DNA of 64,000 nucleotides, taken from NCBI RefSeq assembly GCF_000428945.1, contig NZ_AUAX01000021.1:62001-126000 (forward strand), written 5' to 3'. The notes beneath the pieces are model-generated. The model was not told where the DNA came from, did not search any database, and saw only the letters and a program-made list of their open reading frames with translations. The first letter of the stretch is position 1. Every line of letters begins with the position of its first letter. The DNA comes from Hamadaea tsunoensis DSM 44101 (lineage in GTDB: Bacteria > Actinomycetota > Actinomycetes > Mycobacteriales > Micromonosporaceae). Position numbers and translations under genes: made by a program. Below are positions 1 through 64,000 of the stretch, piece after piece.

Positions 1-1618
1 TCGGGCTGCTGCTGATCGACGCTCCACATTGGAAGCGCCACAGTTCGTGGCCGTGGCGGGCGTCCAGCGCGAGCAGATAGCCGTCGGGCTGGCCGATGAA
101 CAGCAGGTCCCCGGCGGTGGTCAGGACGCCGTTGCCGTGGGCGACGGAGTAGGGCAGGCGGCGTTTCCAGGCGACCTTGTTGGTGGACGCGTCGACGGCG
201 ACCACGCCGCCGGTCTGATATTCGCCGGGCGGCCGCAGGCCGTTGCTGGCTTCGGTGAGGGAGTGGGCGGCGGCGACGTAGCCGTAGCCGGTGTACATGA
301 AGCCGGTGCTGTGGCTGAAGGACTGGTGGGCCCAGTCCGCGCCGCCGCCGTGGCCGGGGATGGTCAGGATCGGGATGTCCCAGTGCGGGTCGTACAGGGC
401 GCCCTGGACGTAGTTGGGCACGGCCCGGTTGGGGTCACCCGGAACGTCGGTGCCCAGCGGCTGGTCGACGACCCGGTTCTCGGTCCATGGTCCCTGCCGG
501 GGGAACGGCTGGGTGGGCCACGTCTTCTGCCGTGGTTCCTGCGGCACGGGGACTTCGTCGATGCCCAGCGGCGCGGTGCCGTCGGTGCGGTCGAGGATGA
601 AGTACATCCCGGACTTGGAGCCGTAGACGACCAGCTTGCGCGTGCGGCCGTGGATCTTCGTGTCGACCAGGACGGGGGCCATGGTGTTGTCCATGTCCCA
701 GATGCCGTGGTGGATGGACTGGAAATGCCACCGGTACTGGCCGGTCTTGAGGTCCATGGCCACCAGTGCGCTGGAGAACAGGTTCTGCCCGCCGCGCTGC
801 GATCCGTCCTGTGAGGACTTGCTGCCGCGGGCGTTGCCGAAGGCCCAGTAGACCAGGCCGAGTTCGGGGTCGACGGCCGGATGCATCCAGGGCGCGGCGC
901 CGCCGGTCTGCCAGGAGGTGCCCTCCCAGGTGTCGTTGCCGATCTCGCCGGGGCCGGGCGCGCCCCAGAAGTGCCAGACGACGTCGCCGGTATGGGCGTC
1001 CAGGGCGAGGGCGGCGTTGCGGTCGCTGTCGTGGGTGCCGACGTAGAGCAGGCCGTCGTAGTGGGTGACGGCGACCTTCTCCATCCCGCCGTAGCCGGTG
1101 ATCTGCTTCTCCCAGGCCACGGCGCCGGTCTGCTGGTCCAGGGCGATGATCCAGCTGCCCTTGCCGTGGGTGAAGACCAGGCCGTCGCCGACGGCGACAC
1201 CGCGGCGGGTCAGGGTGCCGCGGGTCTGGCGGTAGACCCATTTGGTGACGCCGGTCTTGCCGTCGACGGCGAACACGTTGCCGTACGCCGATTCGATGTA
1301 GAGCACGCCGTCGACGGCCACGGCGGTGCTCTGGTTGGTGCCGGTGGTGATGCCGCCCTCGATCCGGTTGAGCCACGCGCCGCCGAGGCGGTGGATGTTG
1401 CCGTGGTGGACGTCGCGCAGGGCGGTGTAGTTCTGGTTGCCGTAGTTGCCGCCGACTTTCGGGAAGTCGCGGGTCGCCGCGGCGACCGGATCGGGCACTG
1501 CGGGGGCGCAGGACCGATCGTCGGCCGGTGCGGCGCCGGCCGTGCCGGGCAGGAGGGTGGCGCCGACCGCGGTCGCGGCCGCGCCGGTCAGGACGGTACG
1601 TCGGGGGAGCTGGGCCAT
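1..1618 (-). CDS. PQQ-dependent (quinoprotein) dehydrogenase, 3' end outside window
   Basis: Predicted exported quinoprotein alcohol/polyol dehydrogenase with a beta-propeller fold. The start is ATG at 1618, preceded by GAGGTGA at about 5 nt. The N-terminus MAQLPRRTVLTGAA is a twin-arginine signal, with a probable cleavage site near GTAGAAPA. The mature part carries repeated propeller blades, seen as recurring 'A-[VL]-D-x-x-T-G-x-x-x-W' blade motifs. The segment HHGIWDMDNTMAPV resembles the catalytic-Asp region of PQQ dehydrogenases. About 539 codons are present and the C-terminus is cut by the window edge. It lies downstream of, and in the same direction as, the TetR gene, but after a terminator, so it has its own promoter. 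The substrate is unknown; a quinate- or alcohol-type substrate would suit the neighbouring dehydrogenase genes. A BamB-like non-enzymatic propeller is the main alternative. Confidence 0.85.
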   Translation of the reverse strand, partial: MAQLPRRTVLTGAAATAVGATLLPGTAGAAPADDRSCAPAVPDPVAAATRDFPKVGGNYGNQNYTALRDVHHGNIHRLGGAWLNRIEGGITTGTNQSTAVAVDGVLYIESAYGNVFAVDGKTGVTKWVYRQTRGTLTRRGVAVGDGLVFTHGKGSWIIALDQQTGAVAWEKQITGYGGMEKVAVTHYDGLLYVGTHDSDRNAALALDAHTGDVVWHFWGAPGPGEIGNDTWEGTSWQTGGAAPWMHPAVDPELGLVYWAFGNARGSKSSQDGSQRGGQNLFSSALVAMDLKTGQYRWHFQSIHHGIWDMDNTMAPVLVDTKIHGRTRKLVVYGSKSGMYFILDRTDGTAPLGIDEVPVPQEPRQKTWPTQPFPRQGPWTENRVVDQPLGTDVPGDPNRAVPNYVQGALYDPHWDIPILTIPGHGGGADWAHQSFSHSTGFMYTGYGYVAAAHSLTEASNGLRPPGEYQTGGVVAVDASTNKVAWKRRLPYSVAHGNGVLTTAGDLLFIGQPDGYLLALDARHGHELWRFQCGASISSSP

Positions 1619-1686
1619 GCTGGTCACCTCGTTGTCTGATGCCGAGGACCGATGGGATGCCGGCGGTACAACGCCCGGAGCTGCGT

Positions 1687-1733
1687 TGGTCCACTAGATG
1701 GACCAGATGTACCGCCTAGAGGTACCGCGTCAA
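1687..1733 (-). promoter_or_regulatory. Promoter and operator of the PQQ dehydrogenase gene
   Basis: On the minus strand, TTGACG (1733-1728) and TACATC (1711-1706) are separated by 16 nt and read toward the gene starting at 1618. Directly downstream, over the expected start point, lies the inverted repeat TGGTCCACTAGATGGACCA (1687-1705; perfect 7-bp arms, 5-nt spacer). On the plus strand GTACCGC occurs twice with a 13-bp period (1709, 1722) inside the promoter. This arrangement suits a repressor or activator site. The cognate regulator is not identified; the local IclR protein is a candidate because related sequence precedes the aldehyde dehydrogenase gene. Confidence 0.55.
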
Positions 1734-1796
1734 TATAGGACGACGCCACTGCGTGGCGCAAGCAATCTTGGGGCGGCGGATGAAGGGATCGAACAA

Positions 1797-1827
1797 GAGC
1801 CGCCGGTCCTGAAGGGACCGACGGCTC
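1797..1827 (-). terminator. Stem-loop terminator after the TetR gene
   Basis: Arms of 13 bp (1797-1809 and 1815-1827, one G:T-compatible mismatch) with a 5-nt loop start about 25 nt beyond the TetR stop codon at 1852. There is no long T-run, which is usual for high-GC actinomycetes. It separates TetR transcription from the PQQ dehydrogenase gene. Confidence 0.6.
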
Positions 1828-1851
1828 ACCGCAGCGCGAGAAACGTGGCCG

Positions 1852-2496
1852 TCAGGCGGCCAAGAAGCGGACCACCATGTCGCCGAGCATGGTCCGGTAA
1901 TGCCCGCGTTCGGCCGGATCCACCAGGTCGCGATCGAAGATCGCGCCGAAGGTGTGCCGGTTGGCCACCCGGAAGAAGCAGTACGAGCTGATCATCATGT
2001 GCAGGTCGATCGCGTCGCAGCCGGGCCGGAACACGCCCTGCTCACGGCCCCGGCGCAGCAGGACGTCGAGCTGGTGGACCACCGGCGTACGCAGATCCAC
2101 CGTCTGTACCAGTTCGGCCAGATGCTCGGCCCGGTGGATGTTCTCCACGCAGACCAGGCGAATGAAGTCCGGGTGCGCCTCGTGGTGGTCGAAGGTGGTC
2201 TCCGCGATCCGGCGCACCGCCGTGACCGGGTCCAGGTGGGCCACGTCGACGTCCTGTTCGGCGTCGCGGATGCGCATGTACGCACGTTGCAGCACGGCCA
2301 TGTACAGCTGCTTCTTGTTCTCGAAGTAGTAGTAGATCATCCGCTTGGTGGTCCGGGTCGCCGCGGCGATCTCGTCGACCCGCGCCCCGGCGTACCCGGC
2401 GGCGGCGAACTCGGCGGTGGCGACGTCGAGGATTTCGGCGCGCGTACGCTCCCGGTCGCGCTGTGGTTCCGTCGACGCCTGCGCCGTCGAGGTCAT
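1852..2496 (-). CDS. TetR/AcrR family transcriptional regulator
   Basis: 214 aa, the normal size for the family. The N-terminal TetR helix-turn-helix is clear: 'RAEILDVATAEFAAAGYAGA' at about residues 19-38, followed by VDEIAAATRTTKRMIYYYFENKKQLYMA. The C-terminal part is the ligand-binding helical bundle. The gene is divergent from the shikimate-dehydrogenase-like gene at 2631, and the intergenic region holds a strong promoter with a TetR-like palindrome over its start site. It therefore probably represses that gene and perhaps itself. The inducer is unknown. A terminator follows the gene. Confidence 0.93.
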   Translation of the reverse strand: MTSTAQASTEPQRDRERTRAEILDVATAEFAAAGYAGARVDEIAAATRTTKRMIYYYFENKKQLYMAVLQRAYMRIRDAEQDVDVAHLDPVTAVRRIAETTFDHHEAHPDFIRLVCVENIHRAEHLAELVQTVDLRTPVVHQLDVLLRRGREQGVFRPGCDAIDLHMMISSYCFFRVANRHTFGAIFDRDLVDPAERGHYRTMLGDMVVRFLAA

Positions 2497-2571
2497 GCCG
2501 CACCCCTTCCTGGGCTACCGCCTGGTGCCGTCGGACCGCCGGCGTCGATGTCTCAAGCGTCTCACGAGGTC

Positions 2572-2600
2572 TTGACAGGGAGCGACCGGGAGCAGATAAC
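2572..2600 (+). promoter_or_regulatory. Promoter of the shikimate/quinate-dehydrogenase-like gene
   Basis: TTGACA at 2572-2577 and GATAAC at 2595-2600 are separated by 17 nt, close to the vegetative consensus. The predicted transcript starts near 2607, inside the adjoining palindrome. Confidence 0.6.
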
Positions 2601-2622
2601 TAACGTACTAGTTCGTACATTA
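2601..2622. promoter_or_regulatory. TetR-type operator
   Basis: A 22-bp pseudo-palindrome with arms TAAyGTAC and GTACrTTA (16 of 22 positions symmetric). It starts right after the -10 box and ends 8 bp before the ATG at 2631, just ahead of the ribosome-binding site. Length, symmetry and position match a TetR repressor site, and the divergent TetR gene (start 2496) is the obvious partner. Confidence 0.65.
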
Positions 2623-2630
2623 CTGGAGGC

Positions 2631-3509
2631 ATGGTGAGGGCGGAACGCTACCTGGTGGGGCTCATCGGCGCGGGTATCGCCGGCTCCCTCACACCGCTGC
2701 TGCATGAACGCGAGGCGGACCGGCTGGGCGTGCGCTACCTGTACCAGCTGATGGACCTGCACGACCTGGGGTTGCGCCCCGAAGCGATCGGCGACCTGAT
2801 CTCCCAGGCGCAGCGGCTCGGCTTCACCGGGTTGAACGTGACCCATCCGTGCAAGCAACTGGCGGTCGGTCACCTCGACGAACTGTCGCCCGACGCCCAG
2901 GTCCTGGGGGCGGTCAACACGATCGTCTTTCGTGACGGGCGCCGGATCGGCCACAACACCGACTGGTCGGGGTTCGCGGCGTCGATGACCCGAGGGCTGC
3001 CGGATGCCCGGATGTCCGACGTGGTGTTGCTGGGCGCGGGCGGCGCGGGCACGGCCGTCGGATACGCGCTGCTCAAGAAGGGCGCGCAGCGGCTGACGAT
3101 CGTCGACGTCGCCGACGGTCGGGCCGAGCGGCTGCGGGACGTGCTCAGCGCCGCCGCCGCGCCGGGTCAGGTGGTCGTCGCCGCCCGGCCGGCGGGCCTG
3201 GGCGCTCGGCTGGCGGACGCCGACGGGCTCGTCAACGCCACCGCGGTCGGCATGACCCCCGACACCCGCACGCCGGTCCCAGCTGAGCTGCTGCACCCGA
3301 AGCTGTGGGTGACCGACATCGTCTACCGGCCGTTGCAGACGCCGCTGCTGGCCGACGCGCGGGCGGTCGGCTGCCGCACCCTCGACGGCAGCGGCATGAC
3401 CGTCTACCAAGCGGTGGACGCGTTGCGCCTGTTCACCGGACGCGACCCGGACGCCGAGCGGATGCTTCAGCACATGCAGCGCCTCATCGGCGGCCGCTCC
3501 GATGACTGA
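2631..3509 (+). CDS. Shikimate/quinate dehydrogenase-like NAD(P)-dependent oxidoreductase
   Basis: 292 aa, AroE family: reversible oxidation of shikimate or quinate to the 3-dehydro acid in the cytoplasm. The substrate domain carries NVTHPCKQ with the catalytic Lys75, and HNTDWSGF with the catalytic Asp111. The Rossmann domain has GAGGAGTA (about residues 138-145), and the C-terminus has the expected 'DGSGMTVYQAV' segment. GGAGG at 2625 lies only 1 nt from the ATG, so the following GTG codon (2634) may be the real start. A lone, TetR-controlled copy beside catabolic genes suggests quinate/shikimate catabolism rather than aromatic amino acid synthesis. This is inference; the sequence does not separate shikimate from quinate specificity. 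Confidence 0.88.
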   Translation: MVRAERYLVGLIGAGIAGSLTPLLHEREADRLGVRYLYQLMDLHDLGLRPEAIGDLISQAQRLGFTGLNVTHPCKQLAVGHLDELSPDAQVLGAVNTIVFRDGRRIGHNTDWSGFAASMTRGLPDARMSDVVLLGAGGAGTAVGYALLKKGAQRLTIVDVADGRAERLRDVLSAAAAPGQVVVAARPAGLGARLADADGLVNATAVGMTPDTRTPVPAELLHPKLWVTDIVYRPLQTPLLADARAVGCRTLDGSGMTVYQAVDALRLFTGRDPDAERMLQHMQRLIGGRSDD

Positions 3510-3531
3510 GGGTCGTGCGCCGGCGGGCGGG

Positions 3532-4317
3532 TCACAACTGTGCGGGCAGGATCCCGGGCGGGATGGGCCCCTTGTTGCGCCGGCCCTGCTGGCTTTCTTC
3601 CCAGGCGTGGGCGAGGATGCCGACGCTGCGGCTGAGCACGAACAGGCCACGCGCCAGCGGCGCGGCGAACCCGAGTTCGGCGTAGATGATCGCGGTGGCG
3701 CCGTCGATGTTCATCGGGACGGGGCGGCGGCCCGGCCGGTCGAGTGCGGCCTCGACGGCCAGCCCGGCGGCCAGGAACCGGCCCTCGACCAGCCCGTCGG
3801 CGACCGCCTGCTCGACCAGGGCCAGCAGCGGATCCCGGCGGGGGTCGCGCGGATGGAAGCGGTGACCGAAGCCGGGCAGGTAGCGGGTCTGCTGCCGCCA
3901 CGCGGCCATCGTTTCGGCGGTTGCGGTGGCGACGTCCGCGCCGCCGTCCTGGCGCCGGCAGATGTCGGTCAGCAGTTCCACACATTGCTGGCCGGCGCCG
4001 CCGTGCGAGTCGCCGAGCATGTTGACGCCGGTGGCGATGGCGTTGTTGAGGCCGACGCCGCAGGTGGCCGCCATCCGGGCGGCCGCGATCGACGGTGCGT
4101 GCGGGCCGTGGTCGACACCGGCGACCAGCGCGGCTTCCAGCAGCCGGGCGGCCGCCGGGTCCGGAATTTCGCCGCGCAGCATCAGCCACACCATGTCGGC
4201 GAACCCGGTCGTGCCGATGAGGTCTTGGACCGGGCGGCCCCGCAGTTCAACGACGCCGGGCTCCATCCGCGACACTCCGGTGGCCCACCAGGCGGCCACG
4301 TCCTCGACGCTGGTCAT
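3532..4317 (-). CDS. Citryl-CoA lyase / citrate synthase-like protein
   Basis: 261 aa from ATG 4317, which overlaps the stop of the upstream CoA-transferase in an ATGA junction; an upstream ATG at 4341 is possible but less likely. The protein corresponds to the C-terminal catalytic half of citrate synthase as found in citryl-CoA lyases. Visible motifs are HGPHAPS, GDSHGGAG (His105) and PGFGHRFHP. The expected reaction is cleavage or formation of a hydroxyacyl-CoA into acetyl-CoA plus a 2-oxo acid. Coupling to a CoA-transferase suggests the sequence: free hydroxy acid to CoA ester, then retro-Claisen cleavage. The substrate (citrate, citramalate or another) cannot be read from sequence. It converges with the gene ending at 3509 with only 22 bp between. 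Confidence 0.82.
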   Translation of the reverse strand: MTSVEDVAAWWATGVSRMEPGVVELRGRPVQDLIGTTGFADMVWLMLRGEIPDPAAARLLEAALVAGVDHGPHAPSIAAARMAATCGVGLNNAIATGVNMLGDSHGGAGQQCVELLTDICRRQDGGADVATATAETMAAWRQQTRYLPGFGHRFHPRDPRRDPLLALVEQAVADGLVEGRFLAAGLAVEAALDRPGRRPVPMNIDGATAIIYAELGFAAPLARGLFVLSRSVGILAHAWEESQQGRRNKGPIPPGILPAQL

Positions 4318-5516
4318 CGGTTCTCCTGTTCCGCGGTCCACGCCGAGATCAGGTCGCTGACCTGTTCGTTGTGTTCACCGAGCAGCGGCGGCGGGCCTGC
4401 CGGGTGGCCGCGGTGTCCGTCGATGAGAATCCCGCTGCCGCTGACCCGCACCAGGCGCGCGGCGACACCCGACTCGGCCGGCTCCGGGAACGGCAGGTCG
4501 AGAAAGAACTCACGGTCGGTCAGATGGGGTAGCTCGACGGCTTCGGCGACGGTCAGGATCCGCGCCGCGGGCACACCGGCCGCGGTCAACGCCTGCTCCC
4601 AGTGCAGGGCGCCGTGGGCGCTGAGCGCCTTGTTGAGTTCCCGGTTGAGCTCGTCGCGGTTGTTCTTGCGCCCCAGGGCTCGTTCGAACCGTGGATCGGT
4701 GATCAGGTCGGGGCGGCCGACGACATGACACAGGCTCTCGAACTGGCGTTGCTGATTGGCGGCGATGTTGAGCGGCCCGTCAGCCGTCTCGAACGTGCCC
4801 GACGGGGCGGCGGTGGCGTTCTGGTCGCCCATGGGCAGCGGAGCGACCCCGGCGACCAGGTAGTTCGACAGCGGCCAGCCCATCGTGGACAGACTCGCCT
4901 CCAGCATGGACACGTCGATGAAGCAGCCTTCGCCGGTGCGTTCCCGCCCGGCGATCGCGGCCGCGACAGCCAGCGCGGCAGTCAGCCCGCCGATCGTGTC
5001 GCAGACCGGGAACCCGACCCGCTGAGGAGCGGTGTCCGCGGTCCCGGTGATGCTCATCATTCCCGACATGCCCTGAATGATCTGGTCGTAGGCGGGCGCC
5101 TGGCTCAGCGGCCCGGTCTGCCCGAACCCGCTGATGGCGCAGTAGACCAGCCGCGGATTGAGCTCACGCAGCCGGTCCCAGTCGAATCCGAGCCGGGCCA
5201 GGACCCCGGGCCGGAAGTTCTCCACCAGCACGTCGGCGTGCCGGACCAGTTCGGTGAAGGAGTCGCGCCCGGACTCCTCCTTCAGGTTGAGCTCGATCGA
5301 CTTCTTGCCCGCGTTCTGGGCCAGGAAGGACGCGCCCAGGCCGAGGTCGTTGAGGTCGGGGTCGGCGCCGAGCCGGCGGGCCAGGTCGCCCTGACCGGGA
5401 ACCTCGATCTTCACCACCTCGGCGCCCAGCAGCATCAGCTGATAGGTGCAGTAAGGCCCGGCCAAAACATTGGTCAGGTCGAGCAGCCGGACGCCGGAAA
5501 GCGGTCCTTGGCGCAT
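4314..5516 (-). CDS. Class III (CaiB/BaiF) CoA-transferase
   Basis: 400 aa, the usual length for the family. The N-terminus GVRLLDLTNVLAGPYCTYQLM with GAEVVKIE is the CoA-binding signature. The catalytic Asp is probably Asp173 in PVCDTIGG, which forms the acyl-aspartate intermediate. It moves CoA between carboxylic acids. Translation is coupled to the downstream citryl-CoA-lyase-like gene through an ATGA overlap. The upstream IclR gene (5562-6350) reads in the same direction 45 bp away, so the three may share a transcript. The acid activated is unknown. Confidence 0.92.
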   Translation of the reverse strand: MRQGPLSGVRLLDLTNVLAGPYCTYQLMLLGAEVVKIEVPGQGDLARRLGADPDLNDLGLGASFLAQNAGKKSIELNLKEESGRDSFTELVRHADVLVENFRPGVLARLGFDWDRLRELNPRLVYCAISGFGQTGPLSQAPAYDQIIQGMSGMMSITGTADTAPQRVGFPVCDTIGGLTAALAVAAAIAGRERTGEGCFIDVSMLEASLSTMGWPLSNYLVAGVAPLPMGDQNATAAPSGTFETADGPLNIAANQQRQFESLCHVVGRPDLITDPRFERALGRKNNRDELNRELNKALSAHGALHWEQALTAAGVPAARILTVAEAVELPHLTDREFFLDLPFPEPAESGVAARLVRVSGSGILIDGHRGHPAGPPPLLGEHNEQVSDLISAWTAEQENR

Positions 5517-5561
5517 GCGCGTACTCCTCGGGAAGCGCTGGACGGGCCGCGGCGCATCGGG

Positions 5562-6350
5562 TCAGGTCGCCGAGCCCACCGGCTCGAAGCCCCGATCCGA
5601 CATGCGCTTGGCCATTTCCTTGAGATCGGCGACGAACTCGGCGATCCGCTGATCGGTGAACCGCAGCGTGGGACCGCTCAGCGACAACGCGGCGACCACC
5701 GAGCCGGAATGCCCGACGACCGGGACAGCCACCGCCGACAGGCCGTCTTCGCGCTCGCCGTGGCTGAACGCGAAGCCCTGTACCGCCGCCTCGTCGATCC
5801 ACTCCTGCAAGCGGCGTACGTGCTGCTCGCCGTAGGGGGAACTGCGCGCGACCCGGGACAGCAGGGTCGCGTTCGCGTCGCGCAACAGGACTTTCGCCGC
5901 GGCACCGGCCCACATCGGCAGCTCGTCGCCCACGTGGACCACGTGCCGCAGCGGCTGCGGGCTTTCCTGCTGCGCGATGCAGACCCGGTAGATGTCGCGG
6001 GCGACATACAGGTTGACCGTTTCACGCTGGCGGGCGGCCAGCTCCCGCATCATCCGCTTGGTCTCCGGCGGCATCTCCCAGCTGCTGCGGGCCAGGTGCG
6101 CCCAACGCCACAGGCCCGGGCCGGCCATATAGCCGCCGGCCGTCGCCCAGACCAGGCCGCTTTGCTCCAGCGTGGACAGCAACCGGATGACGGTGGTCTT
6201 GGGCAGGCCGGTCGCCTCGACGACGTCGCGGATCGAGATGGTCGACCTGTCCTCGGTCAGCAGCGACAGGATGTCCAGTGCCCGCTGGACACTGCGTACG
6301 CCCTGCGGATCGCCCTGCTGATCCGGCTCGCGGTTGGGTGCCGACTTCAC
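5562..6350 (-). CDS. IclR family transcriptional regulator
   Basis: 262 aa from GTG 6350, chosen because GAGGAA precedes it by about 5 nt and because the winged HTH starts shortly after (GVRSVQRALDILSLL, then 'IRDVVEATGLPKTTVIRLLSTL'). The C-terminal effector domain includes GDELPMWAGAAAKVLL and 'AVAVPVVGHSGSVVAALSLSGP', typical of IclR proteins. It is divergent from the aldehyde dehydrogenase operon and leads into the CoA-transferase genes, so it probably controls both directions in response to a small organic acid. The reading frame stays open upstream of the GTG, but that extension is basic and low in complexity and is not believed. Confidence 0.92.
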   Translation of the reverse strand: MKSAPNREPDQQGDPQGVRSVQRALDILSLLTEDRSTISIRDVVEATGLPKTTVIRLLSTLEQSGLVWATAGGYMAGPGLWRWAHLARSSWEMPPETKRMMRELAARQRETVNLYVARDIYRVCIAQQESPQPLRHVVHVGDELPMWAGAAAKVLLRDANATLLSRVARSSPYGEQHVRRLQEWIDEAAVQGFAFSHGEREDGLSAVAVPVVGHSGSVVAALSLSGPTLRFTDQRIAEFVADLKEMAKRMSDRGFEPVGSAT

Positions 6351-6504
6351 GGTTCCTCGCTTCCTGGCCTCCGCACGGTCCCGGTGGGAGGCGCATTGGG
6401 ACCTGACTGTCGACCGATTCTCGCGCCCGGCCGGTCTTTTCACGCATCCGTAACGTTCTCGAATCGCCCTCTTGCCAGACCGTCGGGACGACCGTACCTT
6501 ACAC

Positions 6505-6545
6505 CTAGTCCGTATAGCGGTCCAGTGGTACCGCACAGTGGTTCA
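6505..6545 (+). promoter_or_regulatory. Candidate regulatory region of the aldehyde dehydrogenase/transport operon
   Basis: The region in front of the gene at 6566 contains GTATAGC (a -10-like TATAGC), the inverted repeat GCGGT-N8-ACCGC (6517-6534), and CAGTGGT twice with a 13-bp period (6523 and 6536). GGTCCA and GGTACCGC both occur also in the promoter at 1687-1733. This is a plausible IclR binding region; no exact consensus is claimed. Confidence 0.4.
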
Positions 6546-6565
6546 GAGATCGAGAGGGCCTGAGG

Positions 6566-8047
6566 ATGCTCGAAACGATCCTGGCGACGCGCACCGCCGA
6601 CGCGGTGGTCGAAGCGCCGTCCTACATCGCCGGCCGTTGGGTCACCGACGGGACATGGCACGACAGGCAGGGCCCCTACCTCCGCCGGACGGTCAGCCGA
6701 TCGGTGGCCGCCTCCGAACAGGACATCGCGGCCGCGGTCGCATACGCACCAGCCGCAGCGAAGACCATGGCCCGGCTCTCGCCGGCCCGGCGGGCGGAGG
6801 TCCTGGAGGCCGCCGCCCTCGCCGCATCGGTACGCCGCGACGACATTGCCCGGCTGATCGCCCTGGAACTGGGCAAGCCACTCAAAGACGGCCGCGGTGA
6901 ACTCGACCGGGTCGCCGACACGTTCCTGGTCTGCGCGGCCGAAGCCCGCCAGATCGGCGGCGAAGTCCTGCCGGTGGCCGGCTTCGCCCGCGGCGTGGGC
7001 AACACCGCGCTGACCTACCGCGCCCCGGCCGGCGTCGCCCTGGCGATCACGCCCTTCAACGCGCCGGCCAACCTGCTGGCGCACAAGCTCGGCGCATCGT
7101 TCGCGGCCGGCAACACCACCATCGTCAAGGCCCCGCCGCAGGCCCCGGCGACCTCCGCGGCGATCGTCGCGCTGCTGCTGGCCGCCGGCGCTCCCGCCGA
7201 AGCGGTACAACTGCTGCACGGCGGCGGAGATGTCGGGGCAGCCCTGTGCGCCGCCGACCCGGTCGCGGTCATCAGCTTCACCGGCAGCGCCGAGACCGGT
7301 ACGGCCGTCGCCCGCGCTGCCGGCGCCAAGCGGCTGGTCCTCGAACTCGGCGGCAACGCCGCGACGATCGTCTGCGAAGATGCCGACATACCCGCCGCCG
7401 CCCGGGTCTGCGCCCGGACTGGATACTCCAACTCCGGGCAGAGCTGCATCTCGGTCCAGCGCATCTACGTCCACCGCAGCCGCTACGACGAATTCCTCGA
7501 CGTCCTGAGCACCGAGGTCAAGGGTTTGAAGGTCGGCGACCCGCTCGACCCGGACACCGACGTCGGCTCCATGGTCGATGACGCCGCCGCCCAGCGGGTC
7601 GCCGGCTGGGCCCAGCAGGCCGTCGCCGGGGGAGCGGTCCTCACGCTCGGCGGGGCGCTCGACGGCGCCACCCTGCAGCCGACCATCGTCGCCGGGCCGG
7701 CCCCCGACGCCGACATCGTCATCCGCGAAGTCTTCGGCGCCCTCGTCGCGGTCCTGGCCTACGACGACTTCGACGATGTCCTGGCCACCTGCAACACCAG
7801 CCGCTTCGGCCTGCAGGCGGGCCTGTTCACCCGCGACATCGGCCGCATCATCACCGCCTGGCGCGAACTGGAGGTCGGCGGCCTGGTCGTCAACGGCTCC
7901 TCCAACTTCCGCCTCGACCACGTCCCGTTCGGCGGTGTCAAAGACTCCGGCTTCGGCCGGGAAGCCCCCCGCCAGATGATCGAGGACTACACCGTTATCA
8001 AGACCCTGCTGCTGCGCGACATGTCCATCTGGGGGCAGACCCGATGA
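6566..8047 (+). CDS. NAD(P)-dependent aldehyde dehydrogenase
   Basis: 493 aa, full length for the ALDH superfamily; oxidises an aldehyde to its acid. Catalytic Cys294 lies in NSGQSCIS and general-base Glu260 in LVLELGGNA. The cofactor-binding FTGSAETG segment precedes them. The C-terminus has PFGGVKDSGFGRE, common in succinate-semialdehyde/lactaldehyde-type members. It is first in a tight operon: its stop overlaps the ATG of the ThDP enzyme (ATGA), followed by the ABC importer genes. It probably oxidises an aldehyde formed by the ThDP decarboxylase or by the PQQ dehydrogenase. The substrate is not determined. Confidence 0.93.
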   Translation: MLETILATRTADAVVEAPSYIAGRWVTDGTWHDRQGPYLRRTVSRSVAASEQDIAAAVAYAPAAAKTMARLSPARRAEVLEAAALAASVRRDDIARLIALELGKPLKDGRGELDRVADTFLVCAAEARQIGGEVLPVAGFARGVGNTALTYRAPAGVALAITPFNAPANLLAHKLGASFAAGNTTIVKAPPQAPATSAAIVALLLAAGAPAEAVQLLHGGGDVGAALCAADPVAVISFTGSAETGTAVARAAGAKRLVLELGGNAATIVCEDADIPAAARVCARTGYSNSGQSCISVQRIYVHRSRYDEFLDVLSTEVKGLKVGDPLDPDTDVGSMVDDAAAQRVAGWAQQAVAGGAVLTLGGALDGATLQPTIVAGPAPDADIVIREVFGALVAVLAYDDFDDVLATCNTSRFGLQAGLFTRDIGRIITAWRELEVGGLVVNGSSNFRLDHVPFGGVKDSGFGREAPRQMIEDYTVIKTLLLRDMSIWGQTR

Positions 8048-9792
8048 CCAGCCAACCCACCACTTCCACCGGCGCTGAGGCCCTGGCCGCGCAACTGGAG
8101 GCCTACGGCGTCGAGTACGTCTTCGGCACCTGCGGGCACACCAACATCGCCCTGCTCGACGCCATCGGGCGCACCAGCATCCAGTTCGTCATCGCCCGCC
8201 ACGAACAGGCCGCCGCGCACGCCGCCGACGGCTACGCCCGCGCCTCCGGCAAACCCGGAGTCCTGCTCGTGCACGTCGGTCCCGGCATGATGAACGCCGT
8301 CACCGGCGTCGCGACCGCCGCTCTCGACTCCGTCCCGATGATCGTGCTGGCCGGTGACGTGCCGTCCTACATGTATGGGCGGCACCCGCACCAGGAAGTC
8401 AACCTGCACGCCGACGCCGACCAGACCGCGATCTACCGGCCGTTCGTCAAACGGGCCTGGCACGCCCACCGCGTCGAAGACCTGCCCAGGTTCACCGAGC
8501 GGGCGTTCTGGACCGCGACCTCCGGCCGGCCCGGCGCCGTCCTGCTCAACATCCCGATGGACCTGCTGTCACGGCCACAGACCACGACCGCCGACTTCCC
8601 GCTGCCCGCCAGCACCACTGTCCCGGACCTGGCCGCCGCTGACGCCGACCGGATCGCCGCTGTGCTCGCCGACGCCCACCAGCCGCTGATCTACGTCGGC
8701 GGCGGCCTGTCGCGCGACCTCGGCCGCCCCGCGCTGATCCGCCTCGCCGAACACCTCGACATCCCGATCGTGCACTCGCTGATGGCCAAAGGCACCATCC
8801 CCGACGAACACCCGCTCGTGCTCGGCATGCCCGGCTTCTGGGGCCTGAAGACCACCAACGACTACGCCCTGCACGCCGACGTCGTCCTCGCCCTCGGCAC
8901 CCGGTTCGCTGAAACCGACGCCAGCTCCTGGAACCCCGACTACACCTGGCGGTTCCCGCCGTCGAAGCTGATCCAGGTCGACATCGACCCGGCCGAGATC
9001 GGCCGCAACTACCCGGTCGAGATCGGCGTCGTCGCCGACGCCTCCCTCGCCGTCGCCGCGATCGACGCGGCACTGCACCGGCGCGTACCGCGGCCGGTGA
9101 CACGACCCGAACTGCGCGAGGAGATCCGGGCCGCCCGCACCACCTTGTTCGACGACAGCGCCGAACGCGGCCGCAGCGACCAGTTCCCGCTACGCCCCGA
9201 ACGCATCCTCGCCGACGTCCGCCGGCAGCTACCCACCGACGCGATCCTCGTCACCGACGTCGGCTGGAACAAGAACGGCGTCGCCCAGTGCTACCCGCTG
9301 CCCGCCGACGGCCGCTTCATCACCCCCGGCGGGGCCTCGACCATGGGCTTCGGACCCGCGGCCGCGCTCGGTGTCCAGATCGCCCAACCCGACCGGGTCG
9401 TCGTCGCGCTGATCGGCGACGGTGGCATGAGCGCGCAGCTGCCCGCCGTGCCGATGGCCGTCGAGCAGGGCCTGCCGGTCATCTTCCTCGTGATGAACAA
9501 CCGCGCCCACGGCACCATCGCCGACCTGCAGGCCGCGAACTTCGGCCGCAGCTACGGCTGCGAGTTCCGCGACCCGCAAGGCCGCCCCTACAGCCCCGAC
9601 TTCGCCGCGCTCGGCCAATCATGCGGCGCTGACGGCTACCTCATCGACACCCCCGACGGCCTCGCCGAGGCGCTGCGTACCGCGATCGAGCGGCGCCGCC
9701 CCGCGGTCCTGGACGTGCCGATGACTAACGAGCCTGTGCCCACACCCGGGCACTGGAACATCAAAGACATCTACCACGGTGTCTTCGAGTGA
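8044..9792 (+). CDS. Thiamine-diphosphate-dependent enzyme (acetolactate synthase/decarboxylase-like)
   Basis: 582 aa with the three-domain POX/AHAS layout: N-terminal pyrimidine domain with the cofactor-activating Glu54 in RHEQAAAHAADGYARA, a central domain, and a C-terminal pyrophosphate domain with GDGG (458-461) and the paired NN about 28 residues later. It could decarboxylate a 2-oxo acid or carboligate two of them. Overlap with the aldehyde dehydrogenase gene suggests a decarboxylase-then-oxidation pair (2-oxo acid to aldehyde to acid). Oxalyl-CoA decarboxylase was considered because of the neighbouring CoA-transferase, but nothing in the sequence favours it. A glyoxylate-carboligase or sulfoacetaldehyde-acetyltransferase relative remains possible. 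Confidence 0.85.
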   Translation: MTSQPTTSTGAEALAAQLEAYGVEYVFGTCGHTNIALLDAIGRTSIQFVIARHEQAAAHAADGYARASGKPGVLLVHVGPGMMNAVTGVATAALDSVPMIVLAGDVPSYMYGRHPHQEVNLHADADQTAIYRPFVKRAWHAHRVEDLPRFTERAFWTATSGRPGAVLLNIPMDLLSRPQTTTADFPLPASTTVPDLAAADADRIAAVLADAHQPLIYVGGGLSRDLGRPALIRLAEHLDIPIVHSLMAKGTIPDEHPLVLGMPGFWGLKTTNDYALHADVVLALGTRFAETDASSWNPDYTWRFPPSKLIQVDIDPAEIGRNYPVEIGVVADASLAVAAIDAALHRRVPRPVTRPELREEIRAARTTLFDDSAERGRSDQFPLRPERILADVRRQLPTDAILVTDVGWNKNGVAQCYPLPADGRFITPGGASTMGFGPAAALGVQIAQPDRVVVALIGDGGMSAQLPAVPMAVEQGLPVIFLVMNNRAHGTIADLQAANFGRSYGCEFRDPQGRPYSPDFAALGQSCGADGYLIDTPDGLAEALRTAIERRRPAVLDVPMTNEPVPTPGHWNIKDIYHGVFE

Positions 9793-9853
9793 TCGCTCCC
9801 GCACAGCACATTCCCCAGCACCTCATGCCCTTCCCGAGAACGAGGTGAACCCC

Positions 9854-11020
9854 ATGTCCCGCACATCGCTGTCCCGCACACTGTGGTCACGGTTCGCGGT
9901 CACCGCCGCCGCGGCGCTGCTCGCCGTCGCCGGCTGCTCGGCCCCCGGCGCCGACAAGGACTCCACCGGCAAGAACTCCAGTGGCCCGATAAAGATCGCC
10001 ATCATCGACGCCCAGAGCGGCCAGCTCAGCTCCCTGGGTGCCTGGGAACTCAAAGGCGCCAAGCTCGCCGTCGAAGAATGGAACAAGGCCGGCGGCATCA
10101 GCGGCCGCCAGATCCAGCTCGACGTCTTCGACGACCAGGGCGACCCGACCGTGGGCACCAACCTCGCCCGCAAGATCGCCAGCGAGGGCTACATCGCGAT
10201 GATCGGCACCGCCGAAAGCGCGGTCACGATCGCGATGGCGCCGATCCTGCAGCAGAACCAGATCCCCAACATCGCCTCCGGCCAGTCGCCGGGCATGGTC
10301 GCGCTCAAGAGCCCGTTCCTGTTCCTCAACGGGCCGACCAGCACCACCTACGACGAGACCCTGGCCAAGTACATCGTGGAAACCAAGGGCGTCAAGAACA
10401 TCGCGATGATCACCAACAACGGCTCCTACGGCAAGGGCGAACACGACGCGTTCACCAAGGCCCTCGCCGCCCGCAGCATCACCCCGGTCGCCGACCAGGT
10501 CGTCACCACCGACCAGAAGGACTTCAGCGCCGCGCTCACCACGATCCGGCAGAAGAACCCGCAGATCATCTTCCTCGGCGCTGAAGAGGTCGAATCCGGT
10601 CTGATCGTCAAGCAGGCCCGCGACCTTGGCATCACCGCCACCTTCGCCGGCGCCGCCCCGCAGGGCACCCCGGTCTTCCGCGACACCGCCGGCGTCACCG
10701 CCGTCGAGGGCACCCTGGTCAGCACGCCGTACATGAGCAACGACCTCAACGACAAGACCAAGGCGTTCGCGGCAGCGTACAAGGCGGCCTACAACGAGGA
10801 CGCCGAACTGCACGGCGCGAAAGCGTACGACGGTGCCCAGATCCTGCTCAACGCGCTGAAGAGCAGCAACGTGGCGACCGGCAAGGCCCTCGCGGACGCC
10901 ATCCGCGCCACCAAGCGCGACGGGCTGCTGGGCAGCTTCGCCTACGACGGCACCGGCGTCGGTATCTTCGCCACCACCATCGGAACGATCACCGGCGGCA
11001 AGCTGGTCCCGGCCAGCTGA
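9854..11020 (+). CDS. Branched-chain amino acid-type ABC transporter substrate-binding lipoprotein
   Basis: 388 aa from ATG 9854, with GAGGTGA upstream. The lipoprotein signal ends in the lipobox LAVAGC with Cys28. The mature protein is a type I periplasmic-binding fold of the LivK family: 'PIKIAIIDAQSGQLSSLGAW' begins the first lobe and EEWNKAGGISGRQIQLDVFDD is the typical second element. It captures a small organic acid or amino acid outside the membrane for the permease/ATPase genes that follow. Given the enzymes upstream, the ligand may be a carboxylic acid rather than leucine. A strong hairpin sits between this gene and the permease gene. Confidence 0.92.
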   Translation: MSRTSLSRTLWSRFAVTAAAALLAVAGCSAPGADKDSTGKNSSGPIKIAIIDAQSGQLSSLGAWELKGAKLAVEEWNKAGGISGRQIQLDVFDDQGDPTVGTNLARKIASEGYIAMIGTAESAVTIAMAPILQQNQIPNIASGQSPGMVALKSPFLFLNGPTSTTYDETLAKYIVETKGVKNIAMITNNGSYGKGEHDAFTKALAARSITPVADQVVTTDQKDFSAALTTIRQKNPQIIFLGAEEVESGLIVKQARDLGITATFAGAAPQGTPVFRDTAGVTAVEGTLVSTPYMSNDLNDKTKAFAAAYKAAYNEDAELHGAKAYDGAQILLNALKSSNVATGKALADAIRATKRDGLLGSFAYDGTGVGIFATTIGTITGGKLVPAS

Positions 11021-11029
11021 CCCCGTACA

Positions 11030-11063
11030 CCCGCCGCGGGGCAACCCACGACCCCGCGGCGGG
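11030..11063 (+). terminator. Intra-operon hairpin between binding protein and permease genes
   Basis: Perfect 12-bp arms (11030-11041, 11052-11063) with a 10-nt loop, 10 nt after the binding-protein stop. In transport operons such hairpins often protect or attenuate the message so that the binding protein exceeds the membrane parts. A full stop is unlikely because the permease genes have no clear promoter of their own. Confidence 0.5.
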
Positions 11064-11096
11064 ACCACGCGCCACCCCGGCGCTCGGAGGAGAGCG

Positions 11097-11966
11097 ATGC
11101 AGATCTTCTTTCAAACCCTCATCGGCGGCGTCAGCCTGGGCGCCGTCTACGCACTGGTGGCGCTCGGCTTCTCGCTGGTCTACCGCACCATGGGCCTGGT
11201 CAACTTCTCCCACGGCAACGTGGTGATGATCGGCGCGTACATGGCCTCCACGTTCTACCTCACGGCGAAACTGCCCTTCGCGCTGGCCACCGTGATCGCC
11301 ATGGCCGTCACCGGCCTGATCGGCGTCATTATCGAACGGGTGCTGCGACCGTTGGAGAACAAAGACTTCGACCTGATGCTAATCGGCACCATCGGGTTCG
11401 GCATCGTCCTGGAGGCCCTGGCCACCCTGGTCTGGGGCGCGACCGGCCGCGCGGTTCCCTCGCCCGTGCCCGCCGCCCCACTGGACCTGTTCGGCATCAA
11501 GGTCCGCACCTACGACCTGGTCGTCCTCGCCATCGCCGCCGCCGCCACGGCACTGCTCATGCTGTTCCTCCAGCGGACCAAACGCGGCGCCGCCATGCAA
11601 GCCGTCGCGATGGACCACGAAGCGGCCACCGCCGTCGGTATTCACGTCGGGCGCAGCAACGCCATCGCCTTCGTCCTCGGCGCCGCCCTCGCCGCATTGG
11701 CCGGCAGCCTCGTCGGCCCGCTGCTCTACGTCAGCCCGACCATGGGCGGCACCCTGGGAATCAAGGGCTTCGCCGGGGCGATCCTCGGCGGCTTCGGCAG
11801 CATCCCCGGAGCCATCGCCGGCGGCATCGCCATCGGCGTCCTCGACTCGTTCGCCGCCGGGCACTTCCAGGGCTACTCCGAACTGGTCACGTTCCTCGTC
11901 TTCACCATCCTGATCGTGATCCGCCCGACCGGGATCTTCGGCGAAAGGACGGTCAACCGCGCATGA
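11097..11966 (+). CDS. Branched-chain amino acid-type ABC transporter permease (LivH type)
   Basis: 289 aa, about eight hydrophobic segments. It starts at an ATG with GGAGGAGAG close upstream. Characteristic LivH features are the N-terminal 'GGVSLGAVYALVALGFSLVYRTMGLVNFSHG' region (motif positions about 8-38) and the C-terminal 'GIKGFAGAILGGFGSIPGAIAGG' coupling loop. It forms half of the membrane channel with the LivM part of the next gene. Its last codons overlap the next start in an ATGA junction. Confidence 0.94.
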   Translation: MQIFFQTLIGGVSLGAVYALVALGFSLVYRTMGLVNFSHGNVVMIGAYMASTFYLTAKLPFALATVIAMAVTGLIGVIIERVLRPLENKDFDLMLIGTIGFGIVLEALATLVWGATGRAVPSPVPAAPLDLFGIKVRTYDLVVLAIAAAATALLMLFLQRTKRGAAMQAVAMDHEAATAVGIHVGRSNAIAFVLGAALAALAGSLVGPLLYVSPTMGGTLGIKGFAGAILGGFGSIPGAIAGGIAIGVLDSFAAGHFQGYSELVTFLVFTILIVIRPTGIFGERTVNRA

Positions 11967-13813
11967 GAACTCGTGCTACCGCCCTGCGCGCCGGCGGCCT
12001 GCTCATCTTGGCGGTCATCGGCTGGCTGCTGCCCTACCAGTTGGACTCGTACTCCATCCACGTCGTCGACGTCATGATCGTCTTCGCGTTGCTGGCCATC
12101 GGACTGGGCCTGGCCATGGGCATCGCCGGGCAGATCAACCTCGCCCAGGTCGCCTTCTTCGGCGTCGCCGCGTACGCCACCGCGATCCTCACCACGAAAG
12201 CCGGCTACGGCTTCTGGACCTCCGCCATCCTCGCTCTTGCCGCCGCGGCCGCCTTCGGACTCGTCGTCGGCCTGCCCGCACTGCGGATCCAGTCGCACTA
12301 CCTGGGCATCGTCACCCTCGGCCTGGCGCTGGCCTTCACCAACTGGGCCACCAACGCCACCATCACCGGTGGCGCCGAAGGCATCTCCGGCATCGCCGGG
12401 CCTATCCTGCCCGGCATCGACTTGTCCAGCGAATACCTCTACTACTACCTCGAACTCATCGTCTTCGCGATCGCGCTCGCGTTCGGCCTGTTCGTCGTCC
12501 ACACCCCGCTCGGCCGGCGGATGCGCGCCATGCGCGACGACGCCCTCGCCGCCGGAGCGATCGGCGCCGAAGTCCCGGCCCTGCGCATGACCGCGTTCCT
12601 GCTCGCCAGCGTCTACGGCGGACTCGCCGGCGTCCTGTACGCCGGCCTCATCCGCTACGTCGCCCCCGAGACGTTCAGCATCGCCAACATGTTCTTCCTG
12701 CTCGCCATGGTCATCATCGGCGGCCGCCAAAGCCTCGTCGGGTGCGTCGTCGGCGCCGCCGGACTGACCCTCGTCCGCGAACTACTCGCCGACTACCCGA
12801 CCTACGCGCAGATCGCGTACGGGACCGTCGTCGTCCTCACCGTCGTGTTCGCCCCGACCGGCCTCGCCGGCATACCGGCACGGCTTCGATCCACCGCCAG
12901 CCGCCTCGGCTGGACGCGACAGCCCGCCGCTGCCGGCACCGCGGCCCTCGGCCCCTTCGAGCCCTACACCGCAGCCCAGCCCGTCGACAGTGACACGCGG
13001 CGCACCGAACCGATCCTCGCGATCGACAACATCGACATGTCCTTCCGCGGCCTGCAAGCACTCCGCGGCGTCCAACTCACCGTCGCACCCGGCGAAATCC
13101 GCGGCATCGTCGGCCCCAACGGATCCGGCAAAACCACCCTGTTCAACGTGATCAGCGGCCTCTACAAACCGACCGGCGGCACCGTCCACGTCAGCGGGCG
13201 CAACCTGACCGGCGCGAGCTCCCACCGCCTGGCCCGCGTCGGCATCGCCCGTACCTTCCAAAACCTGCGCCTATTCGGCCAACTCACCGTCCGCGACAAC
13301 ATCCTCGTCGCGCTCGACGACACCCGCACCTACCAAGCCTGGCGCTACCTGCTCTGGCCATTCGGCATCTGGCGCCACGACCGCAACCTCCGCACGGCCG
13401 CCGACGAAATCCTCACCCGCTACGGCCTGGCCGCGTTCGGCGACGCACTACCGGGCGCGTTGCCCTACGGCATCCAGCGCCGTGCCGAAATCGCCCGCGC
13501 CATGGCCCGCCGCCCCCGCCTGCTGCTACTCGACGAACCCGCCGCCGGCCTCAACGGCGAGGAAACCCGCCAACTCAGCGAGATCGTGCGCTCCATCCGC
13601 GCCACCGGCGTCACGGTCATCGTCATCGAACACAACATGAGCCTCGTCATGTCCCTCTGCGAACGCATCACCGTCCTCGCCGGCGGCACCGTCATCGCCG
13701 AAGGAACCCCCGCCGAAGTCGCCCAGGCCCCGCAGGTCATCGAGGCATACCTCGGCGACTCCGACCTGTCCCACGACGTCCCCGCGCCCGTACCGACGGA
13801 GATCGCCTCATGA
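11963..13813 (+). CDS. LivM-LivG fusion: ABC permease and ATP-binding protein
   Basis: 616 aa, about double a LivM. Residues 1-310 are a LivM-type membrane domain with the 'GIAGQINLAQVAFFGVAAYATA' signature and many hydrophobic segments. After a short Pro/Ala linker (about 315-345), residues 350-616 are a LivG-type ATPase: Walker A GPNGSGKT near 383, the LivG form of the signature LPYGIQRRAEIARA, and Walker B LLLLDEPAAGL near 519. Such fusions are known in actinobacteria and proteobacteria and are not a frameshift artefact, since one frame runs throughout. ATGA overlaps link it to both neighbours. Confidence 0.93.
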   Translation: MRTRATALRAGGLLILAVIGWLLPYQLDSYSIHVVDVMIVFALLAIGLGLAMGIAGQINLAQVAFFGVAAYATAILTTKAGYGFWTSAILALAAAAAFGLVVGLPALRIQSHYLGIVTLGLALAFTNWATNATITGGAEGISGIAGPILPGIDLSSEYLYYYLELIVFAIALAFGLFVVHTPLGRRMRAMRDDALAAGAIGAEVPALRMTAFLLASVYGGLAGVLYAGLIRYVAPETFSIANMFFLLAMVIIGGRQSLVGCVVGAAGLTLVRELLADYPTYAQIAYGTVVVLTVVFAPTGLAGIPARLRSTASRLGWTRQPAAAGTAALGPFEPYTAAQPVDSDTRRTEPILAIDNIDMSFRGLQALRGVQLTVAPGEIRGIVGPNGSGKTTLFNVISGLYKPTGGTVHVSGRNLTGASSHRLARVGIARTFQNLRLFGQLTVRDNILVALDDTRTYQAWRYLLWPFGIWRHDRNLRTAADEILTRYGLAAFGDALPGALPYGIQRRAEIARAMARRPRLLLLDEPAAGLNGEETRQLSEIVRSIRATGVTVIVIEHNMSLVMSLCERITVLAGGTVIAEGTPAEVAQAPQVIEAYLGDSDLSHDVPAPVPTEIAS

Positions 13814-14562
13814 CCACCACAGCCGCCACCACCGCTGACCTGACCACCCAGGGCCAGGCACTGACGGTCACTGGACTGACCGTCCAATACGGGGGCGTAC
13901 GCGCGGTCGACGGGATCGACTTCACCGTCGAAGCCGGTCAAGCGGTAGGTGTCATCGGATCCAACGGCGCCGGGAAGACGTCCACGCTCAAGGCACTCAT
14001 GGGTCTCATCCCACGCAAACTCACCAGCCTCCAACTCGGCGACAAGGACCTCAGCCGGGTCAAAGCCCGCGACATGGTCCGCCACGGCATCGGCTACGTC
14101 CCCGAAGGACGACACGTCTTCGCTGGACTGCCCGTCGAGAAGAACCTGCTTCTCGGCGCGTACGCCAAACCATGGAACGCCCACACACGGACAGCAGTCG
14201 ACGAGGTCTACGAGCTATTCCCCGTCCTCGGCGAGATGCGCCACCGCCTCGCCGGGGCACTGTCGGGCGGCCAACAGCAGATGCTCGCCATCGGCCGGGC
14301 TCTCATGGCCCAGCCCAGCGTCCTGCTCCTCGACGAACCGTCCATGGGACTCTCGCCGAAACTCGTCGGCGAGATCGCCCGCGTCCTGCAACGCCTCAGC
14401 GCCCAAGGGCTGACCATGCTGCTGGTCGAGCAGAACGCCAAACTCACCTTCGACGTGACATCCACCTGCCTCGTCATGGAGAACGGCAAGGTAGCGATGA
14501 CCGGGACGTCCACCGAGCTCAGCCACGACAGCCGCGTACGCCAGATCTACCTCGGACTCTAA
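13810..14562 (+). CDS. Branched-chain amino acid-type ABC transporter ATP-binding protein (LivF type)
   Basis: 250 aa. Walker A GSNGAGKT at about residues 48-55, signature LSGGQQQMLAIGRAL, Walker B LLLLDEPSMGLSP, and the LivF-type 'GIGYVPEGRHVF' region. It pairs with the LivG half of the preceding fusion to power uptake. It is the last gene of the operon; a weak hairpin follows and then decayed sequence. Confidence 0.93.
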   Translation: MTTTAATTADLTTQGQALTVTGLTVQYGGVRAVDGIDFTVEAGQAVGVIGSNGAGKTSTLKALMGLIPRKLTSLQLGDKDLSRVKARDMVRHGIGYVPEGRHVFAGLPVEKNLLLGAYAKPWNAHTRTAVDEVYELFPVLGEMRHRLAGALSGGQQQMLAIGRALMAQPSVLLLDEPSMGLSPKLVGEIARVLQRLSAQGLTMLLVEQNAKLTFDVTSTCLVMENGKVAMTGTSTELSHDSRVRQIYLGL

Positions 14563-14577
14563 GAACAACAAAACACC

Positions 14578-14608
14578 GCCCGGCGTCCAACAACGACAGA
14601 TGCCGGGC
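14578..14608 (+). terminator. Weak stem-loop after the importer operon
   Basis: GCCCGGC (14578-14584) and GCCGGGC (14602-14608) can pair, with weaker pairing extending inward. The loop is long and there is no T-run. Position just after the last operon gene supports a terminator role. Confidence 0.35.
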
Positions 14609-14860
14609 ACCACCCAACACCTCGCTCAACCCAGATGCCTCGCGTACGACCGCGATGGGGCTCACCCGAACGGCGGTCAACCTGCAGTGGCTGTCAGTGG
14701 CCGCCAACGGCTTCATCTACGGCAAAGGTTCTCGCAACGCGGTGGGAGTCGATGCCAAGATCAGGACGGTCATTGGGATGATCCATTACCGGCCCGACCT
14801 CAACTGGCAAACCGACCAGACTCTTCTGGAAATCAGAACCGAGAAGACGATCCGCAACCT
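14609..14860. other. Intergenic stretch without a recognisable gene
   Basis: About 250 bp between the importer operon and the cupin remnant. GC content is locally lower than in the genes around it. One plus-strand frame is open but resembles nothing I know, and it ends by running against the cupin frame. It is probably debris from the event that truncated the cupin gene. Confidence 0.4.
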
Positions 14861-15076
14861 GAGGCCCTGGTCGGCACCCGCGACGGTAAAGTCGTACGCG
14901 TACGCGCAGGTGACACCGTCGTGTGCCCACCCGGAGAGGAGCACTGGCACGGCGCCGGTGCTGACACCTTCATGAGCCATCTAGCCATGCTCGAAGCCAA
15001 GCCCGACGGTGGCGATCCGACCACCTGGCTGGAACCGTTGCCCGACGACGACTACCAGACAGCGAACCGGCCGTGA
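14861..15076 (+). pseudogene. 5'-truncated cupin gene remnant
   Basis: The reading frame gives GKVVRVRAGDTVVCPPGEEH-WHGA, then FMSHLAMLE and a WLEPLPDDDY-type ending. This is the C-terminal half of a small cupin of the type linked with carboxymuconolactone-decarboxylase-like proteins ('rpGDvv..ppGe.HWHGa...MtHla'). The N-terminal half, with the first metal-binding histidines, is absent. Sequence upstream (14640-14860) does not continue the family in any frame, so the gene was cut by a deletion or insertion. An intact cupin of related type is present at 41179-41592. Confidence 0.6.
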
Positions 15077-15176
15077 GCGAAGACAGAGCGATCACCAAGC
15101 TCTACTGCCGCCAAGGTTGGCTCAGAGGTCGAGATGCCATCACGAGATCCGGCCGGACGGCGGTAACGTCGCCTAC

Positions 15177-15416
15177 ATGTCCGCCCGCCTTGATCCCAGC
15201 TGGCGCGTCCTGACCAGCTGGGAGTCCCCGGATCACTTCCGCTGCGTTGACGTCTTCATCCGGCCTGACGGGTCGTTCGGGTTCGAGGAGTTCCGTCGCG
15301 ATCCCGAAGACATGGGAGCGTGGACGCCGGTAGCCTACTTCTCCAGCGCGATCTATCTGAGCCAGGCCGAGGTGAAACAAGCGGCTGCGCAAGCAGTCTC
15401 GTGGCTCGCTGCTTGA
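15177..15416 (+). CDS. Small hypothetical protein
   Basis: 79 aa from ATG 15177 (MSARLDPSWRVLTSWESPDH). It is rich in aromatic and acidic residues, with no signal peptide or membrane segment, and has the amphipathic mix of a small soluble folded protein. Third-position GC is high, which supports coding. No convincing Shine-Dalgarno sequence is visible, and the frame is open upstream, so the start is uncertain. I do not recognise the family. It sits alone between a truncated cupin and a transposase fragment, so it may be a survivor or passenger of earlier rearrangements. Confidence 0.5.
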   Translation: MSARLDPSWRVLTSWESPDHFRCVDVFIRPDGSFGFEEFRRDPEDMGAWTPVAYFSSAIYLSQAEVKQAAAQAVSWLAA

Positions 15417-15503
15417 GGACCCGTAACGTGCCGATGCTGTGCGTCGGCCAGCGACGCTAGGTGCCGCGCTCCTGTCGACCCTGAACCTCGCGTTCGGCGA
15501 TGT

Positions 15504-15620
15504 GTGAATCACCCGTCGATAGATCTCGGCGAGCTGGTCGAACATTGGACGCTGGTCGCCTCCGAGATCGGCTTGGCCGCTGGCAAGCACCGTGACACCC
15601 GGCTGGCTTCGCTGACCTGG
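15504..15620 (+). mobile_element. Fragment of a Tn3-family-like transposase N-terminus
   Basis: The frame beginning at GTG 15504 reads IDLGELVEHWTLVASEIGLA then AGKHRDTRLA. This matches the start of the DUF4158-type N-terminal domain of actinobacterial Tn3-family transposases ('ldLgELVEHWTLl.dE..LvAGKrgatRLgF'). The similarity stops after about 35 residues, so only a stub of the roughly 1000-aa protein remains. No terminal inverted repeats were found nearby. Confidence 0.5.
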
Positions 15621-15706
15621 CGCCCACTTCCTGCAAACTTCTTGATCGTGGTTGGTCGGATCTGGCGACCCGCTGCGCCAGTATCGTTCCGGACGATCGG
15701 GGAAGC

Positions 15707-16723
15707 TCACCGTCCGTGGGTAGGTGCTGCGACGCTCTCGCGCCGCACCAACGCTGGAGGGATCACCCGCCGATTGCCGCCTGGCCGACCCGCGACCTGT
15801 TCCAGCAGCAGCTCCAGTGTCGAAACCGCGACCGCATCGAAGTCGGGTCGCAACGTTGTCAGCGGGGGAGGATAGTACCCGGCCTCGGGAACGTCATCGA
15901 AGCCCACTATGCTCACGTCCCCCGGTACGGACAGCCCACGTTCCCGCAATGCCCGCATGATGCCGAGTGCGAGATGATCGTTGGCCGCGAAGACCGCCGT
16001 CACGTCGCTGACCCGAGCAAGGAGCTGACCGGCTTGGTAGCCGGACTGCGCCGACCAATCCGCAGCCATGACCGGCGGAACCTCCGCGCCGGCATCGGTG
16101 AGGGCACGCCGCCAGCCGGCAAGGCGGCCGCGGCTGTCGAACCAACCATGGGGCCCGGCCACATGCCAGACGGTGCGATGACCGGCATTCAACAGACATG
16201 TTGTCGCGGTGTAGCCGCCACCTTCCTGATCCACCGTCACCAGGTCGCTCGTACCCTCGGGATCCCCATCGATACACACCATGGGAGTGTCCGGCGGCAC
16301 CCGGGCCAGCACCTCGGTGGCCGACTGGACGGGTGCCAGGACGACCAAGCCTGCCGGCCGCTGTTCCAACTGGCGATCGACGGCTGCCCGCATCGGTTCG
16401 TGCTCGAGAGCGCGTACGCTTTCGACGCTGACGGTGAACCCGGCGTCGACCGCCGCATGAGCGAAGGCGGTCAGCGTCGCCGCCGGACCGTAGAGTGTCG
16501 AACTCTGCGCGATCACGCCAATGACCTGCGTACGACCAGTGACAAGCGCCCTTGCCGCGTGGTTACGCCGGTAGCCTAGCTCGGCGATCGCGGCAGTCAC
16601 CCGTACACGCGTGCGCCCGGTGACGCTGGGGTGGCCGTTGAGTACTCGTGACACAGTCTGATGGGACACTCCGGCGAGCTGCGCCACATCGACGATGGAC
16701 GGATCGCCGGTGCCCTTGGTCAC
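15707..16723 (-). CDS. LacI family transcriptional regulator
   Basis: 338 aa from GTG 16723, which has AAGGAG about 10 nt upstream and lies just before the HTH (PSIVDVAQLAGVSHQTVSRVLNG). The hinge region 'NHAARALVTGRTQVIGVI' and the periplasmic-binding-like sugar domain are complete, with the common 'VPGDVSIVGFDDVPEAGYYPPPLTT' region near the C-terminus. It follows the alpha-galactosidase gene in the same direction, 129 bp downstream, and may be cotranscribed with it. One of three LacI proteins in this sugar island; its operator is not identified. Confidence 0.93.
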   Translation of the reverse strand: MTKGTGDPSIVDVAQLAGVSHQTVSRVLNGHPSVTGRTRVRVTAAIAELGYRRNHAARALVTGRTQVIGVIAQSSTLYGPAATLTAFAHAAVDAGFTVSVESVRALEHEPMRAAVDRQLEQRPAGLVVLAPVQSATEVLARVPPDTPMVCIDGDPEGTSDLVTVDQEGGGYTATTCLLNAGHRTVWHVAGPHGWFDSRGRLAGWRRALTDAGAEVPPVMAADWSAQSGYQAGQLLARVSDVTAVFAANDHLALGIMRALRERGLSVPGDVSIVGFDDVPEAGYYPPPLTTLRPDFDAVAVSTLELLLEQVAGRPGGNRRVIPPALVRRESVAAPTHGR

Positions 16724-16852
16724 AGCGGTTGCTCCTTGTCTTGAGCTGCCTGCCGCAAGTGCCGATCGCGGCGGACGCAACGGCAGCGCACCGTCGACTC
16801 GAACGCTGACCACCAGGAACAGGCCCCGCCCGTGGTGGGGGACACGCTGGAT

Positions 16853-18928
16853 CTACGCCGTCAGACGGAAGACACGTGCGCTGGCCTCCGTGATCGGTGC
16901 GCTGAGCGCGAGCTCGGACCCGGTCAGTTCCGCGGTCCATCCACCGATGTCGCCGGGGAACAGGGCCTCAAGGCTCTTCCAGCGCACATCGCCGGGCAGC
17001 GTCAGTTTGATGTTCGCCGCGCCCTGCCCGGGGCGGTGCCATACGTACAGCAAGGCATGCGAGCCGTCAGCCGCCCGTAGCCCCAACGCGAGCCACGCAT
17101 CACTCCATCTCGGCAGGCCCAGCGGCCAGAACGGCAATGCCCGCGCCAACGTCGCACGCGTTACCTTGTACGCCGCCGCGGCATCGGCGACCAGCGTCCG
17201 ATGGTGCTCGGGCAAGCGGTACAGGAATCCCGACAAGTACAGCCGCCCGGCGAGACCGTTGACCAAGGTCAGAACCGTCAGCTCCCGCGACATCCAGTCC
17301 GCCGGGTACGCCCAGTTGCCCGACTGCTCGGGCAGCATCATCAGCGGCGCCGATACGGCGATGGGCGCATACAGCACCGCGTCTTCCTGGTCGGACGTCG
17401 ACTGAAGATGGGTCCGCGACAGCATCGCGTGATCCGAGCGCATGGCACCCGACGCGCAGTTTTCGATGACCAGCTGCGGGTGGCGGATCCGGATGCCGTC
17501 CAGCCAGTCCAACATCGCGCGGTTATGCCCGAGCAGCCCAGCGCCGGCCGCCCGGCCGGCGGTGTCCGTCCCGGCACCGGTGCGAATGTTGTAGTCGAGC
17601 TTGAGGTAACCGATGCCGTGCTGTGCCACCAGCCGGTCGACGACGCCGTCGACGTGTGCACGAGCGGCTGGATGGGCGAAGTCGAGGTGATAGCGGCCAT
17701 GCTCCACGGTCGGCCGGCCGTTTCGCTGCATGAAGGCCTCGGCGGGAAGCCGGTCGAACATGAGGCTGTTGACCCCGATGACTTCGGGTTCCAGCCACAG
17801 CCCGGGAACCATGCCGCGGTCGCGGATCCGGTCGAGGAGCTCGTCGAGGCCGCCCGGGAACCGGCGCGACGAGGGCATCCATTCGCCGACCGCGTCCCAC
17901 CATGTGCTGGTGTCGTCATACCATCCCGCGTCGATGCAGAAGTACTCCGCGCCGGCTTCGGCGGCCGCATCGATCAGCGGCAGGAGGCGGTCGGTGGTGG
18001 GGTCGGCCATCAGCGTGTTCATGTAGTCGTTGAAGACGAGCGGCAGGTCGGTGTCGACGGTCAGCCGGCTCACCCGGCGCCACGCGGTCAGCGCCGCGAC
18101 CGCCGATGCGAATCCGTGGTCGCCGAAGGCGAGTGTGGCTGGCACCGACGCGAAAGTCTCGCCGGGAGCCAGTGTGCATGAGAACTGGTGTTCTTCGTCG
18201 GTGGGCCCGAGTAGGGCCAGATGCAGCCCATCGTGGCTGCCCTGCAGTTGCCAGGTCCACGCACCGTTGTGTTCGACCTGCCAGCCCCAGGCCGCGCCGT
18301 CCTCATGGGTGAGGAAGGCCGCCGGCAACTCGTCGGCGGTAGAGGCGCTGCCGGTGCTGACGGCGCGTACGGCGCTGCGGGTTTGGACCGGCCGGCCGTC
18401 CGTTGCCAGCGTCGGCACGACGGTGTTCAACGGCTCGTCGTGCCAGCGGCCCTCGGCGAGCCAGGTGTTCTGGCCGCGGGTCAGCGTGTAGGCGCCGATG
18501 GCGTCGCCGGTGCGGCAGCCGAATCCGGAGAAGACCATCGAACTGACGGCGTGGAGCGTAACGGCCGCGGGTCCGTCGTTGCAGACGATGGTGTGGCAGC
18601 TGACTGCTGCGACCGTGTCATGGAGGCGCAGCTCTGAAATCGTAATCAGACCGGTTTCGGAGTCTTGCTGCCGGATGGCCAGCGTATGCCAGTTATCGTC
18701 GCGGGTGACCTGATGTGAGACGTAACGGAGCCGGCGCCCCACCGTGGAGGTCGTGTACAGGGTGCCCGACCATGCCCGGCTCTCGCCTGCGATCAGGACG
18801 TCGGCCATGCCGACCTGCGTAGCGCTGTCGTCGAGCTCGCGGTGAATCGGTGCGGCACTCCAGCGGGCCGGCTGATCCGGGTCGGTCATGACCCTCAGCC
18901 GAAGCGTGGAAGTGAGGTGTTCGATCAA
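16853..18928 (-). CDS. Alpha-galactosidase, glycoside hydrolase family 36
   Basis: 691 aa, near the usual GH36 length of about 700-730. It hydrolyses terminal alpha-galactosyl residues (melibiose, raffinose type). The start is TTG 18928 with GGAG 8 nt upstream. The N-terminal half is the beta-supersandwich domain. The TIM barrel begins near DYMNTLMADPT and contains FCIDAGWY, GLWLEPE, the nucleophile Asp445 in YLKLDYN and the acid/base Asp513 in TSDQED. There is no signal peptide, so it acts in the cytoplasm on imported oligosaccharides. Two LacI-type operators lie upstream (18969-18983, 19088-19102), matching those before the sugar importer. Other GH36 specificities cannot be excluded. Confidence 0.93.
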   Translation of the reverse strand: MIEHLTSTLRLRVMTDPDQPARWSAAPIHRELDDSATQVGMADVLIAGESRAWSGTLYTTSTVGRRLRYVSHQVTRDDNWHTLAIRQQDSETGLITISELRLHDTVAAVSCHTIVCNDGPAAVTLHAVSSMVFSGFGCRTGDAIGAYTLTRGQNTWLAEGRWHDEPLNTVVPTLATDGRPVQTRSAVRAVSTGSASTADELPAAFLTHEDGAAWGWQVEHNGAWTWQLQGSHDGLHLALLGPTDEEHQFSCTLAPGETFASVPATLAFGDHGFASAVAALTAWRRVSRLTVDTDLPLVFNDYMNTLMADPTTDRLLPLIDAAAEAGAEYFCIDAGWYDDTSTWWDAVGEWMPSSRRFPGGLDELLDRIRDRGMVPGLWLEPEVIGVNSLMFDRLPAEAFMQRNGRPTVEHGRYHLDFAHPAARAHVDGVVDRLVAQHGIGYLKLDYNIRTGAGTDTAGRAAGAGLLGHNRAMLDWLDGIRIRHPQLVIENCASGAMRSDHAMLSRTHLQSTSDQEDAVLYAPIAVSAPLMMLPEQSGNWAYPADWMSRELTVLTLVNGLAGRLYLSGFLYRLPEHHRTLVADAAAAYKVTRATLARALPFWPLGLPRWSDAWLALGLRAADGSHALLYVWHRPGQGAANIKLTLPGDVRWKSLEALFPGDIGGWTAELTGSELALSAPITEASARVFRLTA

Positions 18929-18968
18929 GGGAGGCGCTCCGCTCTCGACAGGAAACTACGAGGCTCAG

Positions 18969-18983
18969 TGATAGCGCATATCA
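18969..18983. promoter_or_regulatory. LacI-type operator, copy 1 (alpha-galactosidase)
   Basis: TGATAGCGCATATCA, with arms TGATA/TATCA, lies 41 bp upstream of the TTG start at 18928. It matches copy 2 at 13 of 15 positions or better and shares TGwTAGCGCryrTCA with the site at 20337. Confidence 0.6.
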
Positions 18984-19087
18984 AAAACTGGGGCAAGAGT
19001 TCGCCGGAAACCCGCCGGATTAAGTTCGATATGCCTGTTAAGCAACGATAAAAGAGCGCTAGCGGGCCCAGATATCGGACAAAATTG

Positions 19088-19102
19088 TGATAGCGCACAT
19101 CA
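19088..19102. promoter_or_regulatory. LacI-type operator, copy 2
   Basis: TGATAGCGCACATCA, between the LacI gene at 19165-20193 and the alpha-galactosidase gene. It is 105 bp from copy 1 (ten helical turns), a spacing that would allow looping by a tetrameric LacI protein. Confidence 0.6.
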
Positions 19103-19164
19103 AAAATCGGACGCGGAGACACGGATCCGACTCCCTCGGGGGGAGAGCGTAGGTCGGGATCCGA

Positions 19165-20193
19165 CTAGCTGCGGCGCGTCGGCGCCGGACCGGTGGTGTC
19201 CCGCACCACCAAGGACGCGGTCAAGGGCCGGGCCGTCAGCGTCTCCGCCTCGTCCATGCACGCTTCCAGCAGCCGGAAGGCCTCGCGCCCCAGCTCCGCG
19301 AAGTCCTGCCGTACCGAGGTCAGCGCAGGCAGCCACATGGCCGCCAGCGGCTCGTCGTCGAAGCCGATCACGCTCACGTCCTGCGGCACCTTGCGCTGGG
19401 CCTCGTGCATCGCGCGCAGCACGCCGATGGCGACCATGTCGTTGCCGCAGAAGACGGCGGTCACGTCCGGATCAGCGGCCAGGCTGCGCCCGATCTCGTA
19501 GCCCGACAAGTGATGCCAGGTCGCGACGGCATGCGACGGTACGGGGGCGTTCGCGGCATGCAGCGCGGCGAGCCAGCCGGACGTGCGGCCCCACGCGGTG
19601 CTGCCGCTGGGCAGTGCGACGTGGTGCACGGTCTTGTGGCCCAGCCCCAGCAGGTACGTGACCGCCACCTCGGCTGCCTGCCGCTCGGCGATCTCCAGCC
19701 GGGGGATACCCGACCGTCGCGACAGCGCGTTGCCGGCGGCGGTAGCGGGCAGATCCGCGGGCAACGCCTCCAGCGCGGCCTGGCCGTGCTCGTCGAAGCA
19801 CAGCACGATGACGCCGGCGACCGGCTGCGACAACGCGATGCCGACCGCGGCCTTGGCGGCCATGGGATCGGTGGACTCGATGACCGTGATCATCGTAAGG
19901 TAGCCCGCCGTCCGAGCTGCCTGCTCGATGCCCTCAAGCGTCATCATGTAGCCGTATCGCGACGTGTTCGCGGCGAGAACCGCGATCATCGACGGCCGGC
20001 CCTTGGCCAGCGCCCGCGCCGCCGCGTTCGGCCGGAAGCCGAGTTCGTCGATCGCCTGCATCACCAGCGCGCGGCGCTTCGCGCTGACCGGAACCGAGCC
20101 GGTCAGTACGCGGGAGACGGTCGGTACGGAGACACCAGCTGCTGCCGCCACGTCGGCGATCGTCGGCGGCCTACGGCTGTCGGTGGTTGACAC
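19165..20193 (-). CDS. LacI family transcriptional regulator (likely local sugar repressor)
   Basis: 342 aa from GTG 20193 with GGAAGGA upstream. HTH: PTIADVAAAAGVSVPTVSRV followed by LTGSVPVSAKRR. The sugar-binding domain is complete, ending with the 'VPQDVSVIGFDDEPLAAMWLPALTSVRQ' region. The gene sits between the alpha-galactosidase and the divergent ABC importer, and near-identical operators flank it on both sides. It is therefore the best candidate for the repressor of both units, and it may also regulate itself through the sites at 20314-20351. The inducer is probably a galactoside. Confidence 0.93.
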   Translation of the reverse strand: MSTTDSRRPPTIADVAAAAGVSVPTVSRVLTGSVPVSAKRRALVMQAIDELGFRPNAAARALAKGRPSMIAVLAANTSRYGYMMTLEGIEQAARTAGYLTMITVIESTDPMAAKAAVGIALSQPVAGVIVLCFDEHGQAALEALPADLPATAAGNALSRRSGIPRLEIAERQAAEVAVTYLLGLGHKTVHHVALPSGSTAWGRTSGWLAALHAANAPVPSHAVATWHHLSGYEIGRSLAADPDVTAVFCGNDMVAIGVLRAMHEAQRKVPQDVSVIGFDDEPLAAMWLPALTSVRQDFAELGREAFRLLEACMDEAETLTARPLTASLVVRDTTGPAPTRRS

Positions 20194-20313
20194 CAGTCTC
20201 GTCCTTCCATCGGGCGAGTGGAGGTTACTGCGTTCACCGCCGACTCGCTGGTTCGACCCTCACGCCGTCAGGGGGATGTATCGAATTTGACGCCAGGGCT
20301 TGACGGGCCGCTC

Positions 20314-20327
20314 TGATAGCGGTTTCA
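20314..20327. promoter_or_regulatory. LacI-type operator, copy 3
   Basis: TGATAGCGGTTTCA, a 14-bp imperfect palindrome with the central CG typical of LacI operators. It is in the region between the divergent LacI gene (start 20193) and the importer genes. Confidence 0.5.
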
Positions 20328-20335
20328 TTTCGACC

Positions 20336-21376
20336 ATGTTAGCGCGTGTCACGGTCCCAAGCCATAGCGCACTGGCCCGCGTAGCCGACCGGCTGCGTGA
20401 TCAATCTGCGTCCAGCCTGCAGCGGAACGTACAACATCGGAGGTGCGCCACGAAACGCGCAGCCCTGGCGGACACCCCTCCGCCGCGACCACGCGAGCGG
20501 TACTCGCTGCGCGAAAGCGCGACCGCCTGGGTGTTCGTCTCGCCCGCAGCACTGGGGTTCGTGGTGTTCTTCCTCTGGCCCGCCCTGCGCGAGCTGTACC
20601 TGAGCTTCACCAAGTACAACCTGGCCGGCACTCCGCAGTGGGTCGGACTCGACAACTACGACAACCTGATTCACGACGACGTGTTCTGGAACTCGATCAA
20701 GGTCACGGTCGAATACGTGATCATCAACATCGGGGTGCAGACCGCCGCCGCCATCGGCATCGCGTACCTGATTTTCCGGGTCACCCAGTCATTGGCCGTG
20801 CGCAGCATCCTGCTGATGCCATTCCTCGTGGCGAACGTCGTGGTGGCCATCGTGTGGATGTGGATGCTCGACTACAACCTCGGCATCGTCAACCACGTGC
20901 TCGGCTGGTTCGGCGCCGAGCCGACGGCGTGGCTCGGCAGCGACACTTGGGCGATCCCCTCCATCGCGCTGATCAACGTCTGGCGGTTCGTCGGTTACAC
21001 CGCCCTGCTGCTGTTCGCCGGCATGCAGACCGTTCCCAAGAACCTCTACGAAGTCGCCGACCTCGACGGTGCCAGCGAATGGCGCACGTTCTGGGGGATC
21101 ACCATGCCGATGATCCGGCCCGTGTTCGCGATGGTCATGATCCTTTCCATCATCGGCTCGTTCCAGATCTTCGACACCGTGGCCGTCACGACGAAAGGCG
21201 GCCCGGTCAACTCCACCCGCGTACTGCAGTACTACGTCTACGAGCAGGCGTTCGTCCGATCGCACTACGGCTACGCGGCGGCCATCTCCGTGGTGGTGTT
21301 CGTCATCCTCGCCGCGCTGGCGGCTTTCCAGCTGAAGGTCCTGCGGGCCGGCGATTCCGATCTGAGCGGAGGCTGA
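20336..21376 (+). CDS. Carbohydrate ABC transporter permease (MalF/UgpA type)
   Basis: Inner-membrane permease with six hydrophobic segments; the 'ATAWVFVSPAALGFVVFFLWPAL' region is the first one. The EAA-loop region reads LYEVADLDGASEWRTFWGIT. The start is uncertain. ATG 20336 is the most downstream conventional start before the first membrane segment. However, GGAGG at 20439-20443 is followed 6 nt later by ACG AAA CGC (20450), where related permeases would begin, giving about 308 aa. The ~38 residues between are unlike the family. It forms the importer with the next two genes, only 3 nt upstream of the second permease gene. The likely substrate is an alpha-galactoside, inferred from the GH36 gene and shared operators. 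Confidence 0.88.
   Translation: MLARVTVPSHSALARVADRLRDQSASSLQRNVQHRRCATKRAALADTPPPRPRERYSLRESATAWVFVSPAALGFVVFFLWPALRELYLSFTKYNLAGTPQWVGLDNYDNLIHDDVFWNSIKVTVEYVIINIGVQTAAAIGIAYLIFRVTQSLAVRSILLMPFLVANVVVAIVWMWMLDYNLGIVNHVLGWFGAEPTAWLGSDTWAIPSIALINVWRFVGYTALLLFAGMQTVPKNLYEVADLDGASEWRTFWGITMPMIRPVFAMVMILSIIGSFQIFDTVAVTTKGGPVNSTRVLQYYVYEQAFVRSHYGYAAAISVVVFVILAALAAFQLKVLRAGDSDLSGG
20337..20351. promoter_or_regulatory. LacI-type operator, copy 4
   Basis: TGTTAGCGCGTGTCA, sharing TAGCGC and the TCA end with copies 1 and 2. If translation of the permease began at ATG 20336 this operator would lie inside the coding region, which argues for a later start. Confidence 0.5.
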
Positions 21377-21379
21377 CCG

Positions 21380-22303
21380 ATGAAGGCCCCAATGAACCTG
21401 CACACAGCGACCGCTCGGCGAACCACGGACCGGACCCGCCGGCGGCGCGTCGGGGCGTGGATCACCCTGATGCTGCTCATGGCCGTGACCCTGTTCCCGT
21501 TCTACTGGATGCTGCGTACCGCGCTGTCCAACAACCGGTCACTGCCCAGCGATCCCGGCTCGCTCCTGCCCGTGGACTTCACCTGGGGGCCGTTCAAGCG
21601 GGTCCTCGGCCTGTCCACCCTGCAGCAGGCACAAGCCGAAGGCGGATCCGGAGCCGAACTGCACTTCTGGCGGTACCTGCTCAACACGGTCATCGTTGCG
21701 ACAACGATCACCGCGGGCCAGGTCTGGTTCTGCTCGATGGCGGCCTACGCGTTCGCCCGGCTGCGCTGGCGCGGCCGCGACAAGGTGTTCTTCGCCTTCC
21801 TCACGGCGCTGATGGTTCCGCCCGTCTTCACCGTGCTGCCGAACTTCCTGCTCATGAAGGACCTCGGCCTGCTCAACACCTACGCCGCCATCGTGCTGCC
21901 GTACTTCTTCATGACGCCGTTCGCCGTGTTCTTCATGCGGCAGTTCTTCCTCGGCATCAGCAAGGAAGTCGAGGAGGCCGCCCGGCTCGACGGGGCGGGA
22001 CCGGCGCGCCGGTTCTTCAGCATCATCCTGCCGATGAGCTGGGCTCCCATCACGACGCTAGCCCTGCTGACCTACATCACCGCCTGGAACGAATACTTCT
22101 GGCCGCTGATCGCCGGGTCGAAGGAGGAAAGCCGCGTCCTCACCGTCGCCCTGGCGTCCTTCCGCCAATCAACGCCCGGCATCGCACCCGACTGGGCAGG
22201 ACTCATGGCGGCATCGCTGGTCGCCGCCGCCCCGATCCTCCTGCTCTTCCTGATCTTCGGACGGAAGGTCGTGAACTCGATCGGCTTCTCCGGCCTGAAG
22301 TAA
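21380..22303 (+). CDS. Carbohydrate ABC transporter permease (MalG/UgpE type)
   Basis: 307 aa, six hydrophobic segments. The N-terminus is basic and followed by the first span (WITLMLLMAVTLFPFYWM). The EAA motif EEAARLDGAGPARRFFSIIL lies near residues 195-214 and the family's C-terminal 'GLK' ending is present. The start ATG has GGAGG 7 nt upstream. It is the partner of the preceding permease. No ATPase gene is in the operon, as is usual in actinomycetes where a shared MsiK-type ATPase serves several importers. Confidence 0.93.
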   Translation: MKAPMNLHTATARRTTDRTRRRRVGAWITLMLLMAVTLFPFYWMLRTALSNNRSLPSDPGSLLPVDFTWGPFKRVLGLSTLQQAQAEGGSGAELHFWRYLLNTVIVATTITAGQVWFCSMAAYAFARLRWRGRDKVFFAFLTALMVPPVFTVLPNFLLMKDLGLLNTYAAIVLPYFFMTPFAVFFMRQFFLGISKEVEEAARLDGAGPARRFFSIILPMSWAPITTLALLTYITAWNEYFWPLIAGSKEESRVLTVALASFRQSTPGIAPDWAGLMAASLVAAAPILLLFLIFGRKVVNSIGFSGLK

Positions 22304-22352
22304 ATCAACGCATAGCGATCAATTCCTGAATTCATGTCAAGAGAGGTCTGTT

Positions 22353-23702
22353 ATGTACCTTAAGTTGAGAAGCGGTGCGGCCGCAGCCATCCTGGCGGCA
22401 GGACTCGTCGCCAGCGGCTGCAGCTCCACCGCCGGCTCCAACAACGACGGCTCGGCCGACCTGACCTACTGGCTGTGGCAGTCCAACCAGCAGCCGGCCT
22501 ACCAGTCGTGCGCGGACAAGTTCCACACCGCGAACCCCAACATCAAAGTGACGATCGAGCAGTACGCATGGGGCGACTACTGGGACAAGCTGACCACGTC
22601 CCTGGCCTCGGGCAGCGGTCCCGACGTCTTCACCGATCACCTGGCCAAGTACGCCGATTTTGTCGCCAAGCAGCAGATCCTGCCCATCGATGACATGGTC
22701 AAGACCGACAGCGTACCGACCGACATCTACCAGCCAGGGCTCGCCGATCTGTGGGTGCACAAGGACGGCCACCGCTACGGCCTGCCCAAGGACTTCGACA
22801 CCGTCGCCTACTTCTACAACACGAAGATGTTCCAGGACGCGGGCATCACCAAGGATCAGGCCGCCGCCTGGACCTGGAATCCTCAGGACGGCGGCTCGCT
22901 GGAGAAGGCGATCGCGCACCTGACCGTCGACAAGAACGGCAAGCGCGGCGACGAACCGGGCTTCGACAAGAGCAAGGTCAAGACCTACGGGCTGTCGGCC
23001 GGCGAAGGCTCGGGCGGCCCCTACGGCCAGCAGTACTGGAGCGCGTACGCTGCCAGCACCGGCTGGACCTTCACCGACAAGAACCCGTGGGGTACCCACT
23101 ACAACTACGACGACCAGCGCTTCCAGGACACCGTCGCCTGGTACCACAGCCTGATGGACAAGGGGTACATGAACCCCCTGGAGACCACCACGGGATCGGA
23201 CCCCGTCGCCAACTTCGGCGCCGGCAAGTTCGCGATGGCGATGGACGGTGACTGGAACACCGAGGCGTACTTCGGCCTCAAAGACGTGAAGGTCGACATC
23301 GCCCCCACGCCCGTCGGCCCGTCAGGCAAGCGCGCCAGCATGTACAACGGTCTGTCGGACGCGATCAACGCCTCGACATCGCACAAGGATGCCGCGTGGA
23401 AGTGGGTCAAGTACCTGGCCTCTGCGGACTGCCAGAACGTCGTCGGGCAGACGGGCGTGGTCTTCCCCGCCATCCCGCAGGCGACCGACAAGGCACAGGC
23501 CGCCTTCCAGGCCAAGGGCGTTGACGTCGACGCGTTCCTCGTCCACGTCAAGGACCACACCACCTTCCTTTTCCCGATCACCGACAACGCGGCAGACGTC
23601 AACACGATCATGACGACTGAGATGGACGCCATCCTGTCGGGCAAGAAGGCGGCCAGCGATTTGAAGCAGGCCAACGATCAGGTCAACGCCCTGTTCAAGT
23701 AG
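22353..23702 (+). CDS. Extracellular sugar-binding lipoprotein
   Basis: 449 aa, family 1 solute-binding protein. The signal peptide MYLKLRSGAAAAILAAGLVA ends in a lipobox with SGC (Cys23). The mature protein has DLTYWLWQSN, ASGSGPDVFTDH and the conserved WKWVKYLASAD region. It delivers an oligosaccharide to the two permeases. It comes after the permeases rather than before them. The 49-bp gap contains the small symmetric element AATTCCTGAATT (22321-22332) and GAGAGG ahead of the ATG. A strong terminator follows the stop codon. Confidence 0.93.
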   Translation: MYLKLRSGAAAAILAAGLVASGCSSTAGSNNDGSADLTYWLWQSNQQPAYQSCADKFHTANPNIKVTIEQYAWGDYWDKLTTSLASGSGPDVFTDHLAKYADFVAKQQILPIDDMVKTDSVPTDIYQPGLADLWVHKDGHRYGLPKDFDTVAYFYNTKMFQDAGITKDQAAAWTWNPQDGGSLEKAIAHLTVDKNGKRGDEPGFDKSKVKTYGLSAGEGSGGPYGQQYWSAYAASTGWTFTDKNPWGTHYNYDDQRFQDTVAWYHSLMDKGYMNPLETTTGSDPVANFGAGKFAMAMDGDWNTEAYFGLKDVKVDIAPTPVGPSGKRASMYNGLSDAINASTSHKDAAWKWVKYLASADCQNVVGQTGVVFPAIPQATDKAQAAFQAKGVDVDAFLVHVKDHTTFLFPITDNAADVNTIMTTEMDAILSGKKAASDLKQANDQVNALFK

Positions 23703-23710
23703 CAGACACC

Positions 23711-23758
23711 GGTGCGCAGGCCCGCGGCCGCGACCGCACGGCCCCGGGCCTGCGCACC
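23711..23758 (+). terminator. Terminator of the sugar importer operon
   Basis: Perfect 14-bp arms (23711-23724 and 23745-23758) start 8 nt after the binding-protein stop. The hairpin also shows that the LacI gene downstream should start at 23781, not at the in-frame start inside the hairpin. Confidence 0.75.
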
Positions 23759-23780
23759 GAGCTGGGTACGTTCGGACCCG

Positions 23781-24830
23781 ATGCGGGATGATGTGGACGT
23801 GCCGTCCAACGAACCCCGCGGCGCGCCGCGGATCAGAGATGTCGCGGCTGAAGCCGGGGTGTCATACCAAACGGTCTCCCGTGTCCTCAACGGATCGCCC
23901 CGCGTCCTTCCAGAGACCCACCGCAAGGTAGTCGAAGCCATCGAGCGAACCGGGTTCCGCCCGAACCGCTCGGCCCGGACGCTGCGCTCGGGACGTGCTC
24001 GCTCCGTGGCGGTGGTGACTCCCGACACGATGCTCTACGGATACGCCGCCACTCTGCGAGGCATCGAAGAAGCCGCTAGAGCCGCGGGACTGTCCGTGGG
24101 TATCCGCGTCGTGGAATCCGAACGAACCGAGGACGTCCAGCGCGCCACCGACGAACTCGCCGACCCAAGCGCGGGTGCGGTCATCGTCCTGGGATTCGAC
24201 CGCGTCGGCATCACGGTCCTGGACCACCTCAACCCGGACGTGCCCACGGTCGCGGCCGTCGAACCAGCCGCCGTCGTACGGGCCGGCATCCCGGCCTTGC
24301 GGATAGATGAGCGGACCGGCGCCGCGACAGCGACCGCCCACCTGCTCGAGCTCGGCCACGCCACCGTCCACCACATAGCCATCCCGTTCAAGGAACGTGG
24401 CAACGACCGCCAGGCCGGCTGGAGCGACGCGCTCACAGCCGCAGGCGTCGTACCGCCACCGGTGTTGCGAGCCGGCTGGGACATGCGTGCGGCCTATCAG
24501 GCCGGCCTGCAGCTGGCCGCGGACCCTCAGGTCACGGCCATCTTCGCCGGCAACGACGACCTTGCCCTCGCCGTTCGCCGGGCACTCTACGACGCCGGCC
24601 GGCAAGTCCCGACCGACGTCAGCCTCGTCGGCTTCGACGACGCCCCCGGTTCGGCGTATATGACCCCAGCGTTGACCACCGTTCGCATGGACTTCGCAGC
24701 ACTCGGCAAAGCATGCGTCGATGCGGCTCAAGCCGTTCTCGTCGGCGCCTTTCAGCCAGACGTCATGCTTCCCGTGCCTGAGCTGATCATCCGTGAGACA
24801 ACGGCCCGCCACCGCCCCGCTCGCGTGTAA
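23781..24830 (+). CDS. LacI family transcriptional regulator
   Basis: 349 aa from ATG 23781, chosen because the upstream in-frame start lies within the terminator hairpin. HTH: PRIRDVAAEAGVSYQTVSRV then LNGSPRVLPETHRK. The sugar-binding domain is complete, with VPTDVSLVGFDDAPGSAYMT near the C-terminus. It precedes the secreted glycosidase gene in the same direction; between them is the LacI-like operator TGTTAACGTTCACA (24862-24875). Probably the local repressor of that glycosidase. No Shine-Dalgarno sequence is evident, so a leaderless or later GTG start is possible. Confidence 0.92.
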   Translation: MRDDVDVPSNEPRGAPRIRDVAAEAGVSYQTVSRVLNGSPRVLPETHRKVVEAIERTGFRPNRSARTLRSGRARSVAVVTPDTMLYGYAATLRGIEEAARAAGLSVGIRVVESERTEDVQRATDELADPSAGAVIVLGFDRVGITVLDHLNPDVPTVAAVEPAAVVRAGIPALRIDERTGAATATAHLLELGHATVHHIAIPFKERGNDRQAGWSDALTAAGVVPPPVLRAGWDMRAAYQAGLQLAADPQVTAIFAGNDDLALAVRRALYDAGRQVPTDVSLVGFDDAPGSAYMTPALTTVRMDFAALGKACVDAAQAVLVGAFQPDVMLPVPELIIRETTARHRPARV

Positions 24831-24861
24831 CAGTCTGGTAACACCCACTAGTTCCGGCCGA

Positions 24862-24875
24862 TGTTAACGTTCACA
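24862..24875. promoter_or_regulatory. LacI-type operator before the secreted glycosidase
   Basis: TGTTAACGTTCACA, symmetric at 12 of 14 positions with the central AACGTT core typical of LacI-family sites. It lies 80-93 bp before the glycosidase ATG and 32 bp after the LacI stop. Confidence 0.6.
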
Positions 24876-24885
24876 CTTCCGGGTA

Positions 24886-24909
24886 GTCCATGTGATCGAT
24901 CACATGGAC
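24886..24909. promoter_or_regulatory. 24-bp perfect palindrome before the secreted glycosidase
   Basis: Twelve-base arm GTCCATGTGATC followed directly by its exact complement, centred between 24897 and 24898. It is 46 bp upstream of the glycosidase ATG and just after the LacI-like operator. A second regulator's site is the likeliest reading. It contains TGTGA-N4-TCACA, two bases too tight for a classical CRP site. A hairpin without a loop is a weaker alternative. Confidence 0.5.
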
Positions 24910-24954
24910 AATCGTGAATCACAAATCCCTCACCCCTCTCCGAGGAGGCACTCG

Positions 24955-27111
24955 ATGCGCACTCGAAGTGCGTGGCTCGTTGCAGCCCTCGCGCTGGTGG
25001 CGACGACCACCATTGCCCCGTCGCCCGGCTACTCGGCCAACCCGCAGGTCGTCGTGGACCTGTCCACTAACACCGGATCGCTTCGCTACGGCGCCACCGG
25101 CTTCCTGTACGGACTCGCCAACGACGGAATCCCCAGCGACACGATGCTGGCCGCCCTGCGGCCCCAGGTCCTGGCACAGAAGGCACCCGGCGGACTGCAG
25201 CACCCCGACGGAGACGCGCTCCAGGTTGCCCCCGAGTGGAAGCGCACCGGCGGCCGGGACATCCAGATCTACATGCAGGACATCTACCAGGCGTGGCCCT
25301 ACGACAACCTCGGCATCAACGATTACCTTGCCAAGGTCGACACGATGGTACGCAAGGTGATCGCCGACCCGAGCCGGAGTTCGTACGTCTACGTACCGAT
25401 CAACGAGCCCGACTGGATCTGGTACAGCGGCAACCTCGCCGGCTTCGAAAACGACTGGAAGCTGGTCTACCAGAAGATCCGGTCGATCGACCCCACCGCC
25501 CGCATCGCCGGACCCAACTACTCGGCGTACAACTCCGCCGACTACCGGTCGTTCATGACCTACGCCAAGAACAACAACGTACTGCCCGACGTCACCACAT
25601 GGCACGAACTCGGCGACTCGTTCTTCTCCGGCTGGTACACCCACTACAACGACTACCGCTCGATCGAGACCAGCCTCGGCATCAGCCCCCGGCCGATCTC
25701 CATCAACGAATACGGGCGCCCCCAGGATCTGGCCGTACCCGGCAACCTCGTGCAATTCGTCACCCGCTTCGAAAACAGCAAGGTCGACGCCAGCCTCGGC
25801 TACTGGACCACCTCCGGCGCCCTCAACGACCTGGTGACCCACAACAACCAGGCCACCGGCGCATGGTGGCTCTACAAGTGGTACGGGGACCTGACCGGCA
25901 ACACCGTCACCGTCACACCGCCCACGCCGACCGGATCCCTGCAGGGCTTGGCGGCGCTCGACTCCGCCAAGCGGCAAGCCCGCGTCATCTTCGGCGGGTC
26001 GCCGTCCGTCAACGACATCTTCTCCGCCGACATCGTGGTCAAGGGCCTGGCTTCCGCGCCGTATCTCGGCAGCAGCGTCCACGCCACAGTGCTCGGCGTC
26101 GACGGCACCGGGCAGAACGCCTCGCCCGGCCCCTACATCGTGGCGGAAGGCGACTACACCGCAAGCGGCGGTCAGGTCACCGTTCCCTTGTCCGGGCTCA
26201 AGGGCTCGGCGGCGTACGAGGTGCTGGTGACGCCCAACACCGACACGAGCGCCGCGAACACCACCCGCTACGAAGCCGAATACGCACAGACGGCCGGCAC
26301 CGCCGCCATCACCTACGGATCCAACACCGGCTACTCCGGCACCTACTTCGTCGAAGGCTACGGAGCCAGCAGCACGGCCACCACCAAATTCGTCGTCACC
26401 GCCCCGAACAACGGCTACTACAACATCGGCCTGCGTTACTCGGCCGGACCGTTCACCGGCGCGCCGACCAACCGCACGACGCGACTGGGCCTCAACGGCA
26501 GCACCGTGACCAACCTCAGCCTGCCGGGTACGGCCAACTGGAACACCTGGAACACCGTCACCACCAAGGTATTCCTCAACGCGGGCATCAACCGGATCGA
26601 CGTGGCCGCCTACACCGCCGATGACAGCGACGCCATCAATGTCGACTACATCGACGTCGCCGCGACGACCGGGACCGTCACGTCCTACGAGGCCGAAAGC
26701 AGCGCCAACACCCGGTCCGGCGCGGCCGCGGTCTCCGCCAACTCCAGCGCATCCGGCGGGTCCTACGTCGGCTGGATCGGCAACGGCTCCGCGAACACCC
26801 TGCGCTTCAACGGCATCTCCGCCGCCACCGCCGGCCGCTACCGGCTCGTCATCAGCTACGCCAACGGCGAGCTCGGCCCCGGCGCCGCGAACTACAACTC
26901 CAACATCGTCAACCGGTACGCCGACATCAGCGTCAACGGCGCCGCCGGCAGCCGTCTTTACTTCCGCAACACGCTCGGGTGGTCCAACTGGTGGACAACC
27001 ACCGCCGACATCACCCTCAACGCCGGGACGAACACCATCTCCTTCGGCAACAGCAGCACCGGGTACGCGCCCGACATCGACCGGATCCAGATCGCCGCCG
27101 TGATCGGTTGA
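24955..27111 (+). CDS. Secreted clan GH-A glycoside hydrolase with two CBM35-like modules
   Basis: 718 aa from ATG 24955, which has GAGGAGG upstream. The Sec signal [20 protein letters not shown] ends near GYSA. The catalytic (beta/alpha)8 domain spans about residues 30-340: INEPDW with putative acid/base Glu151, and ISINEYGRP with putative nucleophile Glu252. This resembles GH39-like or related clan GH-A enzymes, and the exact family is uncertain. A beta-domain follows. Then come two CBM35-type modules at about 437-566 (TRYEAEYAQ...) and 576-718 ([10 protein letters not shown]...), each opening with the YEAE motif. CBM35 modules bind galactose, mannan, xylan or uronic acids. The enzyme probably trims plant polysaccharide outside the cell to feed the importer upstream. 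Confidence 0.85.
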
Positions 27112-27120
27112 CATCCGGAT

Positions 27121-27157
27121 GCCACCCGTAGGCCGCACTCACTGGTCTGCGGGTGGC
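27121..27157 (+). terminator. Terminator after the secreted glycosidase
   Basis: Arms of 11 bp (27121-27131, 27147-27157; one mismatch) begin 9 nt after the stop codon. Confidence 0.6.
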
Positions 27158-27490
27158 ACCGCCGTTCCACGCCCGCTTGCCAGCCAGGTCGTCGAGCGTC
27201 GCGCGGGCCGTGCCGACGGTGTTCCGCGACCACTCTTGCTGACATCGAGGTCGGCCAATGGCGTTCGTCGGAAACATTGCGCATCTTTGGATGGAAAGTT
27301 TCTAGCAACGATTCTACCGACGGGATGCTGCGTTGAAAGCCCATCTGGCACGGCGTCAGGGACCTCGTCGACTTCTGCCCAGACTCATGGCGCTGATGAT
27401 TCGGGCCACCGCGGCGGCATGGACACCAAATCCGGTGTACGCGGCCGGCATGGATCCGGGCGTGCCCCCAGTGCGCCGGCCGCTCGCAGC
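27158..27490. other. Intergenic stretch leading into the GH5 pseudogene
   Basis: About 330 bp with mixed base composition and no frame that resembles a known family. The frame that becomes the GH5 fragment is open upstream, but its residues before 27491 do not look like a signal peptide or catalytic domain. It probably includes the decayed promoter and 5' end of the cellulase gene. Confidence 0.4.
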
Positions 27491-27793
27491 GTCGGGGCTG
27501 CCGTGCAGCCGGGTTGGGGCATGGGTAACACCTACGACGCGATCGGCGCTGACGAGACCGCGTGGGGTAACCCGCCCGTGACTCGCGCGCTCATCAGAAA
27601 GGTCAAGTCCGCGGGCTTCCGGGGCATTCGGATTCCGGTCACCTGGGAGGGGTGCCAGGGCGCGGCACCGGGCTAGGTCATTGATGAGGCGTGGCTCGCC
27701 AAAGTCCACCAGACGGTGGACTGGGCGCTGGCCGAGGGCCTGTACGTGGTGATCAACCTGTACCGCGACTCGTACCGGACGGTGTTCAAGTAG
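27491..27793 (+). pseudogene. GH5 endoglucanase/cellulase pseudogene (fragment with nonsense codon)
   Basis: The frame reads [20 protein letters not shown] then [21 protein letters not shown] and [12 protein letters not shown], the N-terminal part of GH5 cellulases ('pGWnlGNTlDA.g..eTaWgnP.vT..li...k..GF.siRiPVtW'). An in-frame TAG at 27674-27676 replaces a residue that is normally Tyr. The same frame then continues as VIDEAWLAKVHQTVDWALAE and GLYVVINLYRDS before a second stop at 27791. The catalytic glutamates are absent because the gene is cut there. A 13-bp repeat (GTGTTCAAGTAG region, 27783 and 27800) marks the break. Confidence 0.75.
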
Positions 27794-27908
27794 ATGGAGG
27801 TGTTCAAGTAGGAGAGGAGCCACGCGTGGCCCGCGCCCAAGTCTCCACTATCGACAGTGGCTTGAAAGCGTTGCAGCTCAACCGATAAACTGCACCACAT
27901 GAACACGC

Positions 27909-27959
27909 CCACTGGGCGTGCATCCCGGTTGTGGGGGTTCAATCCCCCCTCAGACACCA
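27909..27959 (+). other. Orphan tRNA/tmRNA 3'-end-like sequence (possible attachment-site scar)
   Basis: GGGGGTTCAATCCCCC (27933-27948) has the stem and TTCAAT loop of a T-arm, and CAGACACCA follows like an acceptor strand ending in CCA. A hairpin CACGCCC/GGGCGTG lies just before. No matching 5' acceptor strand (GTCTGAG or TGTCTGA type) or D-arm occurs within 150 bp upstream, so it is not a complete tRNA. Integrative elements often use tRNA or tmRNA 3' ends as attachment sites and leave copies behind. No integrase gene is in the window. The T-loop has six bases in the best pairing, one fewer than normal. Confidence 0.3.
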
Positions 27960-28355
27960 AAATCCAGGAGCTTTCGTCATCGACTGCGGTGCATAGTGGC
28001 AGCTAGTTGGCTGGCCTCGTGGGTCGAGCGGGATGCGCAGCCGAGTGTCGATGCAGACGGTGGGGCGGCAGGCACCGGCGGAAAGCTTGCTGCCAGTAGG
28101 ACGTCACGGAACTCAGTCACGCCGGGCAGGCCGTCTAATCTGCTGCTCGCATACTCTTCCAGGCTGGCTGGAACCACCACGATGGCGGCCGCGGATATCT
28201 CCCGACCGGCAGCACTCAGCACCTCGGGGACAAGATCGGCAGGCTCACCGGGTGCGATGCTGACCGCCGACACTCGGGAGGCGGCCGATCTCCCCTCGTC
28301 TCGGCGCAGCACCCGACGGATGCCCGGTTGCTGGGCGCGTTGTACATGCCCGTCG
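27960..28355. other. Region without a confident gene, downstream of the SpoIIE-type phosphatase
   Basis: About 400 bp. A minus-strand frame (27977-28390) has a coding-like stretch around VVVPASLEEYASSRLDGLPG, faintly like the end of an AsnC/Lrp-type ligand domain, but it has no start signal and overlaps the phosphatase end in another frame. I treat it as probable gene debris. Confidence 0.3.
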
Positions 28356-29105
28356 TCAGATAGCGCGTTGGGCGACGAGGGCGCACGCATCGTCGCCGGC
28401 CGGGGCGATGTCGAGCCGGCGCAGGATCGAATCCGGTTCCTGGATGCCGGTGGCCCGGTGGGCGAGTACGCCGATGCCGTCGTCGGCGTCGCGCGGGATC
28501 ATGCCGTCGGAGTAGAGGACGACCGACTGGCCGGGGCGCAGGTGCCGCGCTTCCTGTTCGTACGGGGGGAGGCGGAACAGGCCGAGCAGCGGTCCGCGTG
28601 GGTTGGGCAGCTGGATCGTGCGCCGGCGGTCGGATAGCAGGATCGGCGGGTGACCGGCCCGTGCCCACACCAGTCGGCCGAGGCTCGGCCGGTACTTCGC
28701 GATCACGGCGGTGGCGGTGACGGCCCCGGCGGTCTGGGCCAGCAGGGTGTTCAGCCGGGAGAGGATCAACGCGGGCGGCTCGCCGGCGGCGGCGTATGCG
28801 GCCATGGCGTACCGGAGTCCCACCATGGACTCGACGGCGCGCAGGCCGTGGCCCTCGACGTCGCCGACCGCCAGGACGATGTCGCCGTCGGGCAGGGGAG
28901 TGACGAGATACCAGTCGCCGCCGACGCGTACCTCCGGATCGGCACTTCGGCAGCGGGCGGCGATCCGCAGGCCGCCCACCTCGGTCATGAGTCCCGCGGC
29001 GGGTTGGATCGCCCGCTGCAGCACGTGGTTGATGTGGCGCTGGCGGGCCAGCCGCCGGCGGAGCGCGCGTGGGTCGCGGCCTGTGGTCATGGGGATGGCG
29101 GTCAT
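28356..29105 (-). CDS. SpoIIE/PP2C-type serine phosphatase
   Basis: 249 aa, catalytic domain only. ATG 29105 has GAAGGAG upstream. Metal-binding motifs of the RsbU/SpoIIE family are present: VRVGGDWYLV, GDVEGHGL and the C-terminal DDACALV. Position of the motifs is normal for the family, but no PAS, GAF or membrane sensor is attached. Such proteins dephosphorylate anti-anti-sigma factors in general stress control. No kinase or antagonist gene is adjacent. The divergent region to the hydrolase gene contains a copy of the inverted repeat that I assign to the LAL regulator. Confidence 0.9.
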   Translation of the reverse strand: MTAIPMTTGRDPRALRRRLARQRHINHVLQRAIQPAAGLMTEVGGLRIAARCRSADPEVRVGGDWYLVTPLPDGDIVLAVGDVEGHGLRAVESMVGLRYAMAAYAAAGEPPALILSRLNTLLAQTAGAVTATAVIAKYRPSLGRLVWARAGHPPILLSDRRRTIQLPNPRGPLLGLFRLPPYEQEARHLRPGQSVVLYSDGMIPRDADDGIGVLAHRATGIQEPDSILRRLDIAPAGDDACALVAQRAI

Positions 29106-29166
29106 GGATGGCTCCTTCGGCGGATGGGGTTGCCGCTGACGCTAGGAAGCCGCGTCATCCGGCGGC

Positions 29167-29184
29167 ATGAGTCGGATGACTGGT
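29167..29184. promoter_or_regulatory. Inverted-repeat motif, site A (candidate LAL operator)
   Basis: ATGAGTCGGATGACTGGT, core AGTC-N4-GACT, between the divergent SpoIIE-type phosphatase and hydrolase genes. One of four copies (A-D) found in front of transcription units between 29 and 42 kb. Confidence 0.5.
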
Positions 29185-29322
29185 CCGGCGACCGTCGGTG
29201 ATCATCGTGTCGATGCGCAGTCGGTTGACGGGGGAGGGCGCAGTCGGCAGACCGAAGATCGTCACCGGCCGGGCTGCCGACGATGGGAGCTGTCCAACAA
29301 CCATCAGGGAAAGGGATCAGCC

Positions 29323-30177
29323 ATGTCTGCTCATCGACGGAGACTGCCGCGCCGGCAGCGCCTCACGCTGACCGCGATCGCCGGGGTGACCGCTCTGGCG
29401 TTGACGTTCGCGGGGATGTCCTCGGCCTTCGGCGCGTACAGCAAGCCGAGCAAGATCAAGCCGACGGTCGTGCTGGTGCATGGCGCGTTCGCGGATGCCA
29501 GCGGCTGGAATGCCGAGATCGGTACGCTGCGGCGGCTCGGCTACCCGGTCGTCGCCGCCGCGAACCCGCTGCGGGGGCTGACCAGTGACGCCGACTACGT
29601 GCGGGCGTTGCTCCAGTCGATCAGCGGCCCGATCGTCCTGGTGGGCCACTCTTACGGCGGCGCGGTCATCACCAACGCGGCCCGGGGGGTGCCGAACGTG
29701 CGCGCGTTGGTCTACATTGGAGCATTTTTGCCCGATCAGGGTGAGAGCATCGCGACCACTCCGGACCCGGCGACTTACCCGTCGCTGCTCGGCCCCGGCA
29801 CGACCCAGGTACGCCCGGTGCCGAACGCGGCCGCGGTGGGTGGCACCGACCTGGATCTCACCATCAAGCCGGAGGACTTTCGGTCGGTGTTCGCCGGGGA
29901 CGTCCCGGCGCCCACCGCCGAGTTGATGGCGATCGAGCAGCGCCCGCTGGCGTTGACGGCGTACACGGAAACCTCGGGCGCACCGAGCTGGCGGGCGCTG
30001 CCGACCTGGGATCTGATCACCCTCGACGACCAGGCGATCAACCCGGCCGGCCAGCGGTTCATGGCCGAGCGCGCCCACGCGCGCGTGCAGACCGTGCATT
30101 CCTCGCACGCGGTCATGGTGTCGCACCCCGACGCGGTCACCAGGATCGTGCTGGCGGCGATCGCGGGCACCGACTGA
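29323..30177 (+). CDS. Exported alpha/beta hydrolase
   Basis: 284 aa from ATG 29323, preceded by GGGAAAGGGA. The N-terminus is strongly basic (HRRRLPRRQR) with a hydrophobic core ending near SSAFGA, a Sec or possibly Tat signal peptide. The hydrolase core has VLVHGAFADASGWN, the nucleophile elbow GHSYGG and a C-terminal HSSHAVMVSHP with the probable catalytic His. It resembles EstC/salicylate-esterase-like proteins common in soil bacteria. Substrate unknown. A strong terminator follows, and site A lies upstream. Confidence 0.9.
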   Translation: MSAHRRRLPRRQRLTLTAIAGVTALALTFAGMSSAFGAYSKPSKIKPTVVLVHGAFADASGWNAEIGTLRRLGYPVVAAANPLRGLTSDADYVRALLQSISGPIVLVGHSYGGAVITNAARGVPNVRALVYIGAFLPDQGESIATTPDPATYPSLLGPGTTQVRPVPNAAAVGGTDLDLTIKPEDFRSVFAGDVPAPTAELMAIEQRPLALTAYTETSGAPSWRALPTWDLITLDDQAINPAGQRFMAERAHARVQTVHSSHAVMVSHPDAVTRIVLAAIAGTD

Positions 30178-30186
30178 ACCCGGTCC

Positions 30187-30213
30187 GGCCGGCGGGTCAC
30201 AAGCCCGCCGGCC
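30187..30213 (+). terminator. Terminator after the exported hydrolase
   Basis: Perfect 10-bp arms GGCCGGCGGG / CCCGCCGGCC with a 7-nt loop, starting 9 nt after the stop codon. Confidence 0.75.
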
Positions 30214-30228
30214 GTGCCATGGGCGCAT

Positions 30229-30246
30229 TTAAGTCATCTGACCCAA
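30229..30246. promoter_or_regulatory. Inverted-repeat motif, site B (upstream of the LAL genes)
   Basis: TTAAGTCATCTGACCCAA; symmetric pattern TTnnGTCAnnTGACnnAA. It ends 76 bp before the GTG start of the first LAL gene, consistent with autoregulation. Confidence 0.55.
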
Positions 30247-30322
30247 GCGCGAGCGCCGGCGGTCGTAGGTCAATGAGGGGGTAACCGTTCCATTCGCACC
30301 GCTAGCCCAGGAGGTTGATCTA

Positions 30323-33112
30323 GTGTCTGGGGCCATGGCAGACGTTTCCGCCGATCAGGCCCCGCAGTGGAGTACCGCGCTGTGCGGACGGGACGACGAG
30401 GTGGCTCGCCTCGCCGCGCTGTTCGCACGCTCCGGCTCGGACGACGAGGATGACGCGGTCGGCGCGGCAGCCGTCGTGACGGGTGACCCCGGTATCGGCA
30501 AGTCGGCGTTGCTGGAAGCGGCCCGAGACCTCAGCCGGTCGGCGGGGTTTCGCACGTTGACCACGGTGGGTATCGAAGCCGAGGCGCAACTGCCCTATTC
30601 GGGGCTGCAACAACTGCTCCGACCGCTGATGAGCTACGCCGACCGGCTGCCGCAGCGGCAGGTGAACGCGCTGCGCTGTGCGTTCGGCGGGGACGGCGAC
30701 GCGGACTTCGAACCATTCCTGGTGTCGCTGGCAGCGCTGAACCTACTGGTGGAGGCGGCCGCGGACCGCCCGGTCGCGATCCTGGCCGACGACGTGCAGT
30801 GGCTCGATCCGCAGACGCACGACACGCTGGCCTTCCTGGCACGCCGGGTGACGATGGATCCGATCGTCATCGTCGGAGCGATCCGCAGCGGCTACCCGGG
30901 ACCGCTGGTGTCCGCCGGCCTGCCGGAGATCGAGATCGGCCGGTTGACCGAGGCGACGGCCGAAGTGCTGCTGCGGACGCAGGACGCGCGGCTGAGCGAG
31001 TGGCGCCGGCAGCGGATCCTGCGCGAGGCGGCCGGCAATCCGCTGGCGTTGATCGAACTGCCTAAGGCTTGGCGGGACACCGACGACGGCCGGGAACTGC
31101 CGCCCGACCTGATGCCGGTCACGTCGCGACTGGAACGTTCCTTCACCGGGCGGATGACCGGCCTGCCGGCGGACGCCCGCGACGTGCTCCTGATCGCCGC
31201 AGTCAACCATGGAGACGAACTGCCGGAGATCCTGGCGGCCGGCGCGGTCTTGACCGGCTCACCCGTCACCGTGGACTCCTTCGACCCCGTGGTCCGTGCC
31301 GGGCTTGCCCGGCTGGACGGCGGGCGGGTCCGGTTCCGGCATCCACTCGTCCGCTCCGCGGTCGTGCAGTCGGAGTCCGTCCAACGCCGGTTGGCCGCGA
31401 ATGCCGCCCTCGCCGCGGTGCTCACCGACGCCCCCTACCGGCGGGCGTGGCATCGTGCCGAAGCCACCACCGGGCTCGATGACACGGTCGCCGACGACCT
31501 CGTCGAGAGCGCGACCTACTCGATGGCCCGGGGCGCGGCGATTTCCGCGATCCGCTGCCTCGAACGCGCCGCCCTGCTGACCGCCGACCCGGGCCTGCGC
31601 GGCCACCGGTTGCTGCTGGCCGCCGAGCACGCGTTCGGGCTCGGCCGGGCCGAGTTGGTGAACCGGCTCGTGCAGGAGGCGTCGGCGTACCCGCTGGCGC
31701 CGCTGGACGAGGCGCGGACCCAGTGGCTGCGCGAAATTTTCCACGACGGCGTACCGGGCGACGCCGGGCGCATCATGGAACTCTGCCGGGTCGCCGATGC
31801 CGCGGATCAGGCCGAGGACCGCGATCTGGCGCTCAACCTGCTGAACGGGGCGGCGTTGCGATGCTGGTGGGCAGACACCGGACCGAGGGCGCGCGCGGCG
31901 GTCGCCCGCTCCGTCCGTCGCCTGGCGGGCCTGCAGACAGATGCCCGCTACCTGGCCGCCCTCGCGGTCGCGGAGCCGGTCCTGGAGGCGGCCGCGGTGC
32001 ACCAGGCGCTGACGGAGATCCCGATCGAGGAGATCTCCGATCCGGACGCGCTGCGCCTGTTCGGCATGGCCGCGCATGCGATCGGCAACTCGGCCCTTGC
32101 GTCCGACTTCCTCGACCGGGCCGAGGCCAAGCTGCGCAGCCAAGGGCGGCTCGGCCTGCTGACGCACGTACTGGTGATGCAGGTCGGCATCCGGCTCACC
32201 CTGGGCGCCTGGGACCGGGCGTTCGCTGCGGCCGAGGAGGGCCGCCGCCTGGGCAGCGACACCGGGCAGTCGATCTGGAACAATCTCGTCGGCGAGTCGC
32301 GGTCCGCGGCCCTGCGGGGCGAACTCGAGGAGGCCCTGCGGCTGGCCGCGCAAGCCGAGCACGACGCCCACGGTCGGCGCCTCACCAACCTCTTGTGCTG
32401 CGTCCAGCTGACCCGGGGGTACGCCTGGGCCGCCGCCGGCCGTTACGAGGAGGCGTACCGGGAGCTGCGCCGGTTGTTCGACCCGACCGATCCGGCGTAC
32501 CACGTCCGGGAGAGCTATCCGGGCATCATGTTCTTCGTCGACGCCGCCGTGCATACCGACCGGCGGGACGAGGCCCGATCGGTGCTGGCCGCCTTCGAGC
32601 AGCTCGCCCGGATCACGCCGGCCCCCGATCTGCAGCTCAACCTGGCGTACGCGCGAGCCGTGCTGGCCGACGACGACGAAGCCGAGGACCTGTACCAGGC
32701 CGCGCTGGCCGCGAACCTGAACCGATCTCCGTGGTACCGGGCGCGCTACGAACTGGCCTACGGCACGTGGCTGCGCCGGCAGCGGCGGATCGCGGAGTCC
32801 CGGGTTCATCTGCGCGCAGCACTGGTCAGCCTCGAACTCATCGGGGCGCACTGCTGGGTCGAGCAGGCCCGCGTCGAACTGCGCGCCGCCGGTGAGCGGA
32901 CAGCGCAGGCGGGCACAAGCGCCCAGAATCTGCTGTCCCCGCAGGAGCTGCACATCGCCCGGCTCGCCGCGCAGGGCCTGTCCAACCGGGAGATCGGCGA
33001 GCAGCTGTACCTCTCCCCCCGAACCGTAGGATCCCACTTGTATCGCATATTCCCGAAGCTCAATATCACCGCCCGCGCGCAGCTGGCCGCCCGGCTGGAC
33101 CTCTCGTCATGA
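30323..33112 (+). CDS. LuxR family regulator of the large ATP-binding (LAL) type
   Basis: 929 aa. GTG 30323 has AGGAGG 8 nt upstream. The N-terminal NTPase domain has Walker A GDPGIGKSALL (about 54-64) and Walker B-like VAILADDVQWLD. The middle is a long helical TPR-like region. The C-terminus (about 870-929) is a LuxR HTH: LSPQELHIARLAAQGLSNRE, then IGEQLYLSPRTVGSHLYRIF. LAL proteins are ATP-dependent transcription activators. Its stop overlaps the start of a close paralogue (ATGA), so the two are made together. It is the obvious candidate for binding sites A-D. Confidence 0.93.
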   Translation: MSGAMADVSADQAPQWSTALCGRDDEVARLAALFARSGSDDEDDAVGAAAVVTGDPGIGKSALLEAARDLSRSAGFRTLTTVGIEAEAQLPYSGLQQLLRPLMSYADRLPQRQVNALRCAFGGDGDADFEPFLVSLAALNLLVEAAADRPVAILADDVQWLDPQTHDTLAFLARRVTMDPIVIVGAIRSGYPGPLVSAGLPEIEIGRLTEATAEVLLRTQDARLSEWRRQRILREAAGNPLALIELPKAWRDTDDGRELPPDLMPVTSRLERSFTGRMTGLPADARDVLLIAAVNHGDELPEILAAGAVLTGSPVTVDSFDPVVRAGLARLDGGRVRFRHPLVRSAVVQSESVQRRLAANAALAAVLTDAPYRRAWHRAEATTGLDDTVADDLVESATYSMARGAAISAIRCLERAALLTADPGLRGHRLLLAAEHAFGLGRAELVNRLVQEASAYPLAPLDEARTQWLREIFHDGVPGDAGRIMELCRVADAADQAEDRDLALNLLNGAALRCWWADTGPRARAAVARSVRRLAGLQTDARYLAALAVAEPVLEAAAVHQALTEIPIEEISDPDALRLFGMAAHAIGNSALASDFLDRAEAKLRSQGRLGLLTHVLVMQVGIRLTLGAWDRAFAAAEEGRRLGSDTGQSIWNNLVGESRSAALRGELEEALRLAAQAEHDAHGRRLTNLLCCVQLTRGYAWAAAGRYEEAYRELRRLFDPTDPAYHVRESYPGIMFFVDAAVHTDRRDEARSVLAAFEQLARITPAPDLQLNLAYARAVLADDDEAEDLYQAALAANLNRSPWYRARYELAYGTWLRRQRRIAESRVHLRAALVSLELIGAHCWVEQARVELRAAGERTAQAGTSAQNLLSPQELHIARLAAQGLSNREIGEQLYLSPRTVGSHLYRIFPKLNITARAQLAARLDLSS

Positions 33113-35628
33113 CCCGGCCGAAGAGCGCGCTGCTGGGCCGGGACGTGGAGCTGGCCCGGCTGGCGTACGCCGTCGACACCGCCGATCGCCTGCTGGTCTT
33201 CGGCGAGCCCGGCATCGGCAAGTCGAGCCTGCTGGGCGCGACCGCGGATCACGCCCATGACCGGGGACACCGGGTGCTGACCATCTCCGGCGTCGAGGCC
33301 GAGGCCGACCTGCCGTTCGCCGGGCTGCACCAGCTCCTGCGGCCGATCCAGCGAACCCTGCGGCGGCTGCCGGACGGTCAGCAGCACGCGTTGCGGGCCG
33401 CGTTCGGCTCAGACGAGGCGACCGCACCCGACGCGTACCTCATCGCGCTGGCGGCGCTGAACCTGCTCGCGACGGCCGCGGCCGACCGGCCCATCTGCGT
33501 GGTCCTCGACGACGTGCACTGGCTCGACCAGCCCACCCATGAGGCGCTCGCGTTCATCGCCCGGCATCTGGAAGACCTTCCGGTCTCCCTCGTCGGCGCC
33601 GCTCGCCAGGGATATCCCGGTCCGCTGCTGGAGGCCGGCCTGCCGACCCTGCATGTGCGCGGGCTCGCTGAGGATGTGGCCCGGCAGCTGCTGCACGCGC
33701 ACGCCGCGGACCTGGACACGGCCGCGGTACGCGAGATCCTCGCCGAGTCGCTCGGCAACCCGCTGGCCCTGGTCGAGCTGCCGGCGGCCTGGCCGCAGCG
33801 CGATCAGTCCACCGGGGATCTGCCACTGACCGCTCGGCTGGAACGAGCCTTCGCAGGGCGGGTCGCCCAGCTGGCGACCCCGGCCCGGAATCTGCTGCTG
33901 GTCATGGCGGTCGCGCATAGCGGCGACCGGGCCGAGCTGCTCGCCGCGGCGACGGCTCTGACGGGCCGGCCGGTCGGCGACGGTGCGCTCGCCGAAGCCA
34001 CCGCCGCCCGGCTGGTGGCGAACGACCCGCTCAGCGACGCCGCGACGATCAGCTTCCATCACCCGCTGGTTCGCTCCGGCATCATCCAGTCCGAGAGCCT
34101 GACCCGCCGGCAGGCCGCACACGCGGCGCTGGCCGAGATCCTGGTCGACGACTCCTATCGGCGGGCGTGGCACCGGGCGATGTCGATCGTCGGGCCGGAC
34201 GACGGCATCGCCGACGAGCTGTCCGCCAACGCCGACATCTCCGTCGCCCGGGGCGCGGCCGGACGGGCCGTGGCCGAGCTCGAACGCGCCGCGCAGCTGA
34301 CCACCGATCCGGCCCGGCGCGGCCACCGACTCCTGCTCGCGGCCCAGAACGCGTTCACCCTCGGCCAGGTCGACACCGTGTCCCGGCTTGTTCAAGAGGC
34401 GACGCGCGGCGACCTCGATGAACTCGATTGGGCGCGGGTCGAGTGGCTGCGCGAGATCTTCCACGACGGCACTCCCGGCGACGCCATACGCGTCCTCGAG
34501 CTGTGCAACGTCGCGCACAAGGCGTACGCGGCCGCCGACACCGACCTGGCCCTCAACCTCCTTCTGGGGGCGGGCTTGCGATGCTGGTGGGCCGATACCG
34601 GTCCGGCCGCCCGAGCCCGCTGCGCGGCAGCGATCAAACAGCTCGACGCGTCGGACGATCCGCGTTGGGTGGCCGCTCTCGCGTGCGCCGAACCGGTTTT
34701 GGAAGCCGCCGCCGTGAGCGCCGTCCTCGACCGGTCGGACTGGACGGGCGAGACCGACGGCGACCGGCTGCGGTTGCTCGGCATCGCCGCGCACGCGATC
34801 GGGGACACCGAGCGGGCCGCCGACCTGATGGACGGTGCGCAGACGGCGCTGCGGGACACGGGCCGCCTCGGCCTGCTGCCTCACGTGCTGGGCATCTACA
34901 ACCACCTGCTGGTCGAACTCGGTGAGCTGGCCAAGGCCGAGGCGGTCGTCACCGAGGCGAGCCGGTTGGCGGCCGAGACCCACCAGCCGGTGTGGACGGC
35001 GGGAACGTTGTCGACCGGAGGCCGACTCCTCGCGTTCCAGGGCCGTCCGAGGCGGGCCGCGGAGATGGCGGAGCAGGCCATGAAGCTGGCCGGTCGGATC
35101 AACGACCAGCTGTGTGTGGCCGTGCTCGCCATCGGCGCGGCACATCTGGCGGCCGGCCGGTACGAGGAGGCTTTCCACGCCCATGCGCGGCTGTTCGAGC
35201 CCACCGATCCGGCGTACCACTGGCGGGAGGCGTTCGCCGGCGTCGGCACGCTCGCCGAGTCGGCCGTCGGTGCCGATCGCGTCGCCGAGGCCCGTGTGAT
35301 CCTGGCCCGGCTGGAGGAGGTCGCCGGGATCACTCCGGCACCGCTGCTGCGTGTCCATCTTGGATATGCGCGCGCCGTCCTCGCCGACGACGCCGATGCC
35401 GAGTGCCGCTACCGGGATGCGCTGTCGATGCCGCTGACCCGATGGCCGTTCGTCCGCGGCCGCCTTGACCTCGCGTACGGGGAGTGGCTGCTGCGGCAAG
35501 GGCGCACCGTCGAGGCGTTCGGCCGGTTGCGTTCGGCGGACAAGACGCTCGAGGAGATCGGTGCCGTGCCGTGGACTGAGCGGGCCCGCCGTGCGATCGA
35601 TGGGGCGAGTACGGCGAGGATGCGCTGA
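33109..35628 (+). CDS. LAL-type ATPase paralogue lacking the LuxR DNA-binding domain
   Basis: 839 aa, aligned by eye with the preceding gene over almost its whole length. Shared features are Walker A GEPGIGKSSLL (about 32-42), VVLDDVHWLD, LRCWWADTGP and EWLREIFHDGTPGDA, which point to a tandem duplication. The frame stops after 'EEIGAVPWTERARRAIDGAS', about where the paralogue's HTH begins, and no HTH is found in any frame before the terminator at 35631. So it ends cleanly without the DNA-binding domain. It may act as an ATPase partner or inhibitor of the full-length protein. The sensed molecule is unknown. Confidence 0.88.
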   Translation: MTRPKSALLGRDVELARLAYAVDTADRLLVFGEPGIGKSSLLGATADHAHDRGHRVLTISGVEAEADLPFAGLHQLLRPIQRTLRRLPDGQQHALRAAFGSDEATAPDAYLIALAALNLLATAAADRPICVVLDDVHWLDQPTHEALAFIARHLEDLPVSLVGAARQGYPGPLLEAGLPTLHVRGLAEDVARQLLHAHAADLDTAAVREILAESLGNPLALVELPAAWPQRDQSTGDLPLTARLERAFAGRVAQLATPARNLLLVMAVAHSGDRAELLAAATALTGRPVGDGALAEATAARLVANDPLSDAATISFHHPLVRSGIIQSESLTRRQAAHAALAEILVDDSYRRAWHRAMSIVGPDDGIADELSANADISVARGAAGRAVAELERAAQLTTDPARRGHRLLLAAQNAFTLGQVDTVSRLVQEATRGDLDELDWARVEWLREIFHDGTPGDAIRVLELCNVAHKAYAAADTDLALNLLLGAGLRCWWADTGPAARARCAAAIKQLDASDDPRWVAALACAEPVLEAAAVSAVLDRSDWTGETDGDRLRLLGIAAHAIGDTERAADLMDGAQTALRDTGRLGLLPHVLGIYNHLLVELGELAKAEAVVTEASRLAAETHQPVWTAGTLSTGGRLLAFQGRPRRAAEMAEQAMKLAGRINDQLCVAVLAIGAAHLAAGRYEEAFHAHARLFEPTDPAYHWREAFAGVGTLAESAVGADRVAEARVILARLEEVAGITPAPLLRVHLGYARAVLADDADAECRYRDALSMPLTRWPFVRGRLDLAYGEWLLRQGRTVEAFGRLRSADKTLEEIGAVPWTERARRAIDGASTARMR

Positions 35629-35630
35629 AA

Positions 35631-35655
35631 GGCCCGCTGGACCATCCAGCGGGCC
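35631..35655. terminator. Bidirectional terminator between convergent units
   Basis: Perfect 11-bp arms (35631-35641, 35645-35655) with a 3-nt loop, 2 nt after the LAL2 stop and 51 nt from the stop of the opposing SDR gene. Confidence 0.8.
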
Positions 35656-35706
35656 TCGGGTGATTCCCCGTAGTGATGCTGCCGGTGTGGCATCTCCGGT
35701 CGTCGG

Positions 35707-36495
35707 TCAGAGTGTCGCGATGAGACCGCCGTCAACGACGAAATCGGCGCCGGTGACATTGCCGCTGCGGTCACCCGCCAGGTAGACCACCAGGGCGGCC
35801 ACCTCGTCCGGTCGGGAGAACCGGCCGGTGACGGAAGCTCCCGCCGCACCGGCTGCGACGTCGGCCGCGGTCGAGCCGGCGGCCTCGGCGATCGTCGTGG
35901 CGACTCCGCCCTCGGCGAGCCACAGCGCGGTACTGACCGGGCCGGGGCTGACCGTGTTCATCCGGATGCCCCGGCCACCGACCTCTTTGGACAGCGCCTT
36001 GCTGAAGTTGAGCAGTCCGGCCTTGGCCGCGCCGTAGTCGATGACCATCGGGTCGGGCAGCCTCGCGTTCGCCGACGCCACCGTGACGATGCTGCCCGCG
36101 CCCCGGCGCAGCAGGTGCGGCAGGGCGGCCCGGGTCGTGCGTACGGCCGCCATCAGGTTGACGGTCCACATGGTCAGCCAGTCCTCGTCACTGACCGACA
36201 GGAAGCCACCGGTACGCGGACGCACAGCGCCGACGTTGTTCACCAGGATGTCGATGCCGCCGAACGCGGCCACCGCCTCGGCCACCAAACGCGCGGGTCC
36301 GTCCGCGGTGGATAGATCAAGCTCCGTCGCGCGTACCGGGGCGGTATGGGCCAGGGCAGCCAGTTCGTCGCCGACGTGCCGCGCGCCGGCCACGACGGTC
36401 GCGCCCTCGGCCGCCAGCGCCTGAACGACGGCCAGCCCGATACCGCGGCTGGCCCCCGTGACCACGGCGACCTTTCCGGACAGGTGTAGATCCAT
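35707..36495 (-). CDS. Short-chain dehydrogenase/reductase
   Basis: 262 aa from ATG 36495 with GGAGAT upstream. It is a classical SDR: TGASRGIG cofactor motif near residue 13, NNVGAV, catalytic Ser in VTVASANA and YGAAK with Tyr and Lys. The C-terminal 'VTGADFVVDGGL' is typical. The substrate is unknown. It is the last gene of a three-gene minus-strand operon (hydrolase, quinone reductase, SDR) preceded by site C. Confidence 0.92.
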   Translation of the reverse strand: MDLHLSGKVAVVTGASRGIGLAVVQALAAEGATVVAGARHVGDELAALAHTAPVRATELDLSTADGPARLVAEAVAAFGGIDILVNNVGAVRPRTGGFLSVSDEDWLTMWTVNLMAAVRTTRAALPHLLRRGAGSIVTVASANARLPDPMVIDYGAAKAGLLNFSKALSKEVGGRGIRMNTVSPGPVSTALWLAEGGVATTIAEAAGSTAADVAAGAAGASVTGRFSRPDEVAALVVYLAGDRSGNVTGADFVVDGGLIATL

Positions 36496-36551
36496 GACAT
36501 ATCTCCCATCCGCCGGGCAGGGCACGGATGCGCCCTGCCCGGCAGTGTCCG

Positions 36552-37493
36552 TCAGCGAACGATCAGTACCGTCTTGCCCGGCGGCCTGGGAAGTGCCCCG
36601 GACTCGTACGCCTGCCGGCCCTCGCTGACCGGGAAGGTCCGGCTGACGATGGGCCGCAGCCGTCCGGCGTCGACGAGATAGGCGAGCTCGCCCAGCTGCG
36701 CCGAGTCCGGTCGCACGACGAAGAACGACGCCCGTACGCCGTACCGCTCGGCCAGCCCCGCCGGCGGCGGAGCGCTCAGCGTGACGAGCCTTCCACCCGG
36801 CCTCAGCGCCGCGAACGACCGTTCGAGGGTGGCCCCGCCGACGGTGTCCAGGACGACGTCGACATCCCGCACGACGTCGTCGAACTGCTCGCGGGTGACG
36901 TCGACGAACCGCCCGGCACCCAGGTTCCGGACGAAGGGCGCCTGCGTCCCGACGTCGGTCGCGATGACGGTGGCTCCCGCGATCACAGCCAGCTGTACGC
37001 CGTACACCCCGACGCCGCCCGCTCCGCCGTGGACCAGCACGGTCTCGCCCGGCTTGATCTCGGCGTACTCGTGCAGAGCTTGAAAGGCGGTCAGGGCGGC
37101 GAGCGGCAGCGCGGCGGCCAGTGCGTGCGGCACGGACCGGGGCTTGCCGGCGAGGGCCTCGGCGGGCACGGTGACGTACTCGGCCGCGGCGCCGTCCCGG
37201 TCGAACGCGACCAGGCCGTAGACCTCCTCGCCGACGGTGGGCCGGGTCACGCCCGCGCCCACCGCCGCGACCGTTCCGGACACTTCGTGCGACGGGATGA
37301 CGGGTGTGCGGTCCGTGCCGTCGCTGTGCGTCCAGGACAGGTCCCACGACAGCTCGGCGAAGGTGATCGCGGCGGCGTGCACCGCCACCAGCACCTCGCC
37401 GGGGCCGGGGTAGGGCACCGGAGCGTCCTCGTAGACCAGCTGCTCCGGACCGCCCCGCCGGTGGGCGCGCAGCGCCTTCATGGTCGCGGTCAT
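36552..37493 (-). CDS. Zinc-independent MDR family NADPH:quinone reductase-like protein
   Basis: 313 aa from ATG 37493, which overlaps the stop of the upstream hydrolase gene (ATGA). It is a medium-chain dehydrogenase/reductase of the QOR type: MKALRAHRRGGPEQLVYED at the start, cofactor motif HGGAGGVGVYGVQLA, and no catalytic zinc cysteines. Probably reduces quinones or enones with NADPH, or serves detoxification. It is cotranscribed with the hydrolase and SDR genes. Confidence 0.92.
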   Translation of the reverse strand: MTATMKALRAHRRGGPEQLVYEDAPVPYPGPGEVLVAVHAAAITFAELSWDLSWTHSDGTDRTPVIPSHEVSGTVAAVGAGVTRPTVGEEVYGLVAFDRDGAAAEYVTVPAEALAGKPRSVPHALAAALPLAALTAFQALHEYAEIKPGETVLVHGGAGGVGVYGVQLAVIAGATVIATDVGTQAPFVRNLGAGRFVDVTREQFDDVVRDVDVVLDTVGGATLERSFAALRPGGRLVTLSAPPPAGLAERYGVRASFFVVRPDSAQLGELAYLVDAGRLRPIVSRTFPVSEGRQAYESGALPRPPGKTVLIVR

Positions 37494-38314
37494 GACCGCG
37501 CACCGTCGGAGGACCGGTCGAGCTGCTGCTTGTCGAGCCATTCCAGGCTGGCCTCGGCCACCGCCCGCCAGCCGCTGTCGATGGTCAGCGAGTGCCCGCG
37601 ATCGGGGAACTCGATCAGATCGGTGACCGCGGCCGAGTCCCGGTACAGCTTCGCCGTCGCCTTCGTGATCGCCTCCGGGACCGTGTGGTCCTGGCCGCCC
37701 ATCACCAGCAGCAGCGGGCCGCGGTCCGCGTTGCCGGTGTCGACCTTCGCCGGCGAGTGCGGCGCGAAGTTCGCTGCGGCCGCCTCGAACAACGGCTTGC
37801 CCGGTGCGGGAATGGCCCAGCGGGCGTACAGGTCGTCGGACTCCTCCTCGCTCACCGCGTTGCCGAAGCTGTACCGGAACTGCCCGGCCGTCAGCGAGAC
37901 GGCCCGGTGCCGGTTCGCCGGGTTGCGGAACACCGGCAGCGTGGACCGCAGCGACGACAGCGGCAGCGGGAGTACGCCCTTGATCTGGGCGGCGTCGATG
38001 GCGACCGCGGCGGCCGCCAGGTCCTCGCCGAGCAGCTTCTCGGCGATCATCCCGCCGAACGAGTGTCCGACGAGAATCGGCCGCTGCGGGAGTGCTTCGA
38101 TGATGCGCGCGTAGTGCTGAGCGACGTCGTCGATGCCGTGATCGGCGATCGCGTCGGGGTTGTCCCGGGCCTGCTCGACCGTGGCGGCGATGCCCGGCCA
38201 GCCCGGCGCGATCGGCGCGTACCCGGCCTGTTCGAACAGCCGTACCCACGGCTGCCAGGACGTCGCGTGCAGCCACAGTCCGTGGATGAAGACCACGGGG
38301 ATTCCGCCTGCCAT
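37490..38314 (-). CDS. Alpha/beta hydrolase
   Basis: 274 aa, no signal peptide. VVFIHGLWLHATSWQPW forms the oxyanion region, GHSFGG the nucleophile elbow, and FPDRGHSLTID carries the likely catalytic His. The family includes haloperoxidase-, esterase- and epoxide-hydrolase-like proteins, so the reaction is not assigned. First gene of a three-gene operon; site C lies 58 bp upstream. Confidence 0.9.
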   Translation of the reverse strand: MAGGIPVVFIHGLWLHATSWQPWVRLFEQAGYAPIAPGWPGIAATVEQARDNPDAIADHGIDDVAQHYARIIEALPQRPILVGHSFGGMIAEKLLGEDLAAAAVAIDAAQIKGVLPLPLSSLRSTLPVFRNPANRHRAVSLTAGQFRYSFGNAVSEEESDDLYARWAIPAPGKPLFEAAAANFAPHSPAKVDTGNADRGPLLLVMGGQDHTVPEAITKATAKLYRDSAAVTDLIEFPDRGHSLTIDSGWRAVAEASLEWLDKQQLDRSSDGARS

Positions 38315-38371
38315 GATTCCTCCTAAGGTGAAAACTCTCCCTTGATCCTGCTGAACGGGGCGGCGGGCGGC

Positions 38372-38389
38372 TTGAGTCAGGCGACTGAA
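38372..38389. promoter_or_regulatory. Inverted-repeat motif, site C (upstream of the hydrolase/MDR/SDR operon)
   Basis: TTGAGTCAGGCGACTGAA, the most symmetric of the four copies (TTnAGTC...GACTnAA). It is 58 bp upstream of the ATG at 38314, a normal distance for a LuxR-type activator site near -40. Confidence 0.6.
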
Positions 38390-38491
38390 CGGGCTACCGC
38401 CTCTGCTCGATGAGGCCGAGGGAGGAGAGAGCCTCGGCAGACCGCGGAACTGGAATTCACCGCCGACACGGTCACCGCTTCACACTCAGAA

Positions 38492-40108
38492 TCAGCGCCG
38501 TTCGGTTGGGGTGATCGCCGCCTGAACGGCGGCGTCGATGGTGGTGAACGCGGGCACGGCCGCGAGGTCGCTGGCCGAGACCGCCACGTTCGCGTTGCGG
38601 TACAGGTGCACGAAATACAGGTCGCGGCCGTCGGCGGCCAGGCGGCGATGCAGGGCGATCAGGGCGTCGACGACGCTGAGGCGCAGGCTGAAACTCGCGG
38701 TCAGATCGAGGATCACCACCCGCCGGGGTACGCCTGCCACAGCGGCGTCCACGGCGGCGCGAAGCTGCCCGGTGGTGGCGAAGAACAGCGGTCCGTCGGG
38801 GCGCAGGATCACCTGTCCGGCGAACGTACGCAGATCGGGATGCGCGTCCAGCGCCAGGTAGGCACCGTCGGCGGACCGGCCGAGTTCGGAGACGCGCAGG
38901 TGCCCGGCGTCGGCGATGAAGATCAGCAGGGACAGGGCGACCGCGAGGAGCAGGCCCGGCAACAGGGTCAGTGTGACGACGCCGAGCACCGCCGCCATCG
39001 CGACGGCGAAGGCGCGCCGGTCGCGGCGGTAGTAGGTGCGCAGCGGTGCGAGCGACAGGAACGGCCGCACGGCCATGATGACGACGGCCGCCAGTACGGG
39101 TTCGGGCAGGTACGTGAACAGCGGTGTGAGCCAGACGGCGACCACGAGAAGCAGACCCGCACTCATGATCGGCAGCCAGCGGGTGCGGGCTCCCGCGCCG
39201 GCCGCCGCCGTGCTCGCCGACGGGCTGCCGGTCACCGCGGCCCCGCCGACCAGGCCGGCGAGCAGGTTGGCCACGCCGAGACCGGTCATCTCCCGGTTGG
39301 CGTCCAGGGCGGGCTGGTCGTCGTCGCGCAGCCGGTCGGCGACGCCGTGGCCGAGCACGAACGTGATCAGGGCCAGGCCGGCCGCCGCCGGCAGCAGGTG
39401 CAGCCAGGCGCCGGCGGTCAGGTGCGGAAGGCGTACCAGGGGCAGGCCCGCGGGCACCTGCGGCACGTGGTGCAGGCCGTAGCGGTGCAGGCCCAGGGCG
39501 TACGCGGCGGCTGCGGCGGCCACGAGGACGATCAGACTCGACGGTACGCGCGGCAGCCGCCGTTCCAGGAGGTACAGCGCCGCCAGGGCGACGACGCCGA
39601 CGGCCAGCGAGACGAGACTCCAGCCGGAGTGGGCGCGCAGGATGTCGTGGCCGCGGACGAACACGTTGCCGTCGCGGGTGTGCACGTCGACCATGACGGC
39701 GGCCTGCCGCACGACGATGACGACGGCGAGACCGAACAGGAAGCCCCGCAAGGCTTCCGGGGCGAGGAACCGGGCGATGAAGCCGCACCGCAGCAGGCCG
39801 GTGACGACCAGGATCGCCCCGGTGAGCAGAGCCAGGGCGACGGCGTACGCGCTGCGGTGCACGGGATCGGACGCCAGGCCCGCGACCGCCGCCGAGGTGA
39901 GGACGGCCGTGGCCGCCGTGGCGCCGACGATGAGCTGCCGGGACCGGCCGAGCACCGCGTACGCGATCACGCACAGCGGTGCCGCGGCCAGTCCCTGTGC
40001 CGGTGCGATCCCGGCCAGCTGAGCGAAGGCGACGGTTTCGGGTGCGAGCAGCGCCACGGCGGTCAACGCGGCGACGCCGTCGGAGCGAAGGACGCCGGAC
40101 AGGGACAT
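38492..40108 (-). CDS. SulP family anion transporter with STAS domain
   Basis: 538 aa. About ten to twelve hydrophobic segments cover residues 1-400. 'TAVALLAPETVAFAQLAGI' corresponds to the SulP N-terminal signature and VTGSPSASTAAAGAGA to the substrate-site loop. Residues about 420-530 form a STAS domain (DGPLFFATTGQLRAAVD, VVILDLTASFSLRLSVVDAL). SulP proteins carry sulfate, bicarbonate or other anions with Na+ or H+; the anion is not readable here. It is the last gene of the cupin/DUF4331/SulP operon, 16 bp after the previous stop. Confidence 0.92.
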   Translation of the reverse strand: MSLSGVLRSDGVAALTAVALLAPETVAFAQLAGIAPAQGLAAAPLCVIAYAVLGRSRQLIVGATAATAVLTSAAVAGLASDPVHRSAYAVALALLTGAILVVTGLLRCGFIARFLAPEALRGFLFGLAVVIVVRQAAVMVDVHTRDGNVFVRGHDILRAHSGWSLVSLAVGVVALAALYLLERRLPRVPSSLIVLVAAAAAAYALGLHRYGLHHVPQVPAGLPLVRLPHLTAGAWLHLLPAAAGLALITFVLGHGVADRLRDDDQPALDANREMTGLGVANLLAGLVGGAAVTGSPSASTAAAGAGARTRWLPIMSAGLLLVVAVWLTPLFTYLPEPVLAAVVIMAVRPFLSLAPLRTYYRRDRRAFAVAMAAVLGVVTLTLLPGLLLAVALSLLIFIADAGHLRVSELGRSADGAYLALDAHPDLRTFAGQVILRPDGPLFFATTGQLRAAVDAAVAGVPRRVVILDLTASFSLRLSVVDALIALHRRLAADGRDLYFVHLYRNANVAVSASDLAAVPAFTTIDAAVQAAITPTERR

Positions 40109-40124
40109 GTCGCACCCGCCCCGC

Positions 40125-41153
40125 TTACTTCTCGCCGGCCGGCAGGACGTACGGGAACGTCTCCTGGCTGCGCTTGACGTCGCCCGCCTTCAGGCCGCCG
40201 GGGATGGCGGAGTTCGTCGCGAGCGAGAACATGATCTCGGGCGCGTTGTCGGCCAGGCGACGGCCGTTGAACCCGGCGAACCCGAACAGCGCCGCCGAGC
40301 CCACCTCGTACGCCATCAGGTCGGGAACGATCCGGTCGGCGAGCATCTTCGCGTACTCGTCGGGGCGGTCGGATGTGCCGCGACGGCGCACGACGGACGC
40401 GATCAGCTCGATGACGTCCTGCCGGTAGTTCGTGACGTCGTCGGCCGGGTGCGTGGTGTTGGACTCGCTGGCGAGGTCGCTGTCGGCGTCGCGGAAGATC
40501 GGCCAGATCATCGGCAGGCCGGTGCGCCCGGCCTGCCGCCAGCCGCCCGCGTCGGTGGCGAGCTTGGTGGTGCTCCAGGCGGAGATGCGCCGTCCCGCGG
40601 TGAGGCCGCCGGTGCCGACCGGGATCGCCAGGACGATGGCGTTGACGGTGGAGCCGGTGAACGTGTCGCGGGCGACGCCTGCGACCCAGTGAGTGAGGTC
40701 GGCGTCGCCGCCGTGCAGGACGGTCTGGTCGACGGCGTCGAGCTGCGACAGGTCGAGGTAGAACGGTTCGACGGCGGTGCCCGCCCAGATCCGGCCACCG
40801 TCGTCAGTGGACAGTGCATCGCCGGTACGCCCCGTGGCGACGACGGTGCCGGTCGCCGCGTCGTCCTGCGCCGCGGGCCCGTCGAGCCGCCAGACCGTGT
40901 ACGCCTGAGCGCCGTCCTGGGTGGCGTCGAACGCGAAGCGGTAGGTGATCGCCTCCCGCTCGGCGCCGTCGAGGTGGATCTTGAATTCGTAGCGGGCTTC
41001 GGGATGGAACGCGTCCGGATGCTGGTCGGCGGCCAGCGACGTACGCGTGTCCATGACGAACACGGTGGCGCCGTCGGCGTCGAACACGTACTGGTCGGTG
41101 ATGTTCAGCCGGGGATCCTGACGGGCCAGCGGCGAATCGAGGTGATGCGACAT
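40125..41153 (-). CDS. DUF4331 family protein
   Basis: 342 aa; ATG 41153 with AAGGAG upstream. The start MSHHLDSPLARQDPRLNITD and YVFDADGATVFVMDTRT are characteristic of DUF4331, a family whose members often have 'SSHREAP/SHHxDSP' N-termini and occur in bacterial and fungal oxidative-stress contexts. There is no signal peptide. Biochemical role unknown. It is flanked in the operon by a cupin and a SulP transporter. Confidence 0.85.
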   Translation of the reverse strand: MSHHLDSPLARQDPRLNITDQYVFDADGATVFVMDTRTSLAADQHPDAFHPEARYEFKIHLDGAEREAITYRFAFDATQDGAQAYTVWRLDGPAAQDDAATGTVVATGRTGDALSTDDGGRIWAGTAVEPFYLDLSQLDAVDQTVLHGGDADLTHWVAGVARDTFTGSTVNAIVLAIPVGTGGLTAGRRISAWSTTKLATDAGGWRQAGRTGLPMIWPIFRDADSDLASESNTTHPADDVTNYRQDVIELIASVVRRRGTSDRPDEYAKMLADRIVPDLMAYEVGSAALFGFAGFNGRRLADNAPEIMFSLATNSAIPGGLKAGDVKRSQETFPYVLPAGEK

Positions 41154-41178
41154 GACGAAACTCCTTTGTGGAATGGGA

Positions 41179-41592
41179 TCAGCGGCCGAGTTCGGGTCCG
41201 TAGGCGTCGTCCCAGTCGCGGCGCTCGACGTCGAGGTTGAAGTCGCCCGGCGACTCGAACGTCACGTGCGTCATCGGCGTACCGGGTGCGGCGCCGTGCC
41301 AGTGCCAGGTGCCGGGCGGGTTCGAGACGACGTCGCCCGTACGCACGACGTGCACGCCCTCGTCGTCGGCCACCACGCCGACGCCGTCGACGATCACCAG
41401 ATGCTGGCCGCCCTCGTGCTTGTGCGGCACGGTGCGCGTACCGGCGCCGAAGTGCACCGCCAGCGAGTCCAGCCCCGGCAGGGCGCTCGGCAGATGCTGG
41501 ACGCGGACGTCGTCGGGATGGTTGAACAGCGTACGCAGCGGCTCGGGTACCGGTTCGCCCTTGGCGTCGCCGGTACTGGCGAAGGTATCCAT
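41179..41592 (-). CDS. Small cupin domain protein
   Basis: 137 aa from ATG 41592 with AGGAGG upstream; the frame is open further upstream but site D lies there. Single cupin barrel: HFGAGTRTVPHKHEGGQHL gives the first metal-binding motif and RTGDVVSNPPGTWHWHGA the second. It belongs to the carboxymuconolactone-decarboxylase-associated/mandelonitrile-lyase-like type, probably metal-binding. First gene of a three-gene operon. A truncated relative lies at 14861-15076. Confidence 0.88.
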   Translation of the reverse strand: MDTFASTGDAKGEPVPEPLRTLFNHPDDVRVQHLPSALPGLDSLAVHFGAGTRTVPHKHEGGQHLVIVDGVGVVADDEGVHVVRTGDVVSNPPGTWHWHGAAPGTPMTHVTFESPGDFNLDVERRDWDDAYGPELGR

Positions 41593-41673
41593 GGCTCCTC
41601 CTGGAAGGCCGGTCCGGCGGGCCACCCCCGCCGGTGTCGCCTTCCAGATTTCGCCATGTACGGTCTGCGACGC

Positions 41674-41691
41674 TTGCGTCAATCGACTGCC
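41674..41691. promoter_or_regulatory. Inverted-repeat motif, site D (upstream of the cupin/DUF4331/SulP operon)
   Basis: TTGCGTCAATCGACTGCC, sharing GTCA-N2-CGACTG with site C. It is 82 bp upstream of the cupin ATG. Confidence 0.45.
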
Positions 41692-42095
41692 TGGCGTACT
41701 GCACCCGGGAACGCCATGACCAGGGCATGTTTTGAGAACGCTGCGAGGTTGATCGTGATCGGCGCCCTGGAACTCACGTTCGAGACCATCGACTGCCCGC
41801 TGATCCGGTGCGGTCTATAGCCATCGTCGTGGCAGGGCGCATCCGGACAACGGCACGGCCGCCGCCGCCACGACCTGAGTCCGAGCGCTTCGAGCTGCGC
41901 CGTTGTTCTGATGAGACAACCGCTTGATATCGCTGAACTCCAGCTCGGGTGGAGCCTCATCGAGTACTGTGGCGATGTCGCCGAGTTCAGCGACGAGCGC
42001 TGAGAGCGTGGCGCTCGTCTCGTCGCGCCGGGCCGGCGCGAAGACCGAGGTCAGCCATTGGTCGAGAATCAATGTCGGCGGACCTACCTGCCGAA
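41692..42095. other. Intergenic stretch between the cupin operon and the SDR gene
   Basis: About 400 bp. After the SDR stop a minus-strand frame reads TLSALVAELGDIATVLDEAP then PELEFSDIKRLSHQNN, which looks coding but has no start codon of its own and no known match. It may be the C-terminal remnant of a lost gene. No promoter, repeat or RNA gene was recognised apart from site D. Confidence 0.35.
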
Positions 42096-42848
42096 TTAGA
42101 TCGTGTACCCGCCGTCGACCGCGATTCCGGTGCCGGTGAGGTACCGTCCGCCGGGACCCGCCAGGAAGGCCACCGCCTCGGCGATGTCCTCGACCTCCCC
42201 GTAACGGCCCAGTGCCGTCAGCGACCGCTGGAATTCTGCGGTTTCGCCGTCGGCGGGGTTCATGTCGGTGTCGATCGGGCCCGGATCCACGGTCGTGACC
42301 GTGATGCCGCGTGGCCCCAACTCGCGGGCCAGACTCTTGGTGAGCCCGACAAGTGCCGACTTGGCCATCGCCTGCAGGACGAAGTTCGCCCCGGGCACGC
42401 GGCCGTTGAAGCACGAACCGATGCTGATGATCCGCCCGCCGTCGCCCAGGTGTCGGGCGGCGGCCTGCGCGGCTAGAAACACCGACCGGATGTCGATGGC
42501 GATCACCCGGTCCAACTCCGGTTGGGACACTTCCTCGATGCACCCGTAGGCGAGCTCGCCGGCGTTGTTGACAAGAATATCGAGCCGGCCCAGGCTGCGA
42601 ACCGTCTCCTCGACGGCACTGGCCGCGGCGTCCGGCTCTGACAGGTCCGCCCGGAGAACCATCGCCCGGCCGCCATCAACCTCGATCCGTCGAGCAACCG
42701 CATCGGCCTGTTCCCGCGCCCGGACGTACGTCAACGCCACCGTCGCACCCGCGGCGGCCAAGCGGCCGGCGATCGCGGCGCCGATGCCGCGGCTGCCGCC
42801 GGTGACAAGGGCAACTTTGCCTGCCAGATCCTGGTGTGTGTTGTTCAT
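42096..42848 (-). CDS. SDR family protein with an altered catalytic motif
   Basis: 250 aa. The Rossmann motif TGGSRGIGAAIAG, NNAGEL and the C-terminal TGTGIAVDGGYTI mark a FabG-like SDR. Ser is present in ISIGSC. The usual YxxxK, however, reads QAMAK (Gln159, Lys163), so the catalytic Tyr is missing. It may be a non-classical reductase or a binding protein. The ATG at 42848 has no Shine-Dalgarno sequence; a -10-like TAGCAT lies 7 nt before it on the minus strand, suggesting a leaderless message. Divergent from the MerR gene across a perfect operator-like palindrome. Confidence 0.9.
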   Translation of the reverse strand: MNNTHQDLAGKVALVTGGSRGIGAAIAGRLAAAGATVALTYVRAREQADAVARRIEVDGGRAMVLRADLSEPDAAASAVEETVRSLGRLDILVNNAGELAYGCIEEVSQPELDRVIAIDIRSVFLAAQAAARHLGDGGRIISIGSCFNGRVPGANFVLQAMAKSALVGLTKSLARELGPRGITVTTVDPGPIDTDMNPADGETAEFQRSLTALGRYGEVEDIAEAVAFLAGPGGRYLTGTGIAVDGGYTI

Positions 42849-42858
42849 GCAGGCATGC

Positions 42859-42886
42859 TAGAAGTTGACATCAGTGTCAACTTCTA
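42859..42886. promoter_or_regulatory. MerR-type operator, perfect 28-bp inverted repeat
   Basis: Perfect 12-bp arms (TAGAAGTTGACA and its complement) around the 4-nt spacer TCAG. It lies in the 58-bp gap between the SDR gene (start 42848) and the MerR gene (start 42907). Each arm carries TTGACA, so it overlaps a possible -35 element in both directions, as MerR-family sites do. Confidence 0.8.
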
Positions 42887-42906
42887 TCGCCAGTGACGGG
42901 AAGCAC

Positions 42907-43266
42907 ATGCGGATCGGAGAACTTGCCCAGCGCAGCGGAGTTAGCCAACGCTCCCTTCGCTACTACGAGGCACAGGGATTACTGACCGCGCCGCGTACGC
43001 CCGGCGGGCACCGCGACTACGGCGAGTGGGCCATCGACCGCGTGGTACGGATCCAAATGCTGTTCGCGGCGGGCCTGCACAGCCAGAAAATCGCCCAACT
43101 GCTGCCCTGCATGAAGGACGCCGACGGCACCCCGAACGAGCGCGCCACGCCCAAGCTCGTCGCTGAGCTGACCGCCGAACGCCGGCGCATCGACCGCCTC
43201 ATCGCCGACTTGCTGCTGTCCCGCGATGTCCTCGACGAGGCGATCGGCTCGGCGACGTCCGAGTGA
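42907..43266 (+). CDS. MerR family transcriptional regulator
   Basis: 119 aa from ATG 42907 with GGGAAG upstream. N-terminal MerR HTH-wing: MRIGELAQRSGVSQRSLRYY and LTAPRTPGGHRDYGE. A dimerisation helix follows (AERRRIDRLIADLLLSRDVL). One cysteine (in LLPCMKDAD) and a short C-terminus leave the effector unclear. It probably controls the divergent SDR gene and itself through the 28-bp palindrome. Confidence 0.93.
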   Translation: MRIGELAQRSGVSQRSLRYYEAQGLLTAPRTPGGHRDYGEWAIDRVVRIQMLFAAGLHSQKIAQLLPCMKDADGTPNERATPKLVAELTAERRRIDRLIADLLLSRDVLDEAIGSATSE

Positions 43267-43409
43267 TCCACGCCCGGTGACCCGCCAGAAGTCGCGGGCC
43301 GGGGGTTCCCTCTGCGGTCGGTTCTGCGGAGAGGCGCTCCGGTTGTGAGCGATGACGGCAGGCGCTGCGGAATCATCCAGGGATTCGAGCGGCTAGGGCG
43401 ACACCGCCC

Positions 43410-44237
43410 TCACTGCCAGTCGACCCAGCGCAGCAGCGCTCCACCCAGCACCAGGTCCATCTCCTCGCCGCTCAGGTGGGCCAGCGCCGTGCCGAAGAAC
43501 CGCAGGTTGTCCTCATAGGAGCAGGGTAGCCGGGTCCAGTCGCTGCCCCAGAACACGCGGTCCGGTCCGAAGGCGTCCACGACACGCCGGAGCGGATCGT
43601 GGACATCGGCGAACGGGTAAGGCTCCCGCGAGTGGCAGGGTAGCGCGGAGGCCTTGACCGCCACGTTGGGCAGCCGCGCCAGAGCGAGCAGGTCGGGCAG
43701 GTCGGCGTACGCCTCGGCGCCGGTCTTCTCCACCGGAATGGCGAGGTGGTCGACCACCAGCCGCAGACCGGGGTGGCGCTGGGCGACCCGGCCCAGATCC
43801 CGTACCAGACCAGGCGGGTAGACCATGACCGGCAGGCCCGCGTCGCCCGCCGCGGCCCAGAACCACTCCGTCGCGCCGTCGAGGAACGCGCCGCGCAGCG
43901 GCTCGCGATGGAGGGTGACGCGAACCCCGAGCAAGCCGGGCGCATCGCGCCAGCCGGGCAGCAGCCGCGCGTGGCCTGGTTCGGTCAGCGGTACGCGCCC
44001 CATCACTGCGAACCTGTCGGGGTGGGCCCGCGCCGCGGCGAGCGCGACGTCGTTACGGTCGCCTTCCCACGACGGCGGCACCAGCACAGCCCGGCCCACG
44101 CCCGCCGCGTCGAGCACCGCGAGCACCTCGGTGCTGTCGGGCGGCACAGGGCGGTGCGCGGTGTGGCGCGCGTGGGCGGGCCACGGCCGGGCCTCGGAGT
44201 GTACGCCCCACACGTGCACCTGGGCGTCGACGAGCAT
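43410..44237 (-). CDS. Amidohydrolase family 2 metal-dependent hydrolase
   Basis: 275 aa from ATG 44237, sharing one base with the previous stop (TGATG). It is a TIM-barrel amidohydrolase: MLVDAQVHVWG carries the metal-site region (only the second His of the usual HxH is kept, as in several members), VVDHLAIP supplies a His, and VFWGSDWTRLP the Asp. Relatives are 2-pyrone-4,6-dicarboxylate hydrolase and other lactonases or decarboxylases. Last gene of a four-gene overlapping operon. Confidence 0.88.
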   Translation of the reverse strand: MLVDAQVHVWGVHSEARPWPAHARHTAHRPVPPDSTEVLAVLDAAGVGRAVLVPPSWEGDRNDVALAAARAHPDRFAVMGRVPLTEPGHARLLPGWRDAPGLLGVRVTLHREPLRGAFLDGATEWFWAAAGDAGLPVMVYPPGLVRDLGRVAQRHPGLRLVVDHLAIPVEKTGAEAYADLPDLLALARLPNVAVKASALPCHSREPYPFADVHDPLRRVVDAFGPDRVFWGSDWTRLPCSYEDNLRFFGTALAHLSGEEMDLVLGGALLRWVDWQ

Positions 44238-45385
44238 CAGCCGCCTGCCGGGGCGAGTTCGGTGATGATCGCGGTGGTGACCGCGGACGCGGGCGACGCG
44301 CGGTGTGCGCCGACGAGGTCGTAGGTGAGCACCTCGCCCTTGCTGAGGACGGCGCGTACGGCCGACTGGATGTTGTCGGCGGCGGCGAGCAGCGTTTTGT
44401 CGTCGCGCTGCTCGCCGAGCCAGGTCAGCATCTCGGCGGCGGCGAGGATGGTCGCCATGGGATTGACTCGGTCCTCGCCCACGTGCTTGGGCGCGGAGCC
44501 GTGGATGGGTTCGAACATGGCGTGCCGGTCGCCGATGTTGCAGCCTACGGACATGCCCATGCCGCCTTGGAGCGCTGCGGCCAGTTCGGTGATGATGTCG
44601 CCGAACATGTTGGGCGCGACCACGACGTCGTAGTGCTCCGGCTGCCGTACGAGCCACTGGGTGAACGCGTCGACCAGCACGACCTCGCGCTCCACGATGG
44701 GGTATTCCGCGCCGATCTCGTGCAGGACGCGCACGAACAGCCTGCAGCCGTGCAGGATGTTGTCCTTGACCACGCAGGTGACCCGCCGTACGCCGTCGGG
44801 CCGGACCCGGTCGGGGCGGATGGCGGCCTCGAACGCGCGACGGATGATGCGTTCGGTGGCGGGACGGGTGACGACGCGGGTGTCGATGGCGACGTCCATC
44901 TCGCCGGCGGCCATCATCTTTCCACCGATGCCGGAATACAGGTCCTCGGTGTTCTCCCGGAAGAACAGCATGTCGACGTCCTCGGGCTCCCACACCTGAC
45001 GGTGCCGGCCGGAGATCAGGTGCCGCACGCCGGGTAGCAGTTTCACCGGGCGCATGTTGGCGTACAGGTCGAGGTTGAGGCGGTTGCCGACGATGGCCGA
45101 CCAGCCCGCCATCTTCCCGTCCGGGCGCAGGAGTGTGCCGGAGCCGTCCTCGGCGGGCCAGCCGATCGCACCGAGTAGCAGGGCGTCGGCGTCGGCGCAG
45201 CGCTGCGCCGAGCCGTCCGGCCAGTCCTGGCCGTGTTCGAGGAAATACCGGGCCCCGCAGGGGATCTCGTCGTAGGCGAGGTCCAGCCCGTGGACGGCCG
45301 CGGCGGCGTCGAGCACCCGCCGGGCCTGCCCGACGACCTCGGCGCCCACGCCGTCGCCGGGCAGTAGCGCAATGGTGTAGGTCAT
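44237..45385 (-). CDS. Isopropylmalate/tartrate/isocitrate dehydrogenase family protein
   Basis: 382 aa from ATG 45385, overlapping the previous stop (ATGA). Beta-decarboxylating dehydrogenase: LLPGDGVGAEVV at the start, FFRENTEDLYSG, the catalytic Lys in VVKDNIL, the metal ligands in 'DVVVAPNMFGDIITE' and the NAD loop FEPIHGSAPKHVG. Oxidises a 2-hydroxy acid with loss of CO2. It is unlikely to be the housekeeping LeuB because it sits among acyl-CoA-dehydrogenase-like genes with no leucine genes nearby. Confidence 0.92.
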   Translation of the reverse strand: MTYTIALLPGDGVGAEVVGQARRVLDAAAAVHGLDLAYDEIPCGARYFLEHGQDWPDGSAQRCADADALLLGAIGWPAEDGSGTLLRPDGKMAGWSAIVGNRLNLDLYANMRPVKLLPGVRHLISGRHRQVWEPEDVDMLFFRENTEDLYSGIGGKMMAAGEMDVAIDTRVVTRPATERIIRRAFEAAIRPDRVRPDGVRRVTCVVKDNILHGCRLFVRVLHEIGAEYPIVEREVVLVDAFTQWLVRQPEHYDVVVAPNMFGDIITELAAALQGGMGMSVGCNIGDRHAMFEPIHGSAPKHVGEDRVNPMATILAAAEMLTWLGEQRDDKTLLAAADNIQSAVRAVLSKGEVLTYDLVGAHRASPASAVTTAIITELAPAGG

Positions 45386-46581
45386 GTGTTCGCTCCCGTC
45401 AGTCCGTGCGGATCGAGGTCGAGCCCGGTTCCGTCCAGCCGGTCGAACGGCTGGTAGACCGGTGGTAGGCCGATCTGTTGGGCGACGAGTTCGCGGAGCC
45501 GGTTGGACGCGAAGCCGCCGATGACGTTCATGGGCGCGTCGCGATACAACCGTTCCACGGTGTTGCCCGGTGTGAGGCCGCGCGAACCGAGCACCTGAAC
45601 GGCGCGGTTGGTGGCGTGTACGGCCATCTCCGTGGCGTACGGCTTGAGCATGCCGACGAGGTCCTGCACGAGCCGTCCCTCGGTGCGGTGCCACGCGCAG
45701 CGGTACGCGAGCAGGCGGGCGGCGTCGATCTCGGTACGCGTCTGCGCCAGGGCGGACTGCACAGCCTCCATGTGCCCGAGGACGCGGCCGAACGCGAACT
45801 GCGAGCGCGCCTGGTCCACGGCGGCCTCCAGCGCGGACTCGGCGATCGCGATGGCGGCGATGGAGATGAACAGCCAGCCCCACGCCATGCCTTCGGGGAA
45901 CTGTTCGAGCCGCAGGGGCAGGACGTTCCTGGCGTCCACGTGAGCGTTGTCGAACACGAGGCCGCCCCATGGCATCGCGCGCAGTCCGATGTGGGGCATG
46001 CTGTAGGTGCGTACGCGCTCCTGCCGCAGGTCGACGAGCGCGTAGCACCAGCCGTCCTCGTGGTCGGGCAGGCGAGCGAAAACGACGCCGAGGTCGGCGT
46101 TGGTGGCATTGGTGATACGGGCTTTCTCGCCGCTGATCGTGTAGTGGTCGCCGGATCGGCGCACCGTCGTGGTGTATGTGCCCGCGTCGCTGCCGGAGGT
46201 GGTCTCCACGACCGGGAAGCACGCGATCCGCTCGCCGCTGACCAGGGAATCGATCAGGCTCCGGTGGTCGTCCAGGTTGCCGTAGGCGCTGATGAGCTTC
46301 ACACAGACGAGCGCGGACATGGTCGCCGACCAGAACGTGCTCGGGCACGCACGGGCCAGCGTTTCCATCGCCATTGCCTGCGCTGGTCCGTCAAGACCGA
46401 ACCCGCCCAGCTCTTTGGGGTGGAATACCCGCAGGTAGCCGCTGTCGACGACGTCGCGCCAGTTCTCCACCGGTAGCACGCCGGTCTCGTCCGCGGCCTG
46501 CGCGCGCTCGGCGATGCCGGTGAACCGCTCCTGGAGGTGGGTGAGCAGTTTCTGCGCGTCGGCGTCGATCGAGTAGTCCAT
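45382..46581 (-). CDS. Acyl-CoA dehydrogenase-like flavoprotein without the usual catalytic Glu
   Basis: 399 aa from ATG 46581 with GAGGAG upstream. Full acyl-CoA dehydrogenase layout: N-terminal helices with FHPKELGGFGLDG, the flavin-binding beta domain (PVVETTSGSDAGTY, KARITNATNA) and the C-terminal helical bundle (SQFAFGRVLGHMEAVQSALA, VLGSRGL, VERLYRDAPMNVIGG). In most members the last region reads I-x-E-G-T with the catalytic Glu; here it is I-G355-G-F. It may be one of the ACAD-fold monooxygenases or desaturases, or use another residue. Confidence 0.88.
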   Translation of the reverse strand: MDYSIDADAQKLLTHLQERFTGIAERAQAADETGVLPVENWRDVVDSGYLRVFHPKELGGFGLDGPAQAMAMETLARACPSTFWSATMSALVCVKLISAYGNLDDHRSLIDSLVSGERIACFPVVETTSGSDAGTYTTTVRRSGDHYTISGEKARITNATNADLGVVFARLPDHEDGWCYALVDLRQERVRTYSMPHIGLRAMPWGGLVFDNAHVDARNVLPLRLEQFPEGMAWGWLFISIAAIAIAESALEAAVDQARSQFAFGRVLGHMEAVQSALAQTRTEIDAARLLAYRCAWHRTEGRLVQDLVGMLKPYATEMAVHATNRAVQVLGSRGLTPGNTVERLYRDAPMNVIGGFASNRLRELVAQQIGLPPVYQPFDRLDGTGLDLDPHGLTGANT

Positions 46582-46591
46582 GGAGTGCTCC

Positions 46592-47704
46592 TCAGTTCGC
46601 GGTGAGAGCGAGCAGTGGGTGGGCGACGGCCGCGCGTAGGACCTCGGTCCCGCCGGCGGCTGCGGTGAACGCGGGCCAATCGCGGTGCAGCCGGGCCACC
46701 ACCGGGTCGGGGTCTTCGCCCGCGAGCTCAGCGGCCAGGCGGGTCGCGCCGGGCAAGGCACCGGCGAGGAACAGCTTGGCGGCGGCCGGGTTCTGCCGGG
46801 GGACCTCGGCCAGCGTTCCCAACTCCCAGGCAGCGCGGTGGAGCAGGCCGCTGGCGAGTTCGGCGGAGGTGTGCACATCGACCACCGCCAGCCGTACCGA
46901 CTGCGAGCGGGCGAGGTCGGACGTGGCGGCCAGTTCCGTTGCACGCCGGGCCAGGAGGCGCAGCAGCCCCAGCCATGGAGCGGCGACCAGCGTCCGGTCC
47001 AGGGCGGCGAGTAGCGGCACGAGTTGCTGTGCCGCCGCGCCGGGCGCGCCGAGCACCGCGTCGTGGCCGACCTCGCAGCCGACCAGCTCCACCTCGCCGA
47101 TGGGGCAGGTCCGCAGCACGGCGGGTTCGGTGCTGCGTACGGACAGGCCGGGTGTCTCACGATCGAGGAGGAACGCGGTGCGTCGACCGTGGTCGGTCAC
47201 GGCGGTCAGCAGGAACGTGCCCGCGACCGGCGCGTTGATCGTGTTGTGCAGGGCGCCGTCCAGCCGCCAGCCGTTCGGGGTGCGGACGGCGTGGACGCCT
47301 GGTGCGCCGCCGGTGGTCTCGGCCAGGGCTACGGCCGCGACCCGCTCGCCGGAGGCGATCGCGGGTAGGAGCCGTTCGCGCTGGTGGACCGATCCCAGGA
47401 ACGAGATCGGTACGCCGCACAGCGCGCTGTGAGCGGTCACCGACAGCGCCAGTCCGGGGTCGCCGGAGCCCTCGCCGAAGCCCTCCAGCAGGGCAACGGC
47501 CTCCAACGGTGTGGCGCCGCCGCCGCCGTGAACGGCCGGGAGCGCGATGGCCAGCACGCCGTGTTTGGCGAGTTCGGTGAACAGCACGGGGTCCCACTCG
47601 GCGTGCCGGTCCCGGGCGGCTGTGCTTTCCTCGACGAGAACGCGGCCCGCGCGCCTGCCCCTGTTGTGGAGTTCAGGCAGCTCACCATCGAAGGTGAGAT
47701 TCAT
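46592..47704 (-). CDS. Acyl-CoA dehydrogenase-like protein, divergent
   Basis: 370 aa, 10 bp upstream of its paralogue and in the same direction. The N-terminal domain (FTELAKHGVLAIALPAVHGG) and beta domain (AVALAETTGG, LDGALHNTINAPVAGTF) fit the family. The C-terminal helical domain is shortened and reads AAGGTEVLRAAV where the catalytic EGT region should be, so the Glu is absent here too. The two proteins may form a hetero-oligomer, as in two-subunit ACAD systems of actinobacteria. Substrate unknown. Confidence 0.85.
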   Translation of the reverse strand: MNLTFDGELPELHNRGRRAGRVLVEESTAARDRHAEWDPVLFTELAKHGVLAIALPAVHGGGGATPLEAVALLEGFGEGSGDPGLALSVTAHSALCGVPISFLGSVHQRERLLPAIASGERVAAVALAETTGGAPGVHAVRTPNGWRLDGALHNTINAPVAGTFLLTAVTDHGRRTAFLLDRETPGLSVRSTEPAVLRTCPIGEVELVGCEVGHDAVLGAPGAAAQQLVPLLAALDRTLVAAPWLGLLRLLARRATELAATSDLARSQSVRLAVVDVHTSAELASGLLHRAAWELGTLAEVPRQNPAAAKLFLAGALPGATRLAAELAGEDPDPVVARLHRDWPAFTAAAGGTEVLRAAVAHPLLALTAN

Positions 47705-47735
47705 ACTTCGCGTTACCCTTCAGTGCGATGAGAGG

Positions 47736-47774
47736 GGTGTGGTCCGGCCTGGTGGCGATCGGACGGACCACACC
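47736..47774 (-). terminator. Hairpin between the U32-like gene and the ACAD operon
   Basis: Perfect 11-bp arms (47736-47746, 47764-47774) in the 101-bp gap after the U32-like stop. It should reduce read-through into the ACAD genes. Confidence 0.6.
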
Positions 47775-47805
47775 GTTACGAGACGTGTCCCAGTGCCGCC
47801 GGCAC

Positions 47806-48762
47806 TCAGACCTTGACCGGCACACAGCGGTGCGGCGACTTGTCGCTGATGTACTCCGCCTCGACGCCGGACTTCCGCAGGTACTCCAGGCACAGCCCGA
47901 CGCGCTGTACGCGCTGGCGGATGGTGTTCTCGTTCACCGGGTCGTGCGGGTGGGACTGAGCGCTGGCACCGATCTTGAGCATCATCGGCGAGCAGATCTG
48001 AACAAGTTCGGGGACCTCGTAGAACCGGATGAAGCCGCCTTTGCTGCCGTAGACGTCGGTCGGCAGATCGATGGTCAGGTCCGGGGCCGCCTTGCGCATG
48101 TCCTGCAGGACCGCGAGGCCCAGGTCATGCATGGTGGTGACACTGTCCGCGCCGTTCTCCTTGTAGACCTTTGCCGTCATCGGGTTGGACACGATGCAGT
48201 GCGACGACGACTTGATCATCAAATCGGCGGGCAGCACACCGGCGTCGCGCATCTCCTTGAGCATCCGGATGACGCCGAGGTCGTAGGCGATCAGGCCGCG
48301 GCACCCCATCTCGGTCAGTCGCAGCGCCTCCTCGGCCGTCTGCGCGAGCGCGTCGTTGTTGTTGATGCGGCGGCCCTGCGAGGCGCCGAAACCGCCCCGG
48401 TAGAAGGCCGCTTTGCGGTCGTATTCCGGGCGCGGGCCCAGCGCGAACACCATGCCGACGCCGTTCTCCCGGCACAGCGCGAGCATGTCGAGCACCTCGG
48501 CGTCCGACAGCAGCATCGCGCCCAGCGTCTCGTTGAACCGGGTGACCGGCAGGCCTTCGGCCTGGAGCATGCCCAGGGTGGCCTCCAGCACGCGGAAGTT
48601 GTTGACGACGGGGATCTCCACGCCGTAGTGGCCGCCGTCCGCGAACTCGATCCCGGACGCCTCCAGCGGGATCTCGTCGCTGTAGGGAAGCCCGTTGTCG
48701 CGCAGCCACGTGCGGGCACGTGAAGCGCCGCGCGTGACGTCAATCTGCAAAGTACCGGTCAT
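47806..48762 (-). CDS. Peptidase U32-like TIM-barrel protein
   Basis: 318 aa; ATG 48762 has GGGGGA upstream. The sequence follows the U32 pattern of 'Ga.glia.DlG.l..l.e' then 'ss.cvsN...a.vy.e.Ga': CRGLIAYDLGVIRMLKEMRD, then IKSSSHCIVSNPMTAKVYKE and NGADSVTTMHDLGLAVLQDM. Members include collagenase-type peptidases and Fe-S hydroxylation factors of ubiquinone and rRNA. Six cysteines are spread along the chain, but I see no clear four-Cys Fe-S motif. Function here unknown; the family assignment is by pattern. Confidence 0.65.
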   Translation of the reverse strand: MTGTLQIDVTRGASRARTWLRDNGLPYSDEIPLEASGIEFADGGHYGVEIPVVNNFRVLEATLGMLQAEGLPVTRFNETLGAMLLSDAEVLDMLALCRENGVGMVFALGPRPEYDRKAAFYRGGFGASQGRRINNNDALAQTAEEALRLTEMGCRGLIAYDLGVIRMLKEMRDAGVLPADLMIKSSSHCIVSNPMTAKVYKENGADSVTTMHDLGLAVLQDMRKAAPDLTIDLPTDVYGSKGGFIRFYEVPELVQICSPMMLKIGASAQSHPHDPVNENTIRQRVQRVGLCLEYLRKSGVEAEYISDKSPHRCVPVKV

Positions 48763-49532
48763 CGAATCCCCCTAGATTACGAAGACATGGGTCAAGGGTG
48801 GGTAGTGCACAAGTCCATCGACGCGCAGGTGTCGAACGATACTGACAAACATCGATCTAAGAAGATGGTCAGCCGGCTGTGGCGGCCGGGATTCCCCGGC
48901 GAAGCTGGATGAATTCATCGATTGCGTCGATGTCGCGGCTGCGGGTATGAACGGATACCGCGCATGGGGCAGCGTCGTTACGCAGCTTCGGGAATCCGAC
49001 GTGCCGCCAGGTGGATCGGTGCGGTGCTCCCTCGCGACCCGCGCGGCCGTTGGCCGTTCGGGGCGGTCACCGGAGGTGCCACGCCTTTGGCCACGTCATG
49101 TCGGACGTTGTGGTCCAGGCGAAGCGGTGTGGGTGGGTGCCGTGGTGTGGTCGTCGAATATTCACCTTTCTTCCTGATTGGACAGACCTTCTGACCTGAC
49201 AATTGAGGGCAGCGACCTCAACTACCGGGTGGGTTGCTCGACCCGCTCTTCCCCCCATGATCATAATGTGAGGCGTTGGAGCAGGGCTTTCTGCACCGTG
49301 TCGCGTTCGTCCATAAGGGACATCGGCCACGGCCGATCGCACTCACTATCACGCCACAAGATTCGCGATCATGCAAACACCTATGCCCGCACCAGCTGAG
49401 CAGTCATTCGCAGGCAACTTGCGGTGCAAAGTGGCAGGTCAGCGCGTCGGTCGCGCCGCAACAGCACGGAAGTGATTTAAGTCATACTTTCATTTGTCCT
49501 GCACGAAGCATTCAAGTGGAAAGCTCTGGCAC
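48763..49532. other. 770-bp intergenic region between divergent units
   Basis: It separates the U32-like gene (minus) from the MDR gene (plus) and must hold both promoters. Visible elements are the palindrome GATGAATTCATC (48908-48919) running into CATCGA-N5-TCGATG (48916-48932), and TTGAGG/CCTCAA (49203-49221). Two frames of 75-90 codons are open but resemble nothing known. Its length and uneven composition suggest a lost gene. Confidence 0.4.
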
Positions 49533-50531
49533 ATGGCAGTCAATGTCCGGTTCCACCAACTCGGCGGTCCCGAGGTGCTGCAACTCGACGACATACCGAT
49601 TCGGGAGCCACGACCAGGAGAACTGCATCTCCGGGTGCATGCCATCGGGCTGAATCGGGCGGAGGTGAACTTCCGTCGTGGTCACTACATCGACAAACCG
49701 CGCGATTTACCGTGCGGGCTCGGATATGAAGCGGCGGGAACGGTGGTGCGCGTCGGACCGGGTGTGACCGGATTCCGCGCCGGTCAGCCGGTGAGCGTTG
49801 TACCCGCGTTCTCGCAGAACGACTACGGCACCTACGGCGAGGAGATCGTGGTGCCCGCCTCGGCCGTCGTCCGGCTGCCCGCCTCAGTCGACCCCGTGAC
49901 CAGCGCCGCCGCCTGGATGCAGTACCTCACGCCGTACGGCGCGCTGGTCGACATCGGCGGGATCCGCGCGGGCGACGTGGTCGTGGTGACTGCCGCGACC
50001 AGCAGCGTCGGCCTGGCCACGATCCAGCTCGCCCGCCTGGTGGGCGCGGTGCCCATCGCCGTCGTGCGGTCGGCGGACAAGGCCGACGCCGTACTCGCCG
50101 CAGGCGCGGAGCGGGTCGTGACCGTCGGCGAGGACCTGGTCGAGACGGTGCGCGAGGTCACCGACGGACGTGGCGCCGACTTCGTGTTCGACGCCGTGGC
50201 CGGCCCCGGCGTCCACGAACTGGCGCGGGCCACGGCCACCGGCGGTCAGCTGATCGTCCACGGCACGCTCAGCGGCGAGCCCACCCCATTCCCCGGCACC
50301 GACGGCATGCGCGCCCTCGTGATGCGCAGCTACACGCTGTTCGAGTTCACCTACGTGCAGCACCGGCTGCGCCGGGCGGAGCGATTCATCAGCACGGGCC
50401 TGGCCTCCGGAGCGCTGCGCCCGGTCGTGGACCGTACCTTCGACCTGACCGAAATCGTGCAAGCGCACAGCTATCTGGAGTCGGAAGCGCAGACCGGCAA
50501 GGTCGTGGTCACCGTCCGGGGGCACTCGTGA
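49533..50531 (+). CDS. Zinc-independent MDR family oxidoreductase (quinone reductase-like)
   Basis: 332 aa from ATG 49533, with GGAAAG upstream. MDR fold: VRFHQLGGPEVLQLDDIPI at the start, GYEAAGTVVRVGPGVTGF, and the cofactor motif TAATSSVGLATIQLA (serine-containing variant of GGVG). Catalytic zinc ligands are not evident, which places it nearer quinone/enoyl reductases than alcohol dehydrogenases. Its stop overlaps the GTG of the LLM gene, so the two act together, perhaps on an unsaturated intermediate of the cluster. Confidence 0.9.
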   Translation: MAVNVRFHQLGGPEVLQLDDIPIREPRPGELHLRVHAIGLNRAEVNFRRGHYIDKPRDLPCGLGYEAAGTVVRVGPGVTGFRAGQPVSVVPAFSQNDYGTYGEEIVVPASAVVRLPASVDPVTSAAAWMQYLTPYGALVDIGGIRAGDVVVVTAATSSVGLATIQLARLVGAVPIAVVRSADKADAVLAAGAERVVTVGEDLVETVREVTDGRGADFVFDAVAGPGVHELARATATGGQLIVHGTLSGEPTPFPGTDGMRALVMRSYTLFEFTYVQHRLRRAERFISTGLASGALRPVVDRTFDLTEIVQAHSYLESEAQTGKVVVTVRGHS

Positions 50532-51370
50532 AGTTCGGATTCATCGCGTTCCCCACCCGCGAGTCGATCCGACCCGGTGAGTTCGCCACGCTGCTCGAGT
50601 CACGCGGGTTCGAGTCGCTTTTCTACCCCGACCACACCCACATCCCGGCGATCACACCGGAACGGTACGACGTGCTGGGCCTGGCTCCGGAGTTCCGCAA
50701 CGGCCTCGATCCGTTCGTGGCGCTCGCGGCGGCCGCGCAGACCACGACGACGCTCAACATCGGCACCGCCGTGGCGCTGGTAACGGAGCGAGACCCGCTC
50801 GTCACGGCCAAGGCCGTGGCATCCCTGGACGTGCTATCCGACGGCCGGATGCACTTCGGCGTCGGCCCCGGCTGGATCTTCCAGGAACTGCGCAACCACG
50901 GCGTGGCGCCCGAGGACCGGTGGGCGGTCCAGCAGGAGCGAGTGGAGGCGATGCGTGCGATCTGGACCAACGACATCGCGCACTACCACGGTAAATTCGT
51001 GAACTTCTCACATGTCACGTCGTGGCCGAAACCGATACGGCGCCCGCATCCACCGATCCTGGTGGCCGGGAACGGCCCGAACGTGGCCAAGCGAGTGATC
51101 TCCTACGGAGACGAGTGGATTCCGATGCTCCGGCCGGGTGTGCTGGACGACATCGCCGAATTCCGTCGGACCGTCCGGAAACCGGGTTCGGACGAGCCGA
51201 TTCCGGTGACGCTGTTCGGCGGTCTCCCCGAGGACGTGGCGGCGTACGAGCGCGCCGGCGTGGACCGCTGCCTGTTCTGGCCGCGCCCGATGAACACGAC
51301 CGACACCACCGCGCTGGTCGACCGCATCGCGCTGCTTTTGGGTGGTCGGCTGACCGCCGACCACGTGTAG
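50528..51370 (+). CDS. LLM class F420-dependent oxidoreductase
   Basis: 280 aa; GTG 50528 overlaps the MDR stop (GTGA). Luciferase-like monooxygenase fold of the F420 subgroup: MKFGFIAFPTRESIRPGEFA, SLFYPDHTHIPA, GTAVALVTERDPLVTAKAVA, SLDVLSDGRMHFGVGPGW and the conserved 'PPILVAGNGPNVAKRVISYGDEW'. It probably transfers hydride to or from F420 on an organic substrate. F420 use supports an actinobacterial host. Confidence 0.92.
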   Translation: MKFGFIAFPTRESIRPGEFATLLESRGFESLFYPDHTHIPAITPERYDVLGLAPEFRNGLDPFVALAAAAQTTTTLNIGTAVALVTERDPLVTAKAVASLDVLSDGRMHFGVGPGWIFQELRNHGVAPEDRWAVQQERVEAMRAIWTNDIAHYHGKFVNFSHVTSWPKPIRRPHPPILVAGNGPNVAKRVISYGDEWIPMLRPGVLDDIAEFRRTVRKPGSDEPIPVTLFGGLPEDVAAYERAGVDRCLFWPRPMNTTDTTALVDRIALLLGGRLTADHV

Positions 51371-51391
51371 GGGCGTCCGGGTCGGAGGCCG

Positions 51392-51490
51392 GTGCTACGG
51401 TCGCACAAAACGATCTCCAACATCACTGACGCCGTGCTGGATGGGGTCAAGGCGTGGCAGACCCGGCCCCTGGAAGAGATCAACCCGATC
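51392..51490 (+). mobile_element. IS256-family transposase fragment
   Basis: The frame reads KTISNITDAVLDGVKAWQTR then PLEEINPI, which matches the IS256/Mutator transposase segment 'vS..TIS.ITD.vl..m.eWQ.RPLd..yPv'. Only about 28 codons remain; the catalytic DDE part is gone. It lies between the LLM gene and the GNAT gene and shows a past insertion at this boundary. Confidence 0.65.
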
Positions 51491-51493
51491 TGC

Positions 51494-52417
51494 TCACAGC
51501 GAGCGGGTGAACATCTTCCGGTGGGCGAAGTTGTGGTATTCCGCGCGCTGGAACGCTTTGAACATGCCGATGTTGCCGGCGTCGCAGTCGCCGCGGATCT
51601 CCTCGGCCCCAGCGTCGACGAGTACCTGGGTGCCTCGGGCGACCACGCTGGTGGCGTAGCCCTGACCGCGGCCGATCCTCGCGACGGCGACGAGGCCGAT
51701 GACCGCCGAGGCGGGTGTACGCGCCGGCATGCTGATCGCCACGGGCGTGTCCGCCGCGTCGTAGCCGATCTCGTACCAGCCGGGCTGGTGGTCCATCTCG
51801 AGCATGTCGGCGATGTTGCGTTCGGCCGCGCCGCGCAGGCCGTGCTGGGCGATCTCCGCCTGGAAGATCGAGTCCTGAGTGTCGGTGAGGGCGTCGGCGA
51901 ACAGCTCCACGAACGGCGTCTCACCCACGTCTGCCAAGGACCGCCAGTGCAGTCGCTCGTCCTGTACCGGCATCGGGTCGCCTGCGGTCCATAGGAACCT
52001 GCGGCCGTCGCGAGCGAGGGTGAACCCGGCGTCGGCGAGCAGCTTCTCGCGTAGCTGTGGATCCCGTTGGAACTGGGGAGCCTGGGCGGGGCCGTCCAGG
52101 ACGTGTCCCTGGGTCTGTGCGCCCAACTCGCGGGCAAGCTCGGCGGCGTACGCCAGCAGCGCCTCGCCGGTGTCCGGGGTGCCGGGTTCCACCAGCACGA
52201 TGTCCATCGGCACCGTGCGGCCGGGCATCGTCCACAGCACGACGTTGCCGGTCAACCGGCCGTCGCGCTCGGCGACCAGGCACCACTCGGGTCTTGTGCA
52301 GCCGTTCTCCAGCAGTCGGGACAGGTACGCAGCGGTCGCCGCGTTGCGTTCGTCGTCGTCCGGACAGGTCGTCAGCGCGGGTAGCTCGTCGGGACGGGCG
52401 GTACGAATTCTCAGCAC
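51494..52417 (-). CDS. GNAT acetyltransferase, tandem domain
   Basis: 307 aa from GTG 52417. The C-terminal half is a clear GNAT domain: ARIGRGQGYATSVVARGTQV (acetyl-CoA loop) followed by GDCDAGNIGMFKAFQRAEYH. The N-terminal half (LVAERDGRLTGNVVLWTMPG) looks like a second, degenerate GNAT unit, a layout seen in mycothiol-synthase-like and resistance-type proteins. The substrate is unknown. It is a single-gene unit facing an IS256 scar. Confidence 0.88.
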   Translation of the reverse strand: MLRIRTARPDELPALTTCPDDDERNAATAAYLSRLLENGCTRPEWCLVAERDGRLTGNVVLWTMPGRTVPMDIVLVEPGTPDTGEALLAYAAELARELGAQTQGHVLDGPAQAPQFQRDPQLREKLLADAGFTLARDGRRFLWTAGDPMPVQDERLHWRSLADVGETPFVELFADALTDTQDSIFQAEIAQHGLRGAAERNIADMLEMDHQPGWYEIGYDAADTPVAISMPARTPASAVIGLVAVARIGRGQGYATSVVARGTQVLVDAGAEEIRGDCDAGNIGMFKAFQRAEYHNFAHRKMFTRSL

Positions 52418-53138
52418 AGTCGGGTTCTTTCTTCGTCGATGGTGGGCAGTGCGATCCGGGGTCGTCGTCTTTCAGGTCCTTGCTCAGCGAGTTTCCTGGC
52501 GGTCTCGATGGGGCGATGCCACTCGCCTTCCTCGACGAACGCCTACCTGAACCTAGGCGGGGCCAGTTCTGTTCGGTCACCCGGCAGGGGGGTCGGATCT
52601 TCGGTTCAGGGCGTGCCGAACCAGCCGGAGAGCGCTTCGCGCAGCGCGTGTAGCAACCTCGCAGGAGGGTGTCACTTCGGGTGGCGGTCGTTGGACCGTC
52701 GCGATTTGCGGCACCACATCAATGAGACGTCGATGTATCGACTGATGCCTATTGCCGGCCGGTCGATGTCCAGTCGTACGCGAGTGGTCGACGATCTTCC
52801 CGAGGAATCAGCCGAACGGATTCCCTCTGCCCGGATCGTACCTTTGAATCGCGGGCGGTGTCCTCGACAGGCTCATTGCTGACGTATCAACGTCGCATTC
52901 GGCAGCCGTACGGCGTACTGCCCGGTCCAAACGCGACCGTCGCACCGACCCATTCAACGATATTGCCCAGCGTAGCCTCGTCGATACGATGGCGGCCGAT
53001 CGTGAATTGCTCGTCGGGCATGCGGGCGTGTCGGGTCGGCGTTGTACGCCATCTGTCCTTCACAGCCTGGCCGGGCGACAGGTAAACCGGGGTATCGGCC
53101 TGCGACAGGCGCATGGCCTCATGCGAAAGGCTTCCCAT
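52418..53138. other. 720-bp region upstream of the conflict-system-like cluster
   Basis: No confident gene. A minus-strand frame near 52887-53021 reads MPDEQFTIGRHRIDEATLGN then IVEWVGATVAFGPGSTPYG; it has coding-like composition and may be a small hypothetical gene or a remnant. The cluster's promoter must lie near the 3' end, but no clear -35/-10 pair was found. Confidence 0.35.
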
Positions 53139-53936
53139 ATGGCACCCAAGCCCGAGTGCGCTCTCGTGCTTCTCGCGGACATCGAGGACTACAGCAGCAG
53201 ACTGGACGTGGTGCAGGCCAAGCTGCGGGATGCGCTGGTGGAGGTGCTACGCGAGGCCGCTGACAACGCGCATGTCGATTGGGCCGGCTGGACCCACGAG
53301 GACCGCGGTGACGCGGTTCTGATCTTCGCGCGCAAGCCGGGTCCGGTGGAGATCCTTGGCGACTTCGTCTACCAGCTCAGCCTCGGACTGAACGCGTACG
53401 CCGAGTCGCGTAACGAGAGTCATGCCATGCGGCTGCGCCTCGCGGTCCACCATGGATACATCTGGCAGGACAGCCGGGGCTGGGTCGGATCGGCGATCAA
53501 CGCCGCCACCCGGCTCTGTGATTCGGATGCCGCACGGAATGCCCTTGAGACCCATCCGGAGTCCAAGCTGGTGGTCATTGTCGGCGACGAACTTCATCGA
53601 GATGTCATCATGCAGGGCCACCCCTCCATACCGGCGGCCGACTATCGGCCGGCCCGTGCCGTCGCCAAGAAGACGGACCAGCCGGCCTGGGTCTGGACTC
53701 CGCCCGGCCCGGCTTCGGCCCAGCGTCTCGATCCGGGAAGTCCGCCGGGGGCGAATGCTCCGGAAGCTCCGGGCACAGACACGGGAGCCGGTGGTGAGAA
53801 CGCCGCCGGTGCGACGGGCGTCGCGCCGCGAACCAGCACGGAAATTCACGCCGAGCGCATCGGCAACGTGGTCACCGGTCCGCTGAGCGTGCAGCACAAC
53901 CTCATCGGCATCGTCGAAGGAGGGATGGGAGGGTGA
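53139..53936 (+). CDS. Class III nucleotidyl cyclase-like protein
   Basis: 265 aa from ATG 53139 (AAAGG 8 nt upstream). Residues 6-175 match a class III cyclase homology domain. Both metal-binding aspartates are present, Asp14 in LLADIEDY and Asp58 in RGDAVLIF, 44 residues apart as normal. The transition-state pair Asn121/Arg125 is present in GSAINAATRL. The purine-selecting Lys position is Glu54 and the second selector looks like a glycine, so the base used is unclear. A Pro/Gly/Ala-rich tail follows, ending with IGNVVTGPLSVQHNLIGIVE. No membrane segment. It is the first gene of an overlapping series; GTGA joins it to the next gene. It may make a cyclic nucleotide or be a sensing pseudo-cyclase. 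Confidence 0.7.
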   Translation: MAPKPECALVLLADIEDYSSRLDVVQAKLRDALVEVLREAADNAHVDWAGWTHEDRGDAVLIFARKPGPVEILGDFVYQLSLGLNAYAESRNESHAMRLRLAVHHGYIWQDSRGWVGSAINAATRLCDSDAARNALETHPESKLVVIVGDELHRDVIMQGHPSIPAADYRPARAVAKKTDQPAWVWTPPGPASAQRLDPGSPPGANAPEAPGTDTGAGGENAAGATGVAPRTSTEIHAERIGNVVTGPLSVQHNLIGIVEGGMGG

Positions 53937-56200
53937 CACAGCCCGCCGACGTTCCAGGCGCGCAGCCGCCCCCCTCGCCTGGTGGCGGGGACCAGGCAGG
54001 GCCACCTGCGACTCCGGACAACCCGCAGGCGACGGGCGCGCCGCAGACCGGTGCGCAGGCTGATGCGGGGCCGAGCCGGGCCGGGAAGACGACGTACGTC
54101 GCCAAGACGCTGCACGACACGGGCAGCGTCTCCGCGCGGCAGCAGATGAGCCAGGCGGCACAGCGCAGCCTGAGCGTCGACCGCCTCGGCATCTACGCCG
54201 CCGCCGGAGTGCACGCCGAGGGCGATCTGATCGGCCTCCAAGTCAACATGGCGACGGAGCAGACCCTGCTGCCCGGCCGCTTGCCCGACGCCGTCTACCT
54301 CTCGGTCAAGGAGGCGTTCGTCGGCGACGAGAAAGACCTCATCACCGCGGTGGAACAGCTGGGCGCCGTGCCCACCCTGGTCGTCTGCGACCAACCGGGC
54401 CGTGGGCGGCTGGCTCGCGCGGTGCGCGTACTCCAGCTGATGGAACACGCCACGATCCGCGTCGTACGCGCGGTGAAGGATCTCAAGGACAACGTCGTCG
54501 AGGGCACGGGCTACATCTACATGCCGGCGGACAGCGGCGTGGTGGACATGCGTGAACTGGATTCGCTGGGTGTGCAGTTGAGCCACGCGGGGGCCCGGTT
54601 GATTCTGATCCTTCCGCCCGAGCGCATCACGGTCGAGCTGCTGGAGATCCAGATTCAGCTGCCGCCCGGGCCGAGCGCGATGGACGTACTCAGGCGTCAC
54701 CTGTCGTGGCGCCTCGCCGAGGAGTCCGCCGCCGCCACCACCGTCGTGCAGTCGATGATGGCCGACTTCGTCGCCGACGACGCACCGCTGCGACATGCGG
54801 CCGATCTCGCCCAATGGATCTTCGAGGCTCGTTCGGACAATGGCTACGACTATGAATCGGTACGCGCCCGGGTCGACGAACGTACGCGTACCGCCTTCGA
54901 GATCTGGTTCGACCAGCTCGATCGTGAGTCGCAGGTATTCGCCATCGCCTTGGCGGTCCTCAACGACCTGCCTTACGAGTACGTGGTCGACGCGGCGCGG
55001 TCGTTGCGGCGGCGGGTCATGCCGCCGATCACGGTGCTCAACGCGGGCTCGGAAGGCAATGAGATCGCGGTCCGGGCCCCGGCCGACACCTTCCAGATCT
55101 CGCGGCGCGAGCGGCTGACCCGGTTGCACGCGATCGTCGAACGCAAGGACGTACGCGGCGAGTACGGCATGGCGCCGGCCGACGTGATCCGCTACCGGAA
55201 TCCGGCCTACGCGCCGCAGATCATTCAGCGGGCGTGGTCCCAGTACGCGGCCCAGGCGCAGTTGCTGGACTGGCTGCGGGAGCTCGCGGTCCACCCGGCC
55301 GAGCCGGTACGCGTATGGGCGGCGACGGCGATCGGCATCCTGACCGCGGAGTCCTTCGACTACCTCTGCGAGACGGCGCTGGAGACGTGGGCACTCAGTA
55401 AATCGATGTATGCCCGCTCGGCTGTCGCGCACGCCCTGCATGTGCCGGCGAGTGATCCCCGGTTGCGCCCGCACGTCCGCAAATTGGCCGCTACCTGGGC
55501 CGATGCGGCGGCCATGACCGAGGCGACCGACCTGACCGATGACGACTTCGAGGTCGATCGGCTCGCCCAGGCGACCGCCGCCCGCATCTACGGCGTCACA
55601 CTCGGGCGTGACGAGCCTGACGAGTCGCTGAGCGCGTTGCGCCGGCTGGCCGAGATCGACGACATCCGCGTCGCCCTCGCAGTCGGGGAGAGTCTCGCGG
55701 AGCTGTTGCTGGACCGGCCCGAGCGGGCCGAGCCGATTCTCGCCAACGTGCTGTCCTGGCTGGACGAGGACGCGGACAACGAGGATCTCGCGGCAACCGC
55801 CCACCTGGCCTTCTTGATCCTGGCCACCAGCCTCGTGGTCGAGGTGCCCAGGGCAGAGGGCGCGGCGGACGCCTTCTCGTGGCCGATGCTGTTGCACCTG
55901 GCCGCGGAGAAGCCGGCACTCGGCTTCGGCATAGCGCGCATCTGGCACTACGCGATGTCGACGACCCGCTACTTCCCCGAGCAGGCGGACCTCGTCCTGG
56001 CCCAGTGGCTACGGCAGGTCGCCGACGACCAGCGGGCCTGGAGCCCGCTGGCGACGCTCGCGTCCCAGATCTGCTTCGACGATCTGGGACTGCACCAGCA
56101 CCTGCTGACTCTGGTCGAGACCTGGATCACGGACGGCACTCTTACCCCTTCGAACGCGGCGGCGGCGGCCGTCCGTGACAAGTTGATCTCTCAGAGGTGA
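53933..56200 (+). CDS. Large protein of unknown function with HEAT-like repeats
   Basis: 755 aa from GTG 53933. Residues 1-60 are Pro/Gly-rich and disordered. Residues 60-270 form an alpha/beta region (LGIYAAAGVHAEGDLIGLQV, VPTLVVCDQPGRGRLAR, GARLILILPPERITVELLEI). It is helical from about 270 on, with repeat-like segments in the C-terminal half (VHPAEPVRVWAATAIGILTA, MYARSAVAHALHVPASDPRL) typical of HEAT/ARM scaffolds. No family is recognised. GPSRAGKT near residue 46 fits the Walker A pattern but lacks a preceding beta-strand. Overlapped by neighbours on both sides, so it belongs to the cluster and may be a target-recognition or scaffold subunit. Confidence 0.75.
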   Translation: MTQPADVPGAQPPPSPGGGDQAGPPATPDNPQATGAPQTGAQADAGPSRAGKTTYVAKTLHDTGSVSARQQMSQAAQRSLSVDRLGIYAAAGVHAEGDLIGLQVNMATEQTLLPGRLPDAVYLSVKEAFVGDEKDLITAVEQLGAVPTLVVCDQPGRGRLARAVRVLQLMEHATIRVVRAVKDLKDNVVEGTGYIYMPADSGVVDMRELDSLGVQLSHAGARLILILPPERITVELLEIQIQLPPGPSAMDVLRRHLSWRLAEESAAATTVVQSMMADFVADDAPLRHAADLAQWIFEARSDNGYDYESVRARVDERTRTAFEIWFDQLDRESQVFAIALAVLNDLPYEYVVDAARSLRRRVMPPITVLNAGSEGNEIAVRAPADTFQISRRERLTRLHAIVERKDVRGEYGMAPADVIRYRNPAYAPQIIQRAWSQYAAQAQLLDWLRELAVHPAEPVRVWAATAIGILTAESFDYLCETALETWALSKSMYARSAVAHALHVPASDPRLRPHVRKLAATWADAAAMTEATDLTDDDFEVDRLAQATAARIYGVTLGRDEPDESLSALRRLAEIDDIRVALAVGESLAELLLDRPERAEPILANVLSWLDEDADNEDLAATAHLAFLILATSLVVEVPRAEGAADAFSWPMLLHLAAEKPALGFGIARIWHYAMSTTRYFPEQADLVLAQWLRQVADDQRAWSPLATLASQICFDDLGLHQHLLTLVETWITDGTLTPSNAAAAAVRDKLISQR

Positions 56201-58179
56201 TGATGAATCCGCAGGCCCCGGAGCTGTTCGTCCGTACGCCGGTACAGCAGCTGGCTTTGTCGAAGGTGGAGAAGCCCCCGCACATCTACGTCGTCTACTC
56301 CACGGTCGATGGTCACGTGATCGACCTCGGCGGCGGTCGCGTCGCCGGTGTGACCGACCGGGTCGGGCGCGGGCTGAAGTACCGGTACGACGTGGACGTG
56401 TCGCCACGTGAGGCGCACATGCGCGTCAATCCGGGAACGCTCAAGAGTTCGGAGCAGGTGTTCGACTTCGGCGGATTCGTCCATATAGGATTCCGGATCT
56501 CCGACCCGGCGGCGTTCGTTCGCTACGGCCAGCCGGCCGGCGCCCACAGCCTCGTCACCAGCCGGGTGATGGAGAAGATGCGGATGATCTGCGCGCAGTA
56601 TCCGATCACCCGGGTCGGGGACGCCGAACTCGCCGTCAATCGCAGCTTCGAGCAGCCCTTGGAGCTGAGGATGGAGGGCGTGACCGTCTACCGCTGCGTC
56701 GCCAGTCTGTCGGTCGACGACCAGCACGGCGAGCACGCCAAGGCGGTCCGCGCCGCCGAGCAGCAGGCAGTCCTTGCCCAGCATGCGCATACGGCGAACG
56801 TGCAGAGCGCGGCCGCGTCCGTCGAAGTACAGAGCATCCACGACAGTCACGCCCGGGAGAGCCAGCGCAAGCTCGTCGAGACGTTCAGCGGCATGAACAT
56901 CGATGAGTCGCAGCTGCTCAAGATCTTCGTCGCCCAGAATCCCGCCAACGCGGCGACCGCGTGGCAGCTGCTCGCCGAGCGGGACGCGGCCCGGCATCAG
57001 CGCGAGGACATCCGCAACGAGGTCTCGCTCCGAGTCTTGCAGTTCCTGGTCGACAACAAGCTGCTCACCCGCGGGCAGTTGCAGCAGGTGCTACCGCACC
57101 TCACGGCGCTCGACGACGGTCGGCAACTGTGGGCCGTGGCCGCCGCGTCGGCGCCCGCGGCGCTGCCGGCGGGACCGGACCCCTACCCGACGATCGAGGG
57201 AAGTGTGCAGGCCACGCCGGCGGCCCGGCCGTCGGTGGTACTCGGACCCCAGGCGCAGTCGGCCGGCCCCGGCGGTCCGGCCGGCAGCCCCTACTCGGCA
57301 CCGGCTCCCGCTCCGATGGCGGCTCCTGCTCCGGCGAACTCAGCCGGTCCCGCTGCGCAGGCCCGGCCGGCTACCCGGCCGCCGATGTCGACCGCGCCCA
57401 TGCAGATGCGGTTGCCCCAGCAGCCCGGCTCGACTGCCGACACGGCGGCGTCGCCCGTGATCCCGGTCGCGCCCCCGGATCAGGGCACCGCGGCGGTGGC
57501 AGCGCCGCCGGTCCCCGCACCGGCCGCCCCGCCGACGGCTGACGTACAGCCGATCTACGTGCTCGTGGACACCTCGACCGCGCTCGCGCCGTGGGCTCCG
57601 CAGGCCCAGGGCGGCCTCACCGATCTGCTGCGCGAGGTCGGCGCGAGGCCCGACGTCGCGGCGACGCTGCGGCTGGCCGTCTTCGGCATCGCGGACACGG
57701 TACGCGAGGTCGTCCCGCTCGGCCCAGTCGGTGCTGCCGTACCGGCGTGGCCGCCGGTGGCGGGGGCGTCGGCGTCCTTCGGGTCCGGCTTCGGCGAGCT
57801 CTTCCGGCGCGTGCAAGGAGACGTGGCCACGTTGAAGAGCCAGGGGCACTCGGTCAAGCGGCCGGTCGTGTTCCTCCTCCTGGGCGCCGAGCCACCGGCG
57901 GACTGGTCCGGCCCGCGTACGCGGCTGGCCGATCGGCAGGCGCTGCCGGCCGGGCCCAACATCGTCGCGTACGGTCTCGGCGGCACGACGCCTGTCACCG
58001 TACGGGCGATGGCCACACGGCCGGACTTCGCCTTCCAGTCGGCCGACGCCGACCTGGGCGCAGGGCTCGCCGCATTCTGGCGATCGGTGACGGAGAGCGC
58101 GATTTCGACCGGTGAGACCCTCGTTCGGGGAACACCGACACTTTCGGTCAGGGATCCAGAAGGCTTCCAGCGGGCCTGA
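56197..58179 (+). CDS. Band7/SPFH-like and vWA-like fusion protein
   Basis: 660 aa; GTG 56197 overlaps the previous stop, with ATG codons at 56200 and 56203 as alternatives. Residues 15-190 resemble a Band7/SPFH-type domain without an obvious membrane anchor (VFDFGGFVHIGFRISDPAAF). A helical region to about 330 follows. Residues 330-445 are a Pro/Ala linker. Residues 448-640 are a vWA-like domain starting PIYVLVDTSTALAPW, where the MIDAS DxSxS is reduced to DTSTA; PVVFLLLGAEPPADW is a later strand. In ternary conflict systems vWA proteins pair with NTPases. Assignments are by pattern, not by search. Confidence 0.68.
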   Translation: MMMNPQAPELFVRTPVQQLALSKVEKPPHIYVVYSTVDGHVIDLGGGRVAGVTDRVGRGLKYRYDVDVSPREAHMRVNPGTLKSSEQVFDFGGFVHIGFRISDPAAFVRYGQPAGAHSLVTSRVMEKMRMICAQYPITRVGDAELAVNRSFEQPLELRMEGVTVYRCVASLSVDDQHGEHAKAVRAAEQQAVLAQHAHTANVQSAAASVEVQSIHDSHARESQRKLVETFSGMNIDESQLLKIFVAQNPANAATAWQLLAERDAARHQREDIRNEVSLRVLQFLVDNKLLTRGQLQQVLPHLTALDDGRQLWAVAAASAPAALPAGPDPYPTIEGSVQATPAARPSVVLGPQAQSAGPGGPAGSPYSAPAPAPMAAPAPANSAGPAAQARPATRPPMSTAPMQMRLPQQPGSTADTAASPVIPVAPPDQGTAAVAAPPVPAPAAPPTADVQPIYVLVDTSTALAPWAPQAQGGLTDLLREVGARPDVAATLRLAVFGIADTVREVVPLGPVGAAVPAWPPVAGASASFGSGFGELFRRVQGDVATLKSQGHSVKRPVVFLLLGAEPPADWSGPRTRLADRQALPAGPNIVAYGLGGTTPVTVRAMATRPDFAFQSADADLGAGLAAFWRSVTESAISTGETLVRGTPTLSVRDPEGFQRA

Positions 58180-58201
58180 AGACAGTGAGTACGATCGCTG
58201 C

Positions 58202-58879
58202 ATGGTGGGCATCTCCCAAGCCAGCCGATTCTGGCCCTCACTGTCCGAAAAGGACCGTGGGGAGCTCTTGGCGCTCGGGCAGCGGCGGATGTTCTCCGTG
58301 GAGAGCGTCATCATCGAACAGGACGCCCCGCCGGGGCTCGTCTTCGTCATCCTTTCCGGCTGCGTCAAGGTCGTCGCCCTCGACAAGAGTGGTTACCAGG
58401 CGATTCTCGCCCTGCGTCAGGCCGGGGACGTGGTCGGCGAGATGGCGAGCCTCGACGGCGGCACCCGGTCGGCGTCGGTGCTGGTCCTGTCCGAGGTACG
58501 CGCGCTCACATTCCGCTCCGAGGTGTTCAGCACCTTCATTCGTGCACATCGCGAGGCGGCGGCGGTCCTGCAGCGCTGTCTGGCCGAACGGCTCCGCGAG
58601 GCCGACCGGCACCGGGCGGCCGCCGCCACCTACTCCACCACGCAGCGGCTTGCCCGCATCCTCATCGATCTCAGCCGCAACCATGGCAGTCCCCAGGCGG
58701 ACGGAAGCGTTCTCATCGGTCTCCCGTTGTCCCAGGATGACCTGGCCGGCCTGCTGTCGGTGTCGCGGCGTACGGTCGCGCGGATCATGGAGGACTGGCG
58801 CAGCGGCGACATCGTCGCGACCGGCCGACTCGCCATCCACATCAAGGATCAAGGGCGCCTGCTCGCCATTGCCGCCTGA
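58202..58879 (+). CDS. Crp/Fnr family regulator with cyclic-nucleotide-binding domain
   Basis: 225 aa from ATG 58202. N-terminal cNMP-binding beta-roll with an intact phosphate-binding cassette (VVGEMASLDGGTRSAS: Glu80, Arg89, Ser90). After the dimer helix there is a winged HTH: LPLSQDDLAGLLSVSRRTVA with RIMEDW. It is not the fumarate/nitrate Fe-S type, as no N-terminal Cys cluster is present. TACGAT lies 6 nt before the ATG and no Shine-Dalgarno sequence is seen, so it may be leaderless with its own promoter. It starts 22 bp after the vWA-fusion gene. The cyclase-like protein five kilobases upstream could supply its ligand. Confidence 0.9.
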   Translation: MVGISQASRFWPSLSEKDRGELLALGQRRMFSVESVIIEQDAPPGLVFVILSGCVKVVALDKSGYQAILALRQAGDVVGEMASLDGGTRSASVLVLSEVRALTFRSEVFSTFIRAHREAAAVLQRCLAERLREADRHRAAAATYSTTQRLARILIDLSRNHGSPQADGSVLIGLPLSQDDLAGLLSVSRRTVARIMEDWRSGDIVATGRLAIHIKDQGRLLAIAA

Positions 58880-59284
58880 TCCGAACGGGCGCCGCGAGTG
58901 TCATCGCCGTTGTGCGTCAGATGGCCTATAGGAACGTGTCGCGGGCCGCGATCATTGCACTGGTAACCGGGTGTCGAACAAGTGGGCCGGACTTACCTGC
59001 CGGAGTAGCCATCGTAGACCAAGGAAAATGGCCCACCGCTTCTCGAGGAGCCACTCTGTACGGCGGACCGGGCATGTCTATACGGGCATAGATGGTCAAC
59101 CGCCGTGGAGAAAAAGCAGTCCGCGAGTCAACGTGATCAAGATATAGGCTCCCACCACTGCGGCTTGTGTTATTCGAGGACCTCGACAGCTGCTCGCACA
59201 CCGCGCGGCATACCTACTGGAGAACACAGTGGAGCTGGCGTTCAGCCGAAAATTCGGACCTATGTGGACTATCGGAGCCGGACT
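58880..59284. other. 405-bp promoter region of the second half of the cluster
   Basis: Lower GC than the genes around it. It contains the imperfect inverted repeat CTATACGGGCATAG (59079-59092) and an AT-richer stretch with GATATAGG near 59138. It is a possible target of the adjacent Crp-type regulator, but no TGTGA-type site is clear. No gene recognised. Confidence 0.4.
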
Positions 59285-61117
59285 GTGAATTCGGGATCGC
59301 CCGTGACGGCGCGCTGCCTGATCTGCGGCTGGCCGGCCGGCACCGGGGCGGAGTGCATCGTCTGCCACTCTCCGCTGGCCGGCGCCGAGGATGCCCGCCG
59401 CCGGGCTCGGCTGGCGTGGGATCTGCGGGCCGCGCACCGGGCGGCGGCCGGTGACGAGCGCGCCCTGCTGGCCCTGGTCGCCGAGGTACGCAGCGACGAC
59501 CCGGTCGAGCCGGCGGACATCCTGGCCGCCGGTATGAACCTGCGCTGGGAGCCTGACCGGCATTACGACCACAGTCTCGGTGCGATCGCAAACCTGCTCA
59601 GCGCCCTTGTCGCCGGCGACCTCGAAGTACTCGTGTTCGTCTGCCTCACCGCCGACGGAATCGAGCTCCACCGAGCGGAGGCGAGCGGCTCGCGGCTGGC
59701 GCACATGGCCGACCCCGGACCGAGATCGGAGTGGGCGGAGCTCACCGCCGCTCTGCCCACCGACCCACTGCGGCGCCGATTCGTGCTGGCGGGGGGTATC
59801 GGCACGAACGAACCCGCCGACCCGGTCGCCGTCGTGGCTGACATCCTCTCCCAACTGCCGGACCTCGACGCCCTGTTGATCTCCTCCCGGCGGGCGATCG
59901 TCGTGGTCGACGGCTGCCCGGACTGGCTGCCGTTGAGCCGGGTACGCGCCGAGGCGGTCACCCGTTACCGGGCGTCGACGTGCCTCAAGCATCCCCTGAC
60001 CGGCCCCGATGACAGCGCGGCCGCTCTCGTGGACAGCCTGGTACGCCAGGCCCCGGTCGGCGTACGCCATGAACTGGTCCTGATCCGGCCCGGTGACGAC
60101 GGTGTGCTCCAGCTGGAGATGGCGACCGTCCTACGGCCCGGTGAGAAGAGCACGGCGGTCAACGAGGTGGAGATCTACGCGCCGGTGGGCCCGACAGGGC
60201 CGGTGGCGTTGCCGTTCGTCATCCGCCCGACCGCGGTGACGGAGCCCGCGGACTGGGAGATGGTCGAGCTGATGCTGGCCGATGTCCCGCGGGGACGGCG
60301 TAGCCGCATCCGGGTCTCCCTCAACGACCGCGCCCAGTTCGCGCTCGACGGTGTGCCGGTCGTGAGCGGGCCTTCGTCGACGTGGCTGGAACTGTTGCAC
60401 CGCATGCCACGCCGCCTGGTCGGTGGTCCGATCGACGTCGTCTTCGCGGTAGAGCTGGTCGACGGTCCTGCCGCCGAGGCCCGGCTCGATCTGGTCCGCG
60501 CGACGGTGGACGCGATCGCGAGTGAGGTGTGGGATCCCGAGCTGATCAGGGTCGGTGCGATCGGCTACTTCCAGCATGGTGACCTACGCCGGGAACCGGA
60601 GACCCATGTTCAGCCACTCACCGCCCCGGCCCTGGCCAAGCGTGCGCTGGCGGCCTGGCGTACGCGATCCAATGTGGATGATTACGCCGCCTGCGTGGAG
60701 GAAGCCCTCGCGGACGCCGCCGAGCTGGCCTGGCGTGACGAGGCGCACCGCTTCCTCGTGACGTTCGGATCTCGGCCCCCCTACCTGCGGGACCAGCTGC
60801 CGGCCTACACCAACGCGTGTCGCAAAGGGCTGGACTGGGTTGCGGCGTACAACCATCTCGCGGCGCGTGGCGTACGCATGATCGGAGTGCTCGGTCAGCC
60901 GGAGTGGCCTGCCCCGCGCACCACCGATGACGTCGCCTGGGTACGGCTGCACGAGGCGTGGCAGGCGCTCGGCGCGCACGCCTCCTTCGCACAGCAGGAC
61001 ACCGAGATCGCCGACATCCTGCACGCGGTGCAGGTCGCGTATGTCACGCCGTCGACCCCGTTCGCGTACGCGGTCGCGACTTCCCCCAGTCGGAACCATC
61101 CGGAGAGGACCTCATGA
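59285..61117 (+). CDS. Zinc-ribbon and degenerate vWA domain protein
   Basis: 610 aa from GTG 59285 (GGAG 7 nt upstream). A CxxC-x9-CxxC zinc ribbon occupies residues 11-27 (CLIC ... CIVC). The middle part (about 90-370) is alpha/beta with repeated beta-rich segments, some like TerD/vWA-associated modules. From about 380 the sequence GGPIDVVFAVELVDG starts a vWA-like Rossmann fold whose metal-binding DxSxS is lost; LVRATVDAIASEVWDPELIR and HRFLVTFGSRPPYLRD continue it. It is coupled to the GTPase gene by an ATGA overlap. It probably senses or scaffolds within the GTPase/GAP1 system. Confidence 0.7.
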   Translation: MNSGSPVTARCLICGWPAGTGAECIVCHSPLAGAEDARRRARLAWDLRAAHRAAAGDERALLALVAEVRSDDPVEPADILAAGMNLRWEPDRHYDHSLGAIANLLSALVAGDLEVLVFVCLTADGIELHRAEASGSRLAHMADPGPRSEWAELTAALPTDPLRRRFVLAGGIGTNEPADPVAVVADILSQLPDLDALLISSRRAIVVVDGCPDWLPLSRVRAEAVTRYRASTCLKHPLTGPDDSAAALVDSLVRQAPVGVRHELVLIRPGDDGVLQLEMATVLRPGEKSTAVNEVEIYAPVGPTGPVALPFVIRPTAVTEPADWEMVELMLADVPRGRRSRIRVSLNDRAQFALDGVPVVSGPSSTWLELLHRMPRRLVGGPIDVVFAVELVDGPAAEARLDLVRATVDAIASEVWDPELIRVGAIGYFQHGDLRREPETHVQPLTAPALAKRALAAWRTRSNVDDYAACVEEALADAAELAWRDEAHRFLVTFGSRPPYLRDQLPAYTNACRKGLDWVAAYNHLAARGVRMIGVLGQPEWPAPRTTDDVAWVRLHEAWQALGAHASFAQQDTEIADILHAVQVAYVTPSTPFAYAVATSPSRNHPERTS

Positions 61118-62223
61118 GCCTCCAGCCCCCGCCCGTGTCGTCGCGCCTGGCGTCTTCCAACTCGGCCGCTCCGGTCGTCGCCGGTCCAGCGCCGGCGGTG
61201 CCGAGACCGCCGTCCTCGGCGCGGCCGTCCGCGGCGCCGGCGCCCGCCGTGCCACCCGGCCCGCCGCCCATCAGCATCGGGCTGTGCGGTGCCACCGGCG
61301 GCGGCAAGACGACCTTCCTGGCTACCTTGAACACCGCGATCCAGAACGCCAACCTCGGTGGCGACCAGTGGACGTTGACCGCGCGCGACGAGGCATCGCT
61401 CAAGTTCCTGCGCGAGCGCGAGGCCGAGGTGATCAGTGGCCGCATGTTCCCGCAGAGCACCACGGTCACCAGTCAATACCAGTGGCGGATCGACGGGAGT
61501 ACGGCGCCGGCGAGAACCGGGCGGTTCCGGCGTACGCCGACCGCGCGGCCGATCAGCTTCGTCATCGACGTGGAGGACCGGCCCGGCAGCGCCTTCCTCA
61601 TGGACGACGACGCCAGCTTCAAGATCACTGAGGAGGGCCTCAAGCGGCTCGCCGACGCCAGTGCCCTGATCTTCATCTTCGACCCGATCCGCGAGCTCGA
61701 CCGCGGCGACGTGCAGGTCCGGTCCAACTGGCAGTACTTCAGCGGTCTGGTGCAGACCCTGGGCATGCGCCTCGGACAGCTGGGCCGGCTCGCCCCGAAC
61801 GGACGGCTGCCGCACAAGCTGGCGGTCTGCGTCACCAAGTACGACGACCCGAAGATCTTCGGGCACGCGTACCACGCGGGGCTGATCGACGTGGACGCCG
61901 ACGGACAGCCGCACGTGCCCGCCGATCGCACGAACGAGTACTTCGAGTGGTTCTGCGGATTCGCCGAGCGGCACGCTCAGGACTCGGCGCCGTCTCAGTT
62001 CCTCGGCCTGATGCGAGCCTCCTTTCAGCCCGACGCCGTACGCGTCTTCTGCACCTCGTCGGTGGGCTTCTACACCGAGCCCGGCAAGGAGATCGACCTG
62101 CACGACTGCTGGAACGTCCGCATCGTCGACGGGTTGCCCCGCGTACGCGGACGGCTTCGCCCGATCAACGTTCTGGAGCCGCTCGCCGCCCTGGAAAGCA
62201 AGATCAGCACGGGGGCGTGGTGA
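61114..62223 (+). CDS. P-loop GTPase of the GAP1-associated type
   Basis: 369 aa from ATG 61114 (ATGA overlap). A Pro/Ala-rich N-terminal tail of about 50 residues is followed by the P-loop ISIGLCGATGGGKTTFLATL (Gly59-Thr66). The guanine-recognition motif is probably CVTKYDD (Thr241-Asp244), in the place of NKxD. Walker B-like FVIDVEDRPG lies between. The arrangement fits the divergent GTPases found next to GAP1 proteins in predicted NTP-dependent conflict systems. The last base of its stop is the first of the next ATG. Confidence 0.8.
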   Translation: MSLQPPPVSSRLASSNSAAPVVAGPAPAVPRPPSSARPSAAPAPAVPPGPPPISIGLCGATGGGKTTFLATLNTAIQNANLGGDQWTLTARDEASLKFLREREAEVISGRMFPQSTTVTSQYQWRIDGSTAPARTGRFRRTPTARPISFVIDVEDRPGSAFLMDDDASFKITEEGLKRLADASALIFIFDPIRELDRGDVQVRSNWQYFSGLVQTLGMRLGQLGRLAPNGRLPHKLAVCVTKYDDPKIFGHAYHAGLIDVDADGQPHVPADRTNEYFEWFCGFAERHAQDSAPSQFLGLMRASFQPDAVRVFCTSSVGFYTEPGKEIDLHDCWNVRIVDGLPRVRGRLRPINVLEPLAALESKISTGAW

Positions 62224-64000
62224 TGTCACAGGCGCGGACCGTCGCCGTTCGCTGGGCTCTGCGCGGCAAGCCGCAAGGGTCGGCCGACGACTACCAGATC
62301 ATGGCGTGCGACGCCGGGGCGGCGGCCCGGTCGACCTATGCGGCGCGCATCAGTGACATGGTCCGGGCCGACCCCAGCTCGGCTTCCGAGGGGCGCGTGG
62401 ACGCGCTGCCCTGGCTGCTGGTGGGGCCGTGGGAAGCGGAGAACCGGGTCAGCGCGGCCATCGTGTACTGGCCGGACGCCGACTACCGCGACGGTGTCGG
62501 CCGGCCGGTGATGTTCACCCGCTATCTCGACGTTCCGTGGCCGGACCTCGCCGCCGCCGGAGCGGACCTGGCAGGGCTTTACACCGCGCTCGCGACCCTG
62601 CCCGCCGACGGTTCCCGCGCGGCCCAGGTGACGCTGTCCGAACCGGACCCGGCCGGGATGCTGGCGACAGTGGAGGCCCTCGATCCGATCTGGCTCGCCG
62701 GAGTGGCGGCGGCCCTCCTCGACGGCCCGGTGCGCATCGTGCCGGACGCCCGCAGGCAGACTGCCGAGGACCGCCTCCAGGTGCTGGACGCGGTCGCCAC
62801 ACTGCTGCCGTACGGGCTGCGCGCCCGGCTGTCGGCCGGTACCTGGTCGGCGCACCCCGGTGACGGGCTTCGGCTGGCCTTCGCCGCCCAGGCGAGTGAG
62901 GGCCAGCAGCTGGTGCGCTTCGGCGAACCTGTCGGTGCGCACCGGGGCCTGGCCGCCATCGAGTACGCCTACCGCTGTTCCCGCCTGCTCAAGAGCATCG
63001 GTACCCAGGGCGTGGTCGAGGCGCTCTGGCGGGACCGGCGTTCCTACGATTGGGCTGACCCGGGCCAGGTCCTGCGGAGCCTGGAAGGGTTGGACCGGCC
63101 GTTCGCGGTGCACCAGGACATGCTGATGGGCACCGCGAAGATCAGCGATGTCGTGGCCCTGCTGAACGCCCCCGAGACCGACCTCGCCAGGGCCGAACCG
63201 GAGGTGGTCGACCGGCTGGTCCGCGAGGTCGCCGGCAAGGCCCTCGGCGACCAGGTACGCGCGCTCGACCGGCACTGGCCCGTCCCGGCTGTCCGCGAGG
63301 CGATCCTCCAGTCGATGCTGGCCTGCGCCAATCCGCGGCAGACGGTTTCGCTCTGGCGGACCGCCGACGCGTACGGCGAGAGCGTTTCGGTGTTGTGCGA
63401 GCTCATCGACCGGGCGAGCGTCGGCAGCCTCGACGAGCGCCACCATGTCGCCGCGTTCCTGGCCGAGATGAACATGTTCGCACCCGGTGAAGAGCTGCGC
63501 TGGGCGCTGCTGACGGCACCGGAGATCACCGCTCTGCTGGTCCTTGAACTTCTGCCGACCCGGGCAGCGTACGCGCGACCCTGGCTGGACCTCTTGTTCG
63601 GCGACACGGCGACCGAACGTCCACAGTGGGCAGAGGCGTTCGTGGCGATGCGTGCCGGCCGACCTGTTCTGACCAAGGAGCAGATCCTGCCGGACGCGCA
63701 CGGCGGGCGCTGGATGATGCTCGCGCTGCTGGCCGCGGCCGATGCGGCCGGTACCCCCGGCACCTTCCTCACCTGCGACAACGCCTGGTCGGTGCTGCTC
63801 AACCAGCTCAAGGCGGACGACGCCGCCGTCAAGGCGCGGTTCAAAGCGCTCGCCCTCGGTCTGTCCAGGCTGGACGATCGTCCCCACGCCGCCCTCGACC
63901 TGCTCGTCTTCGCGGTCGGCGGCCTGGCCGGCAGCACGCCCTGGGACGGGCGCGCGTACGCCGCGGTGGCCGACTACTACGCCGAGATCAACCAAAAGCT
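62223..64000 (+). CDS. GTPase-associated protein 1 (GAP1)-like protein, 3' end outside window
   Basis: At least 592 aa and still open at the window end. ATG 62223 shares a base with the GTPase stop (GTG 62220 is an alternative). The N-terminus VRWALRGKPQGSADDYQIMA, then LPWLLVGPWE and DYRDGVGRPVMFTRYLDVPW, is as I remember for GAP1 N-terminal domains, followed by the long helical middle region. GAP1 is the central large subunit of GTPase-based conflict systems predicted in multicellular bacteria. The C-terminal, often effector-bearing, part is not in the window. The assignment is from memory of the family pattern. Confidence 0.72.
   Translation, partial: MSQARTVAVRWALRGKPQGSADDYQIMACDAGAAARSTYAARISDMVRADPSSASEGRVDALPWLLVGPWEAENRVSAAIVYWPDADYRDGVGRPVMFTRYLDVPWPDLAAAGADLAGLYTALATLPADGSRAAQVTLSEPDPAGMLATVEALDPIWLAGVAAALLDGPVRIVPDARRQTAEDRLQVLDAVATLLPYGLRARLSAGTWSAHPGDGLRLAFAAQASEGQQLVRFGEPVGAHRGLAAIEYAYRCSRLLKSIGTQGVVEALWRDRRSYDWADPGQVLRSLEGLDRPFAVHQDMLMGTAKISDVVALLNAPETDLARAEPEVVDRLVREVAGKALGDQVRALDRHWPVPAVREAILQSMLACANPRQTVSLWRTADAYGESVSVLCELIDRASVGSLDERHHVAAFLAEMNMFAPGEELRWALLTAPEITALLVLELLPTRAAYARPWLDLLFGDTATERPQWAEAFVAMRAGRPVLTKEQILPDAHGGRWMMLALLAAADAAGTPGTFLTCDNAWSVLLNQLKADDAAVKARFKALALGLSRLDDRPHAALDLLVFAVGGLAGSTPWDGRAYAAVADYYAEINQK

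Follow-up and report, generated by a model that had tools for sequence, protein, structure and literature searches.

On balance, the reading that we slightly favour is that the 3' end of the window, i.e., the whole 64,000-nucleotide stretch analysed here, carries an NLR-gated cyclic-nucleotide module joined to a DO-GTPase/GAP1 and vWA-PP2C-kinase system. The window belongs to a 164 kb contig within the 9.48 Mb genome of Hamadaea tsunoensis. The first set of genes (block 1) is a recurring module of its own, composed of a class III cyclase, an NLR-like HEAT protein, a divergent Band7/SPFH protein and a Crp-family regulator, of which no description was found in the literature searched, i.e., mainly titles and abstract openings, with subscription journals thinly covered. 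A preliminary description had proposed seven genes in two blocks forming one GTPase/GAP1-type cluster; with a codon-usage caller built for this analysis, the genes are real and both blocks are present, the junctions between genes had to be corrected, and the blocks are two separate things. The features are as follows:

53139..53936, + strand, class III nucleotide cyclase of 265 aa, with the metal-binding Asp14 and Asp58 and the transition-state Asn and Arg kept, and Glu/Gly at the base-recognition positions
53844..53912, + strand, C-terminal cyclase stretch that aligns to the HEAT protein N-terminus, weakly so in the window pair
53933..56200, + strand, NLR-like HEAT protein, with a degenerate P-loop (GxGR) and HEAT repeats
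54170..54238, + strand, counterpart of the cyclase stretch in the N-terminal part of the HEAT protein, lying 54-76 residues ahead of the GxG
56197..58179, + strand, divergent Band7/SPFH domain protein with a C-terminal vWA-like region, no Pfam match
58202..58879, + strand, Crp-family regulator, with an intact cNMP phosphate cassette (Gly79, Glu80, Arg89) and the base-contact pair Ala134-Asp135
59285..61117, + strand, zinc-ribbon (ZnR) protein, vWA-like according to the preliminary description, no family match, with a homologue in locus L035
61114..62223, + strand, DO-GTPase-like GTPase with G1, acidic Walker B and TKxD motifs
62220..64000, + strand, GAP1-like protein, cut by the window end (gene end at 64634)

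On the same strand, past position 64000, come the rest of the GAP1-like gene, a vWA protein with a likely membrane segment, another vWA protein, a PP2C and a kinase-like gene and, further 3', genes for an EAD1-trypsin protein, an EAD1-AAA protein (where EAD1 scores below cut-off), a cyclase-like/AAA protein and FxSxx peptides. In window numbering extended past 64000, the cyclase-like/AAA protein (71608-75120) joins an N-terminal degenerate class III cyclase-like domain, which has lost Asn and Arg, to an AAA/STAND-like region. At 75730-83890 lies an FxSxx peptide system that looks complete, namely FxsC, FxSxx-TPR with a ParA-like N-terminus, an HExxH protein, the radical SAM protein FxsB and an FxsA-like precursor of 57 residues, the match of which is below the FxsA cut-off. 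FxsB, FxsC, FxSxx-TPR and the FxsA-like precursor recall the FxSxx systems linked to CRP-like regulators in the accessible part of Kaur et al. (2020, PMC7159879); unlike in the systems described there, the window Crp sits about 17 kb from these genes, has a cyclase as its co-encoded partner and tracks the cyclase in relatives.

As judged from the sequence, block 2 is related to the published DO-GTPase/GAP1 conflict systems but divergent, and no typical member of them, since its Pfam scores lie below the curated cut-offs, i.e., DO-GTPase2 for the GTPase (E=0.002, 18.1 bits against 27) and GAP1-M for the GAP1-like protein (E=6e-4, 20.4 bits against 24; 19.8 bits for the whole protein); two homologues scanned against the same families scored no better. 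The GTPase motifs are intact (GATGGGKTT, DVEDRPG and VTKYDD, read by eye off the alignment; the acidic Walker B with Glu) and the GAP1-like gene follows directly downstream, so that the GTPase/GAP1 resemblance first pointed out is weak but present. Among genes past 64000, PP2C_2 (E=3e-25) and VWA (E=6e-10) are matched in Pfam, while the kinase-like gene, with no Pfam match, is called by sequence resemblance only. The kind of system is known, as GTPase-GAP1 conflict systems were described by Kaur et al. (2020, PMC7159879), whose accessible text reports kinase, PP2C and vWA genes linked to 10% of GAP1-N2 neighbourhoods, in actinobacteria only. Block 2 shares with the GAP1-N2 type presented there a GTPase followed by a GAP1-like gene and a vWA protein with a likely membrane segment, and with its third, actinobacterial theme the stand-alone vWA, PP2C and kinase-like genes. 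On the other hand, it differs from what that text presents (PMC7159879) in (i) a zinc ribbon encoded by a separate preceding gene, (ii) Pfam matches below cut-offs and no FNIII match in the cluster proteins scanned with Pfam, and (iii) the cyclase-HEAT-Band7-Crp genes upstream. When named genomes were scanned with the GTPase alignment, the best 80 of 118 relatives being kept (78 loci), a GAP1-like gene accompanied the GTPase in 75/78 loci, as detected with a four-sequence profile of which three sequences come from loci of that set, and the vWA-PP2C-kinase genes in 4/78.

Block 1 was followed in two samples of loci, some of them shortened by contig ends: on the one hand, 36 HEAT neighbourhoods, three of them from genomes outside the host's family, and on the other hand, 60 loci of one further genus (Streptomyces by inference) picked among the matches listed. 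The gene 5' of the HEAT gene is exchangeable, a feature that had escaped the preliminary description, as had the NLR-like nature of the HEAT protein, the paired terminal motif and the PycTM genes of relatives. It can encode a stand-alone cyclase, a TIR-like protein with or without a fused degenerate cyclase domain, a nucleoside phosphorylase (PNP_UDP_1, E=4e-19 in Pfam), a DUF4145 protein or another protein. The TIR label comes from a pattern at the N-terminus together with a single Pfam match, which stays below cut-off (TIR_2, 25.1 against 28 bits). The host itself has a second HEAT locus (L061:8498-11556), where a HEAT paralogue occurs with a DUF4145 protein as possible effector and a modest motif match (score 33). 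At L041:5276-7149, a stand-alone cyclase lies beside a TIR-cyclase fusion, their C-termini being alike (score 54; fusion versus HEAT 42), and therefore two effectors may share one sensor.

In the first sample, a Crp gene was found within 10 kb in 19/21 cyclase-type loci against 1/15 others (p=4e-7) and, with one locus per cluster, in 14/16 against 0/11 (p=6e-6); here and in the motif tests below, the p values assume independence of loci after thinning at 50% identity, an assumption that holds only in part. The host genome counts seven cNMP-binding genes in 9.48 Mb. In the second sample, Crp was present within 6 kb in all 55 cyclase-type loci against none of the five others, directly upstream and on the same strand in 51/55, in a recurring order Crp, cyclase, HEAT, Band7, PycTM. 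Crp accompanies stand-alone cyclases, not TIR fusions. As such, the pairing of cyclase and Crp suggested at the outset stands, all the more as their base-contact residues covary (see below). A PycTM-like gene occurs in 14/21 and 40/55 cyclase-type loci of the first and second sample, respectively; PycTM exceeded the Pfam cut-off in 5/10 small neighbour proteins scanned, and 9/22 PycTM genes lie within 10 kb of a HEAT gene (by eye from coordinates). The TIR and nucleoside-phosphorylase versions are devoid of both Crp and PycTM, the sole non-cyclase locus with a Crp and a PycTM-like call, L069, having no called 5' gene. Upstream of the cyclase or Crp genes, no Crp operator stood out.

A class III cyclase beside a cyclic-nucleotide receptor, with a PycTM-like gene in many relatives, is reminiscent of Pycsar as presented in the accessible part of PMC11224242. 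Several traits set block 1 apart: the window cyclase is unmatched by the PADLOC PycC models (only the window Crp matches PycTIR and PycC models, via residues of its cNMP-binding region); it has Leu two residues before the first Asp, where two PycCs have Tyr or Phe, as the numbering in that part of PMC11224242 is read; the receptor is a Crp transcription factor, and HEAT and SPFH-like genes are added; neither PycTM nor PycTIR adjoins the window cyclase, PycTM giving no match in the host genome at E<=0.001.

The HEAT protein may be described as NLR-like, with a degenerate STAND-like domain and HEAT repeats. HEAT_2 matches below cut-off (E=0.002 in Pfam) and the degenerate Walker A/P-loop reads GxGR, Gly158 being invariant in 21/21 aligned sequences; Pfam gave no NTPase match, an intact NACHT or NB-ARC is not present, and PDB profiles gave nothing beyond weak P-loop and HEAT matches. 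The Band7 protein, with no Pfam match to Band_7, aligns with it by hhalign (probability 67.5, E=5e-5); its PDB profile search gave nothing useful.

The last 45 residues of the 5' protein were compared with the N-terminus of its own HEAT partner and with those of other HEAT proteins. Own partners scored higher, namely 46.4 versus 25.3 over 19 loci (p=2e-5), 41.9 versus 26.2 over 13 held-out loci (p=2e-5; their 8 representatives p=8e-4) and 40.1 versus 24.6 over 22 representatives of the second genus (p=5e-5), loci without a same-strand 5' gene (L040 and L046, and in the held-out test also L069 and L074) being left out. Shared composition or neighbour effects were considered as a cause of the match and rejected on the null controls of the three samples, where control regions gave p from 0.18 to 0.97. 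The pairing covers cyclase, TIR and phosphorylase enzymes, and in 15/25 representatives 40-60 residues separate the end of the HEAT motif from the degenerate P-loop (by eye). The pairing is a family-level one: the own partner was the best of its row in 13/25 representatives of the first set and 7/22 of the second genus, and the window pair, though its position fits, scores an unremarkable 27, the off-diagonal mean being 24.1 (rank 7 of 25), two other proteins of the window locus scoring above it (Crp 34, EAD1-AAA 33). The same gene arrangement is known for bacterial NLR-associated amyloid motifs, mainly with Bell and also with TIR effectors (accessible part of PMC7889193). Block 1 is like the BASS pairs, as far as the accessible parts of PMC7889193, PMC8086366 and PMC12261475 present them, in its adjacent effector and NLR-like genes and in a short motif matching the effector C-terminus to the receptor N-terminus, TIR effectors being known there too. 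Unlike them, it has a cyclase as effector, a degenerate NTPase domain, HEAT repeats, and SPFH-like and Crp genes; no report of a cyclase as amyloid-motif partner was found in the literature searched (mainly titles and abstract openings).

In a structure model, the window cyclase adopts the class III fold. Another cyclase-like family, DUF2652, is described in the accessible part of PMC4886424; the Pfam scan of the cluster proteins gave no match to it. The window Crp comprises a cNMP-binding domain with the GE and R residues followed by HTH_Crp, confirming the intact cNMP-binding residues (Glu80, Arg89) initially noticed, and the phosphate-binding Gly, Glu and Arg are conserved in all readable module Crps. 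The residue equivalent to CRP Ser128, by which the base is recognised (accessible part of PMC11224242), is Asp or Asn, rarely Thr, in module Crps. Across 71 cyclase-Crp pairs, the Crp has Asn in 16/16 of those whose cyclase combines Gln for base recognition with a residue other than Arg or Thr at -2 of the second metal Asp, and Asp (53) or Thr (2) in the remaining 55; this covariation was first seen in the first sample and held in the second. One of the 71 pairs, L225 of the second sample, combines Gln at -4 and Arg at -2 in the cyclase with Asp in a non-adjacent Crp. Three loci lie outside this count: L035, whose degenerate cyclase has Gln and whose Crp has Asn; L050, with a Crp split into a piece with Asp and an 87-residue piece interpreted as Asn; and L066, with Asp in both of its two Crps and Ser/Arg in the cyclase. 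A single evolutionary change, or a few, may underlie the covariation, because in the first sample the 11 N-type Crps fall into one supported group (95/94), in a tree where only 2/6 other host-genome Crps gave a called gene, and the Gln-type cyclases fall mostly on one side of the cyclase tree. Since Crp/Fnr relatives compared also have Asn at the aligned position, the Crp Asn alone names no base.

The window pair combines Glu-Gly in the cyclase with Asp in the Crp. In the guanylyl cyclase Cya2, guanine is read by a Glu-Gly pair (accessible part of PMC4886424), and the structure model matches best, in a tie with others, a Ma1120 mutant carrying changes of the Lys->Glu and Asp->Gly type, by which guanylyl cyclase activity goes up, ATP being still preferred (accessible part of PMC4215837). 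From these residues and this model, the window messenger is probably cGMP-like; the prediction need not hold family-wide, because many relatives have Ala, not Glu, at that base-recognition position.

Three other readings deserve to be weighed. Blocks 1 and 2 could form one integrated system with the cyclic nucleotide acting within the GAP1 pathway, which we consider rather unlikely. In its favour, Catenuloplanes japonicus (L035) carries both blocks in the same order as the window, i.e., cyclase, HEAT, Band7-vWA, ZnR, GTPase, GAP1, vWA, vWA, PP2C and kinase-like, at 31-60% identity, so that the join is old or repeatedly selected, and vWA-PP2C-kinase genes are found with either block alone. As for the latter, in L036, L039, L042 and L044 the Band7-vWA gene is directly followed by the vWA, PP2C and kinase-like genes, and the GTPase cassette therefore sits inside that order. 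The small vWA protein (66553-67224 in extended numbering, L035:17517-18191) is about 80% identical between the two genomes. The Crp lies after Band7-vWA in the window; in L035, Crp and PycTM are about 5 kb upstream on the other strand and adjoin another cyclase-domain gene. Against integration, the GTPase and GAP1 genes are present in 2/36 HEAT loci (the window and L035) and HEAT in 1/78 named GTPase loci; on these counts, cyclase, HEAT and Band7 were rejected as parts of the GAP1 system. Where the preliminary description tied a cyclase and a Crp to that system, the GAP1/GTPase similarity, though weak, is there, and C. japonicus shares both blocks in the same order; the two genes themselves belong to their own module, outside the GAP1 system, because the link is exceptional.

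Still less probable is that the cyclase is a binding-only or regulatory pseudo-enzyme, the HEAT, Band7 and vWA proteins acting by assembly alone. The TIR-fused cyclase domains have lost their catalytic residues, the C. japonicus homologue both metal Asp, and inactive cyclase domains are reported in vWA proteins (Kaur et al., 2020, PMC7159879, accessible part), but the window cyclase still has the two Asp as well as Asn and Arg, 70/71 cyclase-Crp pairs preserve both metal Asp (the exception being one gapped row) and it is with the stand-alone cyclases, not the TIR fusions, that the Crp goes. A somewhat stronger, though doubtful, contender is an ordinary housekeeping signalling cluster, in which cyclase, Crp and membrane scaffold would respond to physiological stress, cell-envelope stress or development and play no part against invaders. 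Consistent with it, plasmid records are nearly empty (none in one search, one weak record in the other), 20/60 second-genus loci have both rpsL and rpoC starts nearby, the module being drawn between them, which is an unusually fixed housekeeping position for a defence-like module, and 124/246 genomes of that genus carry a HEAT homologue. A confinement of the HEAT family to few genomes was accordingly rejected: the 4/346 genomes found with alignment A2 (three candidates scored per genome) reflect a limit of sensitivity, because another profile gave the 124/246 in one genus. Against a housekeeping role stand the patchy occurrence in the host's family (HEAT matches in 27/121 genomes, a count that may also be limited by sensitivity), the exchange of the enzyme for a TIR or a phosphorylase, PycTM as neighbour gene and the linkage to GAP1-like and EAD1 genes.

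Under the favoured reading of an NLR-gated cyclic-nucleotide module, the HEAT protein would serve as scaffold or sensor, with the SPFH-like protein keeping it at the membrane. Upon a trigger, it would nucleate the C-terminal tail of the cyclase via the matching short motif, by an amyloid-type or other homotypic contact, and so draw the cyclase chains into the dimer that a class III enzyme needs. The cyclic-nucleotide product would then be read by the neighbouring Crp and, in many relatives, also by a PycTM pore, while the TIR and nucleoside-phosphorylase versions would represent a swapped enzyme. Since block 1 is joined to the DO-GTPase/GAP1 operon in the window, the Crp may switch expression of that operon, and a role against invaders such as phages is conceivable. 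Several of the observations above speak against this reading: the weak motif match of the window pair and the many own partners that are not top of their row, a host genome devoid of PycTM, the absence of a conspicuous Crp operator, the C. japonicus locus with its metal-less cyclase homologue and distant Crp and PycTM, the few changes to which the covariation may go back, and an NLR assignment of the HEAT protein that comes from a sequence motif.

It is possible, as a tentative generalisation, that the module represents a widespread actinobacterial immune pathway, where an NLR-like sensor templates a cyclase by a prion-like motif pair and the cyclic nucleotide acts on a transcription factor and a membrane pore, sensor, messenger and immune transcription being held in one operon and at least two messenger types being set by paired changes in cyclase and receptor. 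The enzyme-receptor pocket covariation makes the messenger testable and, as the HEAT homologue occurs in half or so of the genomes of one genus (Streptomyces by inference), laboratory strains may carry the module. If true, one circuit would join NLR amyloid pairs, Pycsar second messengers and GAP1 GTPase systems, and would add to them a transcriptional arm read by a dedicated Crp.
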